A DNA stretch of 64,000 nucleotides from an uncultured Methanomassiliicoccus sp. (GCA_944319735.1 CALUEU010000002.1:186001-250000); one strand, 5' to 3'. Shown: positions 1-64,000, counted from the stretch's first letter. Program-made: numbers and translations. The notes: generated by a model not told the origin, from the letters alone.

Positions 1-454
1 AAATATACTGGGGGTTATCTGATGAGACTATTTGATCTAAAGTCAGAGAAGAATATGCAAATGACTTCATTTCTTCATCCCATACATATGTTGCCCAGTA
101 CTGATAGACACCTTCTGGAGTAGTGATTCCATCTATTCCAAACAGAGAGCTCATGTATACACCAGTACTGTCTCCGCCCATGTCTGTGACAGCAACTTTC
201 CAGTCTTTGTTTTTACAGAGGTTCTGTAAAGCATCGTTAGCATTGTCACCGCTAGCTTTTATCCAAAAGCCTTCTTGCATGACATTGGATTCATAAGGCA
301 ATCCTTCAGAATCGTATCCAGTTTCCATTTGAATAAAGAAGTAATACGTATCATTGTCAGCTTTGGAATCGTCAGTCAGCAATATGTATGCACCACATGC
401 TGCAACAATTACGACCAAAACAACGATGATACCAGCTATGATCTTTTTTTCCAT
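1..454 (-). CDS. Exported protein with N-terminal membrane anchor (C-terminus cut by window edge)
   Basis: Open reading frame running off the left edge; 151 codons are visible. It begins MEKKIIAGIIVVLVVIVAA, a two-lysine n-region followed by a hydrophobic segment ending near residue 25, so it is a signal peptide or signal anchor. A cysteine (C20) lies inside this segment, but I do not see a convincing lipobox. The rest is soluble and acidic, with a later GVYQYWATYVWDEEMKSF stretch that recalls DUF4430-type extracellular domains; that resemblance is weak. A Shine-Dalgarno-like AGGTG lies five bases before the ATG at 454, fixing the start. Function unknown; probably a surface or secreted protein. 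Confidence 0.75.
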   Translation of the reverse strand, partial: MEKKIIAGIIVVLVVIVAACGAYILLTDDSKADNDTYYFFIQMETGYDSEGLPYESNVMQEGFWIKASGDNANDALQNLCKNKDWKVAVTDMGGDSTGVYMSSLFGIDGITTPEGVYQYWATYVWDEEMKSFAYSSLTLDQIVSSDNPQYI

Positions 455-495
455 CGTTACACCTCTAGGAGATTTAAGTTGAACCTATAATCCTA

Positions 496-510
496 CTTAA
501 ATATTTAAAG
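496..510 (-). promoter_or_regulatory. TATA-like promoter of the exported protein gene
   Basis: On the minus strand the sequence reads CTTTAAATATTTAAG, a typical archaeal TATA box, 42 to 56 bases upstream of the ATG at 454. Transcription would start roughly 25 bases downstream, leaving a short leader that contains the AGGTG ribosome site. Inferred from sequence only. Confidence 0.45.
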
Positions 511-576
511 GCAGTTTCGGCCAAATACCAAATGAGAATGCACGGGATGTAGCTGATACTGTCAAAAGATAGCTTT

Positions 577-1086
577 TCACTTGTTTGAGTATTTCCCTTT
601 GAGTGTATATTCAGCTAATATGTGTCCTTCCATTTTCCACCATAATTCATTGAGCATAAAGCCTGGCTTGATCTCCAAAAGTGTGTCTAAAGCAAATACA
701 TGCAGCTCATAGGTGTGCATTCCGTTGGGGGGAGACATTCCGCCATAGAAGCTTGATTCCTCAGCACTCTGATTTCCACCCTGAACACTCATCCAGCTGT
801 TTACACCTTGAATGAAATCCTTAGCGGTCTGGCTCTCATTTTCTTTCAGTTCATCACGTTGAATGTTTGCAGCCGTCCAGTGAATCCATGAAAATCCTTT
901 GGTGACTGGAAATGCATCCTTGTCTTCAAGAATTATTGCAAATGACTTTGTGTTTTCTGGTTTGTCATCAATTTTGAAAGGCAGAGAGTATGTCGGCATC
1001 TCATTCCTATTGAATTGTGTGCCTTTGCATCCGTATTTATCCTCAATCACTCCATCGATAATACCGCTGCTTGTAACGATCATCAT
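577..1086 (-). CDS. YbhB/YbcL (PEBP) family protein
   Basis: A 169-residue protein of the phosphatidylethanolamine-binding protein superfamily, the prokaryotic YbhB/YbcL branch. The family signatures are visible: the FAIILEDKDAF segment (about residues 49-59), the GFSWIHWTAANI segment (about 64-75) and a C-terminal YELHVFALDT strand. Length matches the family. These proteins have an anion-binding pocket, and their role in archaea is not established; kinase-inhibitor naming comes from eukaryotic homologues. Two adjacent ATG codons (1086, 1083) can start it. It stands alone, divergent from the RACo-like gene. Confidence 0.85.
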   Translation of the reverse strand: MMIVTSSGIIDGVIEDKYGCKGTQFNRNEMPTYSLPFKIDDKPENTKSFAIILEDKDAFPVTKGFSWIHWTAANIQRDELKENESQTAKDFIQGVNSWMSVQGGNQSAEESSFYGGMSPPNGMHTYELHVFALDTLLEIKPGFMLNELWWKMEGHILAEYTLKGKYSNK

Positions 1087-1172
1087 TATGCCTCTGTCAG
1101 ATTTCAGTTTGCGTAGGCTGAGATACTGCGTGAAGGGAAGCAGATTAATATCATAGCCCAGATTTCTATAGT

Positions 1173-2906
1173 GTGAAACACACAGTTACATTTTTCCCAG
1201 GAAACAAAACAGTTGAGGTAGAAGACGGGACCACAGTCTTCAAGGCTGCTGTAGAAGCAGGAATAGAAACTGGAGGAAACTGTGGCGGAACTGGATGCTG
1301 CGGAAAATGTAAAGTTATCATAGAAGGAAAGTGCAGCGGAGAGAAGAATCCTCACATTTCTGATGAGGAATATGCAGAAGGATACAGATTAAGCTGCACA
1401 ACAGAAATAAGGGGAGATCTGACAGTTCTTACCTCAGTAAGCGGAGGAAGTAAAAAAATCGCTTCTTTTTACGATGAAGTAGATGTTTCTGATATTTCTC
1501 CACTAGTGTCTGTAGAAAAAGCAGATGTTCAAAAACCTAGCCTGGATAATTCAGAGGCTGACTTTGAAAGATTAAAGAGGGCGTTAGAAGTAGAAGACCT
1601 GCAGAGTCTGCCGGCGGCTCTTAAAAAGCTGCCAGGAATACTGAGGAGCAATGACTGGAGCATTAAAGTGGCACTCTGTGATAATTCACTGATTGATGTC
1701 ATTCCTAAAAATAAATCAATTTACGGTTTAGCGATAGATATAGGAACTACAACCGTTGCGTTAGAACTTGTTGATCTGCAGACTGGAAAAACAATCGAAG
1801 CGGCATCAGATTACAATCATCAGATAGTCTGCGGGGAAGATGTTGTCTCAAGAATGATCTATGAAGAAGAAAACGGACAAAAAAGGCTGACTGAACTCAT
1901 TCTTGATACAATCAACAGTCTCATCGAACCGTTTAAAAATGAGATTCATGCAGTGTGCATCGGTGGCAATACAACGATGATCCATATGCTTTTAGGATTA
2001 GAAACTAAAAGCATCAGATTTGAACCATATGTTCCTGTAACCAATTTTCCGCCTGTCTGGAGAGCATCGGATATCGGGATAAATGTCTTCTGTGACGCAC
2101 CGGTGTACATAATTCCCGGATGTGCAGGATATGTCGGCGGAGATATTACCGCAGGAGTTCTGGCATCCAATATGCAGCAGTCAGAAAATCCATCACTTCT
2201 CATTGATGTGGGAACAAACGGAGAGATAGCATTAGGATGTAAAGATTGGCTGCTCACCTGTTCAACATCCGCTGGACCGTCGTTTGAAGGCGGAGATGTT
2301 TCATGCGGCATGAGGGGCATCGAAGGAGCAATAGACTGTGTGAAGATTAAAGACGGCAAAGTAGAGTACAGCACAATTGGAAACACTGAAGCAAAAGGCA
2401 TCTGCGGGTCAGGAATTATAGACACTGTAGCACAGCTGTTTCTTGATAAGAAAATAGACAAGAAAGGCAGGATAAAGGGCGGTGTATTCCACCTTACTGA
2501 AAAAATTTCAATAAATGAAAGCGACATCGAGAATATAATCAGGACTAAGGCGGCAATATTCGCTGGCTGCTGTGTTTTGCTTGATGCAGTCAATTTACAA
2601 TTTGATGATCTTGAGAAAGTGTATATTGCAGGTGGATTTGGTAACTACCTAGACATATGCAATGCACAGGTAATCGGACTGCTGCCTCCGATACCACATG
2701 AGAAGTTTAAGCTGCTGGGAAATGCCTCTCTCAGCGGTGCAAAATCGTGCCTTCTTTCCAAAGATAAAAGGCAGAAAGCAGAAGGGATTGCACAATCCAT
2801 GACCTATGTGGATCTGTCATCATCCAACTCATTTTTCGAGCAGTATTCTTCAGCATTATTCCTGCCACACACCAATGAGGAAAGATTTTCCATAACGGGA
2901 AAATGA
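1173..2906 (+). CDS. RACo-like corrinoid protein reductive activator (2Fe-2S plus ASKHA domain)
   Basis: A 577-residue protein with an N-terminal 2Fe-2S ferredoxin domain (C37, C42/C43, C46 and C75, followed by a linker) and a C-terminal ASKHA-type ATPase domain (DUF4445) that starts near residue 187 with LAIDIGTTTVALELVD. This is the architecture of RACo/AcsV and RamA-type activators, which use ATP to return an inactive Co(II) corrinoid protein to Co(I). RamA itself uses C-terminal 4Fe-4S clusters, which I do not see here, so the RACo/AcsV type fits better. It is first of three same-strand genes and its likely target is the AcsCD corrinoid protein encoded opposite. Start is GTG; no ribosome site precedes it, but an AT-rich TTAATATC lies about 25 bases upstream, so the transcript may be leaderless. 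Confidence 0.88.
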   Translation: MKHTVTFFPGNKTVEVEDGTTVFKAAVEAGIETGGNCGGTGCCGKCKVIIEGKCSGEKNPHISDEEYAEGYRLSCTTEIRGDLTVLTSVSGGSKKIASFYDEVDVSDISPLVSVEKADVQKPSLDNSEADFERLKRALEVEDLQSLPAALKKLPGILRSNDWSIKVALCDNSLIDVIPKNKSIYGLAIDIGTTTVALELVDLQTGKTIEAASDYNHQIVCGEDVVSRMIYEEENGQKRLTELILDTINSLIEPFKNEIHAVCIGGNTTMIHMLLGLETKSIRFEPYVPVTNFPPVWRASDIGINVFCDAPVYIIPGCAGYVGGDITAGVLASNMQQSENPSLLIDVGTNGEIALGCKDWLLTCSTSAGPSFEGGDVSCGMRGIEGAIDCVKIKDGKVEYSTIGNTEAKGICGSGIIDTVAQLFLDKKIDKKGRIKGGVFHLTEKISINESDIENIIRTKAAIFAGCCVLLDAVNLQFDDLEKVYIAGGFGNYLDICNAQVIGLLPPIPHEKFKLLGNASLSGAKSCLLSKDKRQKAEGIAQSMTYVDLSSSNSFFEQYSSALFLPHTNEERFSITGK

Positions 2907-2952
2907 ACTCCTAATCGGGAACTATATATCAGATGCTGTTATCTCAATAATT

Positions 2953-3969
2953 GTGGAATGGAATTGTTCACCCAGTTGCATAGGGTCCCTGCCTCATTCA
3001 GACCCGATCAAAGCAGTAGACTTCATACTAAAGCACTTAATTGAAATCCCGCCCTGGCCGCAGCTGCCAATGACTGGATTCAGAGAGAATATGTACATCC
3101 AGTTTTCACAAAACTTACCTGGGATCAAAATTGATGAAGAAAATAAACGTGTCAGCGTTAATCTTCTTGACTATGATCCTGAAGAGATATACATGAAGAT
3201 CATTTCTGAGGACCCGGATATGTTTCCGCTGCCTCCGGAAAACTTTACAGGATTTTACGAGTTTATGAAAAGGGAGCTTTCCGGCTACAAGGCAATAAAA
3301 GGGCAGGTTACAGGCCCGATATCTCTGGGACTGCAGATGACTGATCAGGATGACAAACCTGCAATATATGATCCCACATACGCAGAAATTCTGAGAAAAA
3401 ATCTTCAGTTTACAGCCATGTGGCAAGAGAGAGAGTTAAAAAAGAAGTGCGGAAGAACTATCATCTTCATAGATGAACCGTATCTGAGTATAATCGGAAC
3501 TCCTTTTGCAAGCATATCTCCCTCTGATGCAGTTTCCTGGATTAATGAAGTTGTTTCAGGATTGGAAGATATGAAAGGTATACACTGCTGCGCCAATACA
3601 GACTGGCCACTGGTAATGAGCATGAATATTGATGTATTGTCATTCGATGCGTATGATTACGGATATACAATAGCTCTGTACCCTGAAGAAGTATCTGCAT
3701 TCCTCGAAAGAGGAGGCTGTCTGTCGTGGGGAATAATCCCCAACAATGAAGAAGCTCTGAAAAGCACAGACTGTTCTTCTATCACATCCCACTTCGAAAA
3801 AATTGTTTCTGATCTGGAATCAAAGGGAGTTGACAAGGAGCTTCTTCTTAAGAATTCAATTCTCACCCCGCAGTGCGGGCTGAGCGGATTGAGCGAAGAG
3901 GCCAGTGAAGGGGCGATGGATCTTCTGGTAAATGTGTCTAAAGTCATACAGGAAAAATACTCTCTGTGA
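2953..3969 (+). CDS. Core-MetE (MesD-like) folate-independent methionine synthase, putative
   Basis: A 338-residue protein of the UROD/MetE superfamily, equal in length to the catalytic half of cobalamin-independent methionine synthase and lacking the N-terminal folate-binding half. It has a zinc site typical of MetE: H211 with C213 in GIHCCANTDW, and C308 in TPQCGLSG. The N-terminus (GSLPHSD, IPPWPQLP) is characteristic of this group. Core-MetE proteins of the MesD type are known to take the methyl group from the corrinoid iron-sulfur protein and pass it to homocysteine; the RACo-like and acsCD neighbours support that assignment. An alternative is another corrinoid-dependent thiol methyltransferase. 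Start is GTG at 2953. The stop overlaps the next gene's ATG (TGATG), implying translational coupling. Confidence 0.7.
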   Translation: MEWNCSPSCIGSLPHSDPIKAVDFILKHLIEIPPWPQLPMTGFRENMYIQFSQNLPGIKIDEENKRVSVNLLDYDPEEIYMKIISEDPDMFPLPPENFTGFYEFMKRELSGYKAIKGQVTGPISLGLQMTDQDDKPAIYDPTYAEILRKNLQFTAMWQERELKKKCGRTIIFIDEPYLSIIGTPFASISPSDAVSWINEVVSGLEDMKGIHCCANTDWPLVMSMNIDVLSFDAYDYGYTIALYPEEVSAFLERGGCLSWGIIPNNEEALKSTDCSSITSHFEKIVSDLESKGVDKELLLKNSILTPQCGLSGLSEEASEGAMDLLVNVSKVIQEKYSL

Positions 3970-4727
3970 TGGACATGGGTCGCGTATTTGCAGTAGCTGG
4001 CAAAGGGGGAGTTGGAAAAACAACTATCTCTGCTTTATTCATATCTTATTTAGCAAAAAGAAGCGGGAACATAGTTCTCGGTGTTGATGCAGATCCCAAT
4101 TACAATCTCGGAGACAGATTGGGAATAGAGGTGCAGAAAACAATAGGCGACGTCAGGGAAGAGTTTCAGAAGTCAGCGGATGAAGCGTCAGAAGTGAGCA
4201 AACATGAAAAAGTCGCTTATTATCTTCAAACATCTACTGAAGAAGGACCTAACTTTGATTTGATTACCATGGGCAGGCCCGAAGGAAAAGGGTGCTATTG
4301 CTACATTAATTCCATATTGAGAAATTATTTAGATGAAGCAATAGGAAAATATTCCAATGTCGTAATTGACAACGAAGCTGGAATGGAACACCTATCAAGG
4401 CTGACTTGCAAAAATATGGATGCACTGATGATTGTTACAGATGCCACTGCAGTAGGGTTAAAAACAGCAAAGAGGATACTGGATCTTGCACTGAGTTTAG
4501 ACATAAACATCAAAATAACTGCACTGGTGATTAACAGAGTGCCAGAAGGAATGAAAGTAGAGAATATTCCAGAAGGCTTTTCTGCAGTATATTATATTCC
4601 ATTTGATGAAACAATTAATAAATTAACAATGGATGGAAAAACTCTGGAATTGGAAAGTAACAATGCAGCATATAAAGCAGTAAAAGAACTGGCAGACGAT
4701 CTTTTGATGCGCTGCAAAGAAAGATAA
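3969..4727 (+). CDS. cooC: CooC/AcsF-type nickel-insertion ATPase
   Basis: A 252-residue SIMIBI-class ATPase with a deviant Walker A motif GKGGVGKTT near the N-terminus and a DADPN motif near residue 40. The GKGCYCYIN segment supplies the CxC pair (C109, C111) that binds metal between two CooC monomers. CooC proteins help insert nickel into CO dehydrogenase, and AcsF/CooC paralogues into acetyl-CoA synthase. Since no CODH gene is present in this window, the A-cluster of the AcsB encoded nearby is the likely client. The start overlaps the preceding stop by one base; a GTG at 3966 is an alternative. It converges on acsC, separated by only 14 bases. Confidence 0.85.
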   Translation: MDMGRVFAVAGKGGVGKTTISALFISYLAKRSGNIVLGVDADPNYNLGDRLGIEVQKTIGDVREEFQKSADEASEVSKHEKVAYYLQTSTEEGPNFDLITMGRPEGKGCYCYINSILRNYLDEAIGKYSNVVIDNEAGMEHLSRLTCKNMDALMIVTDATAVGLKTAKRILDLALSLDINIKITALVINRVPEGMKVENIPEGFSAVYYIPFDETINKLTMDGKTLELESNNAAYKAVKELADDLLMRCKER

Positions 4728-4741
4728 AAAATTAGAAAAAA

Positions 4742-6064
4742 TTAAAGGTTTTTCAGGATTTTTGGAATGCCGGAGGATTCTCTTGGACCTACCACAACAT
4801 TCATTCCACTCAGTTCCTGAAGTTTACCTGACATTCTTGAAAGCATTCCCGGCATGATCACTGGGCTGTTGCCGCATTTAGTCTTGGCATCCACATCCTC
4901 TAAGGATTTAGCAACTTTCTCAGGCGTGAGCTTTCCGGCAGAGAATGCTGTCATTACAGACAGACCTTCTGTGTCTACAACCAACAGCCAAGCAGGAATC
5001 TTTGATTTTTCGATATCTCCCAGAACTGTAAAGTATGTTAAAGAAAAGTTAGTAGTAAACAGCAGCGGAGAGCCCTCGGTAGGATTGTTGACAGGATATA
5101 TTCCAGACTTCACCTGTATAGGCACCTGCGGATCGGTGAATATATTCTGACGCAGAACAAATAACGGCAGTGCCTGTGACGGTTTTAGATCCTCTAAAAG
5201 AACGATTCCACCGTATTTCATGGTGGAAACCATTGCTGTCTGTACAGGGTCTTTCACATTGCGTGCATCGGTAATGATCGGATATCCCAGACCGCGGAAT
5301 GTTTTCTTTACTGCATTTTTTCTGACGATTGTATTCTTTTCCACTACCTGCTGGAGTGAAGATGTTTCCAGATCAAGCATTAAATCTTCAACACCTGCAG
5401 CCTTAGCCTTTTCAACCATTGCTGCAAGTTCAGACAGGTCTGATTCTTTCAGAACTAAAGGACATTTTGTTTCTTTAGCAACATTAATCATTTTGTCAAG
5501 ATTGTTTTTATTAGCCGCATGCAGTAAAGGCTTTTTTGAAGATATTAGAGAAGCAGCGGCTTTCATTGACTGATCATCAGAAGATATGAGAACTAAAGGA
5601 AGGTCTGTTTTAGAAGCTGTGTAGTTACATACAGATGAAAATGTTTCACTGTTTCCAGACTTATCCTCGATTGCAATCATATCAAGACGCAGGATCTGAC
5701 CGACACGTTCAAACTCCAGTTTAGAAAACTCATTCAGCTTACTATCAATTTCAGTCTCTGAAAGTGTGTCCTGGATCGTAAGCGCGTAGCAGGTAGGATG
5801 AAAGAACTTCTTCTCATGACGGTACAGCTCTGTTTCTTCACCAAGCTCTATCTTTTTGTCTCCTGTACCCACAGACACCAGACGGATAGGCGGCGCAGAA
5901 GAGGATTCCAGCGCGGCTTTTGCTTCGTCGGATACAAAGGGACAGGCAGAGAGTTTTACCTTCTGGTTGGCAAGCTGCATAGCAAATGCCAGACATGTCG
6001 GGAATCCGCATTTTCCGCAGTTTGATTTTGGAAGAAACTTAAAGATTTCAATAGCAGTGGGCAT
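4742..6064 (-). CDS. acsC: Corrinoid iron-sulfur protein large subunit (ACS gamma subunit)
   Basis: Large subunit of the corrinoid iron-sulfur protein that carries the methyl group on cobalt to and from the A-cluster of acetyl-CoA synthase. The N-terminal 4Fe-4S motif is intact: C16, C19, C24 and C41 in the order CGKCGFPTC and ACPF. A TIM-barrel and C-terminal corrinoid-binding region follow; total length of 440 residues is normal. ATG at 6064 is chosen because AGGTG lies six bases ahead; a GTG three codons upstream is possible. The start lies within two bases of the acsD stop, so the pair is coupled. Last gene of acsB-acsD-acsC. Confidence 0.93.
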   Translation of the reverse strand: MPTAIEIFKFLPKSNCGKCGFPTCLAFAMQLANQKVKLSACPFVSDEAKAALESSSAPPIRLVSVGTGDKKIELGEETELYRHEKKFFHPTCYALTIQDTLSETEIDSKLNEFSKLEFERVGQILRLDMIAIEDKSGNSETFSSVCNYTASKTDLPLVLISSDDQSMKAAASLISSKKPLLHAANKNNLDKMINVAKETKCPLVLKESDLSELAAMVEKAKAAGVEDLMLDLETSSLQQVVEKNTIVRKNAVKKTFRGLGYPIITDARNVKDPVQTAMVSTMKYGGIVLLEDLKPSQALPLFVLRQNIFTDPQVPIQVKSGIYPVNNPTEGSPLLFTTNFSLTYFTVLGDIEKSKIPAWLLVVDTEGLSVMTAFSAGKLTPEKVAKSLEDVDAKTKCGNSPVIMPGMLSRMSGKLQELSGMNVVVGPRESSGIPKILKNL

Positions 6065-6065
6065 T

Positions 6066-6962
6066 TTATTCACCTCTCAAATCACGGATGGCGTCATAGA
6101 CTATTTTTGCAGAATTTTTATTCCTAACAATAACTATATCAGCTCCAGACATCAAAGCCGCAAGAGCAGTAGCCACTTCCCACCACATTCCACGTTCATC
6201 TGCATCTCCCCAAAGTGGGTTGTCGTCTGTCGCTTCTCTGGCATCCCATGCTCCGGTAGAATCGCAGATCATTGCCGGTTGCAGCATGCGGTCGTTCATC
6301 AAAGCAGCAATACGGATTCTTTCATTAACTGAATATGAGTATTCCAGACCCATTCCCAGACCGGCCATCAAAGGATCCATGATGACATTGTCAAGTTTGA
6401 CTCCAAAATCATTAAGCAGAATGTTCATCTGTTTTGCCAGATTAATATCCAGATTAGAAAAGGCTACAATTCCATGGCCGTTTGCAGTTGCTGCGGCGGA
6501 GATACTCTTGTAAGTATTCTCATTGGCCTGCCCGATTATTAGTCTTTCAGAAGAGCATAGATTACTCACAGCTTCCAATACTTTAGGATCCTTCTCTTCG
6601 TTTCCACAGCCGTATACTATCACCGGCACATCAACAGCATCGATGACTTCCTTAGCAGTCTTGGCAGCATCTTCTGGAGAAGTATTTTTACGTTCAGGAT
6701 CAGTAGACAAAAGTTTGAGGCAGATTAGATCAACACCGCACTCATTGATCCATGCTTTCGCCTGATCTACAGGGTTTTCTTTACAAAAATCAGCTATCTC
6801 TGGATCATCGATAACTTCACCTGCTACCAGCTGGCGTCTGCCCAATCCTTCGTAAGAAAGGAAGGGCATTCCGCGCTCCCCGCCGACAGAAATGTCAGAA
6901 GAAAGTGGAACTTCAGTTATTTTTCCAGACCATTTTTCTTTAGGAATCGGTACTTCGGGCAT
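6066..6962 (-). CDS. acsD: Corrinoid iron-sulfur protein small subunit (ACS delta subunit)
   Basis: Small subunit of the corrinoid iron-sulfur protein, a TIM-barrel protein that forms a heterodimer with AcsC and helps hold the corrinoid between them. At 298 residues it is close to bacterial AcsD (about 320) and shorter than archaeal CdhD (about 400 or more). Recognisable segments are VPVIVYGCGNEEKDP (about 115-129), the DNVIMDPLMAGLGMGLEY barrel strand and loop (about 192-209) and the C-terminal MSGADIVIVRNKNS (about 274-287). It lies 17 bases after acsB and abuts acsC, so the three genes form one operon. Confidence 0.92.
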   Translation of the reverse strand: MPEVPIPKEKWSGKITEVPLSSDISVGGERGMPFLSYEGLGRRQLVAGEVIDDPEIADFCKENPVDQAKAWINECGVDLICLKLLSTDPERKNTSPEDAAKTAKEVIDAVDVPVIVYGCGNEEKDPKVLEAVSNLCSSERLIIGQANENTYKSISAAATANGHGIVAFSNLDINLAKQMNILLNDFGVKLDNVIMDPLMAGLGMGLEYSYSVNERIRIAALMNDRMLQPAMICDSTGAWDAREATDDNPLWGDADERGMWWEVATALAALMSGADIVIVRNKNSAKIVYDAIRDLRGE

Positions 6963-6979
6963 AGATTAACCTTCATATT

Positions 6980-9115
6980 TTACTGTAATAAGGGCGGCAT
7001 AGATAACGCTGGATGATTGACTTCAGTCATCCAGTTTATCAGACCCTCTGCATCTGTAGTGATCGTTTCATCTGCAATTTTATCAACAAAATCCGGGATT
7101 CCCAGATCTTCAGCTCTCTTCTGCAGCTGTTCCCTCATGGATTCTTTCAAGTCTTTAGGCATCCAGGCGATTCTGAGGAATCCCCCGTCTGCAGGGATGA
7201 ATTTCTTACTAATGAGATAATTTCTGCCGATGCCCATGAAGCCGGGAGTTTGTTTTCCCCCTCCGACTGAGCCTGCCAACGTAGAGAATTTCATTCCTAC
7301 AGGAGTCATTCCGCCATATTCTCTATTTACAGCGAAAATAGCCTGCATGTCGCTTGTCATGCCGATGATTACTTCAAAACATCCGCATGAAGTCATAGGA
7401 TCTTCCATCATGCTGTAGGTATTTACCCTCTCCAGCTTGTGATTAGAACCTTCATAAACGGCATCATTCACGCCTGACCATTGTCCCCTTTCAGAATCAA
7501 TCACTTCGTTCTTGAGAACAGCCTGATTGGGGCCGTGGGGATCTATTTCCTGAGCGGCTTTAGCGTCAAGCCAATTGATGGCGCCGCAGAGTCCTAGCCT
7601 TTCAGGCATAATGATACATATGTGGTCTGGAGCAAACGAGCTGCAGAGGCCGCATGTGAAGAATCTATCTACACTTTCATCAGTAAGGCCGGCAAGCCTA
7701 GCATCTCTGAAAGCGTATCTTTCCAAAGCTTCTGGAAGCCTCTTTTTGATTTCTTCTTCATCAGTGATTATTGTTACCTGTACTCTGCTGACAATGGAGC
7801 TGAATTCTTCTTTCAGCTTGGTAATGAGGATGTTTCCAAAATGCTTGAGACTCACACCTGAACGTACAGCGTTTTTACTCAGCCTGATCCAATTGAGATT
7901 GCGCTGCCCAGTGTGCCATATTCCCTGTGCAAAGTTGAGGAATAAGTGAATCCTCCTTTCGAGGACAGATTCAAAATCTTCCTGCATCTTCTTACCGTAA
8001 ACATCAACCAGTATCGCTAATGGTGTGGCAGAGCCTTCTTCAAACTCACTAACGTCCTTTCCTATCAGCGTGATCTTACCGTCTTCCACTTCAGATTCGC
8101 TGCGCATTCTCAAAAGTTCAAAGACTGCAGTTTTGGAAGAGCCTCCTGCTTCTAAGTATGTATCAGGCTTTCTGATGCTTTCTCCTTCAAAAGCAGGTCC
8201 GTATGCCACAGGAATATCCACAGGAGCAAGATTTACAATGATATCTCTCAGCTCTATTGCCGCCTGCACCATCTTGGCAGGATCTGAATGTGAAAGAACA
8301 CCTGGTATCTCTTCTATGTCCTGATCTGCAACTATGACGGCTTTGTTGATTACCGCAGCCATTGCTGCAGCGGCAGAGATGTCATCGATCTTTCCGAATG
8401 AAAGTACAAAAACCTTGGGCCTTTTTGACAAGTATTCCACAAGCTCGTCTTCACACCCTCGGCCTATCGCACCAAATGAAAGAGCGGCCCTTATTGTAAA
8501 GTTTACTGCATGGATTATTTGGGTTCCAGGCCCAATGGGAAATAGCATCAGTTTTGCACCCATCTGTACATTCTTGTCATTCAGCTGATCTGCAATGTTC
8601 CCGGCAGCAAATGTCAGAATGCCTTTAGACTGCAGATCCCTGACCATTTTTACCAATTCATCTGGATCAGGAGCCGTACCAGTTAGAACTGCAGCTCCTG
8701 GAATGGTGTCGTCTACAAACGCTACACCAAATTCTCTCAGAGTCTTGTCAGGAATGAAGCCGCAGTAAGGTGTGTCCTCGTAAGGTTCGGAAAACTGTAC
8801 ATACTTAAGAGCCTCTAGAATCTCCGATGAAACCATTGCTAGCTTTCCCGCAATAACGGCATTTTCCAGAGTAGGCTCGTCTGAAGGCACTTCTAGATTA
8901 TTCAAAACATCCCTGAGGTCCTGAACTGTTTTAGAGCTGTTTCCCAGCCATGAATAGATCGTTGGAAGTTCATAACATGTTTCAGGGTATTCCACGGCTT
9001 GGTCTGGATCACTGATGCGTTCAAGTTCACGCATAGCCAATGATTTCAATTCTTTTGAGCCTCTGACAGCTGCGCTGAAAAGATCTTCGTTTGTGACTTT
9101 TCCCCCTGAAATCAT
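6980..9115 (-). CDS. acsB: Acetyl-CoA synthase catalytic subunit, bacterial-type full length
   Basis: A 711-residue acetyl-CoA synthase that assembles or cleaves acetyl-CoA from CO, a methyl group and CoA at a nickel-nickel-4Fe-4S A-cluster. All A-cluster ligands are visible: C488, C491, C500 and C510, and the C577-G578-C579 motif. Their spacings (3, 9, 10 and 67 residues) equal those of Moorella AcsB (C506, C509, C518, C528, C595, C597). Archaeal CdhC lacks the roughly 300-residue N-terminal domain that docks CODH in bacterial enzymes; that domain is present here, so the gene looks bacterial in type. An AGGAGG site precedes the ATG by six bases. First gene of acsB-acsD-acsC, with its own AT-rich upstream region (about 9165-9185). 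Confidence 0.95.
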   Translation of the reverse strand: MISGGKVTNEDLFSAAVRGSKELKSLAMRELERISDPDQAVEYPETCYELPTIYSWLGNSSKTVQDLRDVLNNLEVPSDEPTLENAVIAGKLAMVSSEILEALKYVQFSEPYEDTPYCGFIPDKTLREFGVAFVDDTIPGAAVLTGTAPDPDELVKMVRDLQSKGILTFAAGNIADQLNDKNVQMGAKLMLFPIGPGTQIIHAVNFTIRAALSFGAIGRGCEDELVEYLSKRPKVFVLSFGKIDDISAAAAMAAVINKAVIVADQDIEEIPGVLSHSDPAKMVQAAIELRDIIVNLAPVDIPVAYGPAFEGESIRKPDTYLEAGGSSKTAVFELLRMRSESEVEDGKITLIGKDVSEFEEGSATPLAILVDVYGKKMQEDFESVLERRIHLFLNFAQGIWHTGQRNLNWIRLSKNAVRSGVSLKHFGNILITKLKEEFSSIVSRVQVTIITDEEEIKKRLPEALERYAFRDARLAGLTDESVDRFFTCGLCSSFAPDHICIIMPERLGLCGAINWLDAKAAQEIDPHGPNQAVLKNEVIDSERGQWSGVNDAVYEGSNHKLERVNTYSMMEDPMTSCGCFEVIIGMTSDMQAIFAVNREYGGMTPVGMKFSTLAGSVGGGKQTPGFMGIGRNYLISKKFIPADGGFLRIAWMPKDLKESMREQLQKRAEDLGIPDFVDKIADETITTDAEGLINWMTEVNHPALSMPPLLQ

Positions 9116-9211
9116 TGGTGGTCCTCCTGCACCGGATACGATGCGCTTAGGATATATGGAGAATGGGGGTTAATTAATATCCCCCTTTCAAAACTAAACG
9201 GTTTAAAAAGA

Positions 9212-10138
9212 TCAGATGGAAATATTTTCCATCTTGATCAGCTCAAACCTGCCTTTTGCAGATGCAAATGCAGATTCCAGATCAGATTTGACTGCATCAA
9301 CATCCTTTGAACATCTTGCATCTGCAACAATATCCAGCGACATTGAATCGTTGTATATCATCACATCTGAAGAAATAGAAATTATGTTCACATTGTGATT
9401 GGCTAGAGTATCAATGATTAACCCCACTGCACCAGGCTTGTCAGGAACGATGAATTTGAAACTAATCGGCTTAATGTCCAGTGGCAGGAATGTCACTGAA
9501 AGTGCATAATTATCCTGATCATCCACCATGAGAACAGGCTGGCCGCTTTGGATATCCCCCATTTCCTCAAGGAAATCTGGAGGGATCTCAAACATGCCGT
9601 CTTTCATTGGAGAAGGTGATTTTTCCTTCTGCTTGATTGTTTTAGCAATGATGTTGCCGCATTTTCCTGCTGAGCCTGTGGTGTAACGTTCGGAGATCTT
9701 AGAGGTCTCTAAATCCATTGAATTTATTTTATCAACTTTGGCAGAACCCATTCTCTTCATTGATGCAAACTCTTCGATCAGTTCGTCCGGCTCGCCGAAA
9801 TAAGAAATATCAGCCAGCATTCTCCAGATCATTGCTTTGTGGGGAATTGTTGTTAAAGAGCTTGAGTTGAGGATGTCGACATCGCGGTCGGATAAAAACT
9901 TTGAAACCTGAGCGCATGCTCCGGGCTGGTCTTTCATGTAAAAGGTCAGCTGGCAGATCTGTTTGTAATTCTCTGGACCGAAGTTCGAAAGAACTAGTTC
10001 ATAAGATCTGGATTCGCCGTCGTCATATCTGAACAGCACACTAAAAATCTGACTTCCATCTACAAGTCCTAGATATTCTCCAATCTTACCTATGTGAATT
10101 TTACCATTGTCAATTCTTCCGAGTTGCCAGTGTCGCAT
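9212..10138 (-). CDS. Tandem ACT-domain protein upstream of acsB
   Basis: A 308-residue soluble protein with two recognisable ACT-type ligand-binding modules, one near residues 60-130 (CQLTFYMKDQPGACAQVSKF) and one at 220-300 (FKFIVPDKPGAVGLIIDTLA). The middle region holds a short IPPDFLEEMGDIQSGQPVLM segment that resembles a small beta-barrel of the SpoVT/AbrB type, but I am not sure of that. I see no catalytic domain. ACT domains usually sense amino acids; with a methionine synthase-like gene in the cluster, a sensor or regulator of this module is a reasonable guess. It is 96 bases upstream of acsB on the same strand. Confidence 0.7.
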   Translation of the reverse strand: MRHWQLGRIDNGKIHIGKIGEYLGLVDGSQIFSVLFRYDDGESRSYELVLSNFGPENYKQICQLTFYMKDQPGACAQVSKFLSDRDVDILNSSSLTTIPHKAMIWRMLADISYFGEPDELIEEFASMKRMGSAKVDKINSMDLETSKISERYTTGSAGKCGNIIAKTIKQKEKSPSPMKDGMFEIPPDFLEEMGDIQSGQPVLMVDDQDNYALSVTFLPLDIKPISFKFIVPDKPGAVGLIIDTLANHNVNIISISSDVMIYNDSMSLDIVADARCSKDVDAVKSDLESAFASAKGRFELIKMENISI

Positions 10139-10226
10139 TATTGGTCCCTAGAATAGAATATAAGTCTCAATGATAAAACTGACGGCAAAAATAGTGATGC
10201 GTCTCTGAAAACCACAGAGTATACCG

Positions 10227-10260
10227 AAAAAGGAGGCGGTACGTCTGGTACCGCCTTTTG
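10227..10260 (-). terminator. Hairpin terminator after peroxiredoxin
   Basis: A perfect 8-bp stem, GGCGGTAC / GTACCGCC at 10235-10242 and 10248-10255, with a 5-base loop. On the minus strand it is followed by TCCTTTTT. It lies directly downstream of the peroxiredoxin stop at 10267. Confidence 0.6.
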
Positions 10261-10266
10261 CGGAGA

Positions 10267-10935
10267 TTACTTCTTTTCTCTCTTAAAGCAGAGGAACCAG
10301 TCTAAGCAGTACATGTCATCGTCTTTGGATTCCATGCGCTCCTTAGCGACACCGCAGGATCCAGCAGTCGGAACGATTACATCGTCGCCTGGGCGCCAGT
10401 CTGCAGGGGTAGCCACTCCGTCGCTATCTGCCTTCTGAAGTCCTTTGATGATACGTTTGATTTCATCAAAGTTTCTTCCCAGAGACAGTGGGTAGTATAG
10501 AATGCAGCGAATCTTAGCTTTGGGATCGATGAAGAATACTGCTCTTACAGCCTGAGTGTTAGATGCATTTGGCTGGATCATTCCAAACTTGTTGGCTACT
10601 TCCATTCTGATATCTTCAATCAGAGGGAATTTTACCTCAACATTCTTCATTCCCTTGTAGTCAAGTTCCTGGATCTTTCTCAGCCATGCGATGTGAGAGT
10701 ATAATGAATCAACTGAAAGTCCGATCAGTTCTGTATTCATTTCCTTAAGTTCATCCATGATGCTTGCAAATGTTATGAACTCTGTAGTGCATACTGGTGT
10801 GAAATCTGCAGGGTGTGAAAACAAAATGACCCATTTTCCCTTGTAATCCTCTGGGAAACTTATTGGTCCTTGTGTGGTTACTGCTTTAAACGATGGTGCA
10901 TCGTCACCTATTAACGGCATTTTTTGCTCTTCCAA
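10267..10935 (-). CDS. Archaeal peroxiredoxin (Prx6-like)
   Basis: A 222-residue thiol peroxidase that reduces hydrogen peroxide and organic peroxides. The peroxidatic cysteine is C49 in PADFTPVCTTEF, and the C-terminal pair C210 and C216 has the six-residue spacing seen in archaeal Prx6-type enzymes such as ApTPx. The length fits this decameric subfamily. The start is read as TTG at 10935 because GGAGGT lies six bases ahead of it; the ATG five codons further in is too far from this site. Monocistronic, ending in a hairpin terminator. It probably protects the oxygen-sensitive enzymes of this anaerobe. Confidence 0.93.
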   Translation of the reverse strand: MEEQKMPLIGDDAPSFKAVTTQGPISFPEDYKGKWVILFSHPADFTPVCTTEFITFASIMDELKEMNTELIGLSVDSLYSHIAWLRKIQELDYKGMKNVEVKFPLIEDIRMEVANKFGMIQPNASNTQAVRAVFFIDPKAKIRCILYYPLSLGRNFDEIKRIIKGLQKADSDGVATPADWRPGDDVIVPTAGSCGVAKERMESKDDDMYCLDWFLCFKREKK

Positions 10936-10999
10936 GGTATTACCTCCAAATTAACAATAGAAAAAAGGAGATATAATCTTGTAGCCTAATTTTTGCGGA

Positions 11000-11437
11000 T
11001 CAAAAGAGCATGATGTTTGAATTGTAGTTATCTGATTTCTCTTTGGCTAGCGCGTATCTGAATATGTAACGGACAGGAATGCTTCTGCAGATACCTGTGG
11101 AAAATTTACACTTGGGACATTTGTATCGTAGAGTGACTGCCTTTCCGTAAAGTGTCTTATTTTTAATTCTACGCATTTTAGAACTGCATACTGGACATTC
11201 AGTTGTAGGTTTTTGCGACGGAATCTCACGAGATTTTATTTCTACAGAAGCTACGCCTGTTTGTATCGCGACTTTTCTCACTCTTTCATCAGTTACAGAA
11301 TATTCAGGGTTTATCTCTCTGAGCTTTTTCCGTGTCAGGTCTGCCAATTTAGATTGAGAAGAGACTACATCGTGCTGACGAAGAACTTCGGCAATAGCGA
11401 CAGATAAAATCCCTTCTGAAGGTATCTGATAGACCAT
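11000..11437 (-). CDS. Uncharacterised zinc-ribbon protein
   Basis: A 145-residue protein I cannot assign to a named family. Residues 1-70 are helical and resemble a winged-helix fold. A zinc ribbon follows, with TECPVCSSKM and YKCPKCKF giving two CxxC pairs (about 81-84 and 106-109). The layout suggests nucleic-acid binding. It lies between the NDK and peroxiredoxin genes on the same strand but separated by 60 to 170 bases on each side, so it is probably transcribed alone. Confidence 0.6.
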   Translation of the reverse strand: MVYQIPSEGILSVAIAEVLRQHDVVSSQSKLADLTRKKLREINPEYSVTDERVRKVAIQTGVASVEIKSREIPSQKPTTECPVCSSKMRRIKNKTLYGKAVTLRYKCPKCKFSTGICRSIPVRYIFRYALAKEKSDNYNSNIMLF

Positions 11438-11607
11438 GAAGGGTCAATGGTGGAATTAGATAATCTAGTTTCCTAAAGTGTGAAGTAAAAAAAGAGGTAA
11501 GTGTCACTACAGGGAGCAATTTACTGCTAATCCATAGATTCAAAATGAGTGTTCAAAGTTTTAAAAACTATAAAAATTCAAAAAAAGAAGAGGTTTGGTT
11601 AAGAGAT

Positions 11608-12057
11608 TTACTCGCACAGCCATTTACTGACTGAAGGTTCCCAGTTCTGAATTTCGTAATCATTGAAGAATAGTTCAATCTCACGCTTTGCAGATTCTGG
11701 ACTGTCAGAACCATGAATTATGTTTCTGCCAGTCTGCTGAGCATAGTCGCCGCGGATTGTTCCGGGAGCGGCTTCGTTGGGGTTTGTCTTTCCCATCATG
11801 GTCCTCATGGAAGCAACGATGTTCTCCCCTTCCCATACCATCATAAGTACGGGTCCGGAAGTCATGTATTCAATGAGTCCCTCAAAGAAAGGCTTTCCCT
11901 TGTGTTCTGCATAATGACGCTCAGCCTGCTCACGGGGAATACGTAAGAATTTCATGGCCAAGAGTTTGTAGCCCTTGGATTCAATTCTTTTGAGTATGTC
12001 GCTCATGAGTCCACGCTGGATAGCGTCTGGTTTGAGCATTACGAACGTGCGTTCCAT
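11608..12057 (-). CDS. ndk: Nucleoside diphosphate kinase
   Basis: Transfers the gamma phosphate between nucleoside triphosphates and diphosphates through a phosphohistidine. The active-site histidine H115 is in NIIHGSDSPESA and the N-terminus MERTFVMLKPDAIQRG is diagnostic. Length of 149 residues is standard. The ATG at 12057 is preferred because family members begin at MERTF; an ATG three bases earlier and a GTG that overlaps the L24e stop are in frame. It ends the L7Ae-S28e-L24e-NDK cluster common in archaea; the translation factor gene infB that often follows is absent here. Confidence 0.95.
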   Translation of the reverse strand: MERTFVMLKPDAIQRGLMSDILKRIESKGYKLLAMKFLRIPREQAERHYAEHKGKPFFEGLIEYMTSGPVLMMVWEGENIVASMRTMMGKTNPNEAAPGTIRGDYAQQTGRNIIHGSDSPESAKREIELFFNDYEIQNWEPSVSKWLCE

Positions 12058-12065
12058 CATGCATT

Positions 12066-12482
12066 TCACTCTTTCTTCTCAACAGGTTCTTCTGAAGCTA
12101 CAGGCTCTTCAGGCTGTTCAACAGGTTCTTCTGCAGCAACGGCTGGCTCTTCAACAGGGCCTTCGTACTCAGCTACCTGAATCTTCTTTTTAGGAGCTTT
12201 GACTCCTTTCTTGACTTTCTTAGCCTTTACTTTCCTGACTTCAGTGTCTTTCTCTTCAACAACGCCTTCTTTGGCTATAGCAGCGGCGATGGCAATCTCT
12301 TTCTCACGCTTTGCAGCCCTTGTCCAGGCTGTTCTGCGTGGAATTCTTCCCAACTCGACCATGTTCTTATAGCACTTGTTGGTGTCAAATGTGAGTACTG
12401 TGCCGTCTTTTTTTACAAAGAGTTTGCCAGTACCAGGTTCCATTTCTGCTCCACAGAAGGAACAGACTCTTCTCTCTACCAT
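12066..12482 (-). CDS. rpl24e: Ribosomal protein L24e with long C-terminal tail
   Basis: Large-subunit ribosomal protein. The family core is residues 1 to about 60 and includes a zinc ribbon starting VCSFCGAEMEPG. Of the usual four cysteines only C7, C10 and C37 are present; the third ligand position is D33 (FDTNKC). The remaining 75 residues form a lysine-rich then glutamate/proline-rich tail that is not part of the standard 60- to 70-residue protein. It sits 10 bases after S28e and its stop overlaps alternative starts of NDK, so it belongs to the same operon. Confidence 0.9.
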   Translation of the reverse strand: MVERRVCSFCGAEMEPGTGKLFVKKDGTVLTFDTNKCYKNMVELGRIPRRTAWTRAAKREKEIAIAAAIAKEGVVEEKDTEVRKVKAKKVKKGVKAPKKKIQVAEYEGPVEEPAVAAEEPVEQPEEPVASEEPVEKKE

Positions 12483-12492
12483 GGTCTTCGCC

Positions 12493-12711
12493 TTACCTTA
12501 TTGAAAGTTTACGAGCCTCTCTTGAGGTCTCTCTAAGCATCAGTATGTCACCCATGCGCACTGGGCCCATGATGTTACGAGTAATAATCCTGCCTTTGTC
12601 ACGGCCCTCTAATACACGGACCTTGACCTGAGTGGCTTCACCAGTCATACCAGTACGACCGATTAACTCCACAACTTCTGCAGGAATGCTACTTTCATCC
12701 ATATCAGCCAT
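12493..12711 (-). CDS. rps28e: Ribosomal protein S28e
   Basis: Small-subunit ribosomal protein of 72 residues with an OB fold. Diagnostic segments are [20 protein letters not shown] and the C-terminal [10 protein letters not shown]. Standard length. It is the second gene of the L7Ae operon, 14 bases after L7Ae. Confidence 0.97.
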
Positions 12712-12725
12712 TGTAAATCACCCGC

Positions 12726-13097
12726 TTACTGCTTCAGCTGTTTTATCTGTTCAGCAAAGCTTTCGAGTGCAGGCTTAGCCTTTCCAGCATCCAGAATTGC
12801 AACGGAGGCTGTTGGTTTCTCTAACCCTACAGCATTTCCCAGTTCTGCTTTGGAAGGAACGTATGCGTACATGACACCGCGCTCTTCACAGAGAAGTGGC
12901 ATGTGTGCTAAAATTTCTGGAGGCTGTACATCTTCTGCAAGGATTACGAGCTGGGCTTCGCCCCTTTCGACGAGCTTGGTAACCTCGTTGGTTCCCCTTC
13001 TTACTTTTCCAGTGTCTCTTGCAGCTTCAACTATCTCATATGCTTTGTCCGAAAGCTCTTTTGGCATTTCGAAACGCACAAACATTGCTTTACTCAT
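12726..13097 (-). CDS. rpl7ae: Ribosomal protein L7Ae / kink-turn binding protein
   Basis: A 123-residue protein that binds kink-turns in 23S rRNA, box C/D and H/ACA guide RNPs and RNase P. Family motifs are [21 protein letters not shown] (residues about 36-56) and [14 protein letters not shown] (about 70-83). First gene of the operon with S28e, L24e and NDK. A TTTAAATA promoter box lies near 13170-13180, giving a leader of roughly 50 bases that holds a kink-turn-like hairpin just before the ribosome site, so autoregulation is likely. Confidence 0.97.
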
Positions 13098-13099
13098 TA

Positions 13100-13135
13100 T
13101 TTCACCTCATTCGGATGCTGAGCATCCTCATCATT
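13100..13135 (-). promoter_or_regulatory. Kink-turn-like hairpin in the L7Ae mRNA leader
   Basis: On the minus strand a 6-bp stem (GGATGC at 13127-13122, GCATCC at 13118-13113) with a UCA loop is flanked by GA on both sides (13129-13128 and 13112-13111). This is the tandem sheared G-A arrangement of a kink-turn, preceded by UGAU. The outer helix is weak (two pairs). The ribosome site AGGTGA begins four bases after the second GA, so bound L7Ae would block it. L7Ae regulation of its own mRNA through a leader kink-turn is known in archaea; the assignment here is by sequence pattern. Confidence 0.55.
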
Positions 13136-13324
13136 CATCGGTTTTACGAGAATGTAGTAAGGTCGAAAGAGAAGACTCTATTTAAAACTTCATAGCAGAC
13201 AGGCGAAATGTTGCATCGTGTCATATAGAATACAATGAAATTGATAAAATCATATGCAATGTCATTCAACAAACGATATATAGGAACATACTCATCTAAT
13301 CGCGCAACTATCGCAGGGTCAAAT

Positions 13325-13486
13325 ATGGAAAAGCGAGTCCACCTCAAAGTCGATGCAGACGATCTTACACTTCGCGAAGTTATGGATAAGCTTGAAGAGA
13401 TTCAGGCTGAAAACCCTGATTTAGATGTATTTTTCGATGGAGATACTAAATCCATATGCAGCCGGCCTCGCTCCAAAACTGAATGA
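13325..13486 (+). CDS. Small acidic protein of unknown function
   Basis: A 53-residue protein starting MEKRVHLKVDADDLTLREVM, with a predicted beta strand, an amphipathic helix (LREVMDKLEEIQAE) and a DLDVFFDGD strand, then a short basic tail. No family recognised. It overlaps the DUF531 gene by 4 bases (ATGA), which supports it as a real, translationally coupled gene. A GATATATA box about 45 to 50 bases upstream (13274-13281) is a plausible promoter. Upstream in-frame codons extend the frame but have no ribosome site. Confidence 0.6.
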   Translation: MEKRVHLKVDADDLTLREVMDKLEEIQAENPDLDVFFDGDTKSICSRPRSKTE

Positions 13487-14040
13487 TGGTGTTAAAAATG
13501 CACACAGGCCGTATCACATTAGCACTTTACAATTCATACGACCCTAGAAGTTTCAGGGAAGCCCACAGAAGAGCATTGGCGCGCGCCGGACCTCTGGCAC
13601 TTGCGTTTGATTACAATCTAGCAGTATTCGGATTTCCTTTTCCGCAGGAACTGCAGACTCCGATTGAGATTTCAGACTGGGTAGCTACAACTACATCCAT
13701 CGGAGAGCACGGGGGATTTCTTAAAGAGCTGACTGCAAAAGGCAGATTTCAGACCTTTCCATATCCCGACAAAGGATTCCCTCCTCAGCTGGGAGAGATT
13801 ATACTCACAACCCGAAAGCCAGATGAAAAAAAGAAGATAACTGCTGAAGAAGTTGCAGAAATTGTAAAAAGAGGGCAGAGCGTGATGCTTGTCTTCGGCC
13901 TGGGTCCAAAGGGAGCTCCCAAGGAAGTATTCAAGATGGCAAAGTATCATCTGGATATAACACCGGGAGGATTTTCACTGGAAACCTGTACTGCTATGGG
14001 AGCCACCGCAGGTGCAATGGCTTACCTCCTCAAGCACTGA
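13483..14040 (+). CDS. DUF531 family archaeal protein
   Basis: A 185-residue protein matching the archaeal DUF531 family by its TLALYNSYDP-type N-terminus (here ITLALYNSYDPRSFREAHRRA), FGFPFPQE, FPPQLGEIILTTRKP and the C-terminal GGFSLETCTAMGATAGAM. The glycine-rich C-terminal part recalls SPOUT-type folds, but I cannot verify that and the function is unknown. ATG at 13483 couples it to the upstream small gene; ATG at 13498 with GGTG ahead is an alternative start. Confidence 0.75.
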   Translation: MMVLKMHTGRITLALYNSYDPRSFREAHRRALARAGPLALAFDYNLAVFGFPFPQELQTPIEISDWVATTTSIGEHGGFLKELTAKGRFQTFPYPDKGFPPQLGEIILTTRKPDEKKKITAEEVAEIVKRGQSVMLVFGLGPKGAPKEVFKMAKYHLDITPGGFSLETCTAMGATAGAMAYLLKH

Positions 14041-14048
14041 TTTTCAAA

Positions 14049-15077
14049 TCAGTATTTTTCATAGATTAGATCAAGAGAAGGTACTGACACTCCGTAACCA
14101 TCACGGATTTCACCGACGATCTTAGATCCAGGGCATTTTTTAACGATTTCATCAGCAGAGTCAGAAGGAACAATCATGCTGAATCCCATACCCATGTTGA
14201 ATGTCTGGTATGCTTCCAGAAGTTCAACGTCTCCCAGATTATTCAGTACGTTGAAGATCGGGTTAGGTTGGAGGGGATCTGTAATGACTGTGGATATTCC
14301 CTTTTTGAGCCTGAGGAAATTACGGAGCCCTCCGCCGGTAATGTTTACCATACCGTGGACGTCATAATCTCTCACGATTTCCAGAACTTTTCTCACATAT
14401 ACTTCGGTAGGAGTCAGCAGGACTTTTCCAATTTGATCGTTCAGTCCAGCAATTTTTTCATCTGGAGATATCTCGTGTTTTTCCAATATCTTTCTGGCAA
14501 GAGTGTACCCGTTAGAATGAAGACCAGTACTGGGAAGACCGATTACCAAATCGCCGGGTGTAACTTTAGAACCGTCTATCAGCTTGTCTTTAGCAACGAT
14601 TCCGAGGCATGAACCCGACACATCAATCTCTCTTACTAATTCAGGAAGTACTGCCACTTCTCCTCCAACTAAATCACAGTTGGAGAGTTCACATCCTTTG
14701 TTGAGACCAATGGCAATCTGAGACAGTATGTCTGCATCCGGAACATCCACTGCCATGTAATCTACAAAAGCAATAGGCTCTGCACCGACGCAGATCGCAT
14801 CATTCGTGTTCATGGCTACGCAGTCTATGCCTATCGTGTCCCATTTCTCCATCTGTTTAGCGATAAGCAGCTTGGTGCCTACACCGTCGGTACACAATGT
14901 CAAAAATGATGATCCGATATCGATCAAACCGGCAAATTGGCCAGGAAGATCAAGAGACTTTGCACCCTCAGTACGCCTGAAGTTAAGTTTGCTAACCAAT
15001 GCATTTATTGCATTCGATTTGTCATCGATATTTACCCCAGCTTCCGCGTAGGTCATGTGCCTAGTCTCATTTGCCAT
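14049..15077 (-). CDS. purM: Phosphoribosylformylglycinamidine cyclo-ligase (AIR synthetase)
   Basis: Fifth step of purine synthesis: ATP-dependent closure of FGAM to aminoimidazole ribotide. The 342-residue length and segments TYAEAGVNIDDKSNAI (N-terminal), GTKLLIAKQM, CVAMNTNDAICVGAEP (ATP site), VGGEVAVLP, GLPSTGLHSNGYTLAR and ITGGGLRNF identify it. It converges on DUF531, with 8 bases between stops. PurD for the same pathway is at 40 kb, so the pathway genes are scattered. Confidence 0.96.
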   Translation of the reverse strand: MANETRHMTYAEAGVNIDDKSNAINALVSKLNFRRTEGAKSLDLPGQFAGLIDIGSSFLTLCTDGVGTKLLIAKQMEKWDTIGIDCVAMNTNDAICVGAEPIAFVDYMAVDVPDADILSQIAIGLNKGCELSNCDLVGGEVAVLPELVREIDVSGSCLGIVAKDKLIDGSKVTPGDLVIGLPSTGLHSNGYTLARKILEKHEISPDEKIAGLNDQIGKVLLTPTEVYVRKVLEIVRDYDVHGMVNITGGGLRNFLRLKKGISTVITDPLQPNPIFNVLNNLGDVELLEAYQTFNMGMGFSMIVPSDSADEIVKKCPGSKIVGEIRDGYGVSVPSLDLIYEKY

Positions 15078-15185
15078 GAGACTGTATCTGCATTCCCATT
15101 TGAAACTTTTCTCATAAAAGTATCATCAATTTATTCTGCTAATTGATTAGTTAAGTATTTTTAGGCTCACGGCGATGCGTAGTGC

Positions 15186-16046
15186 ATGAAAAAGGTAGCT
15201 GTTGCAGCATTCGCATTGTTGGCGATATTTCTAGCATCAGTGCTGATGCCTTGCGTATTAACAGCACCAGACTCATCATCTCCTGTTTTGGGTGCAGATC
15301 CATCCAATGACTCTGATCCCTACGCATTACCTGAGGGTAAGGGAGGAGTCGAAGGAATGGTGAAGATCCGAGATTGGCCCGTAGAAAACTATTCCCTAAA
15401 ATTTGAAGAACTAGAATGGAATGAAAATAACGAGATGGTTTTAACGGGGATGGTATATAATTTTGACATTTCTGATCCAAATGGAAAATACATGGTCAAA
15501 GTTAATCCTGGATATTACAATATAAAGGCCATTTCTACTTCAAAAGAAGTGGTTTCATACCCTACAATAACTACTGTATCTGAAGGAAAATGGAATAGTG
15601 GGATTGATTTTACATTTGTAAGGTCTTACTCATTTCATGGCAATGTATCATTTGAAGGAATGAGTTTAAGCGGAGTGAATGTGTCTTTAACTCCTACCTC
15701 TGGAGGAGCAGCCAATGTCACACAAACAGATAATAATGGACATTATCAATTCAATAATTTGACAGGAGGAACGTATGAGATACTGTTCCAGAAGAGTGGC
15801 TTTGCTGATGAAAGACAGATTGTCGACATAACGGTGCAACCATATCTCATCATACCGATGGAAAGAACAGGCCTTCCAGGCATTAACGGGTTTATCCTTG
15901 AATACGATTTTCAGCATTCAATGATGGTCATAGGCCTGGTAGGCATGATTGTGATGATTGTGATTTCACTAGCGGTAAGATTCTATCTCACGAGAAATCC
16001 CAATATGATATTAAATGATGATAATGAAGAAAGGATTGAAGATTAA
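15186..16046 (+). CDS. Membrane-anchored surface protein with carboxypeptidase-regulatory-like domain
   Basis: A 286-residue protein with an N-terminal signal peptide (MKKVAVAAFALLAIFLASV), an extracellular part with one clear beta-sandwich repeat of the carboxypeptidase-regulatory type (about 150-220: VSFEGMSLSGVNVSLTP, TDNNGHYQFNNLTGGTYEI) and a transmembrane helix near 242-262 followed by a short charged tail. The same sandwich type is repeated many times in the STT3 fusion at 43-50 kb. Probably a cell-surface protein; its ligand or function is unknown. Confidence 0.75.
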   Translation: MKKVAVAAFALLAIFLASVLMPCVLTAPDSSSPVLGADPSNDSDPYALPEGKGGVEGMVKIRDWPVENYSLKFEELEWNENNEMVLTGMVYNFDISDPNGKYMVKVNPGYYNIKAISTSKEVVSYPTITTVSEGKWNSGIDFTFVRSYSFHGNVSFEGMSLSGVNVSLTPTSGGAANVTQTDNNGHYQFNNLTGGTYEILFQKSGFADERQIVDITVQPYLIIPMERTGLPGINGFILEYDFQHSMMVIGLVGMIVMIVISLAVRFYLTRNPNMILNDDNEERIED

Positions 16047-16047
16047 T

Positions 16048-16629
16048 TCACTCCAATCCTAATATTCTTTTTGAATCGATGATATTTTTACCAACATTTT
16101 TTGAAACTTCATCATATATCGAGTTTCCGTATGCATCAATGGCAACAACCAGCGGTCCGAAGTCATTTGCTTCGACAACCCAAAGAGCTTCTGGCATACC
16201 TAAGTCAAGCCAGAATACGTCTTTAACGTTCTCTAGACCTTTTGCTGCCAATACTGCTGCTCCGCCTGTAAAAGCAAAATAGACGCAACCGAACTTTTTC
16301 ATTGCTTCCACAGTGTCTTTAGACATGCCGCCTTTGCCGATTATTCCTTTAATTCCAGACAATTCAATAAACTTCGGTTCCATCGAGTTCATTCTGGCAG
16401 ATGTTGTCGGCCCGGCGGCCAGAATCTTTTTGTCTTCTTTTCTGACAATTGGCCCGCAATGGAAGATGACTCCGCCGTTAAAATCGACCGGGAGCTCCTT
16501 AGATTCTTCATAAAATTTAAGTGCCCTGAGATGCGCCTCATCTCTGGCAATGAATATTGTTCCAGACAGATATACTGTGTCTCCCAGTTTGAGATTTTTT
16601 ATACCCTCATGAGACAAAGGCGTGTTCAT
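16048..16629 (-). CDS. fumB: Class I fumarate hydratase beta subunit
   Basis: C-terminal half of the two-subunit, oxygen-sensitive, 4Fe-4S fumarase that interconverts fumarate and malate. Segments GTIFIARDEAHLRAL, GVIFHCGPIV, GPTTSARMNSMEPKFIE and GIIGKGGMS are typical of the beta subunit. 193 residues is normal. Its start overlaps the alpha-subunit stop by four bases. With malic enzyme at 62 kb it fits a partial, probably biosynthetic C4 pathway. Confidence 0.94.
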   Translation of the reverse strand: MNTPLSHEGIKNLKLGDTVYLSGTIFIARDEAHLRALKFYEESKELPVDFNGGVIFHCGPIVRKEDKKILAAGPTTSARMNSMEPKFIELSGIKGIIGKGGMSKDTVEAMKKFGCVYFAFTGGAAVLAAKGLENVKDVFWLDLGMPEALWVVEANDFGPLVVAIDAYGNSIYDEVSKNVGKNIIDSKRILGLE

Positions 16630-17528
16630 TCAGAACCACCTCTGGTCAGGTATTCCACTCTACCATTTGGATAGATTCTAGCAGTTGCACGGCGGCCAGC
16701 CCAGCATTGAAGGTTAACTGCCACGGGAAGACTTGCTGTGTGGCAGTAAGCAATTTCTATGTTGACTCCAAGAGTGGTTGTGTCACCGCCTAAACCCATA
16801 GGTCCGATACCAGTAAGATTCAAAGCTTCATACAGATCAGATTCTAACTCTGCAACGCTAGAATCTGCATTTTTTTGATCCAGAGGCCTCAATAGAGCTT
16901 TTTTTGACAGCGCCATTGCCTCATCTGCCGTTCCGCCTATGCCTATTCCTAAAATAGTAGGCGGACAAGGTTTGCCTGCTGCACTGACGACAGTATCTAA
17001 AATGAATTTTTTAACACCTTTGACTCCCTGAGACGGAGTCAGCATAGCCAAAGCGGTCATGTTCTCAGAGCCTGCTCCTTTCGGCATAACTGTAATTTCA
17101 GTATAATCTACTGAAGAAGGGTGAAAAACTACATGAGGAAGGCCTTCAGCCACGTTTGTTCCGGGATTTTCCCTTGTGAGCGGATGGACGGCGTTTGGAC
17201 GAAGAGGGATCTCATTGGTTGCCCTCAGTGTACCGGCACGGATGTGCTCTTCCAGATCTGGAGTGATTCTGCCGCTCACAAAAAACACATGAATGCCTGT
17301 ATCCTGGCACATGGGAACAGTCAGGCGGTCTGCAGCATCTATGTTGTCTAAAATCGTGCGCAGCTGCGTTCTGGCGATTTCACTGCGTTCTTTTTTTTCT
17401 GCCTCCTTCAAGGCAAAGAGGACATCTTTCGGCAGAGAAGTAACAGCCTCTTTCAACAGAGATACGACCGTATCTTCAATTACATTGTTTTCGATAATTT
17501 CACCCCATGGAGCAACTGTAGGATACAA
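16626..17528 (-). CDS. fumA: Class I fumarate hydratase alpha subunit
   Basis: The iron-sulfur half of two-subunit fumarase. The cluster-binding region begins at PMCQDTGIHVFFVSG (cysteine near residue 100), and PKGAGSENMTALAML, CPPTILGIGIGGTADEAM and GPMGLGGDTTTLGVNIE are family signatures with the expected further cysteines. 300 residues is standard. First gene of the pair. The gap of 67 bases to the divergent CinA-like gene must carry both promoters. Confidence 0.95.
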   Translation of the reverse strand: MYPTVAPWGEIIENNVIEDTVVSLLKEAVTSLPKDVLFALKEAEKKERSEIARTQLRTILDNIDAADRLTVPMCQDTGIHVFFVSGRITPDLEEHIRAGTLRATNEIPLRPNAVHPLTRENPGTNVAEGLPHVVFHPSSVDYTEITVMPKGAGSENMTALAMLTPSQGVKGVKKFILDTVVSAAGKPCPPTILGIGIGGTADEAMALSKKALLRPLDQKNADSSVAELESDLYEALNLTGIGPMGLGGDTTTLGVNIEIAYCHTASLPVAVNLQCWAGRRATARIYPNGRVEYLTRGGSE

Positions 17529-17595
17529 AGCAAATAGTGATATAAATTAGCAAGTTACAGATGAATATATACTTCTCATCATATTGCAGTAGATT

Positions 17596-18324
17596 ATGAA
17601 TGTCGGCATTATTCACATCGGCGACGAACTTCTGACTGGTAAAATCAATCCATACCCTGTTGAAATGATTGAAGCAATACGTTCCAAAGGCGCTGATGTA
17701 GCATTCATACAAGTCATTACAGACGATATAGATGTCATCGAAAGAGCATTGGCATATTCTCAAGACTCCAATGTAGACGTATTGATAATTACCGGTGGGT
17801 TAGGGCCCACTCTGGATGACCTTACCAGAGAAGCGGTTGCAAAATACATGGGTTCGGAATTAGATATTGATAAGGAATCAATTAATTATTTAGAACAATT
17901 TATGATGAAAAGACATCCTGGAAAAGAGCTTGAAGAGATATCAAAGCGTATGGCAAGAGTTCCTAAAGGTGCTGAGGCAGTACGCAACATCTGCGGAGCG
18001 GCCTGCGGAATAAAAGCTGAAATAAAGAATATGACTGTTTTCTGCCTTCCCGGATTTCCCAATGAAATGATGCCGATGTTTTATGAAAGCATACTGCCAG
18101 TAATCTCTGGAAACGGTGAAGTCTCTGAAGAACTTACGATTTTTATAAATGAATCAGATGTGGACCCTTACCTAAGGCAGATTTCAGAAAAGTATGGTGT
18201 CAGAGTAGCATCTCTGCCCAGCTTAGACTACAAAAAAATAGGAAACAAAGTAGTCATCAAAGGAAAGAAAGAAAAAGTATTGTTAGCTAAGAAAGAGTTT
18301 GAGAATTATATTAATTCCCAATAA
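17596..18324 (+). CDS. CinA N-terminal/MoaB-like domain protein
   Basis: A 242-residue protein of the molybdopterin-binding-like domain family found at the N-terminus of CinA (COG1058). Signatures are IHIGDELLTGKINPYP, ITGGLGPTLDDLTREAVAKY and the FCLPGFPNEM segment. It lacks the amidohydrolase half of bacterial CinA. Some COG1058 members are ADP-ribose or FAD pyrophosphatases; archaeal standalone forms are not characterised well enough to decide. Its 3' end overlaps NMD3, on the other strand, by 14 bases. Confidence 0.85.
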   Translation: MNVGIIHIGDELLTGKINPYPVEMIEAIRSKGADVAFIQVITDDIDVIERALAYSQDSNVDVLIITGGLGPTLDDLTREAVAKYMGSELDIDKESINYLEQFMMKRHPGKELEEISKRMARVPKGAEAVRNICGAACGIKAEIKNMTVFCLPGFPNEMMPMFYESILPVISGNGEVSEELTIFINESDVDPYLRQISEKYGVRVASLPSLDYKKIGNKVVIKGKKEKVLLAKKEFENYINSQ

Positions 18325-19339
18325 AGTACAATTCTCCTTCATAGCTGAATACTTTTATCGTATCGCCAGTTCTCTTGAAATTGCGCGGTTTCTTGATCTC
18401 TACAGTTTTGTACGAGGTAGGGTGCATTATCTGAAACTCACGATCAGTCTCAGTAAGGACGACTGCATCCATGAAGTCATCTTTTGTGCCTACTACCTTA
18501 ACTTCCCTGAGATCAATGTTTGACACCGTCTTAGGTTCATGATTCTTGATATTGCGGAGCTTGGCCGTCTGAGGTCCTGTGCTTGCTACAATAAACAGTT
18601 TACCTTTAATTTCTATAATATCCCTAACGCGGTATGGAGGTAAACGCACCAGATAAGTTACACGGTAAATGTTGCGACCGTCTTTCTGTCCCTGGATTGA
18701 AGAAGATTCTTTGCTCTCCGCCCCATAGGTAGAGATGAGATCTCTTGCGATCATTTTTCCGAAGGCCAGTGTACTGACATAAAAATCATAGCCGCCGTGG
18801 ACTTCAACCACTTTGGAAATAAACGCATCTCTGTTGTTCTTGGAAACTCCTTCTGCATATTTCATCACACGAGAAAGAATCTCTTCTTCTTCCGTATCGG
18901 AAAAATGCCTGGCGGAAGGTCTTACCTGCACGATTGATTCAAAATAACTTCCTTGAATCTTGTTGCAGCGGTCACAGACGTTGCGCCTCACTCTGACGGT
19001 AGTCGTACAGTCTTCAACTACTTCCAGATCATCATATAATAAGTAAACGAGAATCTTAACCAGATAATGTTTTTCATCAAGACGCTCTGCTGAGCATTCT
19101 ACAGCATCCAGTGTTGCGTCCTGCCTCAGCATGATGTTGCCGATCGCAAATTCCTTTACAGCTTCCTCTTCAGAGTCGTAATGTACCCAGCCTTTTCCTA
19201 TGTGGAAATCTTTGCAGTGGGCACAGTAAACGAGGTCTGAAACCTCAGGACAATTTGTAAATCTATTGCTTTTAAGATAGCATTCTGAACACAGGGAGTC
19301 GTATGTTTTCCCTTCTTTGCCACACTTTACACAGAACAT
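18311..19339 (-). CDS. nmd3: NMD3 family protein
   Basis: Archaeal homologue of the eukaryotic 60S export adaptor NMD3, 342 residues. The N-terminal zinc region has repeated CxxC pairs (FCVKCGKEGKTYDSLCSECY, YCAHC, and later VCDRCNKIQGSYFE). In eukaryotes it binds the large subunit; in archaea a role in large-subunit biogenesis is inferred. It is placed downstream of MCM and DUF424 but 100 bases away, with its own AT-rich leader. Confidence 0.92.
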   Translation of the reverse strand: MFCVKCGKEGKTYDSLCSECYLKSNRFTNCPEVSDLVYCAHCKDFHIGKGWVHYDSEEEAVKEFAIGNIMLRQDATLDAVECSAERLDEKHYLVKILVYLLYDDLEVVEDCTTTVRVRRNVCDRCNKIQGSYFESIVQVRPSARHFSDTEEEEILSRVMKYAEGVSKNNRDAFISKVVEVHGGYDFYVSTLAFGKMIARDLISTYGAESKESSSIQGQKDGRNIYRVTYLVRLPPYRVRDIIEIKGKLFIVASTGPQTAKLRNIKNHEPKTVSNIDLREVKVVGTKDDFMDAVVLTETDREFQIMHPTSYKTVEIKKPRNFKRTGDTIKVFSYEGELYFIGN

Positions 19340-19441
19340 GATTGCAATCCATTGGATGAGTTATTTAGATATTAAAGCTTGGTTCACGCATTATGTGCCT
19401 GAATTGATATGAATTAGTACAAAATGCAATATTAATCCAGG

Positions 19442-19735
19442 TCACATTTTTGCCAGCTGAGCGTGCGGGACTCCGCCGATCGTGATTATACGCTCTTCAT
19501 CAATATATTTGTGCTTGACTGCCAGAGCGATGACTTTTTCACCGACTAAATTTGCAGAGGTGCACATAGAAAGTCTGTTGAGCAGGATCTCCTCTGAAGC
19601 ATCCTCTCCCTCGTAGAATTCTCTGTAGACCTCAAGCTTCATTTTGCCTTCTGAGAATTTCATATCTAAAAGGTCCTTGTCTGCAGCTGCCAGCAAAACT
19701 TCGCTTCCAGATGTGTGAATACGTAAAGTAATCAT
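19442..19735 (-). CDS. DUF424 family protein
   Basis: A 97-residue archaeal protein recognised by HTSGSEVLLAAADKDLLDMK, YREFYEGEDASEE, SANLVGEKVIALAVKH and GVPHAQ. Function unknown. ATG at 19735 has GAGG six bases ahead; an upstream ATG at 19747 overlaps the MCM stop (ATGA) and would add four residues. Directly downstream of MCM and presumably co-transcribed. Confidence 0.85.
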   Translation of the reverse strand: MITLRIHTSGSEVLLAAADKDLLDMKFSEGKMKLEVYREFYEGEDASEEILLNRLSMCTSANLVGEKVIALAVKHKYIDEERIITIGGVPHAQLAKM

Positions 19736-19743
19736 GTTTACCC

Positions 19744-22700
19744 TCATACTATCTTATAATAGCCAGGTGTAGGAGAGTAAAGTTCTCCACCCTGTGTCAT
19801 GCGTTTAAGAAGATTTTTAACCCTATTGTCATCGATATTGTTGCCTGCAGCAAGTCTGATGATATCTTCCTGGCTCACGCCTTTCCTCTGGTCTGCATCT
19901 GCAGCCGCTTTCTTGATTATATCTTTAAGAATTGTCTGCTGCTCCCTCTGAGAGTGGCTTATGCCGGTAGCTACGATATCAAAGTCTAAGGTTTCTCCTT
20001 CTCCGGCAATCTTGTGCAGGTAGTACTCAACAGCGTTGACGGCTCTCTGTGCATCTTCAACTGTAACCAGCGTAGAAAGTCTGGCTCTAGCACTTGCCTC
20101 TGACAAACGCACAAAGGCTTCCAGCTGCCTGGCGGTAATCGGCACTGAGGCTCCTTCAGCCTCTCCCTGCTTCCTTATTTTAAGATAATAATCAGAAATG
20201 GTCTTCATGGCCTCGTCGCTCATGATCGGATTAATTCTTTTCGAATAAGCAACATATTTTCTGAAAAAGTCCCTCTCAAAGATGGGTTTCATGGTAGAAG
20301 TATCGCTGAGGATCTTTTCTGTATCTATGCCTTCAATGAAAGGAGCGTCATCATACTTTCTGACCTGGCCGCGGCGGTGGGCCTTCAGGATGTGATTGGT
20401 TATGTTTTTGTCTTTCTCTGCTGAAGGCTTATCAGTCAAAGCAAATATCAAATCAAATCTGGACAGAAGTGCAGGTGGCATATTGATCTGGTCTGCGATA
20501 TACTGATGCTCCTCAAATCTGCCGTACTTAGGGTTGGCAGCACCCAGCAGAGAGCAGCGGCACTGCAGAGTTGCCGTAATTCCGGCTTTGGCTACCGAAA
20601 TTGTTTGGCTTTCCATAGCTTCGTGCATAGATGATCTGTCTTGGTCAGTCATTTTGTCCAATTCATCAATGCATGCTTGTCCCAAATCAGCAAGAACTAA
20701 AGCACCGGCTTCAAGAGTCCATCTTCCTTCTCCAAAATCATCTTTTACTGCTGCAGCGGTGTTATGCACAGAAAAACCGTTTGCTAGGAAAGTATGGCTG
20801 TCCTGAACTGTAAGGTCATAGACATACTCAGGAAGATCGTCACAGACCTTATTAACAGAAATAATAGTAGAAGTAGAAAGCTCATTGGATTCAGGATTCA
20901 AGAAGGGAATTTTCGTTCCTACTTTGATGTCTGCCGCACAACACCATTCATCGTCACCGCAGACCATGATTTTGGTTTCTGACGTCAGACGGATTTTATG
21001 TCCTGCAGACTCTTCGAGTTCCATTAGAAATGAAGGGGTCTTTATTTTCCATATGGCTTCTAATTTCTGGTGGACTTTTTTTCCTTCAAGTACAGCGTCG
21101 ACTTGATACTTTTCAGGGATTTTTTCTATCCACTGCGCCTCTCTGATTTCCACTGGACAATGCATGTTCTTCTCAACAAATTCTCCTATCTGAATCTGAG
21201 AATCATTCACGGCAATCATACTGTCAGGCGAAATACAGAGACCAGCGGCAGACGATGATTTTCCTGAGGCATATATTCCCCTAGGAGCCAGCCTGGACAT
21301 GTATCTCAGCATCTGGCTGTTGTGAGAAATTATATTGTTGGTTATAAAATTGTGACTCTCTTCGATTTCCAGATCATAGACCCACTCTTCTTCAGCAGGA
21401 ATTTCTTCCTTGTCAGCTATGACATCATAGCAGAAGCCAGCCTCCCAGGGGTACTGATCTTCACGAGGTTCCAGCGAACCTGTGTATGCAGCTACAGGGG
21501 TCCCGATAGGGATGTTAGACACAGGCACTGCCCTGATACGGACGGCATACTGAGTGAATAAGGGATGTGTAGGCGTAACTGTCAGCTGCTTGCCGTTTTC
21601 AGTTGTAATCTTAATCAGCTTCTTAGGAGCGGTACGCTTCCAGACTCTGATGGCCTTTCCTTTCTCAATTCTGCCGTGTGCAGAAAAGGTAAGCACGTCC
21701 AGATCAATAGGTGCAGAAAAGCCGTCATCGATTTCTTCCACATTCCCTTTTGAAATGGCTTCATCGACTATCTCTTTGATCGGTCTGCAGGTGTTGTCTG
21801 CTAAAGTCACTAAAGTATCGCCAGTGACGCATTTAGCTACACCAGGATCTCCAATCAGCAGGATGTGGATATCACCACGAATCTTAGTACCGTCGTCCAG
21901 AGACTTCGGGACCCCACCAAACAGCTGGAGGGCAAGACATTCTTTCTCAACATCATATCCGAAGATCGTTGGAGAAATGGAAGCCACTATGTTCTCAAAC
22001 AGGTGCGGAGACTTTGCTGCTTCCTCTATAGCTGCAATATCCTCAGGCGTGATATCGAGTTCTTCATACTCGTGGCGCTGCGACTCTGCAGAAATCACAT
22101 CTAGAGAAATATCGAAAATCGTTGATTTTGTCTGTTGCAGTTTCTGCACTGAACGCAATATGCCGTTAAGAGTGACTCTGTCACCGGGAGCCACTGTTCC
22201 AGCAGCATCATCTTCCAGATACCCTGTCAGACGCTCCGGTTGGGCTCCTCCCCTCAGACCTTCCGGACTTTCCTGAATTTCGACTTTCTGTGTATCTACA
22301 AAGCGGCTTTCCTCAGTCAAAAGAATAAACTTGGTGGCGCCGGCGCTTCTGCCGCAGCCATCCTGCTCTTTGTAGCATTCCATAGGTTCTTTAAACAGCA
22401 GGCCGCTCTGTTCTTCTTTAATAATCCTGCCGCATCTTTTGCACTGAAACAAAGCATCCGTAATTTTCGGCCTTACTTCAGTAGCTTTTCTAACCAGACC
22501 TTCCACAGAGATTACTTTACCAACGTGTTTGGCTCTGAGGTCTCTGATTTCTACATGAACATCACGGGGGAGATTATTTACTCTCAGGTTGATGTCAGCC
22601 TCACGCATCTCCTGATGCATGAGATTCTTCATTGCCTTCTTGCCTGAGATGAGAGTCAAGTCTGGATGTTCAAGAAACTGGGCTGCCAGATCCGTATCAA

Positions 22701-22914
22701 ACATATCCAGATCAGCAAAACTGACCAGTACGCTTCTTTTATCGGGATATCCATCAGCGATTTCACGCATCTGCTGAATATATTCCGTTCCAAGAAAAAA
22801 TGCCTCCCACTTGGCAATCGTGTTGGGATCTACCTCTTTTATTGATCCCCCTTCATACGATGTCTCACTTGAGATCATTTCTTCATTAGAATTTTCAAAT
22901 TCGTCACTGGTCAA
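19744..22914 (-). CDS. mcm: Replicative MCM helicase with two inteins
   Basis: The archaeal replicative helicase, a hexameric AAA+ ATPase. The 1056-codon frame holds about 726 residues of MCM and two in-frame mini-inteins. The N-terminal domain contains a zinc finger (FQCKRCGRI, then CYKEQDGC) and the AAA+ domain has Walker A (GDPGVAK, split by intein 1 before SQ), Walker B (ACIDELDKM), and LSRFDLIF with the arginine finger. A C-terminal winged-helix domain follows. After removal of the inteins the reading joins to canonical GDPGVAKSQMLRYMSRLA and SSSAAGLTAAAVKDDFG. Start is TTG at 22914, with GGTGA close ahead. Confidence 0.95.
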   Translation of the reverse strand: MTSDEFENSNEEMISSETSYEGGSIKEVDPNTIAKWEAFFLGTEYIQQMREIADGYPDKRSVLVSFADLDMFDTDLAAQFLEHPDLTLISGKKAMKNLMHQEMREADINLRVNNLPRDVHVEIRDLRAKHVGKVISVEGLVRKATEVRPKITDALFQCKRCGRIIKEEQSGLLFKEPMECYKEQDGCGRSAGATKFILLTEESRFVDTQKVEIQESPEGLRGGAQPERLTGYLEDDAAGTVAPGDRVTLNGILRSVQKLQQTKSTIFDISLDVISAESQRHEYEELDITPEDIAAIEEAAKSPHLFENIVASISPTIFGYDVEKECLALQLFGGVPKSLDDGTKIRGDIHILLIGDPGVAKCVTGDTLVTLADNTCRPIKEIVDEAISKGNVEEIDDGFSAPIDLDVLTFSAHGRIEKGKAIRVWKRTAPKKLIKITTENGKQLTVTPTHPLFTQYAVRIRAVPVSNIPIGTPVAAYTGSLEPREDQYPWEAGFCYDVIADKEEIPAEEEWVYDLEIEESHNFITNNIISHNSQMLRYMSRLAPRGIYASGKSSSAAGLCISPDSMIAVNDSQIQIGEFVEKNMHCPVEIREAQWIEKIPEKYQVDAVLEGKKVHQKLEAIWKIKTPSFLMELEESAGHKIRLTSETKIMVCGDDEWCCAADIKVGTKIPFLNPESNELSTSTIISVNKVCDDLPEYVYDLTVQDSHTFLANGFSVHNTAAAVKDDFGEGRWTLEAGALVLADLGQACIDELDKMTDQDRSSMHEAMESQTISVAKAGITATLQCRCSLLGAANPKYGRFEEHQYIADQINMPPALLSRFDLIFALTDKPSAEKDKNITNHILKAHRRGQVRKYDDAPFIEGIDTEKILSDTSTMKPIFERDFFRKYVAYSKRINPIMSDEAMKTISDYYLKIRKQGEAEGASVPITARQLEAFVRLSEASARARLSTLVTVEDAQRAVNAVEYYLHKIAGEGETLDFDIVATGISHSQREQQTILKDIIKKAAADADQRKGVSQEDIIRLAAGNNIDDNRVKNLLKRMTQGGELYSPTPGYYKIV
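20761..21237 (-). other. Mini-intein 2 in MCM
   Basis: A 159-residue intein 27 residues after the first, between SSSAAGL and TAAAVKDD. It starts CISPDSMIAVNDSQ, contains a block-B-like SAGHKIRLTSETKIMV and ends EYVYDLTVQDSHTFLANGFS then VHN, followed by extein threonine. The block B histidine position (TPxH in most inteins) reads TSET, which is unusual. No endonuclease domain. Sequence differs from intein 1, so it is not a recent duplicate. Confidence 0.9.
21319..21831 (-). other. Mini-intein 1 in MCM Walker A
   Basis: A 171-residue intein inserted after the lysine of GDPGVAK. It starts with C (CVTGDTLVTLADN, block A), has block B (LTVTPTHPLF) and ends with YDLEIEESHNFITNNIISHN, i.e. a terminal HN followed by extein serine. 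There is no LAGLIDADG endonuclease between the splicing blocks, so it should splice but not home. Splicing is needed to build a working ATP site. Confidence 0.92.
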
Positions 22915-22969
22915 AATCTCACCCTGTTTTTCATGTACACTTCACATATATTTCTTCTTATCTTTCTCA

Positions 22970-23494
22970 TTATTCAGATCGTTCAGGAGGAACAAACTCC
23001 ATCTGGACCTTTACTACCTCCGCACTGGTTCTGGCTTCAGCATAGCAATCCAGAGGTTCCTGGTTCAGCTTGATGAATTGTTCACCCCAGCTGAATTTTG
23101 AAAGTATCTGAACGGCCTGTTCCTTTATCCCCATAATATATAATGAAGCCGCTAAAGCCTCCACGCTTGAGAGTTTGAGAGGTTTTCCCCAGTTGACTGG
23201 ATTCGCAGCTAGAAGATAAGGAAGGGCACGCTGCTGCAGATCACTCCTCAGCCTAGGAAAGTCATTAATCTGGTTCCAGGACATGTCCATAACTACCAGG
23301 CCGTGGGCGAGCGCAGTTTTAGTATCTTCACGGGAAATTGCTTTTTCAGCATAGGGCGTGAGGACGACTGCACCATGGGGTATCCTTCTCAGAGATGATA
23401 GTTCCTGAGCCAAATTAAATTTCATCAGCTTTTTACCAGTACACTTCTTGGGATCGCACTGATGTTCATCATAAACGTATAGATTTACAATCAC
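22970..23494 (-). CDS. tsr3: Tsr3 16S/18S rRNA aminocarboxypropyltransferase
   Basis: A 174-residue SPOUT-class enzyme of the Tsr3 family (formerly DUF367), which transfers the aminocarboxypropyl group of SAM to a hypermodified uridine of small-subunit rRNA. Diagnostic segments are DPKKCTGKKLMKFNLA near the N-terminus, GLVVMDMSWNQIND, RALPYLLAANPVNWGKP and KLSSVEALAASLYIMG. Standard length. GTG start at 23494. It lies upstream of MCM with an AT-rich gap of 55 bases. Confidence 0.94.
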   Translation of the reverse strand: MIVNLYVYDEHQCDPKKCTGKKLMKFNLAQELSSLRRIPHGAVVLTPYAEKAISREDTKTALAHGLVVMDMSWNQINDFPRLRSDLQQRALPYLLAANPVNWGKPLKLSSVEALAASLYIMGIKEQAVQILSKFSWGEQFIKLNQEPLDCYAEARTSAEVVKVQMEFVPPERSE

Positions 23495-23644
23495 GCTCTA
23501 CACTCCTTGTCATTAACGCTCAATTGGTAAGTACCTAAATTGTTTTGCATAAAATACGCGTTATATTGCCTACATCATTATTCTGACATATATAGTCTAG
23601 AACACTCGACAAGAATAAGTCATACCACAACCATAGCGAAACTG

Positions 23645-24877
23645 ATGCAGTCTAAAAAAGATCTCATTGGGTGTGCGGAGAATTATCAGAAACAGATGGT
23701 AGATGAATTGACTGCAATGCTGAGAATCCCGGCTATGGGGCCAGAGAACGGCGGAGACGGAGAAGGCAAACGTGCAGACCATTTGGAGAGTCTGCTTAAG
23801 TCATGGAACCTGCCGGTAGAAAGAATAGAGGTAGAGGATGAAAGGATAGGCCTTAGACCGAATCTCATCAGCAGAATAAAAGGAAACAAAGAAAAAACAA
23901 TCTGGCTCGTCGCACACATGGATACTGTGTCTCCAGGAAACCTGAATTCTTGGGATAATGACCCGTTTAATCCAGTAGTAAAAGACGGAAAGGTCTATGG
24001 CAGAGGTTCAGAAGACAACGGGCAGTCTGTGATCTCATCCATATTCGCTTTGAAAATTCTCTCAGAACTTGAAGAAAAACCACAGCTGTCATATGGAGTT
24101 GTTTTGGTCGCAGATGAAGAAGCAGGATCACTTTATGGAATAAGGCCCCTGATAGAACAGGGATGTTTCAGAAAAGAAGATGTGTTTTTCGTTCCAGATT
24201 TTGGAGAAGCAACCGGTTCAAGCATAGAAATCATGGAGAAATCAATAATCTGGATGAAAGTTTCAGCAAAGGGCAAGCAGGTTCATGCATCAGTACCTAA
24301 CAGGGGGATTAATGCTCTTGTCGAGGGATCGAAGTTCGTCCTTGCCCTGAGAGATGAATTATACACTCATTTTAACTTAAGCAATCCTGCATACAACTAT
24401 GAGATTTCTACATTTGAGCCGACAAAAAGAGAGAATGAAGAGGGCAGCATAAATATCATTCCAGAAGTGGAAAATGTCTTCTTTGATATCAGGCTCCTTC
24501 CTGAATACTCAATTGAAGAATGTATAGCATTTGCAAAGGAGTTTGCCTCTAAGTACTCTGAAGAAAATAAGATAGAGGTAATTGTTGAAGATATCCGCGT
24601 AGATCCTGCAGGGCCTCCTTCTGCAACAGACAGTAAAGAGTTCTCAACCTTGAAAGATTCCATACATGAAGTCCTTAATGCAGAGGCAAAGGCAATAGGC
24701 ATAGGAGGGCAGACATGTGCCAACTGGTTCAGAAAAGCAGGATACAATGCTTATGCATGGCAGACGGTTGAAGGCCTGGCGCATCAGACAAATGAATATG
24801 CAAAAATAGAGAATATCGTCAATGATTCTGCAGTATTTGTTCTGACAATGTATGAATTGTGTTTCAGAGCTGCTTAA
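23645..24877 (+). CDS. M20 family metallohydrolase (ArgE/DapE type)
   Basis: A 410-residue zinc-dependent amidohydrolase or peptidase. Metal and catalytic residues are visible: H91 and D93 (LVAHMDTVS), D124 (GRGSEDNG), E158/E159 (VADEEAGS), D-containing FVPDFGEATGS, and a C-terminal H in GLAHQTNEY. The substrate cannot be read from sequence; DapE, ArgE or LysK-like roles are possible. ATG at 23645 (MQSKKDLIG) is chosen because the frame upstream of it lacks a ribosome site and family homology. It converges on ftsY with a four-base overlap of stops. Confidence 0.88.
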   Translation: MQSKKDLIGCAENYQKQMVDELTAMLRIPAMGPENGGDGEGKRADHLESLLKSWNLPVERIEVEDERIGLRPNLISRIKGNKEKTIWLVAHMDTVSPGNLNSWDNDPFNPVVKDGKVYGRGSEDNGQSVISSIFALKILSELEEKPQLSYGVVLVADEEAGSLYGIRPLIEQGCFRKEDVFFVPDFGEATGSSIEIMEKSIIWMKVSAKGKQVHASVPNRGINALVEGSKFVLALRDELYTHFNLSNPAYNYEISTFEPTKRENEEGSINIIPEVENVFFDIRLLPEYSIEECIAFAKEFASKYSEENKIEVIVEDIRVDPAGPPSATDSKEFSTLKDSIHEVLNAEAKAIGIGGQTCANWFRKAGYNAYAWQTVEGLAHQTNEYAKIENIVNDSAVFVLTMYELCFRAA

Positions 24878-26409
24878 TCTGAGAACAGCCTGTCTAACAT
24901 CCATTTACTGTCAAACTTAATGATGTCTTCGTATTCCTGGCCGGTGCTCATGAAAGCAATCGGCTTTCCTATGGAGTGAGCTATAGACAAAGCCGCTCCG
25001 CCTTTGGCATCAGCATCAATCTTGGTAAGGATGATAGCATCAAGCCCGATAGCATCGTTGAATGCTTTGGCCTGCTCAACTGCATCGTTGCCTGCTAACG
25101 CGTCCCCCACAAATACAACAAGGTTGGGTTTGACAACGCGTTTGATCTTTTTCATTTCATCCATGAGATTGGCGTTTGTCTGCATCCTGCCTGCTGTATC
25201 AACAAGGACTACATCCTTGTGCTTTGATTTTGCATGCTCTACGGCATCGTATGCCACAGCTGCCGGATCTGCGCCTGACTGATGTTTAATTATCTTAACG
25301 CCAAGGTTGTCTGAATGAATTGTAAGCTGTTCTATCGCACCTGCACGGAACGTGTCTGAAGCAGCTAAAACCACGGTTCTGCCGTTCTTCTGCAGACGGT
25401 TTGCCAGTTTCGCGATGGAAGTAGTTTTTCCTGTTCCATTAATGCCTACAAACATTATAACTGCGGGTTTGCTGCAGTCGTCTATAAACTTATCAAAGTC
25501 AAATTCATTGGATTGAAGAACTCCGCCTATGGCGCTCTTCAAAGCCACTTCAACGATGTCTCCGAGGTTTTCTCCGCGCTCAATCTTTCTTTCAGACAAT
25601 ACCTGCTGGACGCCTTCTTTGATTGTATCGATAACAGGCAGAGCTACGTCTGATTCGAGTAAGCCTATCTCTAAGTCCCAGAGGATGCTCTCAATATCAT
25701 CTTTATCAATTGACTTGGAAGATTTAGCAGCGATTACTGAAGTTTCCTGTTTTTTCTCAGCACGTTTGGAGAAAAAGCCCTTTTTAGGTTCTTCAACAGG
25801 TCTTTCTTCATATTCAGCAGCTGGTTGAGTTTTAACTTCTTCCTGCTTTACAGGTTCTGGCTTAGCTTCTTCATGCCTTACAGGTGCAACCTTTGCCTCT
25901 TCCTGTTTTACAGGTTCTAAAGGCTTGGTCTCCTCAATCTTCGGAGGCTTAGCTTCTTTTTGTTTAGAAACTGCATCTTCCTGTTTTGAGCGTCTTTCAA
26001 AGATGGATACTTTGGCATGCTTTGGCTCTTCAGGCTTTTCAACTGCTGATTTCTTTTCAGGCAGAGGCGATTCTTGCTTAACCGGAGGTTTTGGAGCTGG
26101 TTTTGGAGCGGGCTTTTCTGGAATTATGTCCTCTTCAAAATCCTCTTCGTCTTCTGGAACATCTTCAAAAAACTTGTCATTTTTCCAGAATGCTTCATCA
26201 TCCCAAAAATCGTCATCTTCTAAAAAATCATCATCGTCCGATTTGGACTTGGCAGTTTTTGCAGGAGCCTTTTTTTTCGGTTCTTCTACAGGCTCCTCGG
26301 GAACAAAGTCGTCTGGCTCTTCAGACTCCTCTAGTTTTTCGATCCGCTCTGATTCCTTGCTTTTTAGAGCTGAAAGCTTTTTCTTAAGCGAATCGAACAC
26401 TGTTTCCAC
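24874..26409 (-). CDS. ftsY: Signal recognition particle receptor FtsY
   Basis: SRP receptor GTPase at the membrane. The C-terminal NG domain is complete: GINGTGKTTSIAKLANRLQ (G1), AASDTFRAGAIEQL, VDTAGRMQTN and TKIDADAKGGAAL. The first 220 residues or so are an unusually long, highly charged region rich in E, P and K with repeated PVKQEEAK/PVRHEEAK units, presumably an unstructured membrane or SRP interaction segment. 511 residues in total, against about 300 to 400 in many archaea. Follows pfdA by 3 bases in the operon L18a-pfdA-ftsY. Confidence 0.95.
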   Translation of the reverse strand: METVFDSLKKKLSALKSKESERIEKLEESEEPDDFVPEEPVEEPKKKAPAKTAKSKSDDDDFLEDDDFWDDEAFWKNDKFFEDVPEDEEDFEEDIIPEKPAPKPAPKPPVKQESPLPEKKSAVEKPEEPKHAKVSIFERRSKQEDAVSKQKEAKPPKIEETKPLEPVKQEEAKVAPVRHEEAKPEPVKQEEVKTQPAAEYEERPVEEPKKGFFSKRAEKKQETSVIAAKSSKSIDKDDIESILWDLEIGLLESDVALPVIDTIKEGVQQVLSERKIERGENLGDIVEVALKSAIGGVLQSNEFDFDKFIDDCSKPAVIMFVGINGTGKTTSIAKLANRLQKNGRTVVLAASDTFRAGAIEQLTIHSDNLGVKIIKHQSGADPAAVAYDAVEHAKSKHKDVVLVDTAGRMQTNANLMDEMKKIKRVVKPNLVVFVGDALAGNDAVEQAKAFNDAIGLDAIILTKIDADAKGGAALSIAHSIGKPIAFMSTGQEYEDIIKFDSKWMLDRLFSD

Positions 26410-26412
26410 CTA

Positions 26413-26832
26413 TCACTGCCCATTCAATGCAGAGATCTCTTGCTGAACGATATAAGTTAACTCTTCAGCTTTAGACTCTATTTCCATGCGACGGTCGATT
26501 AAAGTCTTGAGAGAATCCATCAGCTCTTTGGCTCTGTCTTCCATCAGTGTTATGGCTTCATCAATCGACTTTTCCATGGAGATTCCAGTTCCAACTCCGA
26601 CAATTGCTTTGTCGTTGACTTCAACTTTGGCAAATACAAAGGAACTTCCTCCGATAGGGATAAGAAGTTCGGAACCTGGCTCTGCATTTTTATATTGAAC
26701 AAATGTCTCGCGTGCCCTTGCTAGCTCTTCGACGGACACTTGAATGAGCTGCTGATTTTCTGCAATGCTGGCCAGCTGAGTGCGGTAAAGCTCTAGGGTG
26801 GACATTGCCTGACGCAGCTCGTCTTCGTTCAT
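26413..26832 (-). CDS. pfdA: Prefoldin alpha subunit
   Basis: A 139-residue subunit of the hexameric jellyfish chaperone. Two coiled-coil helices (about 1-45 and 95-135) flank a beta-hairpin region with ELLIPIGGSSFVFAKV and VGVGTGISMEKS. The start overlaps the L18a stop by four bases. In archaea pfdA commonly follows this ribosomal gene and precedes ftsY, as here. Confidence 0.94.
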   Translation of the reverse strand: MNEDELRQAMSTLELYRTQLASIAENQQLIQVSVEELARARETFVQYKNAEPGSELLIPIGGSSFVFAKVEVNDKAIVGVGTGISMEKSIDEAITLMEDRAKELMDSLKTLIDRRMEIESKAEELTYIVQQEISALNGQ

Positions 26833-27062
26833 TGCGCCCCTCCAACGAGGTATTGAACTGTGAGGTCTGTGATGTTGTCTTTATCAAGAATTGTGATTTC
26901 ATCGATTCTGATCTGTTCTCTCTTCAGTTTGTGGCGGCTACCCAAGTTAGAGTAAACCTGCTCTGTAACCTGAGCTTCATCGTCAGCTGCTAGTTCAATG
27001 CTGAATTTCTGCCAGCTGAACTTTCCAGTTTTTAATGCACCAACGGCACGGTAAGCGTTCAT
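26829..27062 (-). CDS. rplX: Ribosomal protein L18a (LX)
   Basis: A 77-residue archaeal large-subunit protein. The segment VYSNLGSRHKLKREQIRIDEI is diagnostic. ATG at 27062 is chosen: AGAGG lies about seven bases ahead; the frame continues nine codons upstream without a ribosome site. First gene of the L18a-pfdA-ftsY operon. Confidence 0.9.
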   Translation of the reverse strand: MNAYRAVGALKTGKFSWQKFSIELAADDEAQVTEQVYSNLGSRHKLKREQIRIDEITILDKDNITDLTVQYLVGGAQ

Positions 27063-27216
27063 TGATAAACCTCTTTCAACTCGCAACACTGACGTAGTAA
27101 TATAAGTTTTGGTATCTATGGCTTTCTAAAAACGCATCTCACAGCGTATTTTTATCAGCTGAGAATATTTAAGATCAAAACTGTTTCGTAGTTTAAACGG
27201 CAGCAGGAAGAGAGTC

Positions 27217-28017
27217 ATGAAAGTTTTCACAGCATACTATCCAGATAAGAAATTTCCTGCATTTTCCCTAACTGGTCAAGAATGCAGACAGCAATGTAAA
27301 CATTGCCAAGGAAGGTTTCTAAAAGGTATGATTCCAGTAACCCCAGAAAATATAGTCTCCAAGGCTGAAGAATTATTCTTACAGGGTGCAAAAGGATTCC
27401 TGCTCAGTGGCGGATGTGATGAAAATGGCAGAGTTCAGATCATGCCGTTTCTTAATGCAATTAAAAAAATAAAAGCTGAGACAAATCTTAAGATCAATAT
27501 ACACACGGGATTTCTAAGCAAAAGTGAAGCTGTAGAACTCATGTCGGCAGGAATCGACAGCTTTTCAATAGACATAGTTCAGGATGGAAAAGTCATAAAG
27601 GAGTGCCTCAATCTTAATGTTTCGCTGCAGAAATACGAAGAGACTTTAGAAGCACTGGAAGGTGCAGCGAAAATTGTACCTCACGTATGCATTGGACTGC
27701 AGTCTGTGGAAGGTGAGCTGAAGTCATTAGATCTCATTTCAAAGTTTGAAGTTTCATCAATTGTAATTCTAGGGCTGATATCTGGAAGTATACCAAATGG
27801 TGCAGAACGAATGCCTTCATTTATTTCAGAGGCTGTTAAAACAGGCTGTCCTGTCACGGTCGGCTGTATGAGGCCAAGAGGAAATGTTTCACTAGAGCTT
27901 GAGTGTATAAAGGCCGGAGCCTCAGCAATGGCTATGCCCAGCAGTAAAACAGTGAATATCTTAAAAGAAGAGGGCTGGACAATAATAGAAAAGAATGAGT
28001 GTTGTTCATTACTCTAG
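27217..28017 (+). CDS. Radical SAM protein (COG1856-like), function unknown
   Basis: A 266-residue radical SAM enzyme with the canonical cluster motif C23-x3-C27-x2-C30 (QECRQQCKHC). GFLLSGGCDENGRV is the SAM-binding GGE-like region. It resembles archaeal uncharacterised biotin-synthase-like proteins (COG1856). One proposal is a lipoyl-synthase-type role for members of this group, which I cannot confirm here. It ends at a TAG codon, one of only two in this window, and overlaps primase (opposite strand) by nine bases. A GAATATTTAAG box near 27163-27173 is its likely promoter. Confidence 0.78.
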   Translation: MKVFTAYYPDKKFPAFSLTGQECRQQCKHCQGRFLKGMIPVTPENIVSKAEELFLQGAKGFLLSGGCDENGRVQIMPFLNAIKKIKAETNLKINIHTGFLSKSEAVELMSAGIDSFSIDIVQDGKVIKECLNLNVSLQKYEETLEALEGAAKIVPHVCIGLQSVEGELKSLDLISKFEVSSIVILGLISGSIPNGAERMPSFISEAVKTGCPVTVGCMRPRGNVSLELECIKAGASAMAMPSSKTVNILKEEGWTIIEKNECCSLL

Positions 28018-29229
28018 ATTTTCAACAAACTCTAGGGTTGCTTCTTTACGCCCGATTAAAAACATAGCAGCATATTCAGGAACTTTGCATATTCCCTCAC
28101 CAGTTATGCGCTTTCCGCGGATTGTAACATCCACATTTCTCTTCAAGAACACTTCAATTTCTCTGTCTGTGTAGATTTCAGGAACAGCATCCTGCAATGG
28201 ATTGAAATCATCAAGGTCGTCCCGTTCCATCGGCACTACCTTCAGTCCGCTTTTGCCGTGTAAGCTTCCAGGCAGCCTTATCAGTCTTTTAATATCAGCT
28301 GTAACCGGCTCATCGATCTCGCATCTGAATCTGGGGATTACTTCGTTCTCCAGCAGTCCGATGAAAAGATCTTCATACCGCTTATTGGTAAAGCAGTCAA
28401 AGATGTTCTTTTCCAGAAGCATGTCGCTGCCGGACCTTTCTCCCCTTTTCTCATAAAGATCCTTCAGCATTCCGTTTATCACCGACTCAGAGTGGCCATT
28501 CAAGTAGGGAAGCCTAGCACGTAAATCTTTAACGTCAAGGGATCTCATTTCTTCAATCAGCCACGCGATTCCGATTCTCATCTTTCCCTTCCATCCTCCA
28601 GAATTGTTTGGAGGTATGCATCTCACCCGGCTTTCCTGAATTCTTCCCTTAATCTCTTTGATGCTGACGGTCTTTGTAGGAAAAACCCAGTCCATATTGA
28701 GATTGTTGCCTGCAATATAATCCACAATCTCCCTTCTCTCATGGCTTTTCAGAGACGCTACTCTCTCATCACTTACGTGAATGTGGTAACCTCTGCCGCC
28801 TGAGAAAACAATCCTCAGGTGTGATTCGTCAAATCCCAGGTCTCCAAGCAGAAAATCATCCACCAGCCTCAAAACTTCAATCTTGATTCTGGCCAGCATT
28901 TCATCATAGCTCATGAAATCTGCACCCGGAATATGATCAGCGTCCAGATCAAAAATCAGATCGGCACCGATCCACTGCTTGTCTTCCATGGTGGCGGCTC
29001 CCGGAAAATGATAATAGGCTGTGGAATGGTACGAATGTGAAGGAACTTGAGTCTGTAAAAATGAATAAAGCGCATCATCAGATGTGAAAGCCATATGCCT
29101 CTGCACAAAGCTCCTGTCAAAGAACATAAAACCGAATTCCCGGTTTTTGAACATTGTGGGAATATGTGGATGGTTTTTAGAATAGTACCTTCTAAACCTC
29201 TCCATCATAAAGTCTTTGTCAGATGCCAT
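28009..29229 (-). CDS. priS: DNA primase small (catalytic) subunit
   Basis: Catalytic subunit of archaeal/eukaryotic-type primase, 406 residues. The catalytic aspartates are D94, D96 and D98 in IFDLDAD, and SGGRGYHIHV carries the nucleotide-binding loop and histidine; IKRLIRLPGSLHGKSGLK is also typical. ATG at 29229 is chosen; a GTG six codons upstream lacks a ribosome site. A TAATTTATA box 25 to 30 bases upstream suggests a leaderless mRNA. Confidence 0.95.
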   Translation of the reverse strand: MASDKDFMMERFRRYYSKNHPHIPTMFKNREFGFMFFDRSFVQRHMAFTSDDALYSFLQTQVPSHSYHSTAYYHFPGAATMEDKQWIGADLIFDLDADHIPGADFMSYDEMLARIKIEVLRLVDDFLLGDLGFDESHLRIVFSGGRGYHIHVSDERVASLKSHERREIVDYIAGNNLNMDWVFPTKTVSIKEIKGRIQESRVRCIPPNNSGGWKGKMRIGIAWLIEEMRSLDVKDLRARLPYLNGHSESVINGMLKDLYEKRGERSGSDMLLEKNIFDCFTNKRYEDLFIGLLENEVIPRFRCEIDEPVTADIKRLIRLPGSLHGKSGLKVVPMERDDLDDFNPLQDAVPEIYTDREIEVFLKRNVDVTIRGKRITGEGICKVPEYAAMFLIGRKEATLEFVENLE

Positions 29230-29262
29230 TGTAGAACCAAAATACACTGCCTATAAATTAGG

Positions 29263-30312
29263 TTATTCATTTGCAACCTGCTGCTGCCTTGCTCTTCCCT
29301 TACGGGTCCCATACTTGCCCCTTTTTAAAACAAAGATACAGAGTGCTATCGGCACCATTAACCATATACTGGTGATTATCGAAAGCAGCCCGGCTGTGGC
29401 AGCAACTGCAGATGTAAGACCAGCAGCTTGGAAGAATTCTGAAACCACCATCATATTGCCACCTCCTGCAGGGAAGATTAGCTGGGCGGTAAAACTGATA
29501 ATTGATGACAGCACAATGACTGATAAGAAAATAGTAGATCCAATGGCATCAAAGATGACTACCATTCTTGTGAATTCCATACACCAGATCAGAATTGTGA
29601 GAAATACTGAAGTCAGTATGGCTTTTCTGTTTTTCTTCCATGAGAGAGAACGTCCTTCATTGAAGGACGCAACTGTTTTATCAACCCAATTAGCAAACCG
29701 TTCTCTGTCCTTCTCATTTTTCAGCGCTTTAGATACCCATATGCCAAAAGCACCTACTTTAGCAGCTATCGCGGGGTGAGAAATTATTCCTACAACCAGC
29801 AGGTTTCCGAAGACAATTATAATCATCAAGAGGGCAAGTGCATCCCAGGTACCTTCGTAGATTCCAAAGATATATACAGTTGCAAAGGAAGCCACTAAAG
29901 CAATTGTCGTAAAAAGCATGTCCATGACTCTTTCATAGACGAGTGTTGAAAGAGAGGCTCCGATCGATACTCCCTCTTCCTCTTCACTTATCCCTGCAGC
30001 TCTTACTGCATCTCCCAGCACTCTTCCTGGAGTGACATCATTAAGTGCCTGGCCGACTGCATAATGAGGAAGACAGGATCTAAAAGGAAGCGTTTGTCCT
30101 GCGCCTTTCAGCAGGATATACCACCTTACAGTCCTGACAAATACCATTGACAGATAGAGAAGGGCCGCAATAATTATGAGCGATAAGCTTGAGTGAGATA
30201 ATTCTTCAGAAACTTTGTTGATATCAGCTGAAACAAGCAGTGCGAATATGAGGATTAAAGATAGGGCTGCCGTGAAGAGGTAGCCAAACCACTTTTTTCT
30301 ACTGCTTGCCAT
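29263..30312 (-). CDS. Flippase-like polytopic membrane protein (UPF0104 / AglD-like)
   Basis: A 349-residue protein with about eight transmembrane helices, of the lysylphosphatidylglycerol synthase TM-domain family (UPF0104). The signature region is RTVRWYILLKGAGQ, FRSCLPHYAVGQALNDVTPG and YERVMDMLFTTIAL. In some archaea similar domains are linked to glycosyltransferases for glycan lipid handling; this one has no enzymatic domain. The cytoplasmic tail is basic (RGKYGTRKGRARQQQ). A role in lipid-linked glycan transfer, perhaps serving the STT3 protein, is only inference. Confidence 0.8.
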   Translation of the reverse strand: MASSRKKWFGYLFTAALSLILIFALLVSADINKVSEELSHSSLSLIIIAALLYLSMVFVRTVRWYILLKGAGQTLPFRSCLPHYAVGQALNDVTPGRVLGDAVRAAGISEEEEGVSIGASLSTLVYERVMDMLFTTIALVASFATVYIFGIYEGTWDALALLMIIIVFGNLLVVGIISHPAIAAKVGAFGIWVSKALKNEKDRERFANWVDKTVASFNEGRSLSWKKNRKAILTSVFLTILIWCMEFTRMVVIFDAIGSTIFLSVIVLSSIISFTAQLIFPAGGGNMMVVSEFFQAAGLTSAVAATAGLLSIITSIWLMVPIALCIFVLKRGKYGTRKGRARQQQVANE

Positions 30313-30476
30313 ATGTTCCTTAACTCATAGGATACTTAATTATTTTCTCTCCAAATTCAACTAAATGGATGATAAGAACAGTATGCAGGATTCAGAGAAT
30401 AAAACATCTTAATTTTTGCATACTTAATGCTTAAATATACAGACATCGTAGGTTGAAATCACAGGTGAATAAACAA

Positions 30477-31352
30477 ATGGGAGCTTCTGCTACCTTAAGG
30501 ACGCTATTGCTGTTTATAGTAATGTCCTTGATATTTACAGCCGTAGGCTGGCTACTGGGAGAATTCGCAATGGGAGGAAACTGGGTACTAGGCGTATCTA
30601 TTTTCTTAGCATTAGCGATCATACTGAATCTGGTATCATATTTCTTCTCAGACAAAATTGTACTTGCTACATACAGAGCAAAGATTGTTACTGAAGAAGA
30701 GGCACCAAAACTATACCGTATAGTACGCAATCTTTCACAGCTGTCTGGACTTCCAATGCCGAGGATAGCTATAGTGCCATCAAAAACACCCAATGCATTT
30801 GCTACAGGCCGCAACAAGAAACATGCTGTTGTGGCAGCAACCCAAGGCATATTGGACTATTTGACAGAAGATGAGCTTACCGGAGTCTTGGCCCACGAGA
30901 TGGCACATGTAAAAGACAAAGACATCATGGTCATGTCTGTAGCCTCTACCCTCGCTGGAGCAATATCCTTTGCATCCAGAACATTCTACTGGGGGACACT
31001 GTTCGGAGGAGGAAATAGGGATGGCAATTTGATTATTGCACTGATAGTTGCTATAACTGCCCCGATCGCAGCTATGCTGCTTCAATTGGCAGTTTCAAGG
31101 AGCAGAGAATATAAAGCAGACTATGAAGGCGCAATGATGATCGGCCGTCCGATGGCGCTGGCAAATGCCCTTAGAAAGCTGGAAGCGGGAAACAAAGCTA
31201 AACCAATGGACTTTGGAAACCCTTCATCTTCATCACTGTTCATAGTGAATCCATTCTCCGGCAAAGGTCTGGCATCATTATTCTCAACCCACCCTCCAAT
31301 GGAAGAGAGGATCAGAAGGCTTGAGAACATGGCTGGCGGAATCCGCTACTAA
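30477..31352 (+). CDS. htpX: HtpX-type membrane metalloprotease (M48)
   Basis: A 291-residue zinc protease of membrane quality control. The metal motif is H140-E141-xx-H144 in LAHEMAHVKDKD, with the third ligand glutamate in REYKADYEGA. Two N-terminal and two central transmembrane segments flank the protease domain, as in HtpX. ATG at 30477 has AGGTGA eight bases ahead; an upstream in-frame TTG has none. It ends before a hairpin shared with the opposite gene. Confidence 0.94.
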   Translation: MGASATLRTLLLFIVMSLIFTAVGWLLGEFAMGGNWVLGVSIFLALAIILNLVSYFFSDKIVLATYRAKIVTEEEAPKLYRIVRNLSQLSGLPMPRIAIVPSKTPNAFATGRNKKHAVVAATQGILDYLTEDELTGVLAHEMAHVKDKDIMVMSVASTLAGAISFASRTFYWGTLFGGGNRDGNLIIALIVAITAPIAAMLLQLAVSRSREYKADYEGAMMIGRPMALANALRKLEAGNKAKPMDFGNPSSSSLFIVNPFSGKGLASLFSTHPPMEERIRRLENMAGGIRY

Positions 31353-31365
31353 AAATATCAAAAAA

Positions 31366-31383
31366 CCTCACCATAAGGTGAGG
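31366..31383 (-). terminator. Hairpin terminator between htpX and hps-rraA
   Basis: A 7-bp perfect stem CCTCACC / GGTGAGG with an ATAA loop. On the minus strand it is followed directly by TTTTTT, so it should end the Hps-RraA transcript; on the plus strand a weaker AT-rich tract follows htpX. Confidence 0.65.
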
Positions 31384-31392
31384 TGAATAATT

Positions 31393-32688
31393 TTATTGGA
31401 CTTTTTCCCATTTTTCTAATTCCAACACTTTAGACAGGGTGCTGCCCTTTTTTATCTCTTCGCGGATTCTGTTTTCCCTTTCGGCTACATCAACCGAGCG
31501 GTTGGCGATTTCAGTGGCTTTTTCCTGAGGTACTACAACTACACCGCAGTCATCACCGATTATCCAGTCGCCAGGCTTTATCGTTAATCCTCCGCAGATT
31601 ATGTTGTGGCCTATGCCGCCATATCCTTTGGGTTCACTGGCATTCGGGACTGAATATCTTGAGAAAGCAGGAAAGCCCATTTCATAAATTTCATCCATAT
31701 CCCTGATTGCTCCGTCAATTACTACGCCTTTTATGCCTTTGGATATGCAGCTCCAAGCAGCCAGAGCACCAAATACAGCTGTATCTCCTCCGCCTACATC
31801 GATAACTAAAACATCTCCTTCTTTGGCTTGGTCAATCGCTTCCACCGGTTTTGCCCAGTCTCCGTTTACAGTCTGGACCGTAAGAGCGCGACCGATCATT
31901 TTGGTGCCAGGTTTATTCCTGGGAACTATTCCCGATAGAACCCCAGTCCTATGCATGGCGTCAGAAATATTCGCTGTTGAAGCAAGAGCAAAGGCGTCAT
32001 ATAATTCATCAGAACCATATTTCTTCGCAACATTGGATGTTACACTTTTATGCGTAGCCATTGCAGTTTTCATGTCCTCTGTGGCCTGGCACACATCCTT
32101 GGCTTTGATTATGCTGCCCCCGGCAATGATGATGGATGCACCTGAATCCAGAAGTGCAGGTGCTGTGGTCTGCGTGATGCCCCCGGCCACTGCTACTGGA
32201 ATGGATACTTCAGAAACTATCTGTTTTAGAATATCAACTGGAGAACTTTCTCCCCTCATCTGCTGGTCTATGCCGATGTGCAGACAGATATACGAGACTC
32301 CAAGCTTCTCTGCAGTCTTAGAACGTTCTACTCTGTCATTGACTCCTATCAGATCAATCATTATTTTGGATCCATATTGCATTGCGGAAGTGACTGCTTC
32401 TTCAATAGTGCTGTCATCAGCCAATCCAAGAATTGAGACGATGTCTGCACCGGCTTTAGAAGCTATTTCAACTTCTGTAGCACCTACATCCATGGTCTTC
32501 ATATCAGCAATTATAGTGTGTCCCGGGAAAGCTTTCTTTAACTCCCGTATAACATCCGATCCTTCGGACTTAATCAAAGGCGTGCCGGCTTCAATCCAGT
32601 CTGCACCGCCCTTTACTGCTTCCGCAGCAATTTCAAGAGCTCTTTTTTTATGCATAAAATCAAGAGCTACTTGCAGGACAGGTTCCAT
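31393..32688 (-). CDS. Hexulose-6-phosphate synthase fused to RraA-like domain
   Basis: A 431-residue two-domain protein. Residues 1 to about 210 are a TIM-barrel of the OMPDC superfamily matching hexulose-6-phosphate synthase (LDFMHKKRALEIA, GTPLIKSEG, DMKTMDVGATEVEIASKAGAD), which condenses formaldehyde with ribulose 5-phosphate or runs in reverse. Residues 220-430 are an RraA-like fold (TGVLSGIVPRNKPGTKMIGRA, GDVLVIDVGGGDTAVFG, GVVIDGAIRDMDE). This fusion is widespread in methanogenic archaea. The usual explanation is synthesis of ribulose 5-phosphate from hexose when the oxidative pentose pathway is absent; the RraA half's role is not known. Confidence 0.9.
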   Translation of the reverse strand: MEPVLQVALDFMHKKRALEIAAEAVKGGADWIEAGTPLIKSEGSDVIRELKKAFPGHTIIADMKTMDVGATEVEIASKAGADIVSILGLADDSTIEEAVTSAMQYGSKIMIDLIGVNDRVERSKTAEKLGVSYICLHIGIDQQMRGESSPVDILKQIVSEVSIPVAVAGGITQTTAPALLDSGASIIIAGGSIIKAKDVCQATEDMKTAMATHKSVTSNVAKKYGSDELYDAFALASTANISDAMHRTGVLSGIVPRNKPGTKMIGRALTVQTVNGDWAKPVEAIDQAKEGDVLVIDVGGGDTAVFGALAAWSCISKGIKGVVIDGAIRDMDEIYEMGFPAFSRYSVPNASEPKGYGGIGHNIICGGLTIKPGDWIIGDDCGVVVVPQEKATEIANRSVDVAERENRIREEIKKGSTLSKVLELEKWEKVQ

Positions 32689-32758
32689 ACCAGAGACTAT
32701 GCATTCGGCATATTAGGAATTTTTTATATTCACACACTGTGGAAAGTTTTTAATCAAG

Positions 32759-32995
32759 ATGCCGATGAAGGCTGCGATGAGTATCAGTCTCGAAGAAAAA
32801 TACAAAATTGTATCAAGGGTTCTAGGCGACAATCGATACACAACTCTTGAACTAGAGGCTGCTCTGGCAGATCAAGGTACTCAGTGCCCTGATGATCTAG
32901 CCAGGACTCTGAATGTTTTAAAAAGAAAAGGAATGATCTGTGGCGAAGTCTCAACCGAACGCGGTGGTTGGGTCTGGTGGATTAATAAAGAATAA
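32759..32995 (+). CDS. Small winged-helix-like protein of unknown function
   Basis: A 78-residue protein. ISLEEKYKIVSRVLGDNRYTTL, LEAALADQG and ARTLNVLKRKGMICGEVS look like helix-turn-helix and wing elements (about 9-65), ending in GGWVWWINKE. No named family recognised. ATG at 32759 or 32777 could start it; GAAGG precedes the second. An AT-rich TTTTTTATATT box lies near 32720-32730. Possibly a DNA-binding regulator. Confidence 0.55.
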   Translation: MPMKAAMSISLEEKYKIVSRVLGDNRYTTLELEAALADQGTQCPDDLARTLNVLKRKGMICGEVSTERGGWVWWINKE

Positions 32996-33107
32996 ATGTC
33001 CCCTCGGCTCGCCCATCACTCATCACTGATCAGCGCGGAAAATTCGTCATCGGGGATTTTCACAATAGAGATGTTGATGATAAAACTATCACAAAGGGGT
33101 TTGTTTT

Positions 33108-33129
33108 GCGGCCGTGTTTTCACGGCCGC
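33108..33129. repeat. GC-rich perfect palindrome between genes
   Basis: A 9-bp perfect inverted repeat GCGGCCGTG / CACGGCCGC around a TTTT loop, in the 170-base gap between the small winged-helix gene and thiolase. It is much more GC-rich than its surroundings. No U tract follows on either strand, so it is not a simple terminator; it could be a protein site or part of a short RNA. Confidence 0.5.
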
Positions 33130-33165
33130 CTAGCGTTTGCCGGATGGTGATTGTACAGAAAAGCC

Positions 33166-34344
33166 TCATTCTCTCTCAATTATCATTGAGACAGCGTTAC
33201 CGCCTCCAAGACACAGGGTGAGCAATCCTCTGTGCTTTTGGGCTCTCTGTAATTCGTAGATTAATGAAACGAGCACTCTAGCACCGGAACATCCTATTGG
33301 ATGTCCAATAGCTACGGCGCCTCCATTAACATTGAACTTGTCATCGGGAACTTCAAGCGTTTTCTTAACTGCCACGGAGGCTGTTGCGAAGGCTTCGTTG
33401 TGCTCAAAAAGGTCGATATCATCGATAGTCATACCGTTCCTTTTCAGCAGTGTCTGAGTTGTAGAAATTGGAGCCTCCATTATCCACTCGGGCTTAGTTC
33501 CACCAGTATTGTAATCCTTTATAGATGCTAAGATATTAAGACTCTTCTCTTCTGCATATTTTCTAGAGGTTATTACAAGTGCTGCCGCTCCGTCACTGAT
33601 TTGTGAAGCGTTCCCTGCTGTGACGATTCCGTCTTTTTTAAATGCAGGTTTGAGTTTGGAAAGAGCTTCCATAGAGATGTCGGGCCTTATCCCCTCATCT
33701 TCTTTGAACTCAAATTCTGTTTTTTTAGATTTTATAGATATTGGCACTATCTCTTTTGAGAAGTAGCCATTTTTAGTAGCGTTGTTTGATTTTACATGGC
33801 TTTGGAATGATAACTCATCTGCCTGTTCTCTGGTGACGTTAAAACGTTCTGCCACTATTTCAGCAGTCAATCCCATGTGGGCATCAGTCGGAGCATCCCA
33901 TAGTCCGTCGTGAACAAGATGATCAATGATCTTATTGTCTCCAAGCCTGTATCCAAACCTCCCTTCCATGAGAAGATATGGAGCAGAACTCATGCTTTCC
34001 ATTCCGCCGGCTACGATCGCTTCGTGTTCTCCTACACGGATTGAGTTTGCAGCCAGCATAACAGATTTCAGACCGGATCCGCAGATCTTGTTAACATTTA
34101 ATGAACCGATTTCAACAGGTAGACCTGCATTCAGTGCAGCCTGCCTAGCTGGATTCTGCCCGGTTCCTGCAGACAGAACTATTCCCATAATACATTCTTG
34201 AATGTCTGTCGGTTCCAATCTGGATCTCTGCACAGCTTCGCTTATTACTTTAGTTCCCAGTTGAGGAGCGGTGAAATTTTTCAAAGCTCCGCCTAACTTT
34301 CCTACTGCTGTTCGAGTTGCACTAACGATTACTGCTTCGTTCAT
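33166..34344 (-). CDS. Acetyl-CoA C-acetyltransferase (thiolase)
   Basis: A 392-residue thiolase that condenses two acetyl-CoA or cleaves acetoacetyl-CoA. The nucleophile C88 (KICGSGLKS), the GHPIGCSG histidine region and C378 in [11 protein letters not shown] are all present. It is of the degradative/biosynthetic bacterial type, without the DUF35 partner and HMG-CoA synthase gene that accompany the usual archaeal mevalonate thiolase. It is a single gene, and acetyl-CoA links it indirectly to the acs module. Confidence 0.94.
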
Positions 34345-34512
34345 CAGATCCCTTTTTAGATTGAGTTATAGTTCTGAAGATGCTCCACGCAATATTATCT
34401 TAAATAACTGTCGGTGACACCATTCGTCAATAAACGAATATACATGTTTCCAAAATTAACTTTATGCAATATTCAAGATTATTAAGAGAATTCGGCAGAT
34501 GTGCCAGACTTT

Positions 34513-35805
34513 TCAATCCTCAAGACTGCAACGCTTGATGGGTTTGGAAAGATGCCTCCTAGAGCAGACAGGCGGTTCATACCAACCTACTGAGATTGTT
34601 CTAGGTTCCTCGGCCATTATTACGTCATTTGACTTAGTGCCGCATTCTCTGCATCTGTATCCCTGTCCTGCTCCGACAGATTTCATGATCTTTCCGCAGA
34701 CGTTGCATCTCGGGTTTGCAACTTTGATTTTAAAAGATGAGAGTGAAACAACCTGCAGCTTTTCTATATTCAATGTGCGAGGTTCTTCCCTCAGCTCTCC
34801 GAAGATTTTTACTTCGTCTCCCGGTCTCAGAGAACGTATCACATTTCTGAAATCTTTAGATGGTTCATAAGCAGCGCACTCAAGCTTTTCCCCAGCATTG
34901 ATTGTTAAAATGACGTGTCCGCCGGCAATAGTAGTTGGCATGGTGAGAACTGTTCCTTTCACAGCATATGACGAATTGGGTTCTAGGGAGCCATAATTGT
35001 CGATTATGTGATCATCAGTGCCCTGGTTACTAAGATAAATAAGCCAGCGTTCAACTTCCTCAGACCTGATGAACTCCCTGACTTTCAGAAGGTCTTCGAA
35101 AGAGTCTCCTCTCACACCATACAATATGGGACAGGAGGTGTTGGGAACTATAGCAGGTTTGGATAGAAATTCATCATAGTTGTTAAATGTTGAAGGAAAC
35201 AGCTCATCCAGCTGTTTAACGTCATCAGCATTTACCTGCCTCTGGGTTCCCCATTTGCTGCGTTCCCTGTAAGCAAGAACTTCATATGTGTAATCATTAG
35301 GATTCCAGGAAATTGACGCAGATGCGCCAATAATCCCCCGGCCTTTATTTATCTGAAAGACTCTGTGCTCTTTTCCTTCCAGATATGAAAGAGCTTCCTC
35401 TTTGGAGATTATCCTGTGAACTGCTTTGTCATATAGTGAAGAATCTAATGTTTCCCTGCATACTACCAGACCAGGATCTGCATGGTCCAGCTGTGACCAT
35501 TTTTTTACCAGCTCTGTGCAGCGGTTGAAAACTTCATCGATGTCGGGTTCGCTTTCCAGAGCATCATAACAGAATATCTTACGGCCTGCGATGTTTCCGA
35601 TACAGTGGCGATCTCCAGAACCTTTTCCAACCCTTATACAGAGGGCGCCGTTGCCCCTTGTCTTCCACGGCACGGCAGGATTCAAACGTACAAGTCTTGG
35701 AAATCCGATGATATCCAGGTCTTCCAGAGTGTATATAAGCTCCGTTGCGAGAAAGGTTGTGCACATCCAGGTGGAAGAGTCTGTATCATCGACGGCCACA
35801 TACAT
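34513..35805 (-). CDS. tiaS: tRNA(Ile2) 2-agmatinylcytidine synthetase TiaS
   Basis: Modifies the wobble cytidine of the AUA-decoding tRNA-Ile with agmatine, using ATP. N-terminal YVAVDDTDSS is the ATP-binding signature; GRGIIGASASISW is in the catalytic kinase-like domain; an OB-fold and a zinc ribbon follow (NPRCNVCGKIM, YRCRECGTK; about 365-390). 430 residues is normal. The start lies 43 bases from the divergent methyltransferase, so the promoters must overlap. Confidence 0.94.
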   Translation of the reverse strand: MYVAVDDTDSSTWMCTTFLATELIYTLEDLDIIGFPRLVRLNPAVPWKTRGNGALCIRVGKGSGDRHCIGNIAGRKIFCYDALESEPDIDEVFNRCTELVKKWSQLDHADPGLVVCRETLDSSLYDKAVHRIISKEEALSYLEGKEHRVFQINKGRGIIGASASISWNPNDYTYEVLAYRERSKWGTQRQVNADDVKQLDELFPSTFNNYDEFLSKPAIVPNTSCPILYGVRGDSFEDLLKVREFIRSEEVERWLIYLSNQGTDDHIIDNYGSLEPNSSYAVKGTVLTMPTTIAGGHVILTINAGEKLECAAYEPSKDFRNVIRSLRPGDEVKIFGELREEPRTLNIEKLQVVSLSSFKIKVANPRCNVCGKIMKSVGAGQGYRCRECGTKSNDVIMAEEPRTISVGWYEPPVCSRRHLSKPIKRCSLED

Positions 35806-35848
35806 GCCACATCAATATCTAACGGAGTATGAATGTGTTACGATAGAG

Positions 35849-36463
35849 ATGATGAAAAATACAAGTAAAGAGTTACAAAGGCTGCATATGGAATACAATC
35901 GAAAAATAGACATCACAGAGTGTTCAGAAGTCTATCCTCCGGCTGAGGATACTTTCCTCTTGCTTGACAGCCTGGAAGTATCAAAAGGACTTAAGGTTCT
36001 CGAAATGGGCTGCGGAACTGGATTGATAAGCTGCCATATGGCTTTTAACGGTGCAGTCCTCACAGCTGCAGACATTAATCCTAAAGCTGTAAACTGCACA
36101 AGCAACAATCTAAAAAATAATAATCTTGAAGGAAACACGGTTGTTAGTGATTTATTTCAAAATATATATGAAATTTTTGATCTGATTGTTTTTAATCCGC
36201 CTTACTTGTCTGCAGAGGAGGAAGGCTGTGGAATTATTGAGAAGGCGTGGGCCGGCGGTCCTACAGGAACTGAAATTCTAGCAAAATTTCTTGAACAATG
36301 CAGAGAGCATCTGTTGCCTAACGGCAGAATTACAATACTGCTCTCATCTGAAATGGATTTGGAAACGCTTGACAGACTTCTTTCTAAATTTAATCGTAAA
36401 AAATTAAAAACACGCAGATGTTTCTTTGAAGAACTCTGGGTTGAGGAGCTGAGACTACAATGA
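35849..36463 (+). CDS. HemK2/Mtq2-like release factor methyltransferase
   Basis: A 204-residue class I SAM methyltransferase: motif I VLEMGCGTGLISCHMA, AADINPKAV, and the N5-glutamine motif FNPPYLSAEEE (NPPY). Size and lack of an N-terminal domain fit the archaeal/eukaryotic HemK2 type, which methylates the GGQ glutamine of aRF1 and may also methylate other substrates. Starts at ATG 35849 or 35852. Overlaps the next gene's 3' end by nine bases on the opposite strand. Confidence 0.85.
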   Translation: MMKNTSKELQRLHMEYNRKIDITECSEVYPPAEDTFLLLDSLEVSKGLKVLEMGCGTGLISCHMAFNGAVLTAADINPKAVNCTSNNLKNNNLEGNTVVSDLFQNIYEIFDLIVFNPPYLSAEEEGCGIIEKAWAGGPTGTEILAKFLEQCREHLLPNGRITILLSSEMDLETLDRLLSKFNRKKLKTRRCFFEELWVEELRLQ

Positions 36464-36778
36464 AAGCATTGATAGGCTTCCGCCTATGGATGTAAGAATT
36501 GAGCCTATCAGGAAACCTCCTCCGGCAAAAACCATTGAAATTACTGCAATCGAAAGCAGCAACGCAGACTTGGGAAAACTATAGGATTTATAAATAAAAT
36601 AACTGAGACCGATAGAGACTATTCCCATAGCTATTACAAAAAAGCCGTAGAAGAGTGTAGTATATGAGCTGAAATCAGACAGCAGAGGAACCACAGTCAT
36701 AATCAGACCTTGAATTAAAATGAGCATTCCGCCTGAAAATGCGGCGGCTGCAGGAAGTACATTCTTTTCTCCATCCAC
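36455..36778 (-). CDS. Small four-helix membrane protein
   Basis: A 107-residue hydrophobic protein with four predicted transmembrane helices (about 13-33, 40-62, 72-85, 87-103), glycine-rich. It resembles DUF4064-type four-helix proteins only in outline; no family assigned. It ends in TAG, the other of two such stops in this window. Confidence 0.55.
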   Translation of the reverse strand: MDGEKNVLPAAAAFSGGMLILIQGLIMTVVPLLSDFSSYTTLFYGFFVIAMGIVSIGLSYFIYKSYSFPKSALLLSIAVISMVFAGGGFLIGSILTSIGGSLSMLSL

Positions 36779-36831
36779 CTGTTTATTGAGTTAAGGACAA
36801 TGGAGAAAAGAATTAGGCGACGATTAAACGG

Positions 36832-38691
36832 TTATCCTAAGAATTTTTCAATTTCCTTCTTAAGAAGCTCACTAGCCTGTTTACCGTCAATCTTTCCTCT
36901 CATCTCTGCCATCAGCGGACCCATCAGCGGACCGACGGCTCCAAGACCCTTGGACTTCACGAAATCAGCACGTTCCTGCACCAATTTAGAGACGATCGCT
37001 GCAGCATCGTCTTCGTTCATCAAAGATCTGCCTGCCTCTTCAACTGCACATTCAATTGTTTTTCCGGCAATGACTGTTTTTAAGATTCCAGGAATTGCAT
37101 CCTTGGCAAATCTGCTGCCGCTTAAGCCTTCAAAGACAGTGCAGATGATGTCATCCGTTATGCAGGAAATATCGTTGCCGTCCCTTTCAAGTTCAGGTAA
37201 TGTAGAAAGCAGAGTCCTGGCAGCTACTGAAGCTATTTCAGACGTTACTGATACTTTCTCGAAAACTTCATCTTTTCCATCTCTCACAAGCTGAGTAGAC
37301 TGCTGGATGTGGATTGAATATTGAGCTGCAATGCGTTCCGCCTTCTCTTTCGGCAGTTCAGGAAGGTTGGAAAATATCTCAGACATCCGCTGTTCTCCAA
37401 TTGCAATGGGGGGCACGTCAGTCTCAGGATACATTCTTGCTGCTCCAGGAAGAGGCCTAGAATACACGCTTGTGCCATCAGGCTTTGGGTCTCTTGTCTC
37501 TTCCGGCACACCTTCCAAAGCCATGTTGGCACGCTTGACAGCAGCTACAATAGCCGCAGAAGCTTTTTTCTCATCATCTGCACAGAGTGCAAACGCATCA
37601 TCATCTGAAAGATTGAGTTTGTTTCTAACAAGATCGATGTATTCCTGCGTGATGCCGTAATTTGGAAGCTCATCAGAGTGGAAAATTCCCGCCACTCCTT
37701 TAGTTTTAGCATATCCAGCCATCTCTGAACCAAGTCTCAGAGAGGAATCAGCAGATTTCATAACGCCTGCAAAACCGGGCAGAGCAACAGCAAATACCTT
37801 GCCTTTCTTTTTAATTGCAGAAGAAATAATTTTAGATTCGCAGGATTTAAAGTCCTCTGTGAGATCCACATATTCTTCTGATGCCGGCTTAGTTCCCCTC
37901 TCCAGAAGTATTTCTTTAATTCTCAATAAAGACTTTTGTCTGTTAGCTTCATTTTGAACATAAATAGGAAGCATGCGGAGTTCCTGAACACCTTTTATTT
38001 CCACCCTGGCTCCACCAGGAATGGAAATATTAAGATCTTCTCGTATTGTTCCGATTCCACGCTTTACTCTGCGGGTAGCACGCATTATAGAACCCAAAGC
38101 GAATGCAACCTCTTTGACTTCCTCTGCAGAATGCATATCAGGGCCTGTGGCTATCTCGATTAAGGGGATGCCGAGACGGTCAAGCCTGTATATGATCTCT
38201 CCGGCCTTTGTCTCCACTTTCCTTGCAGCATCTTCTTCCAAGCAGAATGTCGGTATTGAGATTTTTTTACCATTAATCTCGATATGTCCGTCCATTGCAA
38301 TCATGGCAGTACGCTGGAATCCAGAGGTGTTGCTTCCGTCCACAACTATTTTGCGCATAAAGTGGACTTCGTCGACAGGCTGGGCATTGAGGAGGGCCGC
38401 GACAGTAAGAACTATGTTGAGAGCGTCGTTGTTTGCGCTGTGTGGAGGTTCCTCGTCTGCGTCCACTAAACATGACACTTCTTCAGGGGCCTGATAAATA
38501 AACCGCAGCTTCTTCTCTGCCTGCATAAGGGCAGCGCGATCAATCTCTCCCAGTTCAGACTGAGTGGGTCTGAGTCTGCGGAAGAATTTCTGTCCTTCTT
38601 CATCCACAAGAGCTGTGGAACAGTCGCAGAACAGTTTCTTGGTATCAAGCTGCTGATGTATTTCGATTCCGCATACGATCTCATCACTCAT
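36832..38691 (-). CDS. gatE: Glu-tRNA(Gln) amidotransferase subunit E
   Basis: The tRNA-binding and kinase subunit of archaeal GatDE, which converts Glu-tRNA(Gln) to Gln-tRNA(Gln). N-terminal IVCGIEIHQQLDTKKLFCDC, FMRKIVVDGSNTSGFQRT, GTIREDLNISIPGG and YPETDVPPI, then a C-terminal helical domain typical of GatB/E. ATG at 38691 is fixed by GGAGGGA seven bases ahead. It overlaps the gatD stop by 8 bases, so the subunits are translationally coupled. 619 residues. Confidence 0.97.
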   Translation of the reverse strand: MSDEIVCGIEIHQQLDTKKLFCDCSTALVDEEGQKFFRRLRPTQSELGEIDRAALMQAEKKLRFIYQAPEEVSCLVDADEEPPHSANNDALNIVLTVAALLNAQPVDEVHFMRKIVVDGSNTSGFQRTAMIAMDGHIEINGKKISIPTFCLEEDAARKVETKAGEIIYRLDRLGIPLIEIATGPDMHSAEEVKEVAFALGSIMRATRRVKRGIGTIREDLNISIPGGARVEIKGVQELRMLPIYVQNEANRQKSLLRIKEILLERGTKPASEEYVDLTEDFKSCESKIISSAIKKKGKVFAVALPGFAGVMKSADSSLRLGSEMAGYAKTKGVAGIFHSDELPNYGITQEYIDLVRNKLNLSDDDAFALCADDEKKASAAIVAAVKRANMALEGVPEETRDPKPDGTSVYSRPLPGAARMYPETDVPPIAIGEQRMSEIFSNLPELPKEKAERIAAQYSIHIQQSTQLVRDGKDEVFEKVSVTSEIASVAARTLLSTLPELERDGNDISCITDDIICTVFEGLSGSRFAKDAIPGILKTVIAGKTIECAVEEAGRSLMNEDDAAAIVSKLVQERADFVKSKGLGAVGPLMGPLMAEMRGKIDGKQASELLKKEIEKFLG

Positions 38692-39979
38692 TGATCTCCC
38701 TCCTGCTTGAGATTTCACCATGAAGATTACTTCTCATCATCTCGAAAACTTTGTCTTTGTCTGATGTCTGAGCCAGAACCCACATCAGCTTGACGTATGC
38801 TGTCTCAGGAAGCATGTCTTCACCGGGAATCACACCGGCAGAAAGTAGATCTCTTCCTGTATTGTACACGTTCAGATTGGTGCAGCCGTAAAGGCACTGG
38901 GAAGTCATCACAACTGAAGTGCCGCCGCCAATGGCAGATTTTATTTCCTGTGCCATGTCAGCAGAAACATGTCCCAGGCCGGTTCCAGAAATTACTACTC
39001 CTGCACTTTCATGAAGGATCTTGCTGAACACTGAAGGGCTCATGCCGGGAAAATACTGCAGCAAGGCAACATTTGTCTCCATTTCAGTCTGTGCACGAAG
39101 TTTTCCTCCACTTTTCTTATGATACTCAGCATGGAAGGTTATGCCCCCCTCAAAGTCCACCGTGGCAACCACAGGAGAATTTATGCTTTTGAATGCATCT
39201 CTTCTGGAGGTGTGCATTTTTCTGACTTTTGTTCCCCTGTGGACTGCAGCAGAGGAGTCTGATGAAGAAGCATGCATTAAAGCGAAAACTTCTGAGGCGT
39301 CGGTATTTACGATAAATCTTGCCGCCGACACCAGATTTGTATAAGCATCTGATGATGGCCTGTCTGAAGATCTCTGTGCGCCAACGAGAACCACCGGTTT
39401 CGGCAGATCGCCGAGCATGAATGCCAATGCAGCGGAGGTATATCCCAGCGTATCAGTGCCGTGGGGAATTATGCAGCCTTCTACACCTGCATTTATTCTG
39501 TCTGCAGCTTCTTGCGCAATTGTCTGCCAATTCTCCACTTTCATATTTTCAGAAAATATAGAAAACAACACCTCGGCCTTCACATCGCAGATGTCTTTAA
39601 TCTCCGGCACAGCGGCCACCAGGTCTCCTGCAGACAAGGCAGGATGTACAGCTCCTGTACGATAATCCACGTAGCTGGCTATAGTTCCGCCTGTTCCTAA
39701 AACAGATACGGTCTTTCCACCAGAATGCTGTTCAGGCCTGGGCTGCTTTTCTTTGATAATTCCTCGTGATACCAATTTCACAGAGGATGATTCGGATACC
39801 TTGATGCCTATATTGTAACCATTTGGTAATTTAAGAATAATAATGTCATCAAGACTGAATTCATGATGGGGCATTAATGTACCAACATACTCGCGTTCAC
39901 CGTTCTTGATGGACAGTGTGTCGCCTTCTTTGGCATCTAACTTTTTGATAAGTTCGGAAATGAAAGGTGAGTAACTCAT
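38684..39979 (-). CDS. gatD: Glu-tRNA(Gln) amidotransferase subunit D
   Basis: Asparaginase-like subunit of GatDE that releases ammonia from glutamine. A short N-terminal domain (GEREYVGTLMPHHEF, NIGIKVSES) is followed by an L-asparaginase fold with GTGGTIASYVDYRTGAVHP and the catalytic HGTDTLGYT, and a DRPSSDAYTNL element. 431 residues is normal. First of the gatD-gatE pair. Confidence 0.97.
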   Translation of the reverse strand: MSYSPFISELIKKLDAKEGDTLSIKNGEREYVGTLMPHHEFSLDDIIILKLPNGYNIGIKVSESSSVKLVSRGIIKEKQPRPEQHSGGKTVSVLGTGGTIASYVDYRTGAVHPALSAGDLVAAVPEIKDICDVKAEVLFSIFSENMKVENWQTIAQEAADRINAGVEGCIIPHGTDTLGYTSAALAFMLGDLPKPVVLVGAQRSSDRPSSDAYTNLVSAARFIVNTDASEVFALMHASSSDSSAAVHRGTKVRKMHTSRRDAFKSINSPVVATVDFEGGITFHAEYHKKSGGKLRAQTEMETNVALLQYFPGMSPSVFSKILHESAGVVISGTGLGHVSADMAQEIKSAIGGGTSVVMTSQCLYGCTNLNVYNTGRDLLSAGVIPGEDMLPETAYVKLMWVLAQTSDKDKVFEMMRSNLHGEISSRREINE

Positions 39980-40072
39980 TAGACCGTTACGCGCATGTCA
40001 CTCATCCTTTTTGAACTTCCCCCTTGAGCATCTTTTTTTACTTAGTTATCATTGTGGCTGCTAGGATTCACC

Positions 40073-41395
40073 ATGAAAGCTCTAGTAGTAGGTGGTGGCG
40101 GGCGGGAGAATGCTATCGCCGCAGCTCTGAACAGAAGTGGAACAGAAGTATACTCGATTATGAAAAACAATAATCCAGGAATAGCAAAAATGTCTGTAGA
40201 GTATGAATTAATTCCTGAGACAGATGTAGAAAAAGTTGCACAATTTGCGTTAAAGCACTCCATAGATCTTGCTGTAATTGGACCGGAATCCCCATTAGAA
40301 GCTGGATTGGTGGACGTTTTAGAAGATGAGGGTATAGGCTGTGTCGGTCCCAGCAAAGCGGCGGCACGCCTTGAAACTTCTAAATCATTCGCAAGAACCA
40401 TAATGCGCAGACACAAGGTTCCCGGCAATCTTGATTTCGCAGCATTTGATGAATTCAGCAGAGCCAAGGCTTACATCAAAGACACAGACAAGGAGCTTGT
40501 CATCAAGCCGATCGGGCTCACCGGCGGCAAGGGCGTCAAAGTAATGGGAGAACATCTCAAGAACAAAAAGGAAGCCCTTGGATACATAGAGGAGATTTTC
40601 AAAAACAGCATTGGCGGGGCCGGAGTGATTCTGGAAGAAAAGGCTATAGGAGAAGAGTTCACCCTGCAGGCATTCTGTGATGGCAGGAATGTAATCCCTA
40701 TGCCATTGGTTCAGGACCACAAACGTGCTTATGATGGGGACATCGGTCCCAATACTGGAGGAATGGGGTCATACACCATGGAAGACCATGGTATGCCATT
40801 TGTGAGGCCTCAGGACTATGAAGCTGCTTTGGACATCATGAAAAAGACTGTTGCGGCAATGAAAAATGAAGGTTGTCCCTACAAAGGAATTCTTTATGGC
40901 CAGTTCATGCTGACAAAAGACGGCCCTCGCGTCATAGAATTCAATGCCAGATTTGGAGACCCGGAAGCCATGAACGTGCTGTCCATCTTATCTTCATCAT
41001 TCACAGACATCTGCTCTGGAATAGCATCTGGAAGACTGAACTCTGACCGTGTTTCATTCTATGACAAAGCGACAGTGTGCAAGTATGTAGTTCCTGAAGG
41101 ATATGGAACTGAGCCTAAAGCAGGAAAAGAAATCTCCATTGATGAAAAATCAATAGAGAATGAGGGAGCAATGGTTTACTACGCAATGGTAGATAAAAAA
41201 GGAGACAGAGTATACACAACCACTTCTCGTTCTGCTGGAGTAGTAGGAATTGCTGATACTCTGGAAGAAGCTGAAAAAGTCTGTGAAAAGGCTCTTACAC
41301 ACGTTAAAGGAAGTGCTCTGTTTGTACGCCATGATATTGGAAAGGCAGAATTAGTACAGAGAAGAATAGAGCATATGAATCAGATTAGAGGCTGA
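40073..41395 (+). CDS. purD: Phosphoribosylamine-glycine ligase
   Basis: Second step of purine synthesis. ATP-grasp enzyme of 440 residues: MKALVVGGGGRENAIAAAL, GPESPLEAGLVD, GLTGGKGVKVM, DHKRAYDGDIGPNTGGMGSY and RFGDPEAMNV are diagnostic. ATG at 40073 begins the conserved region; upstream in-frame codons add seven residues with no ribosome site. A terminator hairpin follows. Confidence 0.97.
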   Translation: MKALVVGGGGRENAIAAALNRSGTEVYSIMKNNNPGIAKMSVEYELIPETDVEKVAQFALKHSIDLAVIGPESPLEAGLVDVLEDEGIGCVGPSKAAARLETSKSFARTIMRRHKVPGNLDFAAFDEFSRAKAYIKDTDKELVIKPIGLTGGKGVKVMGEHLKNKKEALGYIEEIFKNSIGGAGVILEEKAIGEEFTLQAFCDGRNVIPMPLVQDHKRAYDGDIGPNTGGMGSYTMEDHGMPFVRPQDYEAALDIMKKTVAAMKNEGCPYKGILYGQFMLTKDGPRVIEFNARFGDPEAMNVLSILSSSFTDICSGIASGRLNSDRVSFYDKATVCKYVVPEGYGTEPKAGKEISIDEKSIENEGAMVYYAMVDKKGDRVYTTTSRSAGVVGIADTLEEAEKVCEKALTHVKGSALFVRHDIGKAELVQRRIEHMNQIRG

Positions 41396-41408
41396 TTTTT
41401 AGAAAGAC

Positions 41409-41442
41409 TGAACGCACCATGTGTGCGTCAGCCTCATTTTTT
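41409..41442 (+). terminator. Terminator after purD
   Basis: Stem with core ACGCAC / GTGCGT (about 41412-41428) around a short loop, then a T6 tract at 41437-41442, 14 bases after the purD stop. Confidence 0.6.
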
Positions 41443-41504
41443 AGAAAGTGGATTGAAAAATTATACAAATGAATTAATACTCTCATATCTCTCTATATCG
41501 TCAT

Positions 41505-42131
41505 ATGAAAAACTTGGAAGATGTGGCAAATATAATTGAAGCTAGACTGGAAGAAAAATACCAAGTCAGAGAAATAGCAATAAAATCAGCCAGAGTAATT
41601 ACACGTCTTTCAGGGAGTATCGTACATGCAATTCACAGCGGCGGTGAAACTTCACTGATGATGCACGAAGCCATCGATGAAACACACCGTCTCAGATCTC
41701 TTTTGGATGCATACCCTGAGCTTTGGCATTCCGGGTTGGTGGAAGGGGCATTGCAAGAGCTTGCTGAAGCTACAATTTTAATTGCACTGCTCAATGACAA
41801 AGACATACCTGGACCGGATGACATGGGAATTCCAGTAAACGCATATCTCCTCGGTCTGGCAGATACTATCGGCGAATTAAGGCGCTTCGCACTGGAAAAA
41901 TTAAGGGAAGGAGATCCTGAAGAATCTGCAAAATACCTTGACATCATGGAAGAGATATTTCAGATGATAATGATGTTTGACTATCCTGACGCTTTAATAT
42001 CAATAAGACGCAAACAGGACATTGCAAGATCGCTGTTGGAAAAAACAAGAGGGGATGTGGCCGTCGCTCTTAATTCCGCAAGACTGCAGAAAAAAATTGA
42101 CAGCTTATCCCAAAATTTGAATCAGAAATAA
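41505..42131 (+). CDS. Translin family protein
   Basis: A 208-residue all-helical protein matching archaeal translin/TRAX (COG2178): N-terminal helices with IAIKSARVITRLSGSIVHAIHSG, LWHSGLVEGALQELAEA and GIPVNAYLLGLADTIGELRR. Translins are octameric nucleic-acid binding proteins, some with RNase activity (C3PO-like). The acidic residues E75-E95 region may hold catalytic metal but I cannot place this surely. Its 3' end overlaps thioredoxin by ten bases, convergent. Confidence 0.87.
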   Translation: MKNLEDVANIIEARLEEKYQVREIAIKSARVITRLSGSIVHAIHSGGETSLMMHEAIDETHRLRSLLDAYPELWHSGLVEGALQELAEATILIALLNDKDIPGPDDMGIPVNAYLLGLADTIGELRRFALEKLREGDPEESAKYLDIMEEIFQMIMMFDYPDALISIRRKQDIARSLLEKTRGDVAVALNSARLQKKIDSLSQNLNQK

Positions 42132-42445
42132 TTACTCATCCAGGACTCAATCTCATTTTCAGGCATGAGTCCTACACTCTGCGTCACGAATTCTCCGTCT
42201 TTAAATAACAATAAAGTAGGGATGGCAGAGATTCCATATTTTGCTGAAAGAATGGGGTTATCGTCAACATTGACCTTTCCAAAAGTCACATTGCCAGCAT
42301 ATTTAACAGCAAGATTGTCGATTACAGGGCCCATCATTCTGCAGGGACCGCACCAGGGTGCCCAGCAGTCAATAATTAATTTGGAATTTTCTTTTGTGAT
42401 CTTTTCAAAATTATCCTGTGAAATTTCAATCGCATTTTCGGACAT
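42122..42445 (-). CDS. trxA: Thioredoxin
   Basis: A 107-residue thioredoxin with active site W-C32-G-P-C35 in CWAPWCGPCRMMGP and the cis-proline GISAIPTLLLFKDG. Standard size. Provides thiol reduction for metabolic enzymes and peroxidases. Confidence 0.97.
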   Translation of the reverse strand: MSENAIEISQDNFEKITKENSKLIIDCWAPWCGPCRMMGPVIDNLAVKYAGNVTFGKVNVDDNPILSAKYGISAIPTLLLFKDGEFVTQSVGLMPENEIESWMSNYF

Positions 42446-42533
42446 TAGACTACAATAAAGATCAAACAGTATATACGATTAGTCCCTGACTCTAGCGGAC
42501 AAAAATAAAAGGAAAAAGGAAGAGGTTTGAGGT

Positions 42534-43289
42534 TTACTTTTTGCGCTTTTTCTTCTTTCCACGGTTGAAATAAACGTAGATGAAGATTATCACCATTATG
42601 ACAACCAGGATAGAGAGCACGATGGAGATGATTCCCCAGCCGCCATCACCAGTGTAGAATGTACCGGTAGCAGACAGTTTGTCAGAATCGCCAAAGCTGA
42701 CTAAACCATTGAGGCTTTCGTCAAAGACGATTTCATAGTTGTGCTGACCGCCCTTGAGAGCGCCAGCGTTTACATCAAATGTCAGCTTAGTTGCCTCTTC
42801 TGATGCTTTGATATCTACCTTGTCTGTACGGTACAGCTTACCGTCGATGTAAAGTTTTACAGGTACGCCTTCAAGAGACATTCCGCCTATGTTCTTGACA
42901 TCTACAGAGACCTGATAAACGTTGACAACGTTCATTGTATAGGTCCTTGTAAGTTTTCCTCCAGTGATTTCTGAAGACTCAATTGTGACGGTTATTGTAA
43001 CCTTACCAAGAGTTTTTGGTGCGGTGTATTTGAAGGAAAATGTTCCGTCCGTAGTGCTTCCTGTATGGTTGGAGGAACTTCCATTTATTTTCCCCTTTCC
43101 ACTGTCAACTTTTACAGAGTAGCTGTACTTCTGAAGGTTATCGACTGTCACTTTGATTGTTTCGTCTCCCTCAGGGGCTACGAAATTCATTCCATCAAAC
43201 GTTACCTTGTAGTCTTTATCTTCAGCTCCCAGCGCAGCATTTGCTACTGGAAGGGCTATAAGACAAAAAGTTAGCAGCAGTGCTAACAC
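42534..43289 (-). CDS. Anchored extracellular protein after the STT3 fusion
   Basis: A 251-residue surface protein: N-terminal hydrophobic signal (LALLLTFCLIALPVANA), beta-rich Ig-like extracellular part (about 25-215; FSFKYTAPKTLGKVTITVTI, NIGGMSLEGVPVKLYIDGK), a transmembrane helix near 220-242 and a lysine-rich cytoplasmic end. The start GTG at 43289 is 15 bases after the STT3 stop. The signal peptide has no positive n-region from this start; an upstream KKEVIASAA stretch in the same frame would supply it but has no ATG, GTG or TTG. Probably co-transcribed with the STT3 gene; function unknown. Confidence 0.65.
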   Translation of the reverse strand: MLALLLTFCLIALPVANAALGAEDKDYKVTFDGMNFVAPEGDETIKVTVDNLQKYSYSVKVDSGKGKINGSSSNHTGSTTDGTFSFKYTAPKTLGKVTITVTIESSEITGGKLTRTYTMNVVNVYQVSVDVKNIGGMSLEGVPVKLYIDGKLYRTDKVDIKASEEATKLTFDVNAGALKGGQHNYEIVFDESLNGLVSFGDSDKLSATGTFYTGDGGWGIISIVLSILVVIMVIIFIYVYFNRGKKKKRKK

Positions 43290-43303
43290 TGCTGCAGATG
43301 CGA

Positions 43304-46300
43304 TTACCTCTTTCTTCTGCGTCCAAACACCCCCTTGTTTACGTTAACGATTACAGTAGCTACCAGAAGCAGCACTATAAGCGCTATAACGATCCACACT
43401 GAGTTCGGCATAGTAGGTGCGGAATCAGAAGCTCCTGAACCTTCACTTGAGGTATTTCCATCAACTGAAAGGTCCGCGGTAGACATCTTGGCTGATTCGT
43501 TTGCAACCTTTGAACTATCATTTTCAGATGTAACTCTCAGACTGACAGATACATCATTCCTTGCGTTTTCTCCGCGTTCCAGAGTAACTTCGACAGTCTT
43601 GACTTTACCAGCTCCAAGGTCAGAGATTGTCTCTGAACCGAGTTTTACAGTCCATCCTGCGCTCTCGATCTCACTCTTGTTCATGAGTTCGACTTTGTAG
43701 CTGTCGGTGGTGTTGCTGGCGTTTTCAACTATGAAGTTGAATTTCACAGTTGAACCGTTTGTTGTTACCTGTTCCACGGTTATCTTAGGCGCATTGTATG
43801 TCGGGTTAACCTTCACTTCGAGTTCAGTACTGGACTCTCCAGCTCCGACCTTGCCCAGTGATTTTACATTTAACATTACAGGGTCATGATCTACAAGAGC
43901 GCCTTCTGGTGTCTCGACTGTTACTCTGAATGTACCAGTCTGACCGGCTGCGATGGAGATTGTTTCTCTGTCAACGGTTACTTTCCAACCTTCACCTGCC
44001 GTGGTGTCGAGTTTGTATTCATCGTCAACATTGCCGGTGTTTGTGATAGATACATCAAATGTCACACTCTGACCTGCGTTGGTAGTCTTCGGGGCTCCTG
44101 GATTAACTGTGTAGCTGCCACGGTTCTGAAGCTGCATGTTGATGTCAACGGAATTTGAACCGTCTTCACCTACAACAAAGCCTGTGTAAGCAGAGTAAAC
44201 ACGAGTTATGTTTCCACTGGTTGTCTGGGCTGTGGCTTCCACAAGATATTCACCATCTGGGAGAATCACTGTGGTTGTTCCAGATGCACTCACACGGTAT
44301 TTTGCATTGTCAGAGATTGTGATTGTAGTACCGCTCGGAGCATTTGTTAGCCTGAGTGTTACAGTTTTACCCTGCTCCAGTACAACATTCATTGTTGTGT
44401 CTCCGTCGGCTGAGACTTCAAAGGTTCCCATGTAAACGGAGCTGCCATTAACAGCATATAAGCTGTAAAGGCCAGGAGCAAGATCTACAGAGTACCTGCC
44501 GTTGCTGAACTCTAAGTTGTAGCTGTCTCTCTCAGTAGCTGAGTCAGATAATGCAATAAACTGATAGCTAGTCCAGTTCATGTTTGTTGTACCTGAGACA
44601 TGTGCAAGGTAATCAGATTTAGACAGATCTATCTCAAGTGAGACTTTTGATCCTGCTACAGTGAAGCTCTGGTCTGCGGTGTATGACACATATTTTCCAG
44701 ACTCATTGTCCAGGCTGTGATATTCTAAGGTGATCTTGTAGTTGCCTTTTGGAAGGTAAAGTGTTGTCAGATCGCCTTTCTCAATTGCTGCTTCAATCTT
44801 ATGGCCTGCACTGTCGGTGATGTAAGCAGTCACGGTCTGTGAACTGTCTTTTAGAGATCCGGTGACCTCTGTGGCTTCAGACAGAGTTAACGTCTGCTTG
44901 CCGGAATTGCTGACAGTTATGGATGCTATTGCGGCGTGCTGCTTGTTATCAGAGTCTTTCACCGAAGCATAGACGGTGTATTTTCCAGGTGCTAAGTAAA
45001 CAGAGGAGGTCAGTGAAGATCCAGTGCTTACTGATTTGGTTTCATCACCAAAGAATTTGATAGATCCAGACTTGATTTCTCCTACGCCTGTGAGCTCAAT
45101 TGTAGTGTTATAGACAATTGGCACATCAATGTCGTATTCGACGAATGCACCTGCTCCGACTGTTAGTGACTGGGAGTAGTAGTACTTCGACGACTCGTTC
45201 TCTTTGGGTTCTTCAATCGTGACTGTGTATGTGCCAGGCCTGAGTTCTACAGAGTAGTTGCCGTCTTCCTGGATTTTAACTGTTTCAGAGCTGCCAGATG
45301 ATGGTTTGAAGTTAATCGAGGTGTCAGCTGGAGCTCCTGTGACATGACCGGTTACTGTTACTTTATCAGATGTCAGAGAAATGGTGCCTATTGAGGCTCC
45401 GCTTGACTTCACATCTTTAGTGTATTCTGAGTAGCCGTATGCTTTGACTTTGACTTTATAATCTCCAGATGGAACTGGCAGAGTGAATTTACCGTCTCCA
45501 TCTGTTGTAGTGAAGATGGTGTGGCCTTCCTTGGAAACGCTGACTGTTGCACCAGGAACCGCTGTATTTCCGTCTTTTACTGTTCCAGTTATGTTCGTTC
45601 CGTCAGCTTTGAGGTTGATATCACCAGACAGATTGCCCCAGTAGAAGCTTGAGCCAGATGATGCATAAACTTTGTAGTTACCATTTGGAAGCAGCACTTT
45701 GAACTTACCGTCTTTGTCTGTTGTCAGTTTATGATATGTGCCATTGGAACCCATGATAAGCATGGTTGCGTCTTCTTGGATTGAACCGTTGTTCTTTACA
45801 ACTCCTTCGTGGACTTTTGCATCCCCTAATGTAATGTCGTAGCTACCAGAGAAGTCTTTGGTAGATAGAGTACCAAGGTATGCTTTGTCTCCAGAGTATG
45901 CATAGACGCTGTATTCCATGTCCTTTGGTAAAGTCAGGGTGAATGATCCATTGGTCTTGATTTCAGATGAGTAAACTCCATCCTTTGATTCTATCCAGAG
46001 AGTCTTCTCGGATTCTCCACCGGTGATGTTGCCTGAGACTGTTACGTACTCCTTAACGGTTAATTCCAAACCAGTTACAGGCTGTGAAGTAACTTCGACT
46101 ACCTGTGTTCCAATGTCCATTCCTTCAGCTATCAGTTTGTAGGTACCAATTGGTATCTTCTCAAAGGTGAAGGTACCATTGTTGTCTGTGTGAGCTGTAT
46201 ATATCTTACCGGTTGCAGTGTTGAGCAAGGCCAGTCCCAGATTCTGAGCTGCTGATCCGTTGTCTAATTTTACTGTACCGGATACTGTCAGGGCTTTCAC

Positions 46301-49300
46301 AGCGATGTCTAAGTCATAGTTTGCGCCCAGTTTGATATTGAAACTTGAGCTGTATGAGTATTCATGGCCGTCGACCATTGATGAAAGGTTATAATCGCTT
46401 CCCGGAGCAGCTACAAATGCAAAGTTTCCGTTTTCATCAGTTTCAACTGTTGATGTGTAGATTGTCTTGGAGCTGTCGGAAGGATCTGGTTGTGAGAGTT
46501 TTACGTCGTTGCCGGCAATTACTTCATCGTTTCCATCAAAGCGTCCGTTACCATCTAAGTCCCAGAACAGCTTTCCTTTTACAGAAGAAGCATAAAGCCT
46601 GTTGTCGCCGTTTTCATTGAATTCTTCTTCCCACATTGCCTGTTGGTATGTGACCCTGTAGTCTATACGATCAAGCACTTTTGAACCGAGACCGGTCTTA
46701 GTGTCGATTGAACCGATAGAGTAGACGACTTCAATGCCGTTCCAGTCATCGGTGGAGTCACCGTATGGGAGATAAAGTGTGTATTCACCGTTTTCATCTG
46801 TTTCTGTTGTGTGGTGGACTACACCCATCTCATCAACTGCAGAAACGTGCACTCCTTCCAGAGGCAGGTTGTCGATTTCAGATGTTACTGTGCCTTTAAG
46901 GACTGCACCGTTGTAGTAATCAAGTATTACTGCTCCGCCAGCATCTGAATATCTGGTGAAGTCCACGGTTCCAGTTTCTCCGGTTTCAGGATCTTTCCAG
47001 TCACCGGCATCAATCTTTTTCTGGATATCCTTGGCTTCTTCGATGGAGATAATTCTCCAATGTTTGTTATATTCAGCTTTAGCAGCATCATCAGCATCTT
47101 CAGCTAAGTCATAGGGGTTGTAGTAAGCTGTCTGATAGACCTGTTTGAAGTGGGCTAGGCCCATTCCAGCATTTCCTTCGCCGGAAGATCCCATGAATGA
47201 TTTGTACATTATGGAGTTGTAGAACGTGTCTGTGTACGATATACCATATGAAATTACTGAGTAACCAGCCGGTATATCTTTTGCATCTACCACTGAAAGT
47301 GATGATGTTGTTGGATTGTAAACGTAGGCAGTGATCTTATAGAAGTCAGTGGGAGCTCCAGTGTAGGAGTCAAGCACATAATCTGACAGTGAAGCTGCTA
47401 CGTAAAGAACACCCTGAGACTGGTAGCCAAGCGGGTAAATGCTGGAATCAAACATGAAGTATCCGAAGTCCAGGTTGGTGGCGTTCTTGATGTCGCCGTA
47501 AATCTGAATCAGATCGTCGGATGATGCCAGCTCATGAGAGGCAACTGCATATTTTGCATTGATTGCCGAAAGATCGCTTGTGCGGTGTCCATATGTGTCA
47601 GGGTCATCGAGAACTGTCTGAATGTATTTGGATGGATTCTCGAAGATATCAATGAGTTTGTTAGCAAGATCCTCGCCTAAGATGTTTCTGATCTCGCTAG
47701 AGAATGCATTGTTGTTTTCTGCATAATTGTATTCTAAAGCACGGATGACCAGAAGTGCAATTCCCTCTTCTTCGCTCTTGGCGGTGAGGAAAGCGCTTGT
47801 AAACTCTGCATCAGAATACATTTGTGATGACAAGACAGGGTGTGAACCGTTCTGCACGACCTGAGGTCCGTATCCGTTCCATACCATTACAGCAGGCTTA
47901 TCGCCTATATTCACCACATCTATGTTCTGCTTCGCCAGCCAGTCAAGCGCTTGCGCCAGATATGAGTCGTCAAGCGTCAGGTAATATGAGAATGCACCTA
48001 AGTACCACAGGCTGTTGAGATCGTCATAAGAATCTATGCCGCTCGGATGCAGGAAATCAGGCATTGCGTCGAACACACCCTCATCATACTCTGCTTTGTC
48101 AGAGTAGGGTATACCTGCATCGACTGCACCCCATGCATTGGGCACGAGGATCATTACAACTATGAAAAGCACCCCTACGACATGCTTCAAGTTGAAAACT
48201 TTTCTAAGATTGTGAGTAGGGTTTGACCAGAAGCCTACAAGGTTTCTGGAAATGTCTTCGAAATGTAATTTATCAATTATATATCCCAGCACCCATGCCG
48301 ATGCAATAGCAAAGACGGGTGTTGCGAGGTAGATGAACCCAGAAGATACTGTTGCGAGATACATGCTTAAGACGGTTGCAACAGCTGCGAATACCAGCAC
48401 AGAAGAATTGCTCTTGCGGATTTTCAATACTGCCCAGGCAGCTCCGATAAGAGCAAGCCAGAAGGTGACTGCACCAAATGACAGCACGTATTTCGAGAAG
48501 GGTTCGTTTGTTAATGAGATTGTATTGAATATTGAATAATCTACACCAAACAGTGTTGCACTTAATATTCCAGGCCAGACGAAGTGTATTGCTACAAGTC
48601 CGACTACAAGAACAATGAGCATAACCGGTATTGAAAGAACCCAAGGCAGTTCCTTGGTGAAGATTGCAATTAGTCCGATTGCAATTGTTCCTAAGAACAG
48701 TAAGAAAGCAGGTGTAAATGTACCCATGAAGCCGAGCTGGTAATATACAGGAGCAATAAACAAGAATGTGACTCCGAGCATAACTACCATGGAGATGAGT
48801 TCTCCAGTAACGTCGACATTTTTGAATCTGTTAATAAATGTCTGAACGATGAAGTAGATCAGGATGATAGATACAAGATAGGTATATCCAGTCCACATGA
48901 AGGCAATGGCCGCTAAACATGTACCAGCCATGACTGCAAAGATAAGTGATCTCTTATTGTTCAGATGTTCTTTAAATCCGGATTTCCACGAACCTACCAC
49001 ATTTGAGGCCTTTGAGCTCTGCAGCGAACGGATCATAAAGTAAAGCGCGAACGTTGCAAAGAATAGAGCCATACCGAAATAGTCGGCTTCAGAGAATACT
49101 GTCTTAATGATGCTTCCAGACATAATAGCGTAAAGGAAAGCAGCCATCAGACCGACTCTCCTGTTTACCAATGTTTTTCCTATAAGGAATATTGGAAGAC
49201 AGGCTAATGCTCCCCAAATTGCAGAGGAAAAGAGTAGAGCATATGCTGATGCATCATTTACGGCCATGCCAGTGACAGCTGAAATAAGCTGTCCAGTTAC

Positions 49301-49654
49301 AGCCACAGACCAGTCATACAGAGGTGGTATCGGGTTGTTCATTCCGAATGGATAATTGAAGGCCTCATCCCAGAGAAGGTGAGAATGTTGGCTGTTAATA
49401 TACTCAATAATATGTTGATGTAAATAAGCGTCATAACCACCAGCAATCAAAAAGCCCCCATCCACAGAAGTGGAATAGCCAAAGTAGCTACGCACAAATA
49501 GTGCCAAAAAAACGATAGCAACTAAGATCAAAACAGTACTCCAGCGTCCACGCAACCAATCCTTAAAGCCGTGTGAACTGGAAGTATTGCCTCGATTAGG
49601 CCTCTTCAAATCCCATCTAAGCCGCTCTGCCGGCTTACCTTCGTCTGATTCCAT
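43304..49654 (-). CDS. aglB: STT3/AglB-type oligosaccharyltransferase fused to a giant extracellular stalk
   Basis: A 2116-residue membrane protein. Residues 1 to about 480 hold the multi-helix STT3 domain with the first acidic motif (GGYDAYLHQHII, D75) and an EADYFG element near 190. About 480-900 is the lumenal domain; the place of WWDYG reads VMVWNGYG (W592, N593, G594). From about 900 to 1830 are repeated beta-sandwich units of the carboxypeptidase-regulatory type (TDENGEYTLYLPYG, TDNNGTFTFEKIP and many more), then NEW3/CARDB-like domains (about 1840-2060), a transmembrane helix near 2088-2108 and a GRRRKR tail. STT3 enzymes transfer glycan to asparagine of surface proteins. The frame is unbroken; whether the altered motif is active is unclear. 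Confidence 0.85.
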   Translation of the reverse strand: MESDEGKPAERLRWDLKRPNRGNTSSSHGFKDWLRGRWSTVLILVAIVFLALFVRSYFGYSTSVDGGFLIAGGYDAYLHQHIIEYINSQHSHLLWDEAFNYPFGMNNPIPPLYDWSVAVTGQLISAVTGMAVNDASAYALLFSSAIWGALACLPIFLIGKTLVNRRVGLMAAFLYAIMSGSIIKTVFSEADYFGMALFFATFALYFMIRSLQSSKASNVVGSWKSGFKEHLNNKRSLIFAVMAGTCLAAIAFMWTGYTYLVSIILIYFIVQTFINRFKNVDVTGELISMVVMLGVTFLFIAPVYYQLGFMGTFTPAFLLFLGTIAIGLIAIFTKELPWVLSIPVMLIVLVVGLVAIHFVWPGILSATLFGVDYSIFNTISLTNEPFSKYVLSFGAVTFWLALIGAAWAVLKIRKSNSSVLVFAAVATVLSMYLATVSSGFIYLATPVFAIASAWVLGYIIDKLHFEDISRNLVGFWSNPTHNLRKVFNLKHVVGVLFIVVMILVPNAWGAVDAGIPYSDKAEYDEGVFDAMPDFLHPSGIDSYDDLNSLWYLGAFSYYLTLDDSYLAQALDWLAKQNIDVVNIGDKPAVMVWNGYGPQVVQNGSHPVLSSQMYSDAEFTSAFLTAKSEEEGIALLVIRALEYNYAENNNAFSSEIRNILGEDLANKLIDIFENPSKYIQTVLDDPDTYGHRTSDLSAINAKYAVASHELASSDDLIQIYGDIKNATNLDFGYFMFDSSIYPLGYQSQGVLYVAASLSDYVLDSYTGAPTDFYKITAYVYNPTTSSLSVVDAKDIPAGYSVISYGISYTDTFYNSIMYKSFMGSSGEGNAGMGLAHFKQVYQTAYYNPYDLAEDADDAAKAEYNKHWRIISIEEAKDIQKKIDAGDWKDPETGETGTVDFTRYSDAGGAVILDYYNGAVLKGTVTSEIDNLPLEGVHVSAVDEMGVVHHTTETDENGEYTLYLPYGDSTDDWNGIEVVYSIGSIDTKTGLGSKVLDRIDYRVTYQQAMWEEEFNENGDNRLYASSVKGKLFWDLDGNGRFDGNDEVIAGNDVKLSQPDPSDSSKTIYTSTVETDENGNFAFVAAPGSDYNLSSMVDGHEYSYSSSFNIKLGANYDLDIAVKALTVSGTVKLDNGSAAQNLGLALLNTATGKIYTAHTDNNGTFTFEKIPIGTYKLIAEGMDIGTQVVEVTSQPVTGLELTVKEYVTVSGNITGGESEKTLWIESKDGVYSSEIKTNGSFTLTLPKDMEYSVYAYSGDKAYLGTLSTKDFSGSYDITLGDAKVHEGVVKNNGSIQEDATMLIMGSNGTYHKLTTDKDGKFKVLLPNGNYKVYASSGSSFYWGNLSGDINLKADGTNITGTVKDGNTAVPGATVSVSKEGHTIFTTTDGDGKFTLPVPSGDYKVKVKAYGYSEYTKDVKSSGASIGTISLTSDKVTVTGHVTGAPADTSINFKPSSGSSETVKIQEDGNYSVELRPGTYTVTIEEPKENESSKYYYSQSLTVGAGAFVEYDIDVPIVYNTTIELTGVGEIKSGSIKFFGDETKSVSTGSSLTSSVYLAPGKYTVYASVKDSDNKQHAAIASITVSNSGKQTLTLSEATEVTGSLKDSSQTVTAYITDSAGHKIEAAIEKGDLTTLYLPKGNYKITLEYHSLDNESGKYVSYTADQSFTVAGSKVSLEIDLSKSDYLAHVSGTTNMNWTSYQFIALSDSATERDSYNLEFSNGRYSVDLAPGLYSLYAVNGSSVYMGTFEVSADGDTTMNVVLEQGKTVTLRLTNAPSGTTITISDNAKYRVSASGTTTVILPDGEYLVEATAQTTSGNITRVYSAYTGFVVGEDGSNSVDINMQLQNRGSYTVNPGAPKTTNAGQSVTFDVSITNTGNVDDEYKLDTTAGEGWKVTVDRETISIAAGQTGTFRVTVETPEGALVDHDPVMLNVKSLGKVGAGESSTELEVKVNPTYNAPKITVEQVTTNGSTVKFNFIVENASNTTDSYKVELMNKSEIESAGWTVKLGSETISDLGAGKVKTVEVTLERGENARNDVSVSLRVTSENDSSKVANESAKMSTADLSVDGNTSSEGSGASDSAPTMPNSVWIVIALIVLLLVATVIVNVNKGVFGRRRKR

Positions 49655-49764
49655 TTATAAGGTCTCCTAGGTAGAATCTTCCACTCATCCTTGGAGAGCT
49701 ATTTATAATCTATGCTCTCGCTACATATAGAAAAGTTAGATAGAAAGTTGCCTTTGCAGATAGA

Positions 49765-50412
49765 TTAGAGATTTAGAGTCTTAATCTCATCGGCTAACTT
49801 CTGAGCGGAGGTTTTTGGATTATTGCTTTCATAGATTGAACGTCCAACGATCACATAGTCTGCACCGTTCAGGATAGCATTGGAGGCCGATCCGCCCTGA
49901 GCTCCAACTCCGGGAGAAAGTATCTGAAGGCTGCCTGCTGATTCTCTGATCTTTTTTATCCTCTCAGGTCTGGTAGCTGGGGCTATCAAGCCTGTTGCCC
50001 CACATTCAGCTGCCATGAGTGCAAACTCCTCTGCATGCTGAGCAGTGAATTCTTGTCCTCCTGGGTGTGACATTTCGGTAACAACAAATACGTCTTTTCC
50101 TGCCGCTGCGCTCACACATTCTTTCAATGAATCTGTACCAGTAAAGGCATGAACAATCACGCCTGATGCTCCGCGTTTGACTGACTGCTCAATAATCAGC
50201 CTGTCTGTATTAGGGATATCTGCGATCTTGAAGTCACAGATTACATCAGCCTTCTGAGAAAGTGTAGTTATTATCTCCGGACCAGCTGAAAGAATCAACG
50301 GCCAGTTTATTTTAACCGCATCAATTATGCTGCACACTTCGTCCAGAACATGCAGTGCTTTGGACACATCAGTTTCATCCAGAGCCAAGATAAGACGGGA
50401 ATCCATTCTCAT
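49765..50412 (-). CDS. pyrF: Orotidine 5'-phosphate decarboxylase
   Basis: Last step of UMP synthesis. A 215-residue TIM barrel with the catalytic D60-x-K62-xx-D65 motif (DFKIADIPNT), LILALDETD at the N-terminus and LSPGVGAQGG and ADYVIVGRSIYES for phosphate binding. Start ATG at 50412 or 50406. Divergent from the radical SAM gene, with 87 bases between. Confidence 0.96.
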   Translation of the reverse strand: MRMDSRLILALDETDVSKALHVLDEVCSIIDAVKINWPLILSAGPEIITTLSQKADVICDFKIADIPNTDRLIIEQSVKRGASGVIVHAFTGTDSLKECVSAAAGKDVFVVTEMSHPGGQEFTAQHAEEFALMAAECGATGLIAPATRPERIKKIRESAGSLQILSPGVGAQGGSASNAILNGADYVIVGRSIYESNNPKTSAQKLADEIKTLNL

Positions 50413-50499
50413 TTGATCATGATGTAATTACTGTTAGTATATATGATCTGATCTCTTCGCACATGTGAGGATATATAGATAGTATGTAACTTCAGGATC

Positions 50500-51555
50500 A
50501 TGAAAACTGAAAGGATGGAAGCCGATTCCATCTACACAGGGCATCTTCCAAAAGGCTGTACAATGTGCAGAAAAGGTGCTAAGTTAGTGCTACTTGTATC
50601 AGGACGCTGCGATTCAGGATGCTTTTACTGCCCCCTTTCATCTAAAAAGAAAGATAAGGATGTTATCTACGCCGATGAAAAATTAGTCTCATCTGACGAA
50701 GATATAATTTCTGAAGCGGAATCAATTGACGCTGAAGGTACTGGCATCACTGGAGGAGATCCTGTTAAATCACTGGATAGAACGATTCACTACATAGAGT
50801 TATTAAAACATCATTTTGGAAAAAAACATCATATACATCTGTATACTGCATCACTGGACACAGATGCATACAGTAGCCTGGAAAAAGCTGGACTAGATGA
50901 GCTTAGGATCCACCCCCCTGTTGAAAAATGGGGAGATCTGCCAGAATTGGAAAATTTTATAAAAAGTACTAAAATGAGTGTAGGATTTGAAATTCCCGCC
51001 ATCCCGGGAAAAGAAAAAGAGATTCAAGATCTGATTAAATTTGCAGAAAAGTCTGGACTTGACTTTATAAATCTGAATGAGCTGGAATTTTCAGAAGGCA
51101 ACTGGAATGCACTGGAAAAAAGAGGTTTCACAGCCAAAGATGAGATTTCAAGTGCAGTGGCTGGAAGTGAAGAGCTTGCTTATGAAATGATAAAAACTGC
51201 CAAAATGCCCATCCACTACTGCTCATCAAGTTTCAAAGATGCGGTTCAGCTGAGACAGAGACTCAAAAGGAGAGCGTTGAAAACTTCTCTTCCATCAGAC
51301 TTAATAACTGAAGACGGAACACTCTTGAAAGGCGTGATAGAGGGAGATCCTGTAAAAATTGCTGAAGTTCTGAAAAAAGAATTTGATGTCCCTGAAGAAT
51401 TAATGCATTTTGATAAAGAAAAAGAAAGAATTGAGGTCGCGCCGTGGATTCTGGAAGAGATCTTTGAAGACCTCCCCTATGATTCCTTCATTGTAGAAGA
51501 ATATCCTACAGCAGACCGGTTAGAGGTTGAGAGAGAACCGCTTAAGCGACACTGA
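50500..51555 (+). CDS. Radical SAM protein (COG2108-like)
   Basis: A 351-residue radical SAM enzyme. The cluster motif is C37-x3-C41-x2-C44 in GRCDSGCFYCP; C20 and C23 (KGCTMCRKGAKLV) form a second cysteine pair at the N-terminus. GTGITGGDPVKSLDRTI is the SAM-binding segment. It matches archaeal COG2108 proteins (pyruvate-formate-lyase-activase-like); substrate unknown. Its stop overlaps nusA on the opposite strand by 14 bases. Confidence 0.85.
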   Translation: MKTERMEADSIYTGHLPKGCTMCRKGAKLVLLVSGRCDSGCFYCPLSSKKKDKDVIYADEKLVSSDEDIISEAESIDAEGTGITGGDPVKSLDRTIHYIELLKHHFGKKHHIHLYTASLDTDAYSSLEKAGLDELRIHPPVEKWGDLPELENFIKSTKMSVGFEIPAIPGKEKEIQDLIKFAEKSGLDFINLNELEFSEGNWNALEKRGFTAKDEISSAVAGSEELAYEMIKTAKMPIHYCSSSFKDAVQLRQRLKRRALKTSLPSDLITEDGTLLKGVIEGDPVKIAEVLKKEFDVPEELMHFDKEKERIEVAPWILEEIFEDLPYDSFIVEEYPTADRLEVEREPLKRH

Positions 51556-51970
51556 TGCTCTGAACGTTGTGGTGTCTGTTAACGATATCTCTGGCGAGTT
51601 TAAGATTGCGTCCATTTTTACCAATGGCGCGTCCTTTTACTTTTGGATCAACAGTCACTGTGGCGTGTAGAACATTGCCACGTGACTCAATCTCCACTTT
51701 CTGGACGTTGTAGTTGTAGAATACATTCTTAATGAATGTCTCTGGATCGTCAGAGTATTCGACAACCTGAATGTTTCTTCCTGTCTGATTTTTCAGACGG
51801 ATTACATTTTCCCCGCCTTTTCCCACAGCACGGTTGGCTTGGCCGGGTTCGACAACGAACACCAGCTTGTCCTCTGCTTCCATGCAGTCTTTTACTCTCG
51901 TTTTTGTTACCTGTTCAAAGAGGTTTATGTAACGAAGAGTATCCTCGGTAAATGTTATTTCCGTTGGCAT
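51542..51970 (-). CDS. nusA: NusA-like KH-domain transcription factor
   Basis: A 142-residue archaeal NusA homologue containing two KH domains (about 35-75, GQANRAVGKGGENVIRL; about 105-140, KGRAIGKNGRNLKLA), without the S1 and N-terminal parts of bacterial NusA. Last gene of the RNA polymerase operon; rps12 and rps7, which follow in many archaea, are not here. Confidence 0.93.
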   Translation of the reverse strand: MPTEITFTEDTLRYINLFEQVTKTRVKDCMEAEDKLVFVVEPGQANRAVGKGGENVIRLKNQTGRNIQVVEYSDDPETFIKNVFYNYNVQKVEIESRGNVLHATVTVDPKVKGRAIGKNGRNLKLARDIVNRHHNVQSISVA

Positions 51971-51976
51971 ATTTCA

Positions 51977-52255
51977 TCACAGCGAGAGAATATTTGAGGT
52001 ACCCTTGTCTATGACAGCTAGGGCAGAAACTGAGAATGGTTTTCCGCATAATGCGCCTAGATCCATGTTGGTTCCCTCATATTTGTAAACCTTTGTGTTG
52101 TGGTTTCCAGATTGGAGGAACTCACTCGGGCAATTGGCAGCGATGATTACGATTTTTGCATCTCCGCTGTTTATTGCCTTCTCTGCCTGCTGCACGCCGT
52201 AGACCACTTTACCGGTGGTAGCAGCGGCCTTAATTGCTCTTCCTAAATCTATCAT
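51977..52255 (-). CDS. rpl30e: Ribosomal protein L30e
   Basis: A 92-residue L7Ae-fold ribosomal protein with [38 protein letters not shown] and the short KVYKYEGTN strand. Start overlaps the rpoA2 stop (ATGA) and the gene stands in its usual place between rpoA2 and nusA. Confidence 0.93.
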
Positions 52256-53703
52256 TCTTGTGCCTCCTTAGGCCGTTTCGGGGAGTATATCAGATTCACA
52301 GCTCCTGTTCCGAGTGTCACTGGTTGTCCCACTATAATGTTTTCAGCCACCCCGTCTAGGTAGTCAACTTCACCAGTAAGGGCAGCATGCAGAAGATGGG
52401 TGGCTGTTATTTCAAATGCTGCTCTAGCTAGTACACTAGATTTCCTACCAGATATGCCGTGCCTTCCTATGGCTTTGACGTCTCCGTCGTTTGTCATAAG
52501 GTCTGCGACCAGCATAATATGTCTTATGTCAACGCTCAAACCCTGTTCTTCCAGTGTTTTGGAAGCTTCATTTATGATTGAGTTACGAGCGGCTTCAACT
52601 CCCAGGACATCATAGATTTCCTGAATAGAGTTTGTGGTTGTACGTGTCTTATCGACTTTATCTTCATTTAAGACGTCACGCAGATTTGATCCTGCAGTAT
52701 ATATGACGTATTCATTGCCCTGCTTACGCAGGATAGCTCTCTCAATGCCGTCAAGACCTTGAATGACTGCATCACGGCTTGCCTGGACGATTGCCTGCAG
52801 TTTCTTAAACGAAGGCTCGTCTGAAGATATTACGATTTGACCGTCTTCAACAGCTACTAATCCGCGGAGACGGCGGTCCTTAGACAGCTTTTCCTGGATT
52901 TGTTGAATTGTTATATCTTTTTGTTCCAGCTTTACTGGATCAAGATGTACGACAACTTTCATGTTGGCGATATCTGTTTCGATGTCAGCGATGTCCAGTA
53001 AGGTAGTCTTCTCAATTTTTGAAGCTACTTTACGCACTATATCTACATCTCCCATGTATGCTGGTTCAATGTGTACTTCCATCATTGGAGTGGAAGGAAC
53101 ACGCCTTGCATCTACAATTTCAATGAGACGAGGCAGACCTAATGTAACGTTAATTTCAGCTACACCTGCGTAGTGGAAAGTACGCATAGTCATCTGAGTA
53201 CCAGGTTCACCAATAGATTGTGCGGCTAGAATGCCTGCTGACTCATTTGCATCCATTTGATGATCAAGGTAGCGAGAATATGACTTTTTAAGAACATCGA
53301 GGATTTTTTCCTCAGGAATGGATATTCCTTCAATGCGGGAAGCGATGTTAGTAACTACACGCATTGGAAGATTCATATCATTCTCTTCCAGCATAGTGAG
53401 AAGCTTTTCTTCTAACTCAGTATGTGCTCTTGATTTATCTACAAGATTATAATGAATTTTCTCTGCTGGAGCTTCCTGCTGTTTCTTAGCCGAAGATTTC
53501 TTGGTTTCGCGTTTGGTGGTGGTTTTTCCTACCTTAGCAAAGACGTCTGCGGCTTCTTCACTTGTAAGTCCAGCATTTATCAGCTCTTCGACTGAAGCTG
53601 CTGAAACATCTCCGATAGTTGAATACTTAGAGAGGAGTTTCTCAATTACTAAATCGCTAACGCCTCTCCTACGGAGTGCATTTTGTGTATCTTTACGTGC
53701 CAT
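52252..53703 (-). CDS. rpoA2: RNA polymerase subunit A'' with N-terminal helix-hairpin-helix extension
   Basis: C-terminal part of the archaeal largest subunit, providing bridge/trigger-region elements. [27 protein letters not shown] is the diagnostic segment (about 158-183, trigger loop), and [19 protein letters not shown] is near the end. At 483 residues it exceeds the usual 380 to 400: residues 1 to about 55 look like a helix-hairpin-helix ([37 protein letters not shown]) and residues 56-80 are a basic linker. Start overlaps rpoA1 stop by one base. Confidence 0.95.
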
Positions 53704-56498
53704 CAGTCTTCACCTCCGCCACCGAGATCGTATTCAGGCTCTTCCATTTCAAGATCGTCTTCAACAACAGCTTCCATCAGATCCTGTTCCATTGTGGCAT
53801 AACCTGTCTGTTTCTTCTCTTCAATCCGTAAGATTATCTCAGCTTCATCGCCGAGAACTTCTGTAAGGATATCGTCAATATCCAGAGCTTCACCGCTGGC
53901 AGAACGGGTAGGATCTACTCCGTCTTCACCATATTTCAGCTGAATGACCATATCTGCAGTATTACGGACGGTACCATCCTGTTTCAGTTTAAGGTCTTCC
54001 AGAGCGTTGATCAGACGGCGCTGCATGTAACCTGAACGGGATGTTCTGACTGCAGTATCCACAAGACCTTCTCTACCTCCCATGGAGTGGAAGAAGAATT
54101 CTGTGGGCGTAAGGCCGCTTTTATACGAATTCTGCACGAATCCTTTTGCTTCTGCACCAAGATCTCCTTTCTTGAAATGCGGAAGAGTTCTGTTCCAGTA
54201 ACCTCTGGATAGACGCTCTCCTCTTACAGCCTGTTGTCCAATACAACCTGCCATCTGTGATAGGTTAAGCATGGATGCTCTTGCACCGGAACGGGCCATA
54301 ATAACTGCAGGGTTTTCCATACCTAAGTGGCGTCCTGCAATCTGACCTGCTTCATCTCTAGCACGTCCGAGAAGTTTCATTACTTCCACTTCTAAAGTTT
54401 CATCAAGAGAACGTCCTGGTAGCTGTTCGAGTATGCCTTCACGGTATGCTTCGACTAACTCGGAAACTTTGGTAACTGAATCAGCAAGCATTTCCTCAAT
54501 CTGGCGGGTAGCTTCGATTGGGATGTCTTCATCATCAATACCGGTGGTAAAGCCTCTTGCCATTATGGCTCCAATAGCCAGCTTAGTAATGTTGTTGAGG
54601 AAGTCCTTAGCTTCTGTGGAACCGTAATCATGTGCAATCTTGTTGAGGATTTTTCCCTTGAAGGCCCCGATTGCATTTTCATCAATGGTTCCGCACAGAT
54701 GCTGCCCGTTCCTTATCTTCACATAAGCGTCCATGTCACAGTTCTCTTTCAGACATGTCTGGCAGTGGCGACAGATGGATGATTTAAAGGTAATTCTGAA
54801 ATCCTCTGGAAGGATCAAACTGAACATTTGATAGCCTGTCCAATACTTATTTCCATTTTCGTCAAAGTTTGGCTCAGGTATCTCATCGAACTTCACCTTG
54901 CTGAGGATATTAATTGTATCTTCCTCATCAAAGCGGGGGTTTTTATGAGTCAGTAAAAATGATCCGGTAATGTGGTCGTGGATAGCTCCAATGATTGGTC
55001 CACCAAACCTTGGAGATAGAATGTGTTCCTGAACCCTCATGAGAATAAGTGCTTCTGCACGGGCTTCGTCACTCTGTAAAACATGCAGATTCATTTCATC
55101 TCCGTCAAAGTCGGCATTGTATGGAGGACAGACGCAAAGGTTGAACCTGAATGTTTTCCAGGGCATTACCCGCACAGTGTGTGCCATCATAGACATTCTA
55201 TGTAGAGAAGGCTGCCTGTTGAAAAGCACAACATCTTTGTCCATCAGGTGTCTCTCAATAATGTATTCTAATTCCAGTCCCTCGGCGATTGTCTCTGCAT
55301 TACGCTCTGTGACCTTCATTCTTCTTCCGTCTGAACGAATGACATAGTTTACACCTGGAACGTATTTTCCATTTTCAAGTGGTGGATTGTTTCCCCTCTT
55401 GACCATTTCTTTGAGGACTTCTATGTTAGCTCTAGTAACACGGACTGGAACTGTAAGCTCCCTGGCTGCGGAATAAGGAACTCCCACTTCATTGATTGAT
55501 AAAGCAGGATCTGGAGAGATCACAGTACGGGCTGAGAAGTTAACACGCTTACCAGACAGGTTTGATCTGAATCTACCTTCCTTACCTTTCAATCTCTGAA
55601 CAAGTGTCTTCAGAGGCCTTCCAGATCTGTGTCTTGCAGGCGGGATACCAGAAGTCTGGTTGTCATAGTAGGTAGTAACGTGATATTGGAGAAGTTCCCA
55701 TAAATCTTCTACAATAAGCTGTGGAGCTCCTGCATCACGGTTTTCTCTAAGCCTCTGGTTGATTCTTAACACATCGACCAGTTTGTGAGTTAAATCATCT
55801 TCAGATCTGTCTCCAGATTCAAGAGTAATTGAAGGCCTGACAGTCACAGGAGGAACTGCCAAAGCAGTCAGCACCATCCATTCTGGGCGGCATGATGCAG
55901 GATCGATACCAAGCGGAAGAAGGTCGTCATCAGGTATTCTTTCCAGACGTTCCCTCACCTCTTTGGGTGTAAGCTTGTGCCCGTCTTCACGGAATGTAGT
56001 AGGCTTATCAAGAGTTATTTTTCCCTGGATTTCACCACAGTGAGGACAGACTGCATTCTTTGATGCATCCTTAGCCAGATCTTTAGCAAGGATACGGTAG
56101 TCGATTGCATCTCCACCGAGTTCTTCTACCATTTCCATTTGCTTTGTCTTCTCAGCAGCTTCTTCCTGAGTCATCAAGAGGCGACCGCAGGATTTGCAGG
56201 TTGATTGCAAAAGTTTCTTGATTTCTTTTACAAGGCCTACATGGATAACAGGCATTGCCAGGTCTATGTGTCCAAAGTGTCCTGGGCATTCATCTACTTT
56301 GTTTCCGCAGGTCTTACATCTAAGACCTGGTTCGATGACACCCAAGTGAGGATCCATAAGACCCATGTCAATTGGGAAACCATCATCATCATAGGTATCA
56401 GCCGTGATAACTTTGGTAGCTGACATCTTTCTAATCTCTTCTGGAGATAAGATTGAGAATTTGATTGATCCTATTCTTTTAGAGACACCGCGCATCAT
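53703..56498 (-). CDS. rpoA1: RNA polymerase subunit A'
   Basis: N-terminal part of the largest subunit, 931 residues, with the active-site metal loop [13 protein letters not shown], zinc-binding segments [25 protein letters not shown] and CPHCG, and the [13 protein letters not shown] region. Start overlaps the rpoB stop (ATGA). The A'/A'' split is the normal archaeal form. Confidence 0.98.
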
Positions 56499-59400
56499 CT
56501 TAAATCCTCCAGTTGAAGTCTCATGACGACACCAAGTGACAGCAGCTCATCCAACAGGAGTTTGAATGCATAGCTTGTCTGAACCAGATGAACATTGGTG
56601 TTATTGTTGCACACAGGACAGCGCACTACTCCCCTACGATCCATCATAGAAATGTGTCCGCAACTGGGGTTTCCGCAGATATACAATGAAGTACCGTCTG
56701 ATTCGTCCAGAAGACGATCTTTGATAACCATTGCGGCACCATGTCCGATAAGACAGTCTCTTTCCATTTCACCGAATCTTAAACCACCCTGACGTGATCT
56801 TCCTTCAGTAGGCTGCCTTGTAAGGATCTGCACAGGTCCACGTGAACGGACATGCATCTTTCCAGATACCATGTGGTGCAGTTTCTGATAATAGATCACA
56901 CCTGTGAACATATTAGCTTCAAACATTTTCCCGGTGACACCATCATACATTACTTCTTTGCCAGTGTGCTTGAATCCATTACGCACCAGTTCTTCTCTGA
57001 TAGCTTGTTCCTTTTCTCCAGAGAAAGCTGTTGCGTCAATAGGTCTTGCTTCCATCGAACCGACCTTGCCTCCGATCATTTCCAGAACGTGAGCAATGGT
57101 CATACGAGATGGAATAGCGTGTGGGTTAATGACGAGATCAGGTGTTACACCGTCGCAAGTGAAAGGCATGTCTTCCTGAGGAACAAGAAGTCCTACGACT
57201 CCTTTCTGTCCATGTCTGGAAGCAAATTTATCTCCCAATTCAGGAATCCTTTCGTCTCTCACTTTCACTTTTACAAGCCTAGAACCATTTTCAGATTCTG
57301 TAAGCATTACTGAGTCAACCCAGCCTTTTTCGCCTGAACGAATAGTTACTGAGGTTTCTCTTCTTTTCTGAGGTGTTAGAAAGTCTGTCTCTTCCTCAAG
57401 GAAACGAGGAGGTGAGGTCTTTCCAACCAGGACATCTCCGCCACTGACTTCTGTTTCTGGACAGATTAAACCGTCCTCACCGAGAGTTGCGTATGCCAAA
57501 TCTGCACGGGCACCTCGTACATCGGGAGAAGGTATCTCAAAGTGGTCTTCTTGTCCTCCGGGATATCTGCGTTCTTCAGCACGATATGTCCTCATGAATG
57601 TTGAACGTCCTAGACCTCTATCTACAGATGCTTTGTTGAGAATTAAGGCATCTTGAATATTGTAACCATTGTAAGATAAGATTGCTACAACAAAGTTTTG
57701 TCCAGCTGGACGGTCGTTGAATGCGATGAAATCCATAGGTTTTGTCTGTACCATAGGTTTCTGCGGATAATGTAAAAGATGCCCACGAGTGTCTGGACGC
57801 TTACGGTAGTTGGTGCAGCTCAGCCCTAATGACTGTTTTGCCATACCAGATCCCATAGTAACTCTTGGAGAAGAGTCATGTTCCGGATATGGAACAACAC
57901 TTGCAGCCACACCGAGAATGATCATCGGATCAATTTCCATGTGTGTATGTTCAGTGCTAAGCATCATAGGAACAGAGTTGTCTCCATGACAGTATTTACA
58001 CTTGAGAATAGCGTGAGAATCATCTGTACCAGGGTTCATCCAGTCCAGATCAGTAGGTGAAAGAGCCCTGCCGCATTCGCTACAGCGCTCTGGAGGATTG
58101 TATGGAATAACTGCAATGTAGGTATCTTCTTCCTCTTCTGCATCAATCCATTCTATTACTCCTTCCCTGATGAGGTCTGTCCATTTTAGATGTCCATCTC
58201 TTATTTCTTCAATGTGTCTGCGGGTAAGAGACAGTTTACCGTTGTTCACTACAAGTAATGGACGTCTCAGACGGCCTTCATCACAGTTTATGATTACTTC
58301 ACCCATTTCTTCATCGAAACGGATGTTTATATCACTGGACAAGAGTCCCTGACGCCTTCCAGCCCTGACATCTGCAACCAGGCTCTTGGGGTTTTCTGTG
58401 TTTCCGATCAGATCACCGTTGACGTATACTTTTGCACCTGTACGGAGCTCTCCACTTCTGACTTCAGTAACGCCGCGATCACGCAAAAGCCACTGTACGT
58501 CTTCTTCCCTGAATCCTTCTGATACATCAATGATTAACGATGCGTTCTTCACCAGACCGCAATTCTGACCTTCAGGAGTTTCATTGGGACACAGTCTACC
58601 CCATTGAGTTGGGTGAAGATCACGAGCTTCGAAGTGAGGCTGTGAACGTGTAAGTGAAGATGTGACTCTTCTCAGATGAGACAATGTGCTCATGTTAGAG
58701 GTACGGTCTAAAAGCTGAGATACACCGGCTCTTCCTCCCACCCAGTTTCCTGTAGCTAAGGCGTGTAAGAGACGATGAGTCATAAGATCAGGACGGATTG
58801 ACGACCCGATGCGCAGATTCTCTTTCTTACGTGAGAAATTGCGCTCCATCTGGTACTTGAGATCCTTCATTAAGTTTGTAAATGCAACTCTGAACAGATC
58901 TTCCATCAGATCTCCCGAAAGTTTGAGACGTTTGTTGGCATAGTGGTCTTTGTCGTCTTCCTTCCTCATGCCTATGCTAAGTTCAAGAACTGAACGGGCA
59001 ATTCTGCCAAGGAAGTGGGCTTTCTTAAGTCTGTCTTCCTTAGTATCTCCAAGATGAGGAAGAAGTGAACGATCAATGATTGATTCCACTTTCTTCTCTC
59101 TGTACTCTTTTGCTTGTCCAGTAGCAAATTTACGCTCAAGGTATGTGATGGCGTCTTCAGTTGTATAGATACCGTTTGGAGGGTAAAGCTTCTTGTCATG
59201 GCATTCTTCAATGTTAGCGTAAACAATGTTTGCCATTTCAGGAACAGAGACTATTGCATCATAGATGTCTTTATCATTCTCCATTCCAAGAGCTTTCATC
59301 AAAGCTACTAAAGGTATCTGACCTGTAGCTGCCGGAACTGTCACTGTTAGGATTCCGTCTTTTTTCTTTTCAACAAGAGTAAGAGCACGGTATCCTTCTC

Positions 59401-60094
59401 TCTGAGAGAACACTTTGGCAACTTCCAGCTGAGTTCCATATCTTTCATTGTACTCTACCATCACCCTGTTTGGTGCAAGATCTTCCAATGAAATCAGAAC
59501 TCTTTCTGTTCCGCCGATGAGGAAATATCCGCCTGGATCTGATGGGTCTTCACCAGCCTCCATTAGCTTTAATTTATATTCTTCATCTGTGAGCTCTTTG
59601 TCAACTTCAATATTTTCTTTATAAAGATTGCAGCGCTTCGAACGAAGCATTACTGGTAGATCACCGATGTGAACGGTTTCAGGTTCTTTTTCAATACCGT
59701 CCTCAATAATTGTAAAATCAAGATAAATCGGAGCAAGGTAGTTGAGGTTTCTGAGTCTGGCTTCCATAGGTGTCAGAGGATGTGTAGCACCGTTTGCTTC
59801 TCTCACGATTGGTAACTGCACATGCATGGTAGGTCTTGCCTGAGAGTCGATAAGTCCAGTTTTTTCATCTCTCTTACGTCCTACCCTTATCTCAATAATA
59901 CGTCCTTCAGTTCTTTCAGGGTCGAGACGTATTAGCCCGCGTTCCATATCATCTGCAGATACTCTGAGATTGTCAACAATCTTCTGCATTCTGCTATTTG
60001 GGTTATCAAGAGTGGAGAGAAAATCATTAAAACTCGATATATGGTGGTTAACAATGCTTCTGTCTTTAAAATAAAGTTCTACTAAGTCACGCAA
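56495..60094 (-). CDS. rpoB: RNA polymerase subunit B (unsplit)
   Basis: Second-largest subunit, 1199 residues, as a single chain. Methanogens of classes I and II often have it split into B' and B''; the unsplit form is typical of Thermoplasmatota and the TACK archaea. Visible: fork/lobe segments, [35 protein letters not shown], and zinc sites CSECG..CKYC (about 670-700) and [15 protein letters not shown] near the C-terminus. It follows rpoH by 6 bases. Confidence 0.98.
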
Positions 60095-60100
60095 TTCTCT

Positions 60101-60370
60101 TCACCCCTTTACTTCCTTAATTACCAGGCGATAAGTGACGAAAGCTTCTGCAGTTGCACTCTTCCGAATGATCTTAATAATACTTCCTTCTGGGATTGGA
60201 CCGTATATATTTTCCAGAAGCTTCACACATGCATCTCCTCGTCGAATTTTAGGAAGCTGGTCTTTTGTAATATTCAACTCTGCCAGTACTTTTTCAGCAT
60301 CCTCTGGAGACAATAGATAATGCTCCGGTACGAGATTATGCTCTAAAACGTTAAAATTGGATTCGACCAC
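60101..60370 (-). CDS. rpoH: RNA polymerase subunit H
   Basis: An 89-residue archaeal subunit homologous to eukaryotic RPB5 C-terminal domain: NLVPEHYLLSPEDAEKVLAE, DQLPKIRRGDAC, and RKSATAEAFVTYRLVIKE. GTG start at 60370 with GGTGA five bases ahead. First protein gene of the polymerase operon. Confidence 0.95.
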   Translation of the reverse strand: MVESNFNVLEHNLVPEHYLLSPEDAEKVLAELNITKDQLPKIRRGDACVKLLENIYGPIPEGSIIKIIRKSATAEAFVTYRLVIKEVKG

Positions 60371-60493
60371 CTAATTCACCTGCTAGACGTTAAAATCGGA
60401 CATGGGGTTCCGCCATAAATTACAGTTAGAAAATATCCCTTCGAATGCGGACCGAACGTTACCCCTTCCATCGTTCTTCTACCTCGCTAAGAG

Positions 60494-60632
60494 CGGGCTC
60501 GCGGGGATTTTCGGAGTATACGGGAAGGCCGCATACTTTTCGAACCCCGGACCACCTGATTAAAAGTCAGATGCTCTTTCTAGGGTACTGGGGATTTTAT
60601 TCCACAGTCCTACCTAGCTGAGCTACGAGCCC
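60494..60632 (-). tRNA. tRNA-Lys(UUU) with two introns
   Basis: Exons 60632-60611, 60576-60539 and 60507-60494 join to a 74-base tRNA: acceptor GGGCTCG/CGAGCCC (7 bp), D stem GCTC/GAGC, anticodon loop CTTTTAA (anticodon TTT), T stem CGGGG/CCCCG with loop TTCGAAT, discriminator G. CCA is not encoded. Intron 1 (about 34 nt, 60577-60610) lies in the D loop and folds into a hairpin (ACTGTGGA / TCCCCAGT); intron 2 (about 31 nt, 60508-60538) lies in the T loop and folds into a 9-bp hairpin (AGTATGCGG / CCGTATACT). Boundaries are uncertain by a few bases because of short repeats. No intron is at 37/38. Confidence 0.88.
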
Positions 60633-60677
60633 ATGCAAGCTTATTCAGCATGCAGAGGGTTAGGTAAAGACTAACCC

Positions 60678-60686
60678 TATATAATA
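60678..60686 (-). promoter_or_regulatory. TATA-like box upstream of tRNA-Lys
   Basis: Minus-strand TATTATATAGGG, about 46 to 54 bases before the tRNA 5' end, is a plausible promoter for tRNA-Lys and maybe the polymerase operon. The remainder of the 60633-60916 gap is AT-rich, with a CTTAAATATC box near 60870-60880 for the plus-strand zinc ribbon gene; I see nothing else in it. Confidence 0.45.
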
Positions 60687-60916
60687 CTTTTTATCAAAAT
60701 TTCAATTGGCATTGTATTAGAAAATATACGAAAAGATTTTGACCTATTCTTAGCAAGGTAGACGAGTATCGTCTTTTTACATTTTAAGCTTTCTAACTCT
60801 GTATTATCTTTGAAAATGTGCATAAGTTTTAGAGCCACTTCCAAATTTTTCCTAAAGAGTAAAGGCTAATCTTAAATATCTAAATTAGACTGTATTGCCA
60901 ATTCCGGTGATTTAAC

Positions 60917-61087
60917 ATGGAAAACGAAAAGATTTGCAGTTCATGTGGACTCAGACTCGGAAAGAACGATGGAATGACGTTCTTCCAGTGTCCAGAATGT
61001 GGCGAAGCCGAAATTGGACGCTGCCCACAGTGCAGAGACCAGAGTGTTACATACACTTGCCCCAAATGCGGGTTCACAGGACCTTAA
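60917..61087 (+). CDS. Small zinc-ribbon protein (HVO_2753-like)
   Basis: A 56-residue protein with four CxxC pairs: CSSC (7-10), CPEC (25-28), CPQC (36-39) and CPKC (48-51), making two zinc ribbons. This is the conserved archaeal small zinc-finger protein encoded just before aEF-1beta; it has been described in haloarchaea (HVO_2753) as needed for swarming and biofilm formation, and its RNA-binding role is suggested. It is 10 bases ahead of aEF-1beta, as in other archaea. Confidence 0.9.
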   Translation: MENEKICSSCGLRLGKNDGMTFFQCPECGEAEIGRCPQCRDQSVTYTCPKCGFTGP

Positions 61088-61097
61088 GGTGGATTTC

Positions 61098-61364
61098 ATG
61101 GGAAAAGTAGCAGCAGTTCACAAGCTTATTCCAGAGAGCCCAGAAGTATCAACTGAACAGATTATAGCAGATATTCCAAAATATGTTCCTGAAGGAGTTA
61201 CTATCAGCAGCATGGTTGTAAAACCATTCGCTTTTGGTCTCAATATCATTGAAGTTACATCGATGATGGATGATGCTGAAGGTCTTATTGAAAAACTTGA
61301 AGACGCTCTGAGAACAGTACCAAACGTGCAGGGCGTGGAAGCAGACACAATTACTCTTATCTGA
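61098..61364 (+). CDS. ef1b: Elongation factor 1-beta
   Basis: An 88-residue guanine nucleotide exchange factor for aEF-1alpha. KVAAVHKLIPESPEVSTEQI, KPFAFGLNIIEVTSMMDD and the short C-terminal VEADTITLI are characteristic. ATG at 61098 has AAGGTGG eight bases ahead and overlaps nothing; the family begins here. Followed by a hairpin. Confidence 0.94.
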   Translation: MGKVAAVHKLIPESPEVSTEQIIADIPKYVPEGVTISSMVVKPFAFGLNIIEVTSMMDDAEGLIEKLEDALRTVPNVQGVEADTITLI

Positions 61365-61377
61365 ATAAGAATACTTA

Positions 61378-61398
61378 CTCTGCAGAATTTCTGCAGAG
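61378..61398 (+). terminator. Hairpin after aEF-1beta
   Basis: A perfect 8-bp stem, CTCTGCAG / CTGCAGAG, with loop AATTT, 13 bases after the aEF-1beta stop, followed by AT-rich sequence with a T5 tract. It also lies 12 bases beyond the 3' end of the facing gene and may serve both. Confidence 0.55.
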
Positions 61399-61410
61399 GT
61401 TAAATAATTT

Positions 61411-61854
61411 TTAAGGTTCTAAAACTTCAAATCCAGTAGACTCATCTTTTACTTTTCTAGCGCTGCAGTCTGTAAGCTCAATTATAATCACTTCCAGAAT
61501 CTGCCACACTATCGAACCTACCCGGATGCAGCCTGTAAGTCCTTCTCCTTCTCTGCCACATGAAACATGCATATGAAGTCGTGGAAGCCCATCTTCACCC
61601 TCAAATATTGTTCCAATGCCTGCCGTCTCATGAGGTGCAGAAAGTAGATGGTATAAGGGAATTACAGGTCTTGAATTTCCATCTTCAGGCCCTACAGTCA
61701 TTTTACTGTTTTCATTTAGGGCTCCCACTGCTAGAACTGCAGCAGATTTTATACTATGTTCAGTAGCAAATTTTTCTAGACACTTGTGAACTATTTCACC
61801 GTCTTCTAGTTTTACAACAAAAACTCTGCCGATACCAGCTTCTGAATACTTCAG
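61411..61854 (-). CDS. PPC-domain (DUF296) protein with apparent CTG start
   Basis: A 147-residue PPC/DUF296 protein, a trimeric domain found in bacteria, archaea and plant AT-hook proteins; the archaeal function is unknown. Conserved elements are VFVVKLEDGEIVHKCLEKFA (about 11-30), AAVLAVGAL, GIGTIFEGEDGLPRLHMHVS (metal-binding histidines) and GSIVWQILEVIIIEL. The first ATG/GTG/TTG in frame is at 61728 and would remove the first 42 residues, including two core strands. A GGAGG site lies seven bases before CTG at 61854 (four bases before ATT at 61857), so a non-standard start is likely. Confidence 0.75.
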   Translation of the reverse strand: MKYSEAGIGRVFVVKLEDGEIVHKCLEKFATEHSIKSAAVLAVGALNENSKMTVGPEDGNSRPVIPLYHLLSAPHETAGIGTIFEGEDGLPRLHMHVSCGREGEGLTGCIRVGSIVWQILEVIIIELTDCSARKVKDESTGFEVLEP

Positions 61855-61869
61855 AATATTTCCTCCTGA

Positions 61870-61900
61870 AAAATTATGATTATGCGGGGTTGGCCCGCAT
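61870..61900 (-). terminator. Hairpin after malic enzyme
   Basis: A perfect 7-bp stem ATGCGGG / CCCGCAT with a five-base loop at 61882-61900, then AATCATAATTTTT on the minus strand. It is between the malic enzyme stop and the PPC gene on the same strand, so it separates them. Confidence 0.55.
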
Positions 61901-61918
61901 TAAAAGAATTAGATATGT

Positions 61919-63262
61919 TTACTCTGGGAAAGGCTTGATGTATTCTTTGTCCATCAGCAGCTTTGTCTCGTTTCTGGCTCTGGAAATGAGTTCTTCTGCA
62001 CGCTGGGTGAGTTCAGATTTGCTGATTTTAACTCTTGCAATTCCAGTCTCAATTGCTTTCATACCAACAGCAACTGCTTCTCTGGGGAATACTTCCCAAT
62101 CATCCATTGACGGAACAATGTAGGATTCGCTGAGGCCTTTGTCTTCAGCTGTCTTAGCGATCTCAAGAGCAGCAGCAATGCACATCTCGTCTGTGATTGT
62201 CTTAGCCCTGACATCAAGAGCTCCTCTGAAGATACCAGGGAATCCAAGAGAGTTGTTAACTTGGTTAGGGAAGTCAGAACGTCCAGTTGCAATTACCCTT
62301 GCTCCTCCTTCTTCAGCTTCCCAAGGCCATATTTCTGGAATTGGATTTGCTGTAGCAAATACAATTGCATCGTCTGCCATTCCTTGAACCCATTCTTTCT
62401 TGATAACACCTGGTCCAGGTCTAGAAGCAGCTACTACAATATCTGCTCCCTTCATTGCAGCCTCAATATCTCCGACTACATTTTCAGCATTGGAGTTCTC
62501 ACACATGAACCATTTCTCAGCATGAGAGTTCTTGATATCTTCTCTGCCCTTGTGAAGAGTTCCTTTGCTGTCTACCATGACTATGTTTTTGATGTTGAAA
62601 CCAGCTTCAACCATAATACGGGCAATTGCAATATTGGCAGCTCCAGCACCTATCATGGCAACTTTTGATTCAGAGATCTTCTTTCCAACTACTTTATGAG
62701 CGTTAATTGCACCTGCTGTAACTATAGTAGCAGTTCCCTGCTGATCATCATGCCATACAGGAATATCCATTTCATTTCTTAGTCTGTCAAGGATCTCAAA
62801 GCACTTGGGGTTCTCAATATCCTCCAAGTTAATTCCACCGAACGAAGGTCCCAGGGCTTTTACGATGCTGATTATTTCTTCAGTATCTGTTGTATCCAAA
62901 CAGATAGGAACTGCATCTACTCCTCCTAGATATTTGAATAATAATGCCTTACCTTCCATAACTGGAAGAGCTGCTTTAGGTCCGATGTTTCCTAATCCTA
63001 AAACCCTTGTACCATCAGACACTACGGCAATCATATTGCCTTTAGAAGTATGCTCATACACTTTATCTGGATTTGCATGGATGTCTTTACAAGGTTCTGC
63101 AACACCAGGTGTGTACCAAACTGCAAAGTCGTTAAAACTGTGAACAGGGCACTTTGCAGTTACCTCGATCTTACCTTCATAATACGGATGATATTTCATG
63201 GCAAGTTTTGCCGGTTCATATGCTTTCTTCAGCATTTCTTCTTGATCCTTTTTATCGACCAT
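61919..63262 (-). CDS. NAD(P)-dependent malic enzyme
   Basis: Oxidative decarboxylation of malate to pyruvate and CO2. 447 residues; N-terminal catalytic region KCPVHSFNDFAVWYTPGVAEPC, metal-binding DDQQGTATI (aspartates and glutamates for the divalent ion), Rossmann AMIGAGAANIAIARI and FATANPIPEIWP. No phosphotransacetylase tail. ATG at 63262 has GGAG 11 bases ahead; codons upstream give an unconserved 25-residue extension. With fumarase it could link fumarate and pyruvate. Confidence 0.93.
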   Translation of the reverse strand: MVDKKDQEEMLKKAYEPAKLAMKYHPYYEGKIEVTAKCPVHSFNDFAVWYTPGVAEPCKDIHANPDKVYEHTSKGNMIAVVSDGTRVLGLGNIGPKAALPVMEGKALLFKYLGGVDAVPICLDTTDTEEIISIVKALGPSFGGINLEDIENPKCFEILDRLRNEMDIPVWHDDQQGTATIVTAGAINAHKVVGKKISESKVAMIGAGAANIAIARIMVEAGFNIKNIVMVDSKGTLHKGREDIKNSHAEKWFMCENSNAENVVGDIEAAMKGADIVVAASRPGPGVIKKEWVQGMADDAIVFATANPIPEIWPWEAEEGGARVIATGRSDFPNQVNNSLGFPGIFRGALDVRAKTITDEMCIAAALEIAKTAEDKGLSESYIVPSMDDWEVFPREAVAVGMKAIETGIARVKISKSELTQRAEELISRARNETKLLMDKEYIKPFPE

Positions 63263-63404
63263 AACAACAGTCTCCCAAAATGTTAATTTAGTTGAGGCAA
63301 ACCCTGTCACCGGGTTTAAATTTAGGCCTAAGACCACAAAACATTATATAAGAGCTTCGTAGCTGACATTACGAATCTCGTAGATAATAAGAGTGAGGAC
63401 CTTC

Positions 63405-64000
63405 ATGAAAGTAACCATATTAGACGGATACATCGATGAACCTGCATGTCTCGGAGTTCCACCATTTATTTCTCCACAGGTTAGAGCAGCTGCAGGTGCT
63501 GCAATATCTGCCGGTGCTGATGTTGAATACATTACAATAGATAAAATCAGAAAAAATGAAGTTGAATTAAATTCAGATGTAACATTATTTATGTCTGGAA
63601 ATGCTGTTCCAGGAAAGTATCTGAGGGCTATGCCTGCTTCAAAAAAAGAAGTATTAGAGATAAGCCTCAGTATCCCTGGCATATCAATACTCGGAGGTCC
63701 TGCAACCCTAGATGCAGAAATGTGTTCCTCTTTTGATTACTCATCAAAGAATGACCCAGCTGTTTCATTGAATGAAATTTTAAAAAGAGAAGAAGTTTCT
63801 CAAAGATGGAGAACATTAGAAGAATGGAATGAATGGCAAATTAAGGGAGCGTATATTGTAAAAGACCATCCTGATTTTCCTGATCCTTTAATAGCTGAAG
63901 TAGAATCTTACAGAGGATGTGTCAGATACAAGTCTGGTGGCTGTTCATTTTGCATCGAACCATTAAAAGGAAAACCTTTGTTTAGACAGCCATCTGACAT
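63405..64000 (+). CDS. Radical SAM protein (COG1031-like), 3' end cut by window edge
   Basis: 198 residues are visible. The N-terminal region resembles a B12-binding-like or Rossmann module (DGYIDEPACLGVPPFISPQV), and the cluster cysteines are C172-x7-C180-x2-C183 in GCVRYKSGGCSFC, a spacing seen in archaeal COG1031-type radical SAM proteins. The radical SAM barrel runs off the window. GAGGA precedes the ATG. Divergent from malic enzyme. Confidence 0.75.
   Translation, partial: MKVTILDGYIDEPACLGVPPFISPQVRAAAGAAISAGADVEYITIDKIRKNEVELNSDVTLFMSGNAVPGKYLRAMPASKKEVLEISLSIPGISILGGPATLDAEMCSSFDYSSKNDPAVSLNEILKREEVSQRWRTLEEWNEWQIKGAYIVKDHPDFPDPLIAEVESYRGCVRYKSGGCSFCIEPLKGKPLFRQPSD

Follow-up and report, generated by a model that had tools for sequence, protein, structure and literature searches.

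The use of an acetyl-CoA synthase (ACS) without CO dehydrogenase (CODH) for methyl supply is already known from Dehalococcoides mccartyi, for which labeling, as cited in PMC7857596 and PMC7005905, shows acetyl-CoA to be the methyl source. Both papers also bear on the MesB proposal for the incomplete Wood-Ljungdahl pathway of this organism. Already known in the order Methanomassiliicoccales are MesB and its link to the corrinoid iron-sulfur protein (CoFeSP), a THF methyl branch and CODH/ACS. According to Price et al. 2021 (PMC7857596), members of this order have MesB only, in agreement with the prediction that CoFeSP is the methyl donor.

The window, a stretch of 64,000 nucleotides (G000:C2:186001-250000), belongs to a 1.77 Mb genome in 21 contigs that is 99.55% complete. 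By identity, the closest relatives of its AcsB are named Methanomassiliicoccales MAGs (54-67% identical), and mcrA is present in the genome; the host is therefore a methanogen of the order Methanomassiliicoccales. Seven genes occupy 1173-10138 as intact open reading frames, at the coordinates given by the earlier note, and form two convergent operons whose ends lie ~15 bp apart. The plus strand encodes a RACo/AcsV-like reductive activator of corrinoid proteins (1173..2906; 577 aa, with a 2Fe-2S domain), a MesB-type core methionine synthase, or core-MetE (2953..3969; 338 aa), and a CooC/AcsF-like P-loop ATPase (3966..4727). The minus-strand operon comprises an ACT-domain protein (9212..10138; 308 aa), AcsB (6980..9115; 711 aa), the small CoFeSP subunit AcsD (6066..6962) and the large CoFeSP subunit AcsC (4742..6073). 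The names that the earlier note had given to all seven genes are borne out.

AcsB scores 914 bits against a cut-off of 800 for the bacterial-type alpha/beta model NF040764 and contains the CODH_A_N domain, and its PDB matches are CO-methylating acetyl-CoA synthases (E about 1e-221). The A-cluster ligands are intact, with 7/7 positions conserved (C488, C491, C500, C510 and C577-G578-C579). AcsC, which combines a 4Fe-4S domain carrying a C-x2-C-x4-C-x16-C motif with a CdhD-family corrinoid domain, reaches 560 bits in the NCBIfam scan (PRK04165, cut-off 306), and AcsD reaches 307 bits (PRK04452.1-2, cut-off 280). The activator matches Pfam RACo_C_ter (E 6e-85), Raco_middle, RACo_linker and Fer2, and scores 560 bits with the AcsV model, under its cut-off of 800. 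The ATPase is of the CbiA/ArsA/NifH-like P-loop type (motif GKGGVGKT), and its gene adjoins core-MetE at a conserved position in relatives; since the genome lacks CODH, it is predicted to serve, probably, in nickel insertion into ACS. The gene for the ACT-domain protein (Pfam ACT, E 4e-12) lies directly upstream of acsB in most f1 and f5 genomes examined, which makes its product a candidate partner that senses amino acids for the acs operon, with a putative regulatory role.

We also asked whether the CODH-facing, N-terminal half of AcsB is relaxed in genomes without CODH. Three-taxon counts hinted at relaxed selection in the window genome (55 versus 26) and in G135 (57 versus 12), and gave no sign of it in G017, G020, G048 and G143. 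The whole-tree comparison, whose set included a wrongly chosen outgroup and a sequence with a frameshift, was not significant (p 0.076).

The core-MetE protein has no Pfam match and a weak NCBIfam match (E 7e-7). A sequence search against the PDB returned a chance match and no relative, and its fold was settled by structure comparison: the AlphaFold model (pLDDT 92.6) is closest in Foldseek to MetE catalytic domains and to 3RPD, a structure of MesD (E about 1e-9 to 1e-10). The protein is thus a single domain with the MetE catalytic-domain fold and without the N-terminal folate domain. Six residues are invariant in an alignment of 16 homologues, some of them from bacterial acs clusters; H211, C213, D232 and C308 are the predicted zinc ligands, and S12 and D174 the predicted homocysteine contacts. 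For D. mccartyi MesB, Price et al. 2021 (PMC7857596) give zinc residues 214, 216, 235 and 311 and homocysteine residues 15 and 177, from which the present residues differ by a uniform offset of -3 at both sites. The same source distinguishes MesB by HCDC or HCEC zinc ligands at the MesB spacing, gives the MesC spacing as 204/206/225/314, and describes MesD as confined to aerobic bacteria, accompanied by MesX and dependent on O2. The zinc spacing, the homocysteine Ser and Asp, the fold and the CoFeSP genes in the same cluster all agree with MesB, and on these features the protein is of the MesB type. MesC was rejected, the distance from Asp to Cys being 76 residues here and 89 in MesC, and so was MesD, as the host is a methanogen with mcrA and the gene sits in an ACS/CoFeSP cluster. 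The HxC...C zinc site described in the earlier note is accordingly present (H211, C213 and C308 at MesB spacing), but its assignment of the protein to the MesD type does not fit the residues and spacing of the metal site.

Neither CODH model, PF03063 or TIGR01702, has a match in the 64-kb window or in the whole of the window genome, with positive controls; the reported lack of cooS/acsA thus extends from the window to the genome. The reported lack of acsE holds within the 64 kb only. The genes for Fhs, HdrA/VhuD-like proteins, MetV, MetF and AcsE occupy C2:283.7-291.0 kb, on the same contig as the acs cluster and ~95 kb from it, with Fhs at C2:283689-285335 and MetF (MTHFR) at C2:289373-290242, adjoined by the MetV, VhuD-like and HdrA-like genes. 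FolD is encoded on another contig (C5:147043-147918). AcsE (258 aa, on the strand opposite to the MTHFR block) scores 292.6 against the curated cut-off of 259 of the model for the methyl-THF:corrinoid/iron-sulfur protein methyltransferase. Genes that by eye resemble purH are found close to the AcsE gene in G000, G020 and G135. MtrH, considered as a donor acting from methyl-THF or methyl-H4MPT, was rejected because it is absent from the genome.

A search for other methionine synthases in this genome gave no match to PF02574 or PF01717 and no pterin-binding protein of MetH size. Its pterin-binding proteins are AcsE and a 285-aa probable dihydropteroate synthase, with no others, and the genome therefore contains no full-length MetH. 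No methionine synthase candidate other than core-MetE was found, although PF01717 misses core-MetE as well, so that an equally divergent second enzyme is possible. The genome-wide search proposed in the earlier note thus found no CODH and, with these models, no other candidate synthase, and the note's reading of a CODH-less ACS and CoFeSP linked to a core methionine synthase stands, whereas a folate methyl branch, which it had held to be missing, is present.

With AcsE, MetF, MetV, Fhs and FolD encoded in the window genome, methyl-THF could by itself supply CoFeSP and MesB. Methionine would then be supplied by Fhs, FolD and MetVF through AcsE, CoFeSP and MesB, with AcsB idle or on its way out. 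The completeness of this branch, the AcsE score and the complete branches of G020 and G135 speak for such a route as the only one, but AcsB is intact and has kept all A-cluster ligands, and the wider comparison below, in which relatives lost the branch and kept AcsB, makes it unlikely.

To place the locus within its order, we compared 147 genomes in presence tables assembled by hand. AcsB occurs in 71/147 genomes and core-MetE in 72/147, with 64/147 encoding both. With genomes counted as independent of kinship, core-MetE is strongly associated with AcsB (Fisher p 2e-24) and far more weakly with CODH (p 1e-8). At least 14 genomes that are at least 90% complete, including the single-contig G135, combine AcsB and core-MetE without CODH. 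AcsB, AcsC, AcsD, core-MetE, RACo and CooC form the constant part, and the order ACT-AcsB-AcsD-AcsC facing CooC-MesB-RACo is conserved wherever the full locus was fetched, with or without CODH. Conserved in order and in co-occurrence across the order, the association of these genes is more than chance. In G119 and G121, AcsC, AcsD and core-MetE are jointly missing at the syntenic locus, while ACT, AcsB, CooC and RACo stay. Two apparent cases of MesB without ACS were set aside: the G136 contig breaks off within AcsC, and the core-MetE of G027 is about 0.85 kb away from a contig end. A methyl-branch gene had been expected between RACo and core-MetE of relatives, but the gap there holds, by eye, a SAM-methyltransferase-like gene or other genes.

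Around this constant part, CODH and the methyl branch vary. Genomes with the module carry both (for example G001, G004, G018, G022 and G134), the methyl branch without CODH (G000, G015, G017, G020, G023, G110, G111 and G135), neither (G112-G117 and probably the less complete G025, G048 and G051), or CODH without AcsE, MetV and MTHFR (G047, and also G013 and G014, whose assemblies are fragmented). In a tree of AcsB from 26 genomes, each at least 95% complete, CODH is gained or lost about seven times, several nodes being weakly supported. MTHFR is confined to genomes with core-MetE (48/48). The six genomes of one sister genus, G112-G117, encode Fhs, FolD and the module, and lack AcsE, MetV, MTHFR and CODH. 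They have kept AcsB and lost the methyl branch, the opposite of what supply by methyl-THF alone predicts, and in no CODH-less genome were AcsCD and MesB clearly seen in the absence of AcsB, the sole candidate being G027 with its nearby contig end. As the search of G112-G117 revealed no way to make methyl-THF from formate or serine, acetyl-CoA is the plausible methyl source there. A pathway without a pterin methyl branch, as the earlier note proposed, does not hold for the window genome, but the gene content of G112-G117 fits such a Dehalococcoides-like state.

Given these patterns, we consider it fairly probable that the cluster is a CODH-less anabolic module that passes methyl groups from CoFeSP through MesB to methionine. 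It would be a remnant of a bacterial-type Wood-Ljungdahl carbonyl branch after loss of CODH, with AcsCD as the methyl hub and MesB as its outlet. RACo would reactivate the cobalt of AcsCD, and the CooC-like ATPase would load nickel into ACS. MesB, as the sole methionine synthase of this methanogen, would transfer the methyl group from CoFeSP to zinc-bound homocysteine. CoFeSP could be filled by two routes: AcsB may cleave acetyl-CoA to a methyl group, CO and CoA, the CO then leaving the cell because there is no CODH, or AcsE may deliver methyl groups from the methyl-THF that Fhs, FolD and MetVF produce. We judge cleavage by AcsB to be the conserved source, since AcsB stays with MesB after the loss of AcsE, MetV and MTHFR in relatives; the direction of flux is one that we infer from gene content. 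In the window genome either source could serve, and the sequence by itself does not decide between them. That several methanogen lineages independently dropped CODH and reversed ACS, venting CO to obtain the methyl group of methionine, with acetyl-CoA as its sole biosynthetic source in G112-G117, an archaeal counterpart of Dehalococcoides, appears to us evenly balanced.

Some considerations count against the methyl-transfer module as we favor it. Unless a sink removes the CO, releasing it from acetyl-CoA is energetically uphill, and hydrogenases are inhibited by CO. AcsB might also use external CO, or be dispensable, in the window genome. In the former case, AcsB would build acetyl-CoA from methyl-CoFeSP and environmental CO without CODH, and methionine would be a side branch. 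The retention of the whole AcsB fold and A-cluster, the availability of methyl-THF in this genome and the existence of solved ACS chains deposited without CODH (1ru3 and others) speak for such a use of CO, but it would leave genomes that lack the methyl branch without a supply of methyl groups. Free CO is, moreover, scarce in most anoxic habitats. An acetyl-CoA synthetase for acetate use, reported in Methanomassiliicoccales (PMC7824343), also counts against it, and we regard it as very improbable.

The methyl-transfer module, as we prefer to read it, can also be extended, compatibly, to the whole C1 pool. Besides methionine, cleavage of acetyl-CoA would then supply serine, purines and formate: it would charge THF through CoFeSP and AcsE, and oxidation by MetVF, FolD and Fhs would yield the methylene-THF and formyl-THF that these products require. 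AcsE is reversible in acetogens, and both the proximity of AcsE to purH-like genes and the restriction of MTHFR to core-MetE genomes point in this direction. Formate-dependent Fhs can, however, fill the C1 pool directly, and the extension is inapplicable to G112-G117, which lack AcsE; we consider it rather doubtful.

These results set an acetyl-CoA synthase apart from carbon fixation. Within the order, AcsB follows methionine synthase and not CODH, and acsBCD should therefore not be read as a sign of autotrophy; old carbon-fixation machinery probably now supplies methyl groups for methionine. The natural combinations with and without CODH and the methyl branch offer a test bed for methyl donation from CoFeSP to MesB. 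Methionine synthesis in H2-dependent methylotrophic methanogens becomes testable by labeling, and release of CO by methanogens may be indicated.

Among described systems, the MAG MALP (PMC6147122) and genomes in a survey of the order (PMC10804542) combine acetyl-CoA synthase with a THF methyl branch, as here. MALP has CODH, however, and is discussed for acetate disproportionation, with no methionine role given (PMC6147122). Methanimicrococcus and Methanolapillus have lost CdhA and CdhB and kept part of the complex (PMC11362671), which resembles the CODH loss seen here, but they belong to the Methanosarcinales, partly retain an H4MPT branch, and have their loss explained only by acetate auxotrophy (PMC11362671). 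The excerpted text of PMC7857596 scores Methanomassiliicoccales as having the Wood-Ljungdahl pathway by acsBCD/cdhCED, apart from any loss of CODH or the methyl branch. In a literature search that mostly excluded subscription journals, we found no published report of methanogens that repeatedly lost CODH while keeping the ACS-CoFeSP-MesB cluster. A close parallel is D. mccartyi (PMC7005905, PMC7857596), which shares with the window genome AcsB and AcsCD without CODH, MesB as the sole methionine synthase candidate, and Fhs and FolD. Unlike the window genome, D. mccartyi lacks AcsE and MetF, as G112-G117 also do, and in the present case a methanogenic archaeon carries the genes, which lie in one conserved cluster.

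Several Methanomassiliicoccales encode CO dehydrogenase (CODH) and acetyl-CoA synthase (ACS) as a single continuous polypeptide of ~1360 aa, a CooS-AcsB fusion found in genomes G001, G004, G005, G125, G130, G132, G134 and others. Such fusions are located, for the locus stretches from these archaea, at L131:11032-15102, L132:9021-13091, L048:8063-12133 and L010:8066-12139. At other loci (L135 of G142, L124 of G143, L006, L007, L008, L013 and L050), AcsB carries an N-terminal extension of ~300 aa. By hhalign, the end of this extension aligns over 131 columns with the C-terminal part of the fusions' CODH half (probability 96.9, E 1.9e-10). The extension is apparently a decayed CODH domain remaining on an intact ACS. 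The AcsB open frame of L133 (G104) also has a 300-aa N-terminal extension, different from the CODH-matching type, and a single-sequence search detected no relation to CODH.

In G119 and G121, ACT and AcsB genes face CooC and RACo (L177:7714-12978 and L178:6478-11742, respectively), with AcsC, AcsD and core-MetE all absent from this syntenic locus. The G119 AcsB is divergent, with CSC in place of CGC.

The AcsB of G015 (L128:11200-14989) contains a 540-aa in-frame insertion whose position coincides precisely with the A-cluster cysteine that corresponds to C491 in the window's AcsB. The insertion begins with CVPAGEDVML and ends with HNYTINGIVVKN, followed by C, and is apparently an intein. A frameshift further downstream in L128 may be an assembly error.

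In the window itself, positions 31393-32688 hold a putative gene that by eye resembles hexulose-6-phosphate synthase of the ribulose monophosphate pathway type, here in a methanogen.
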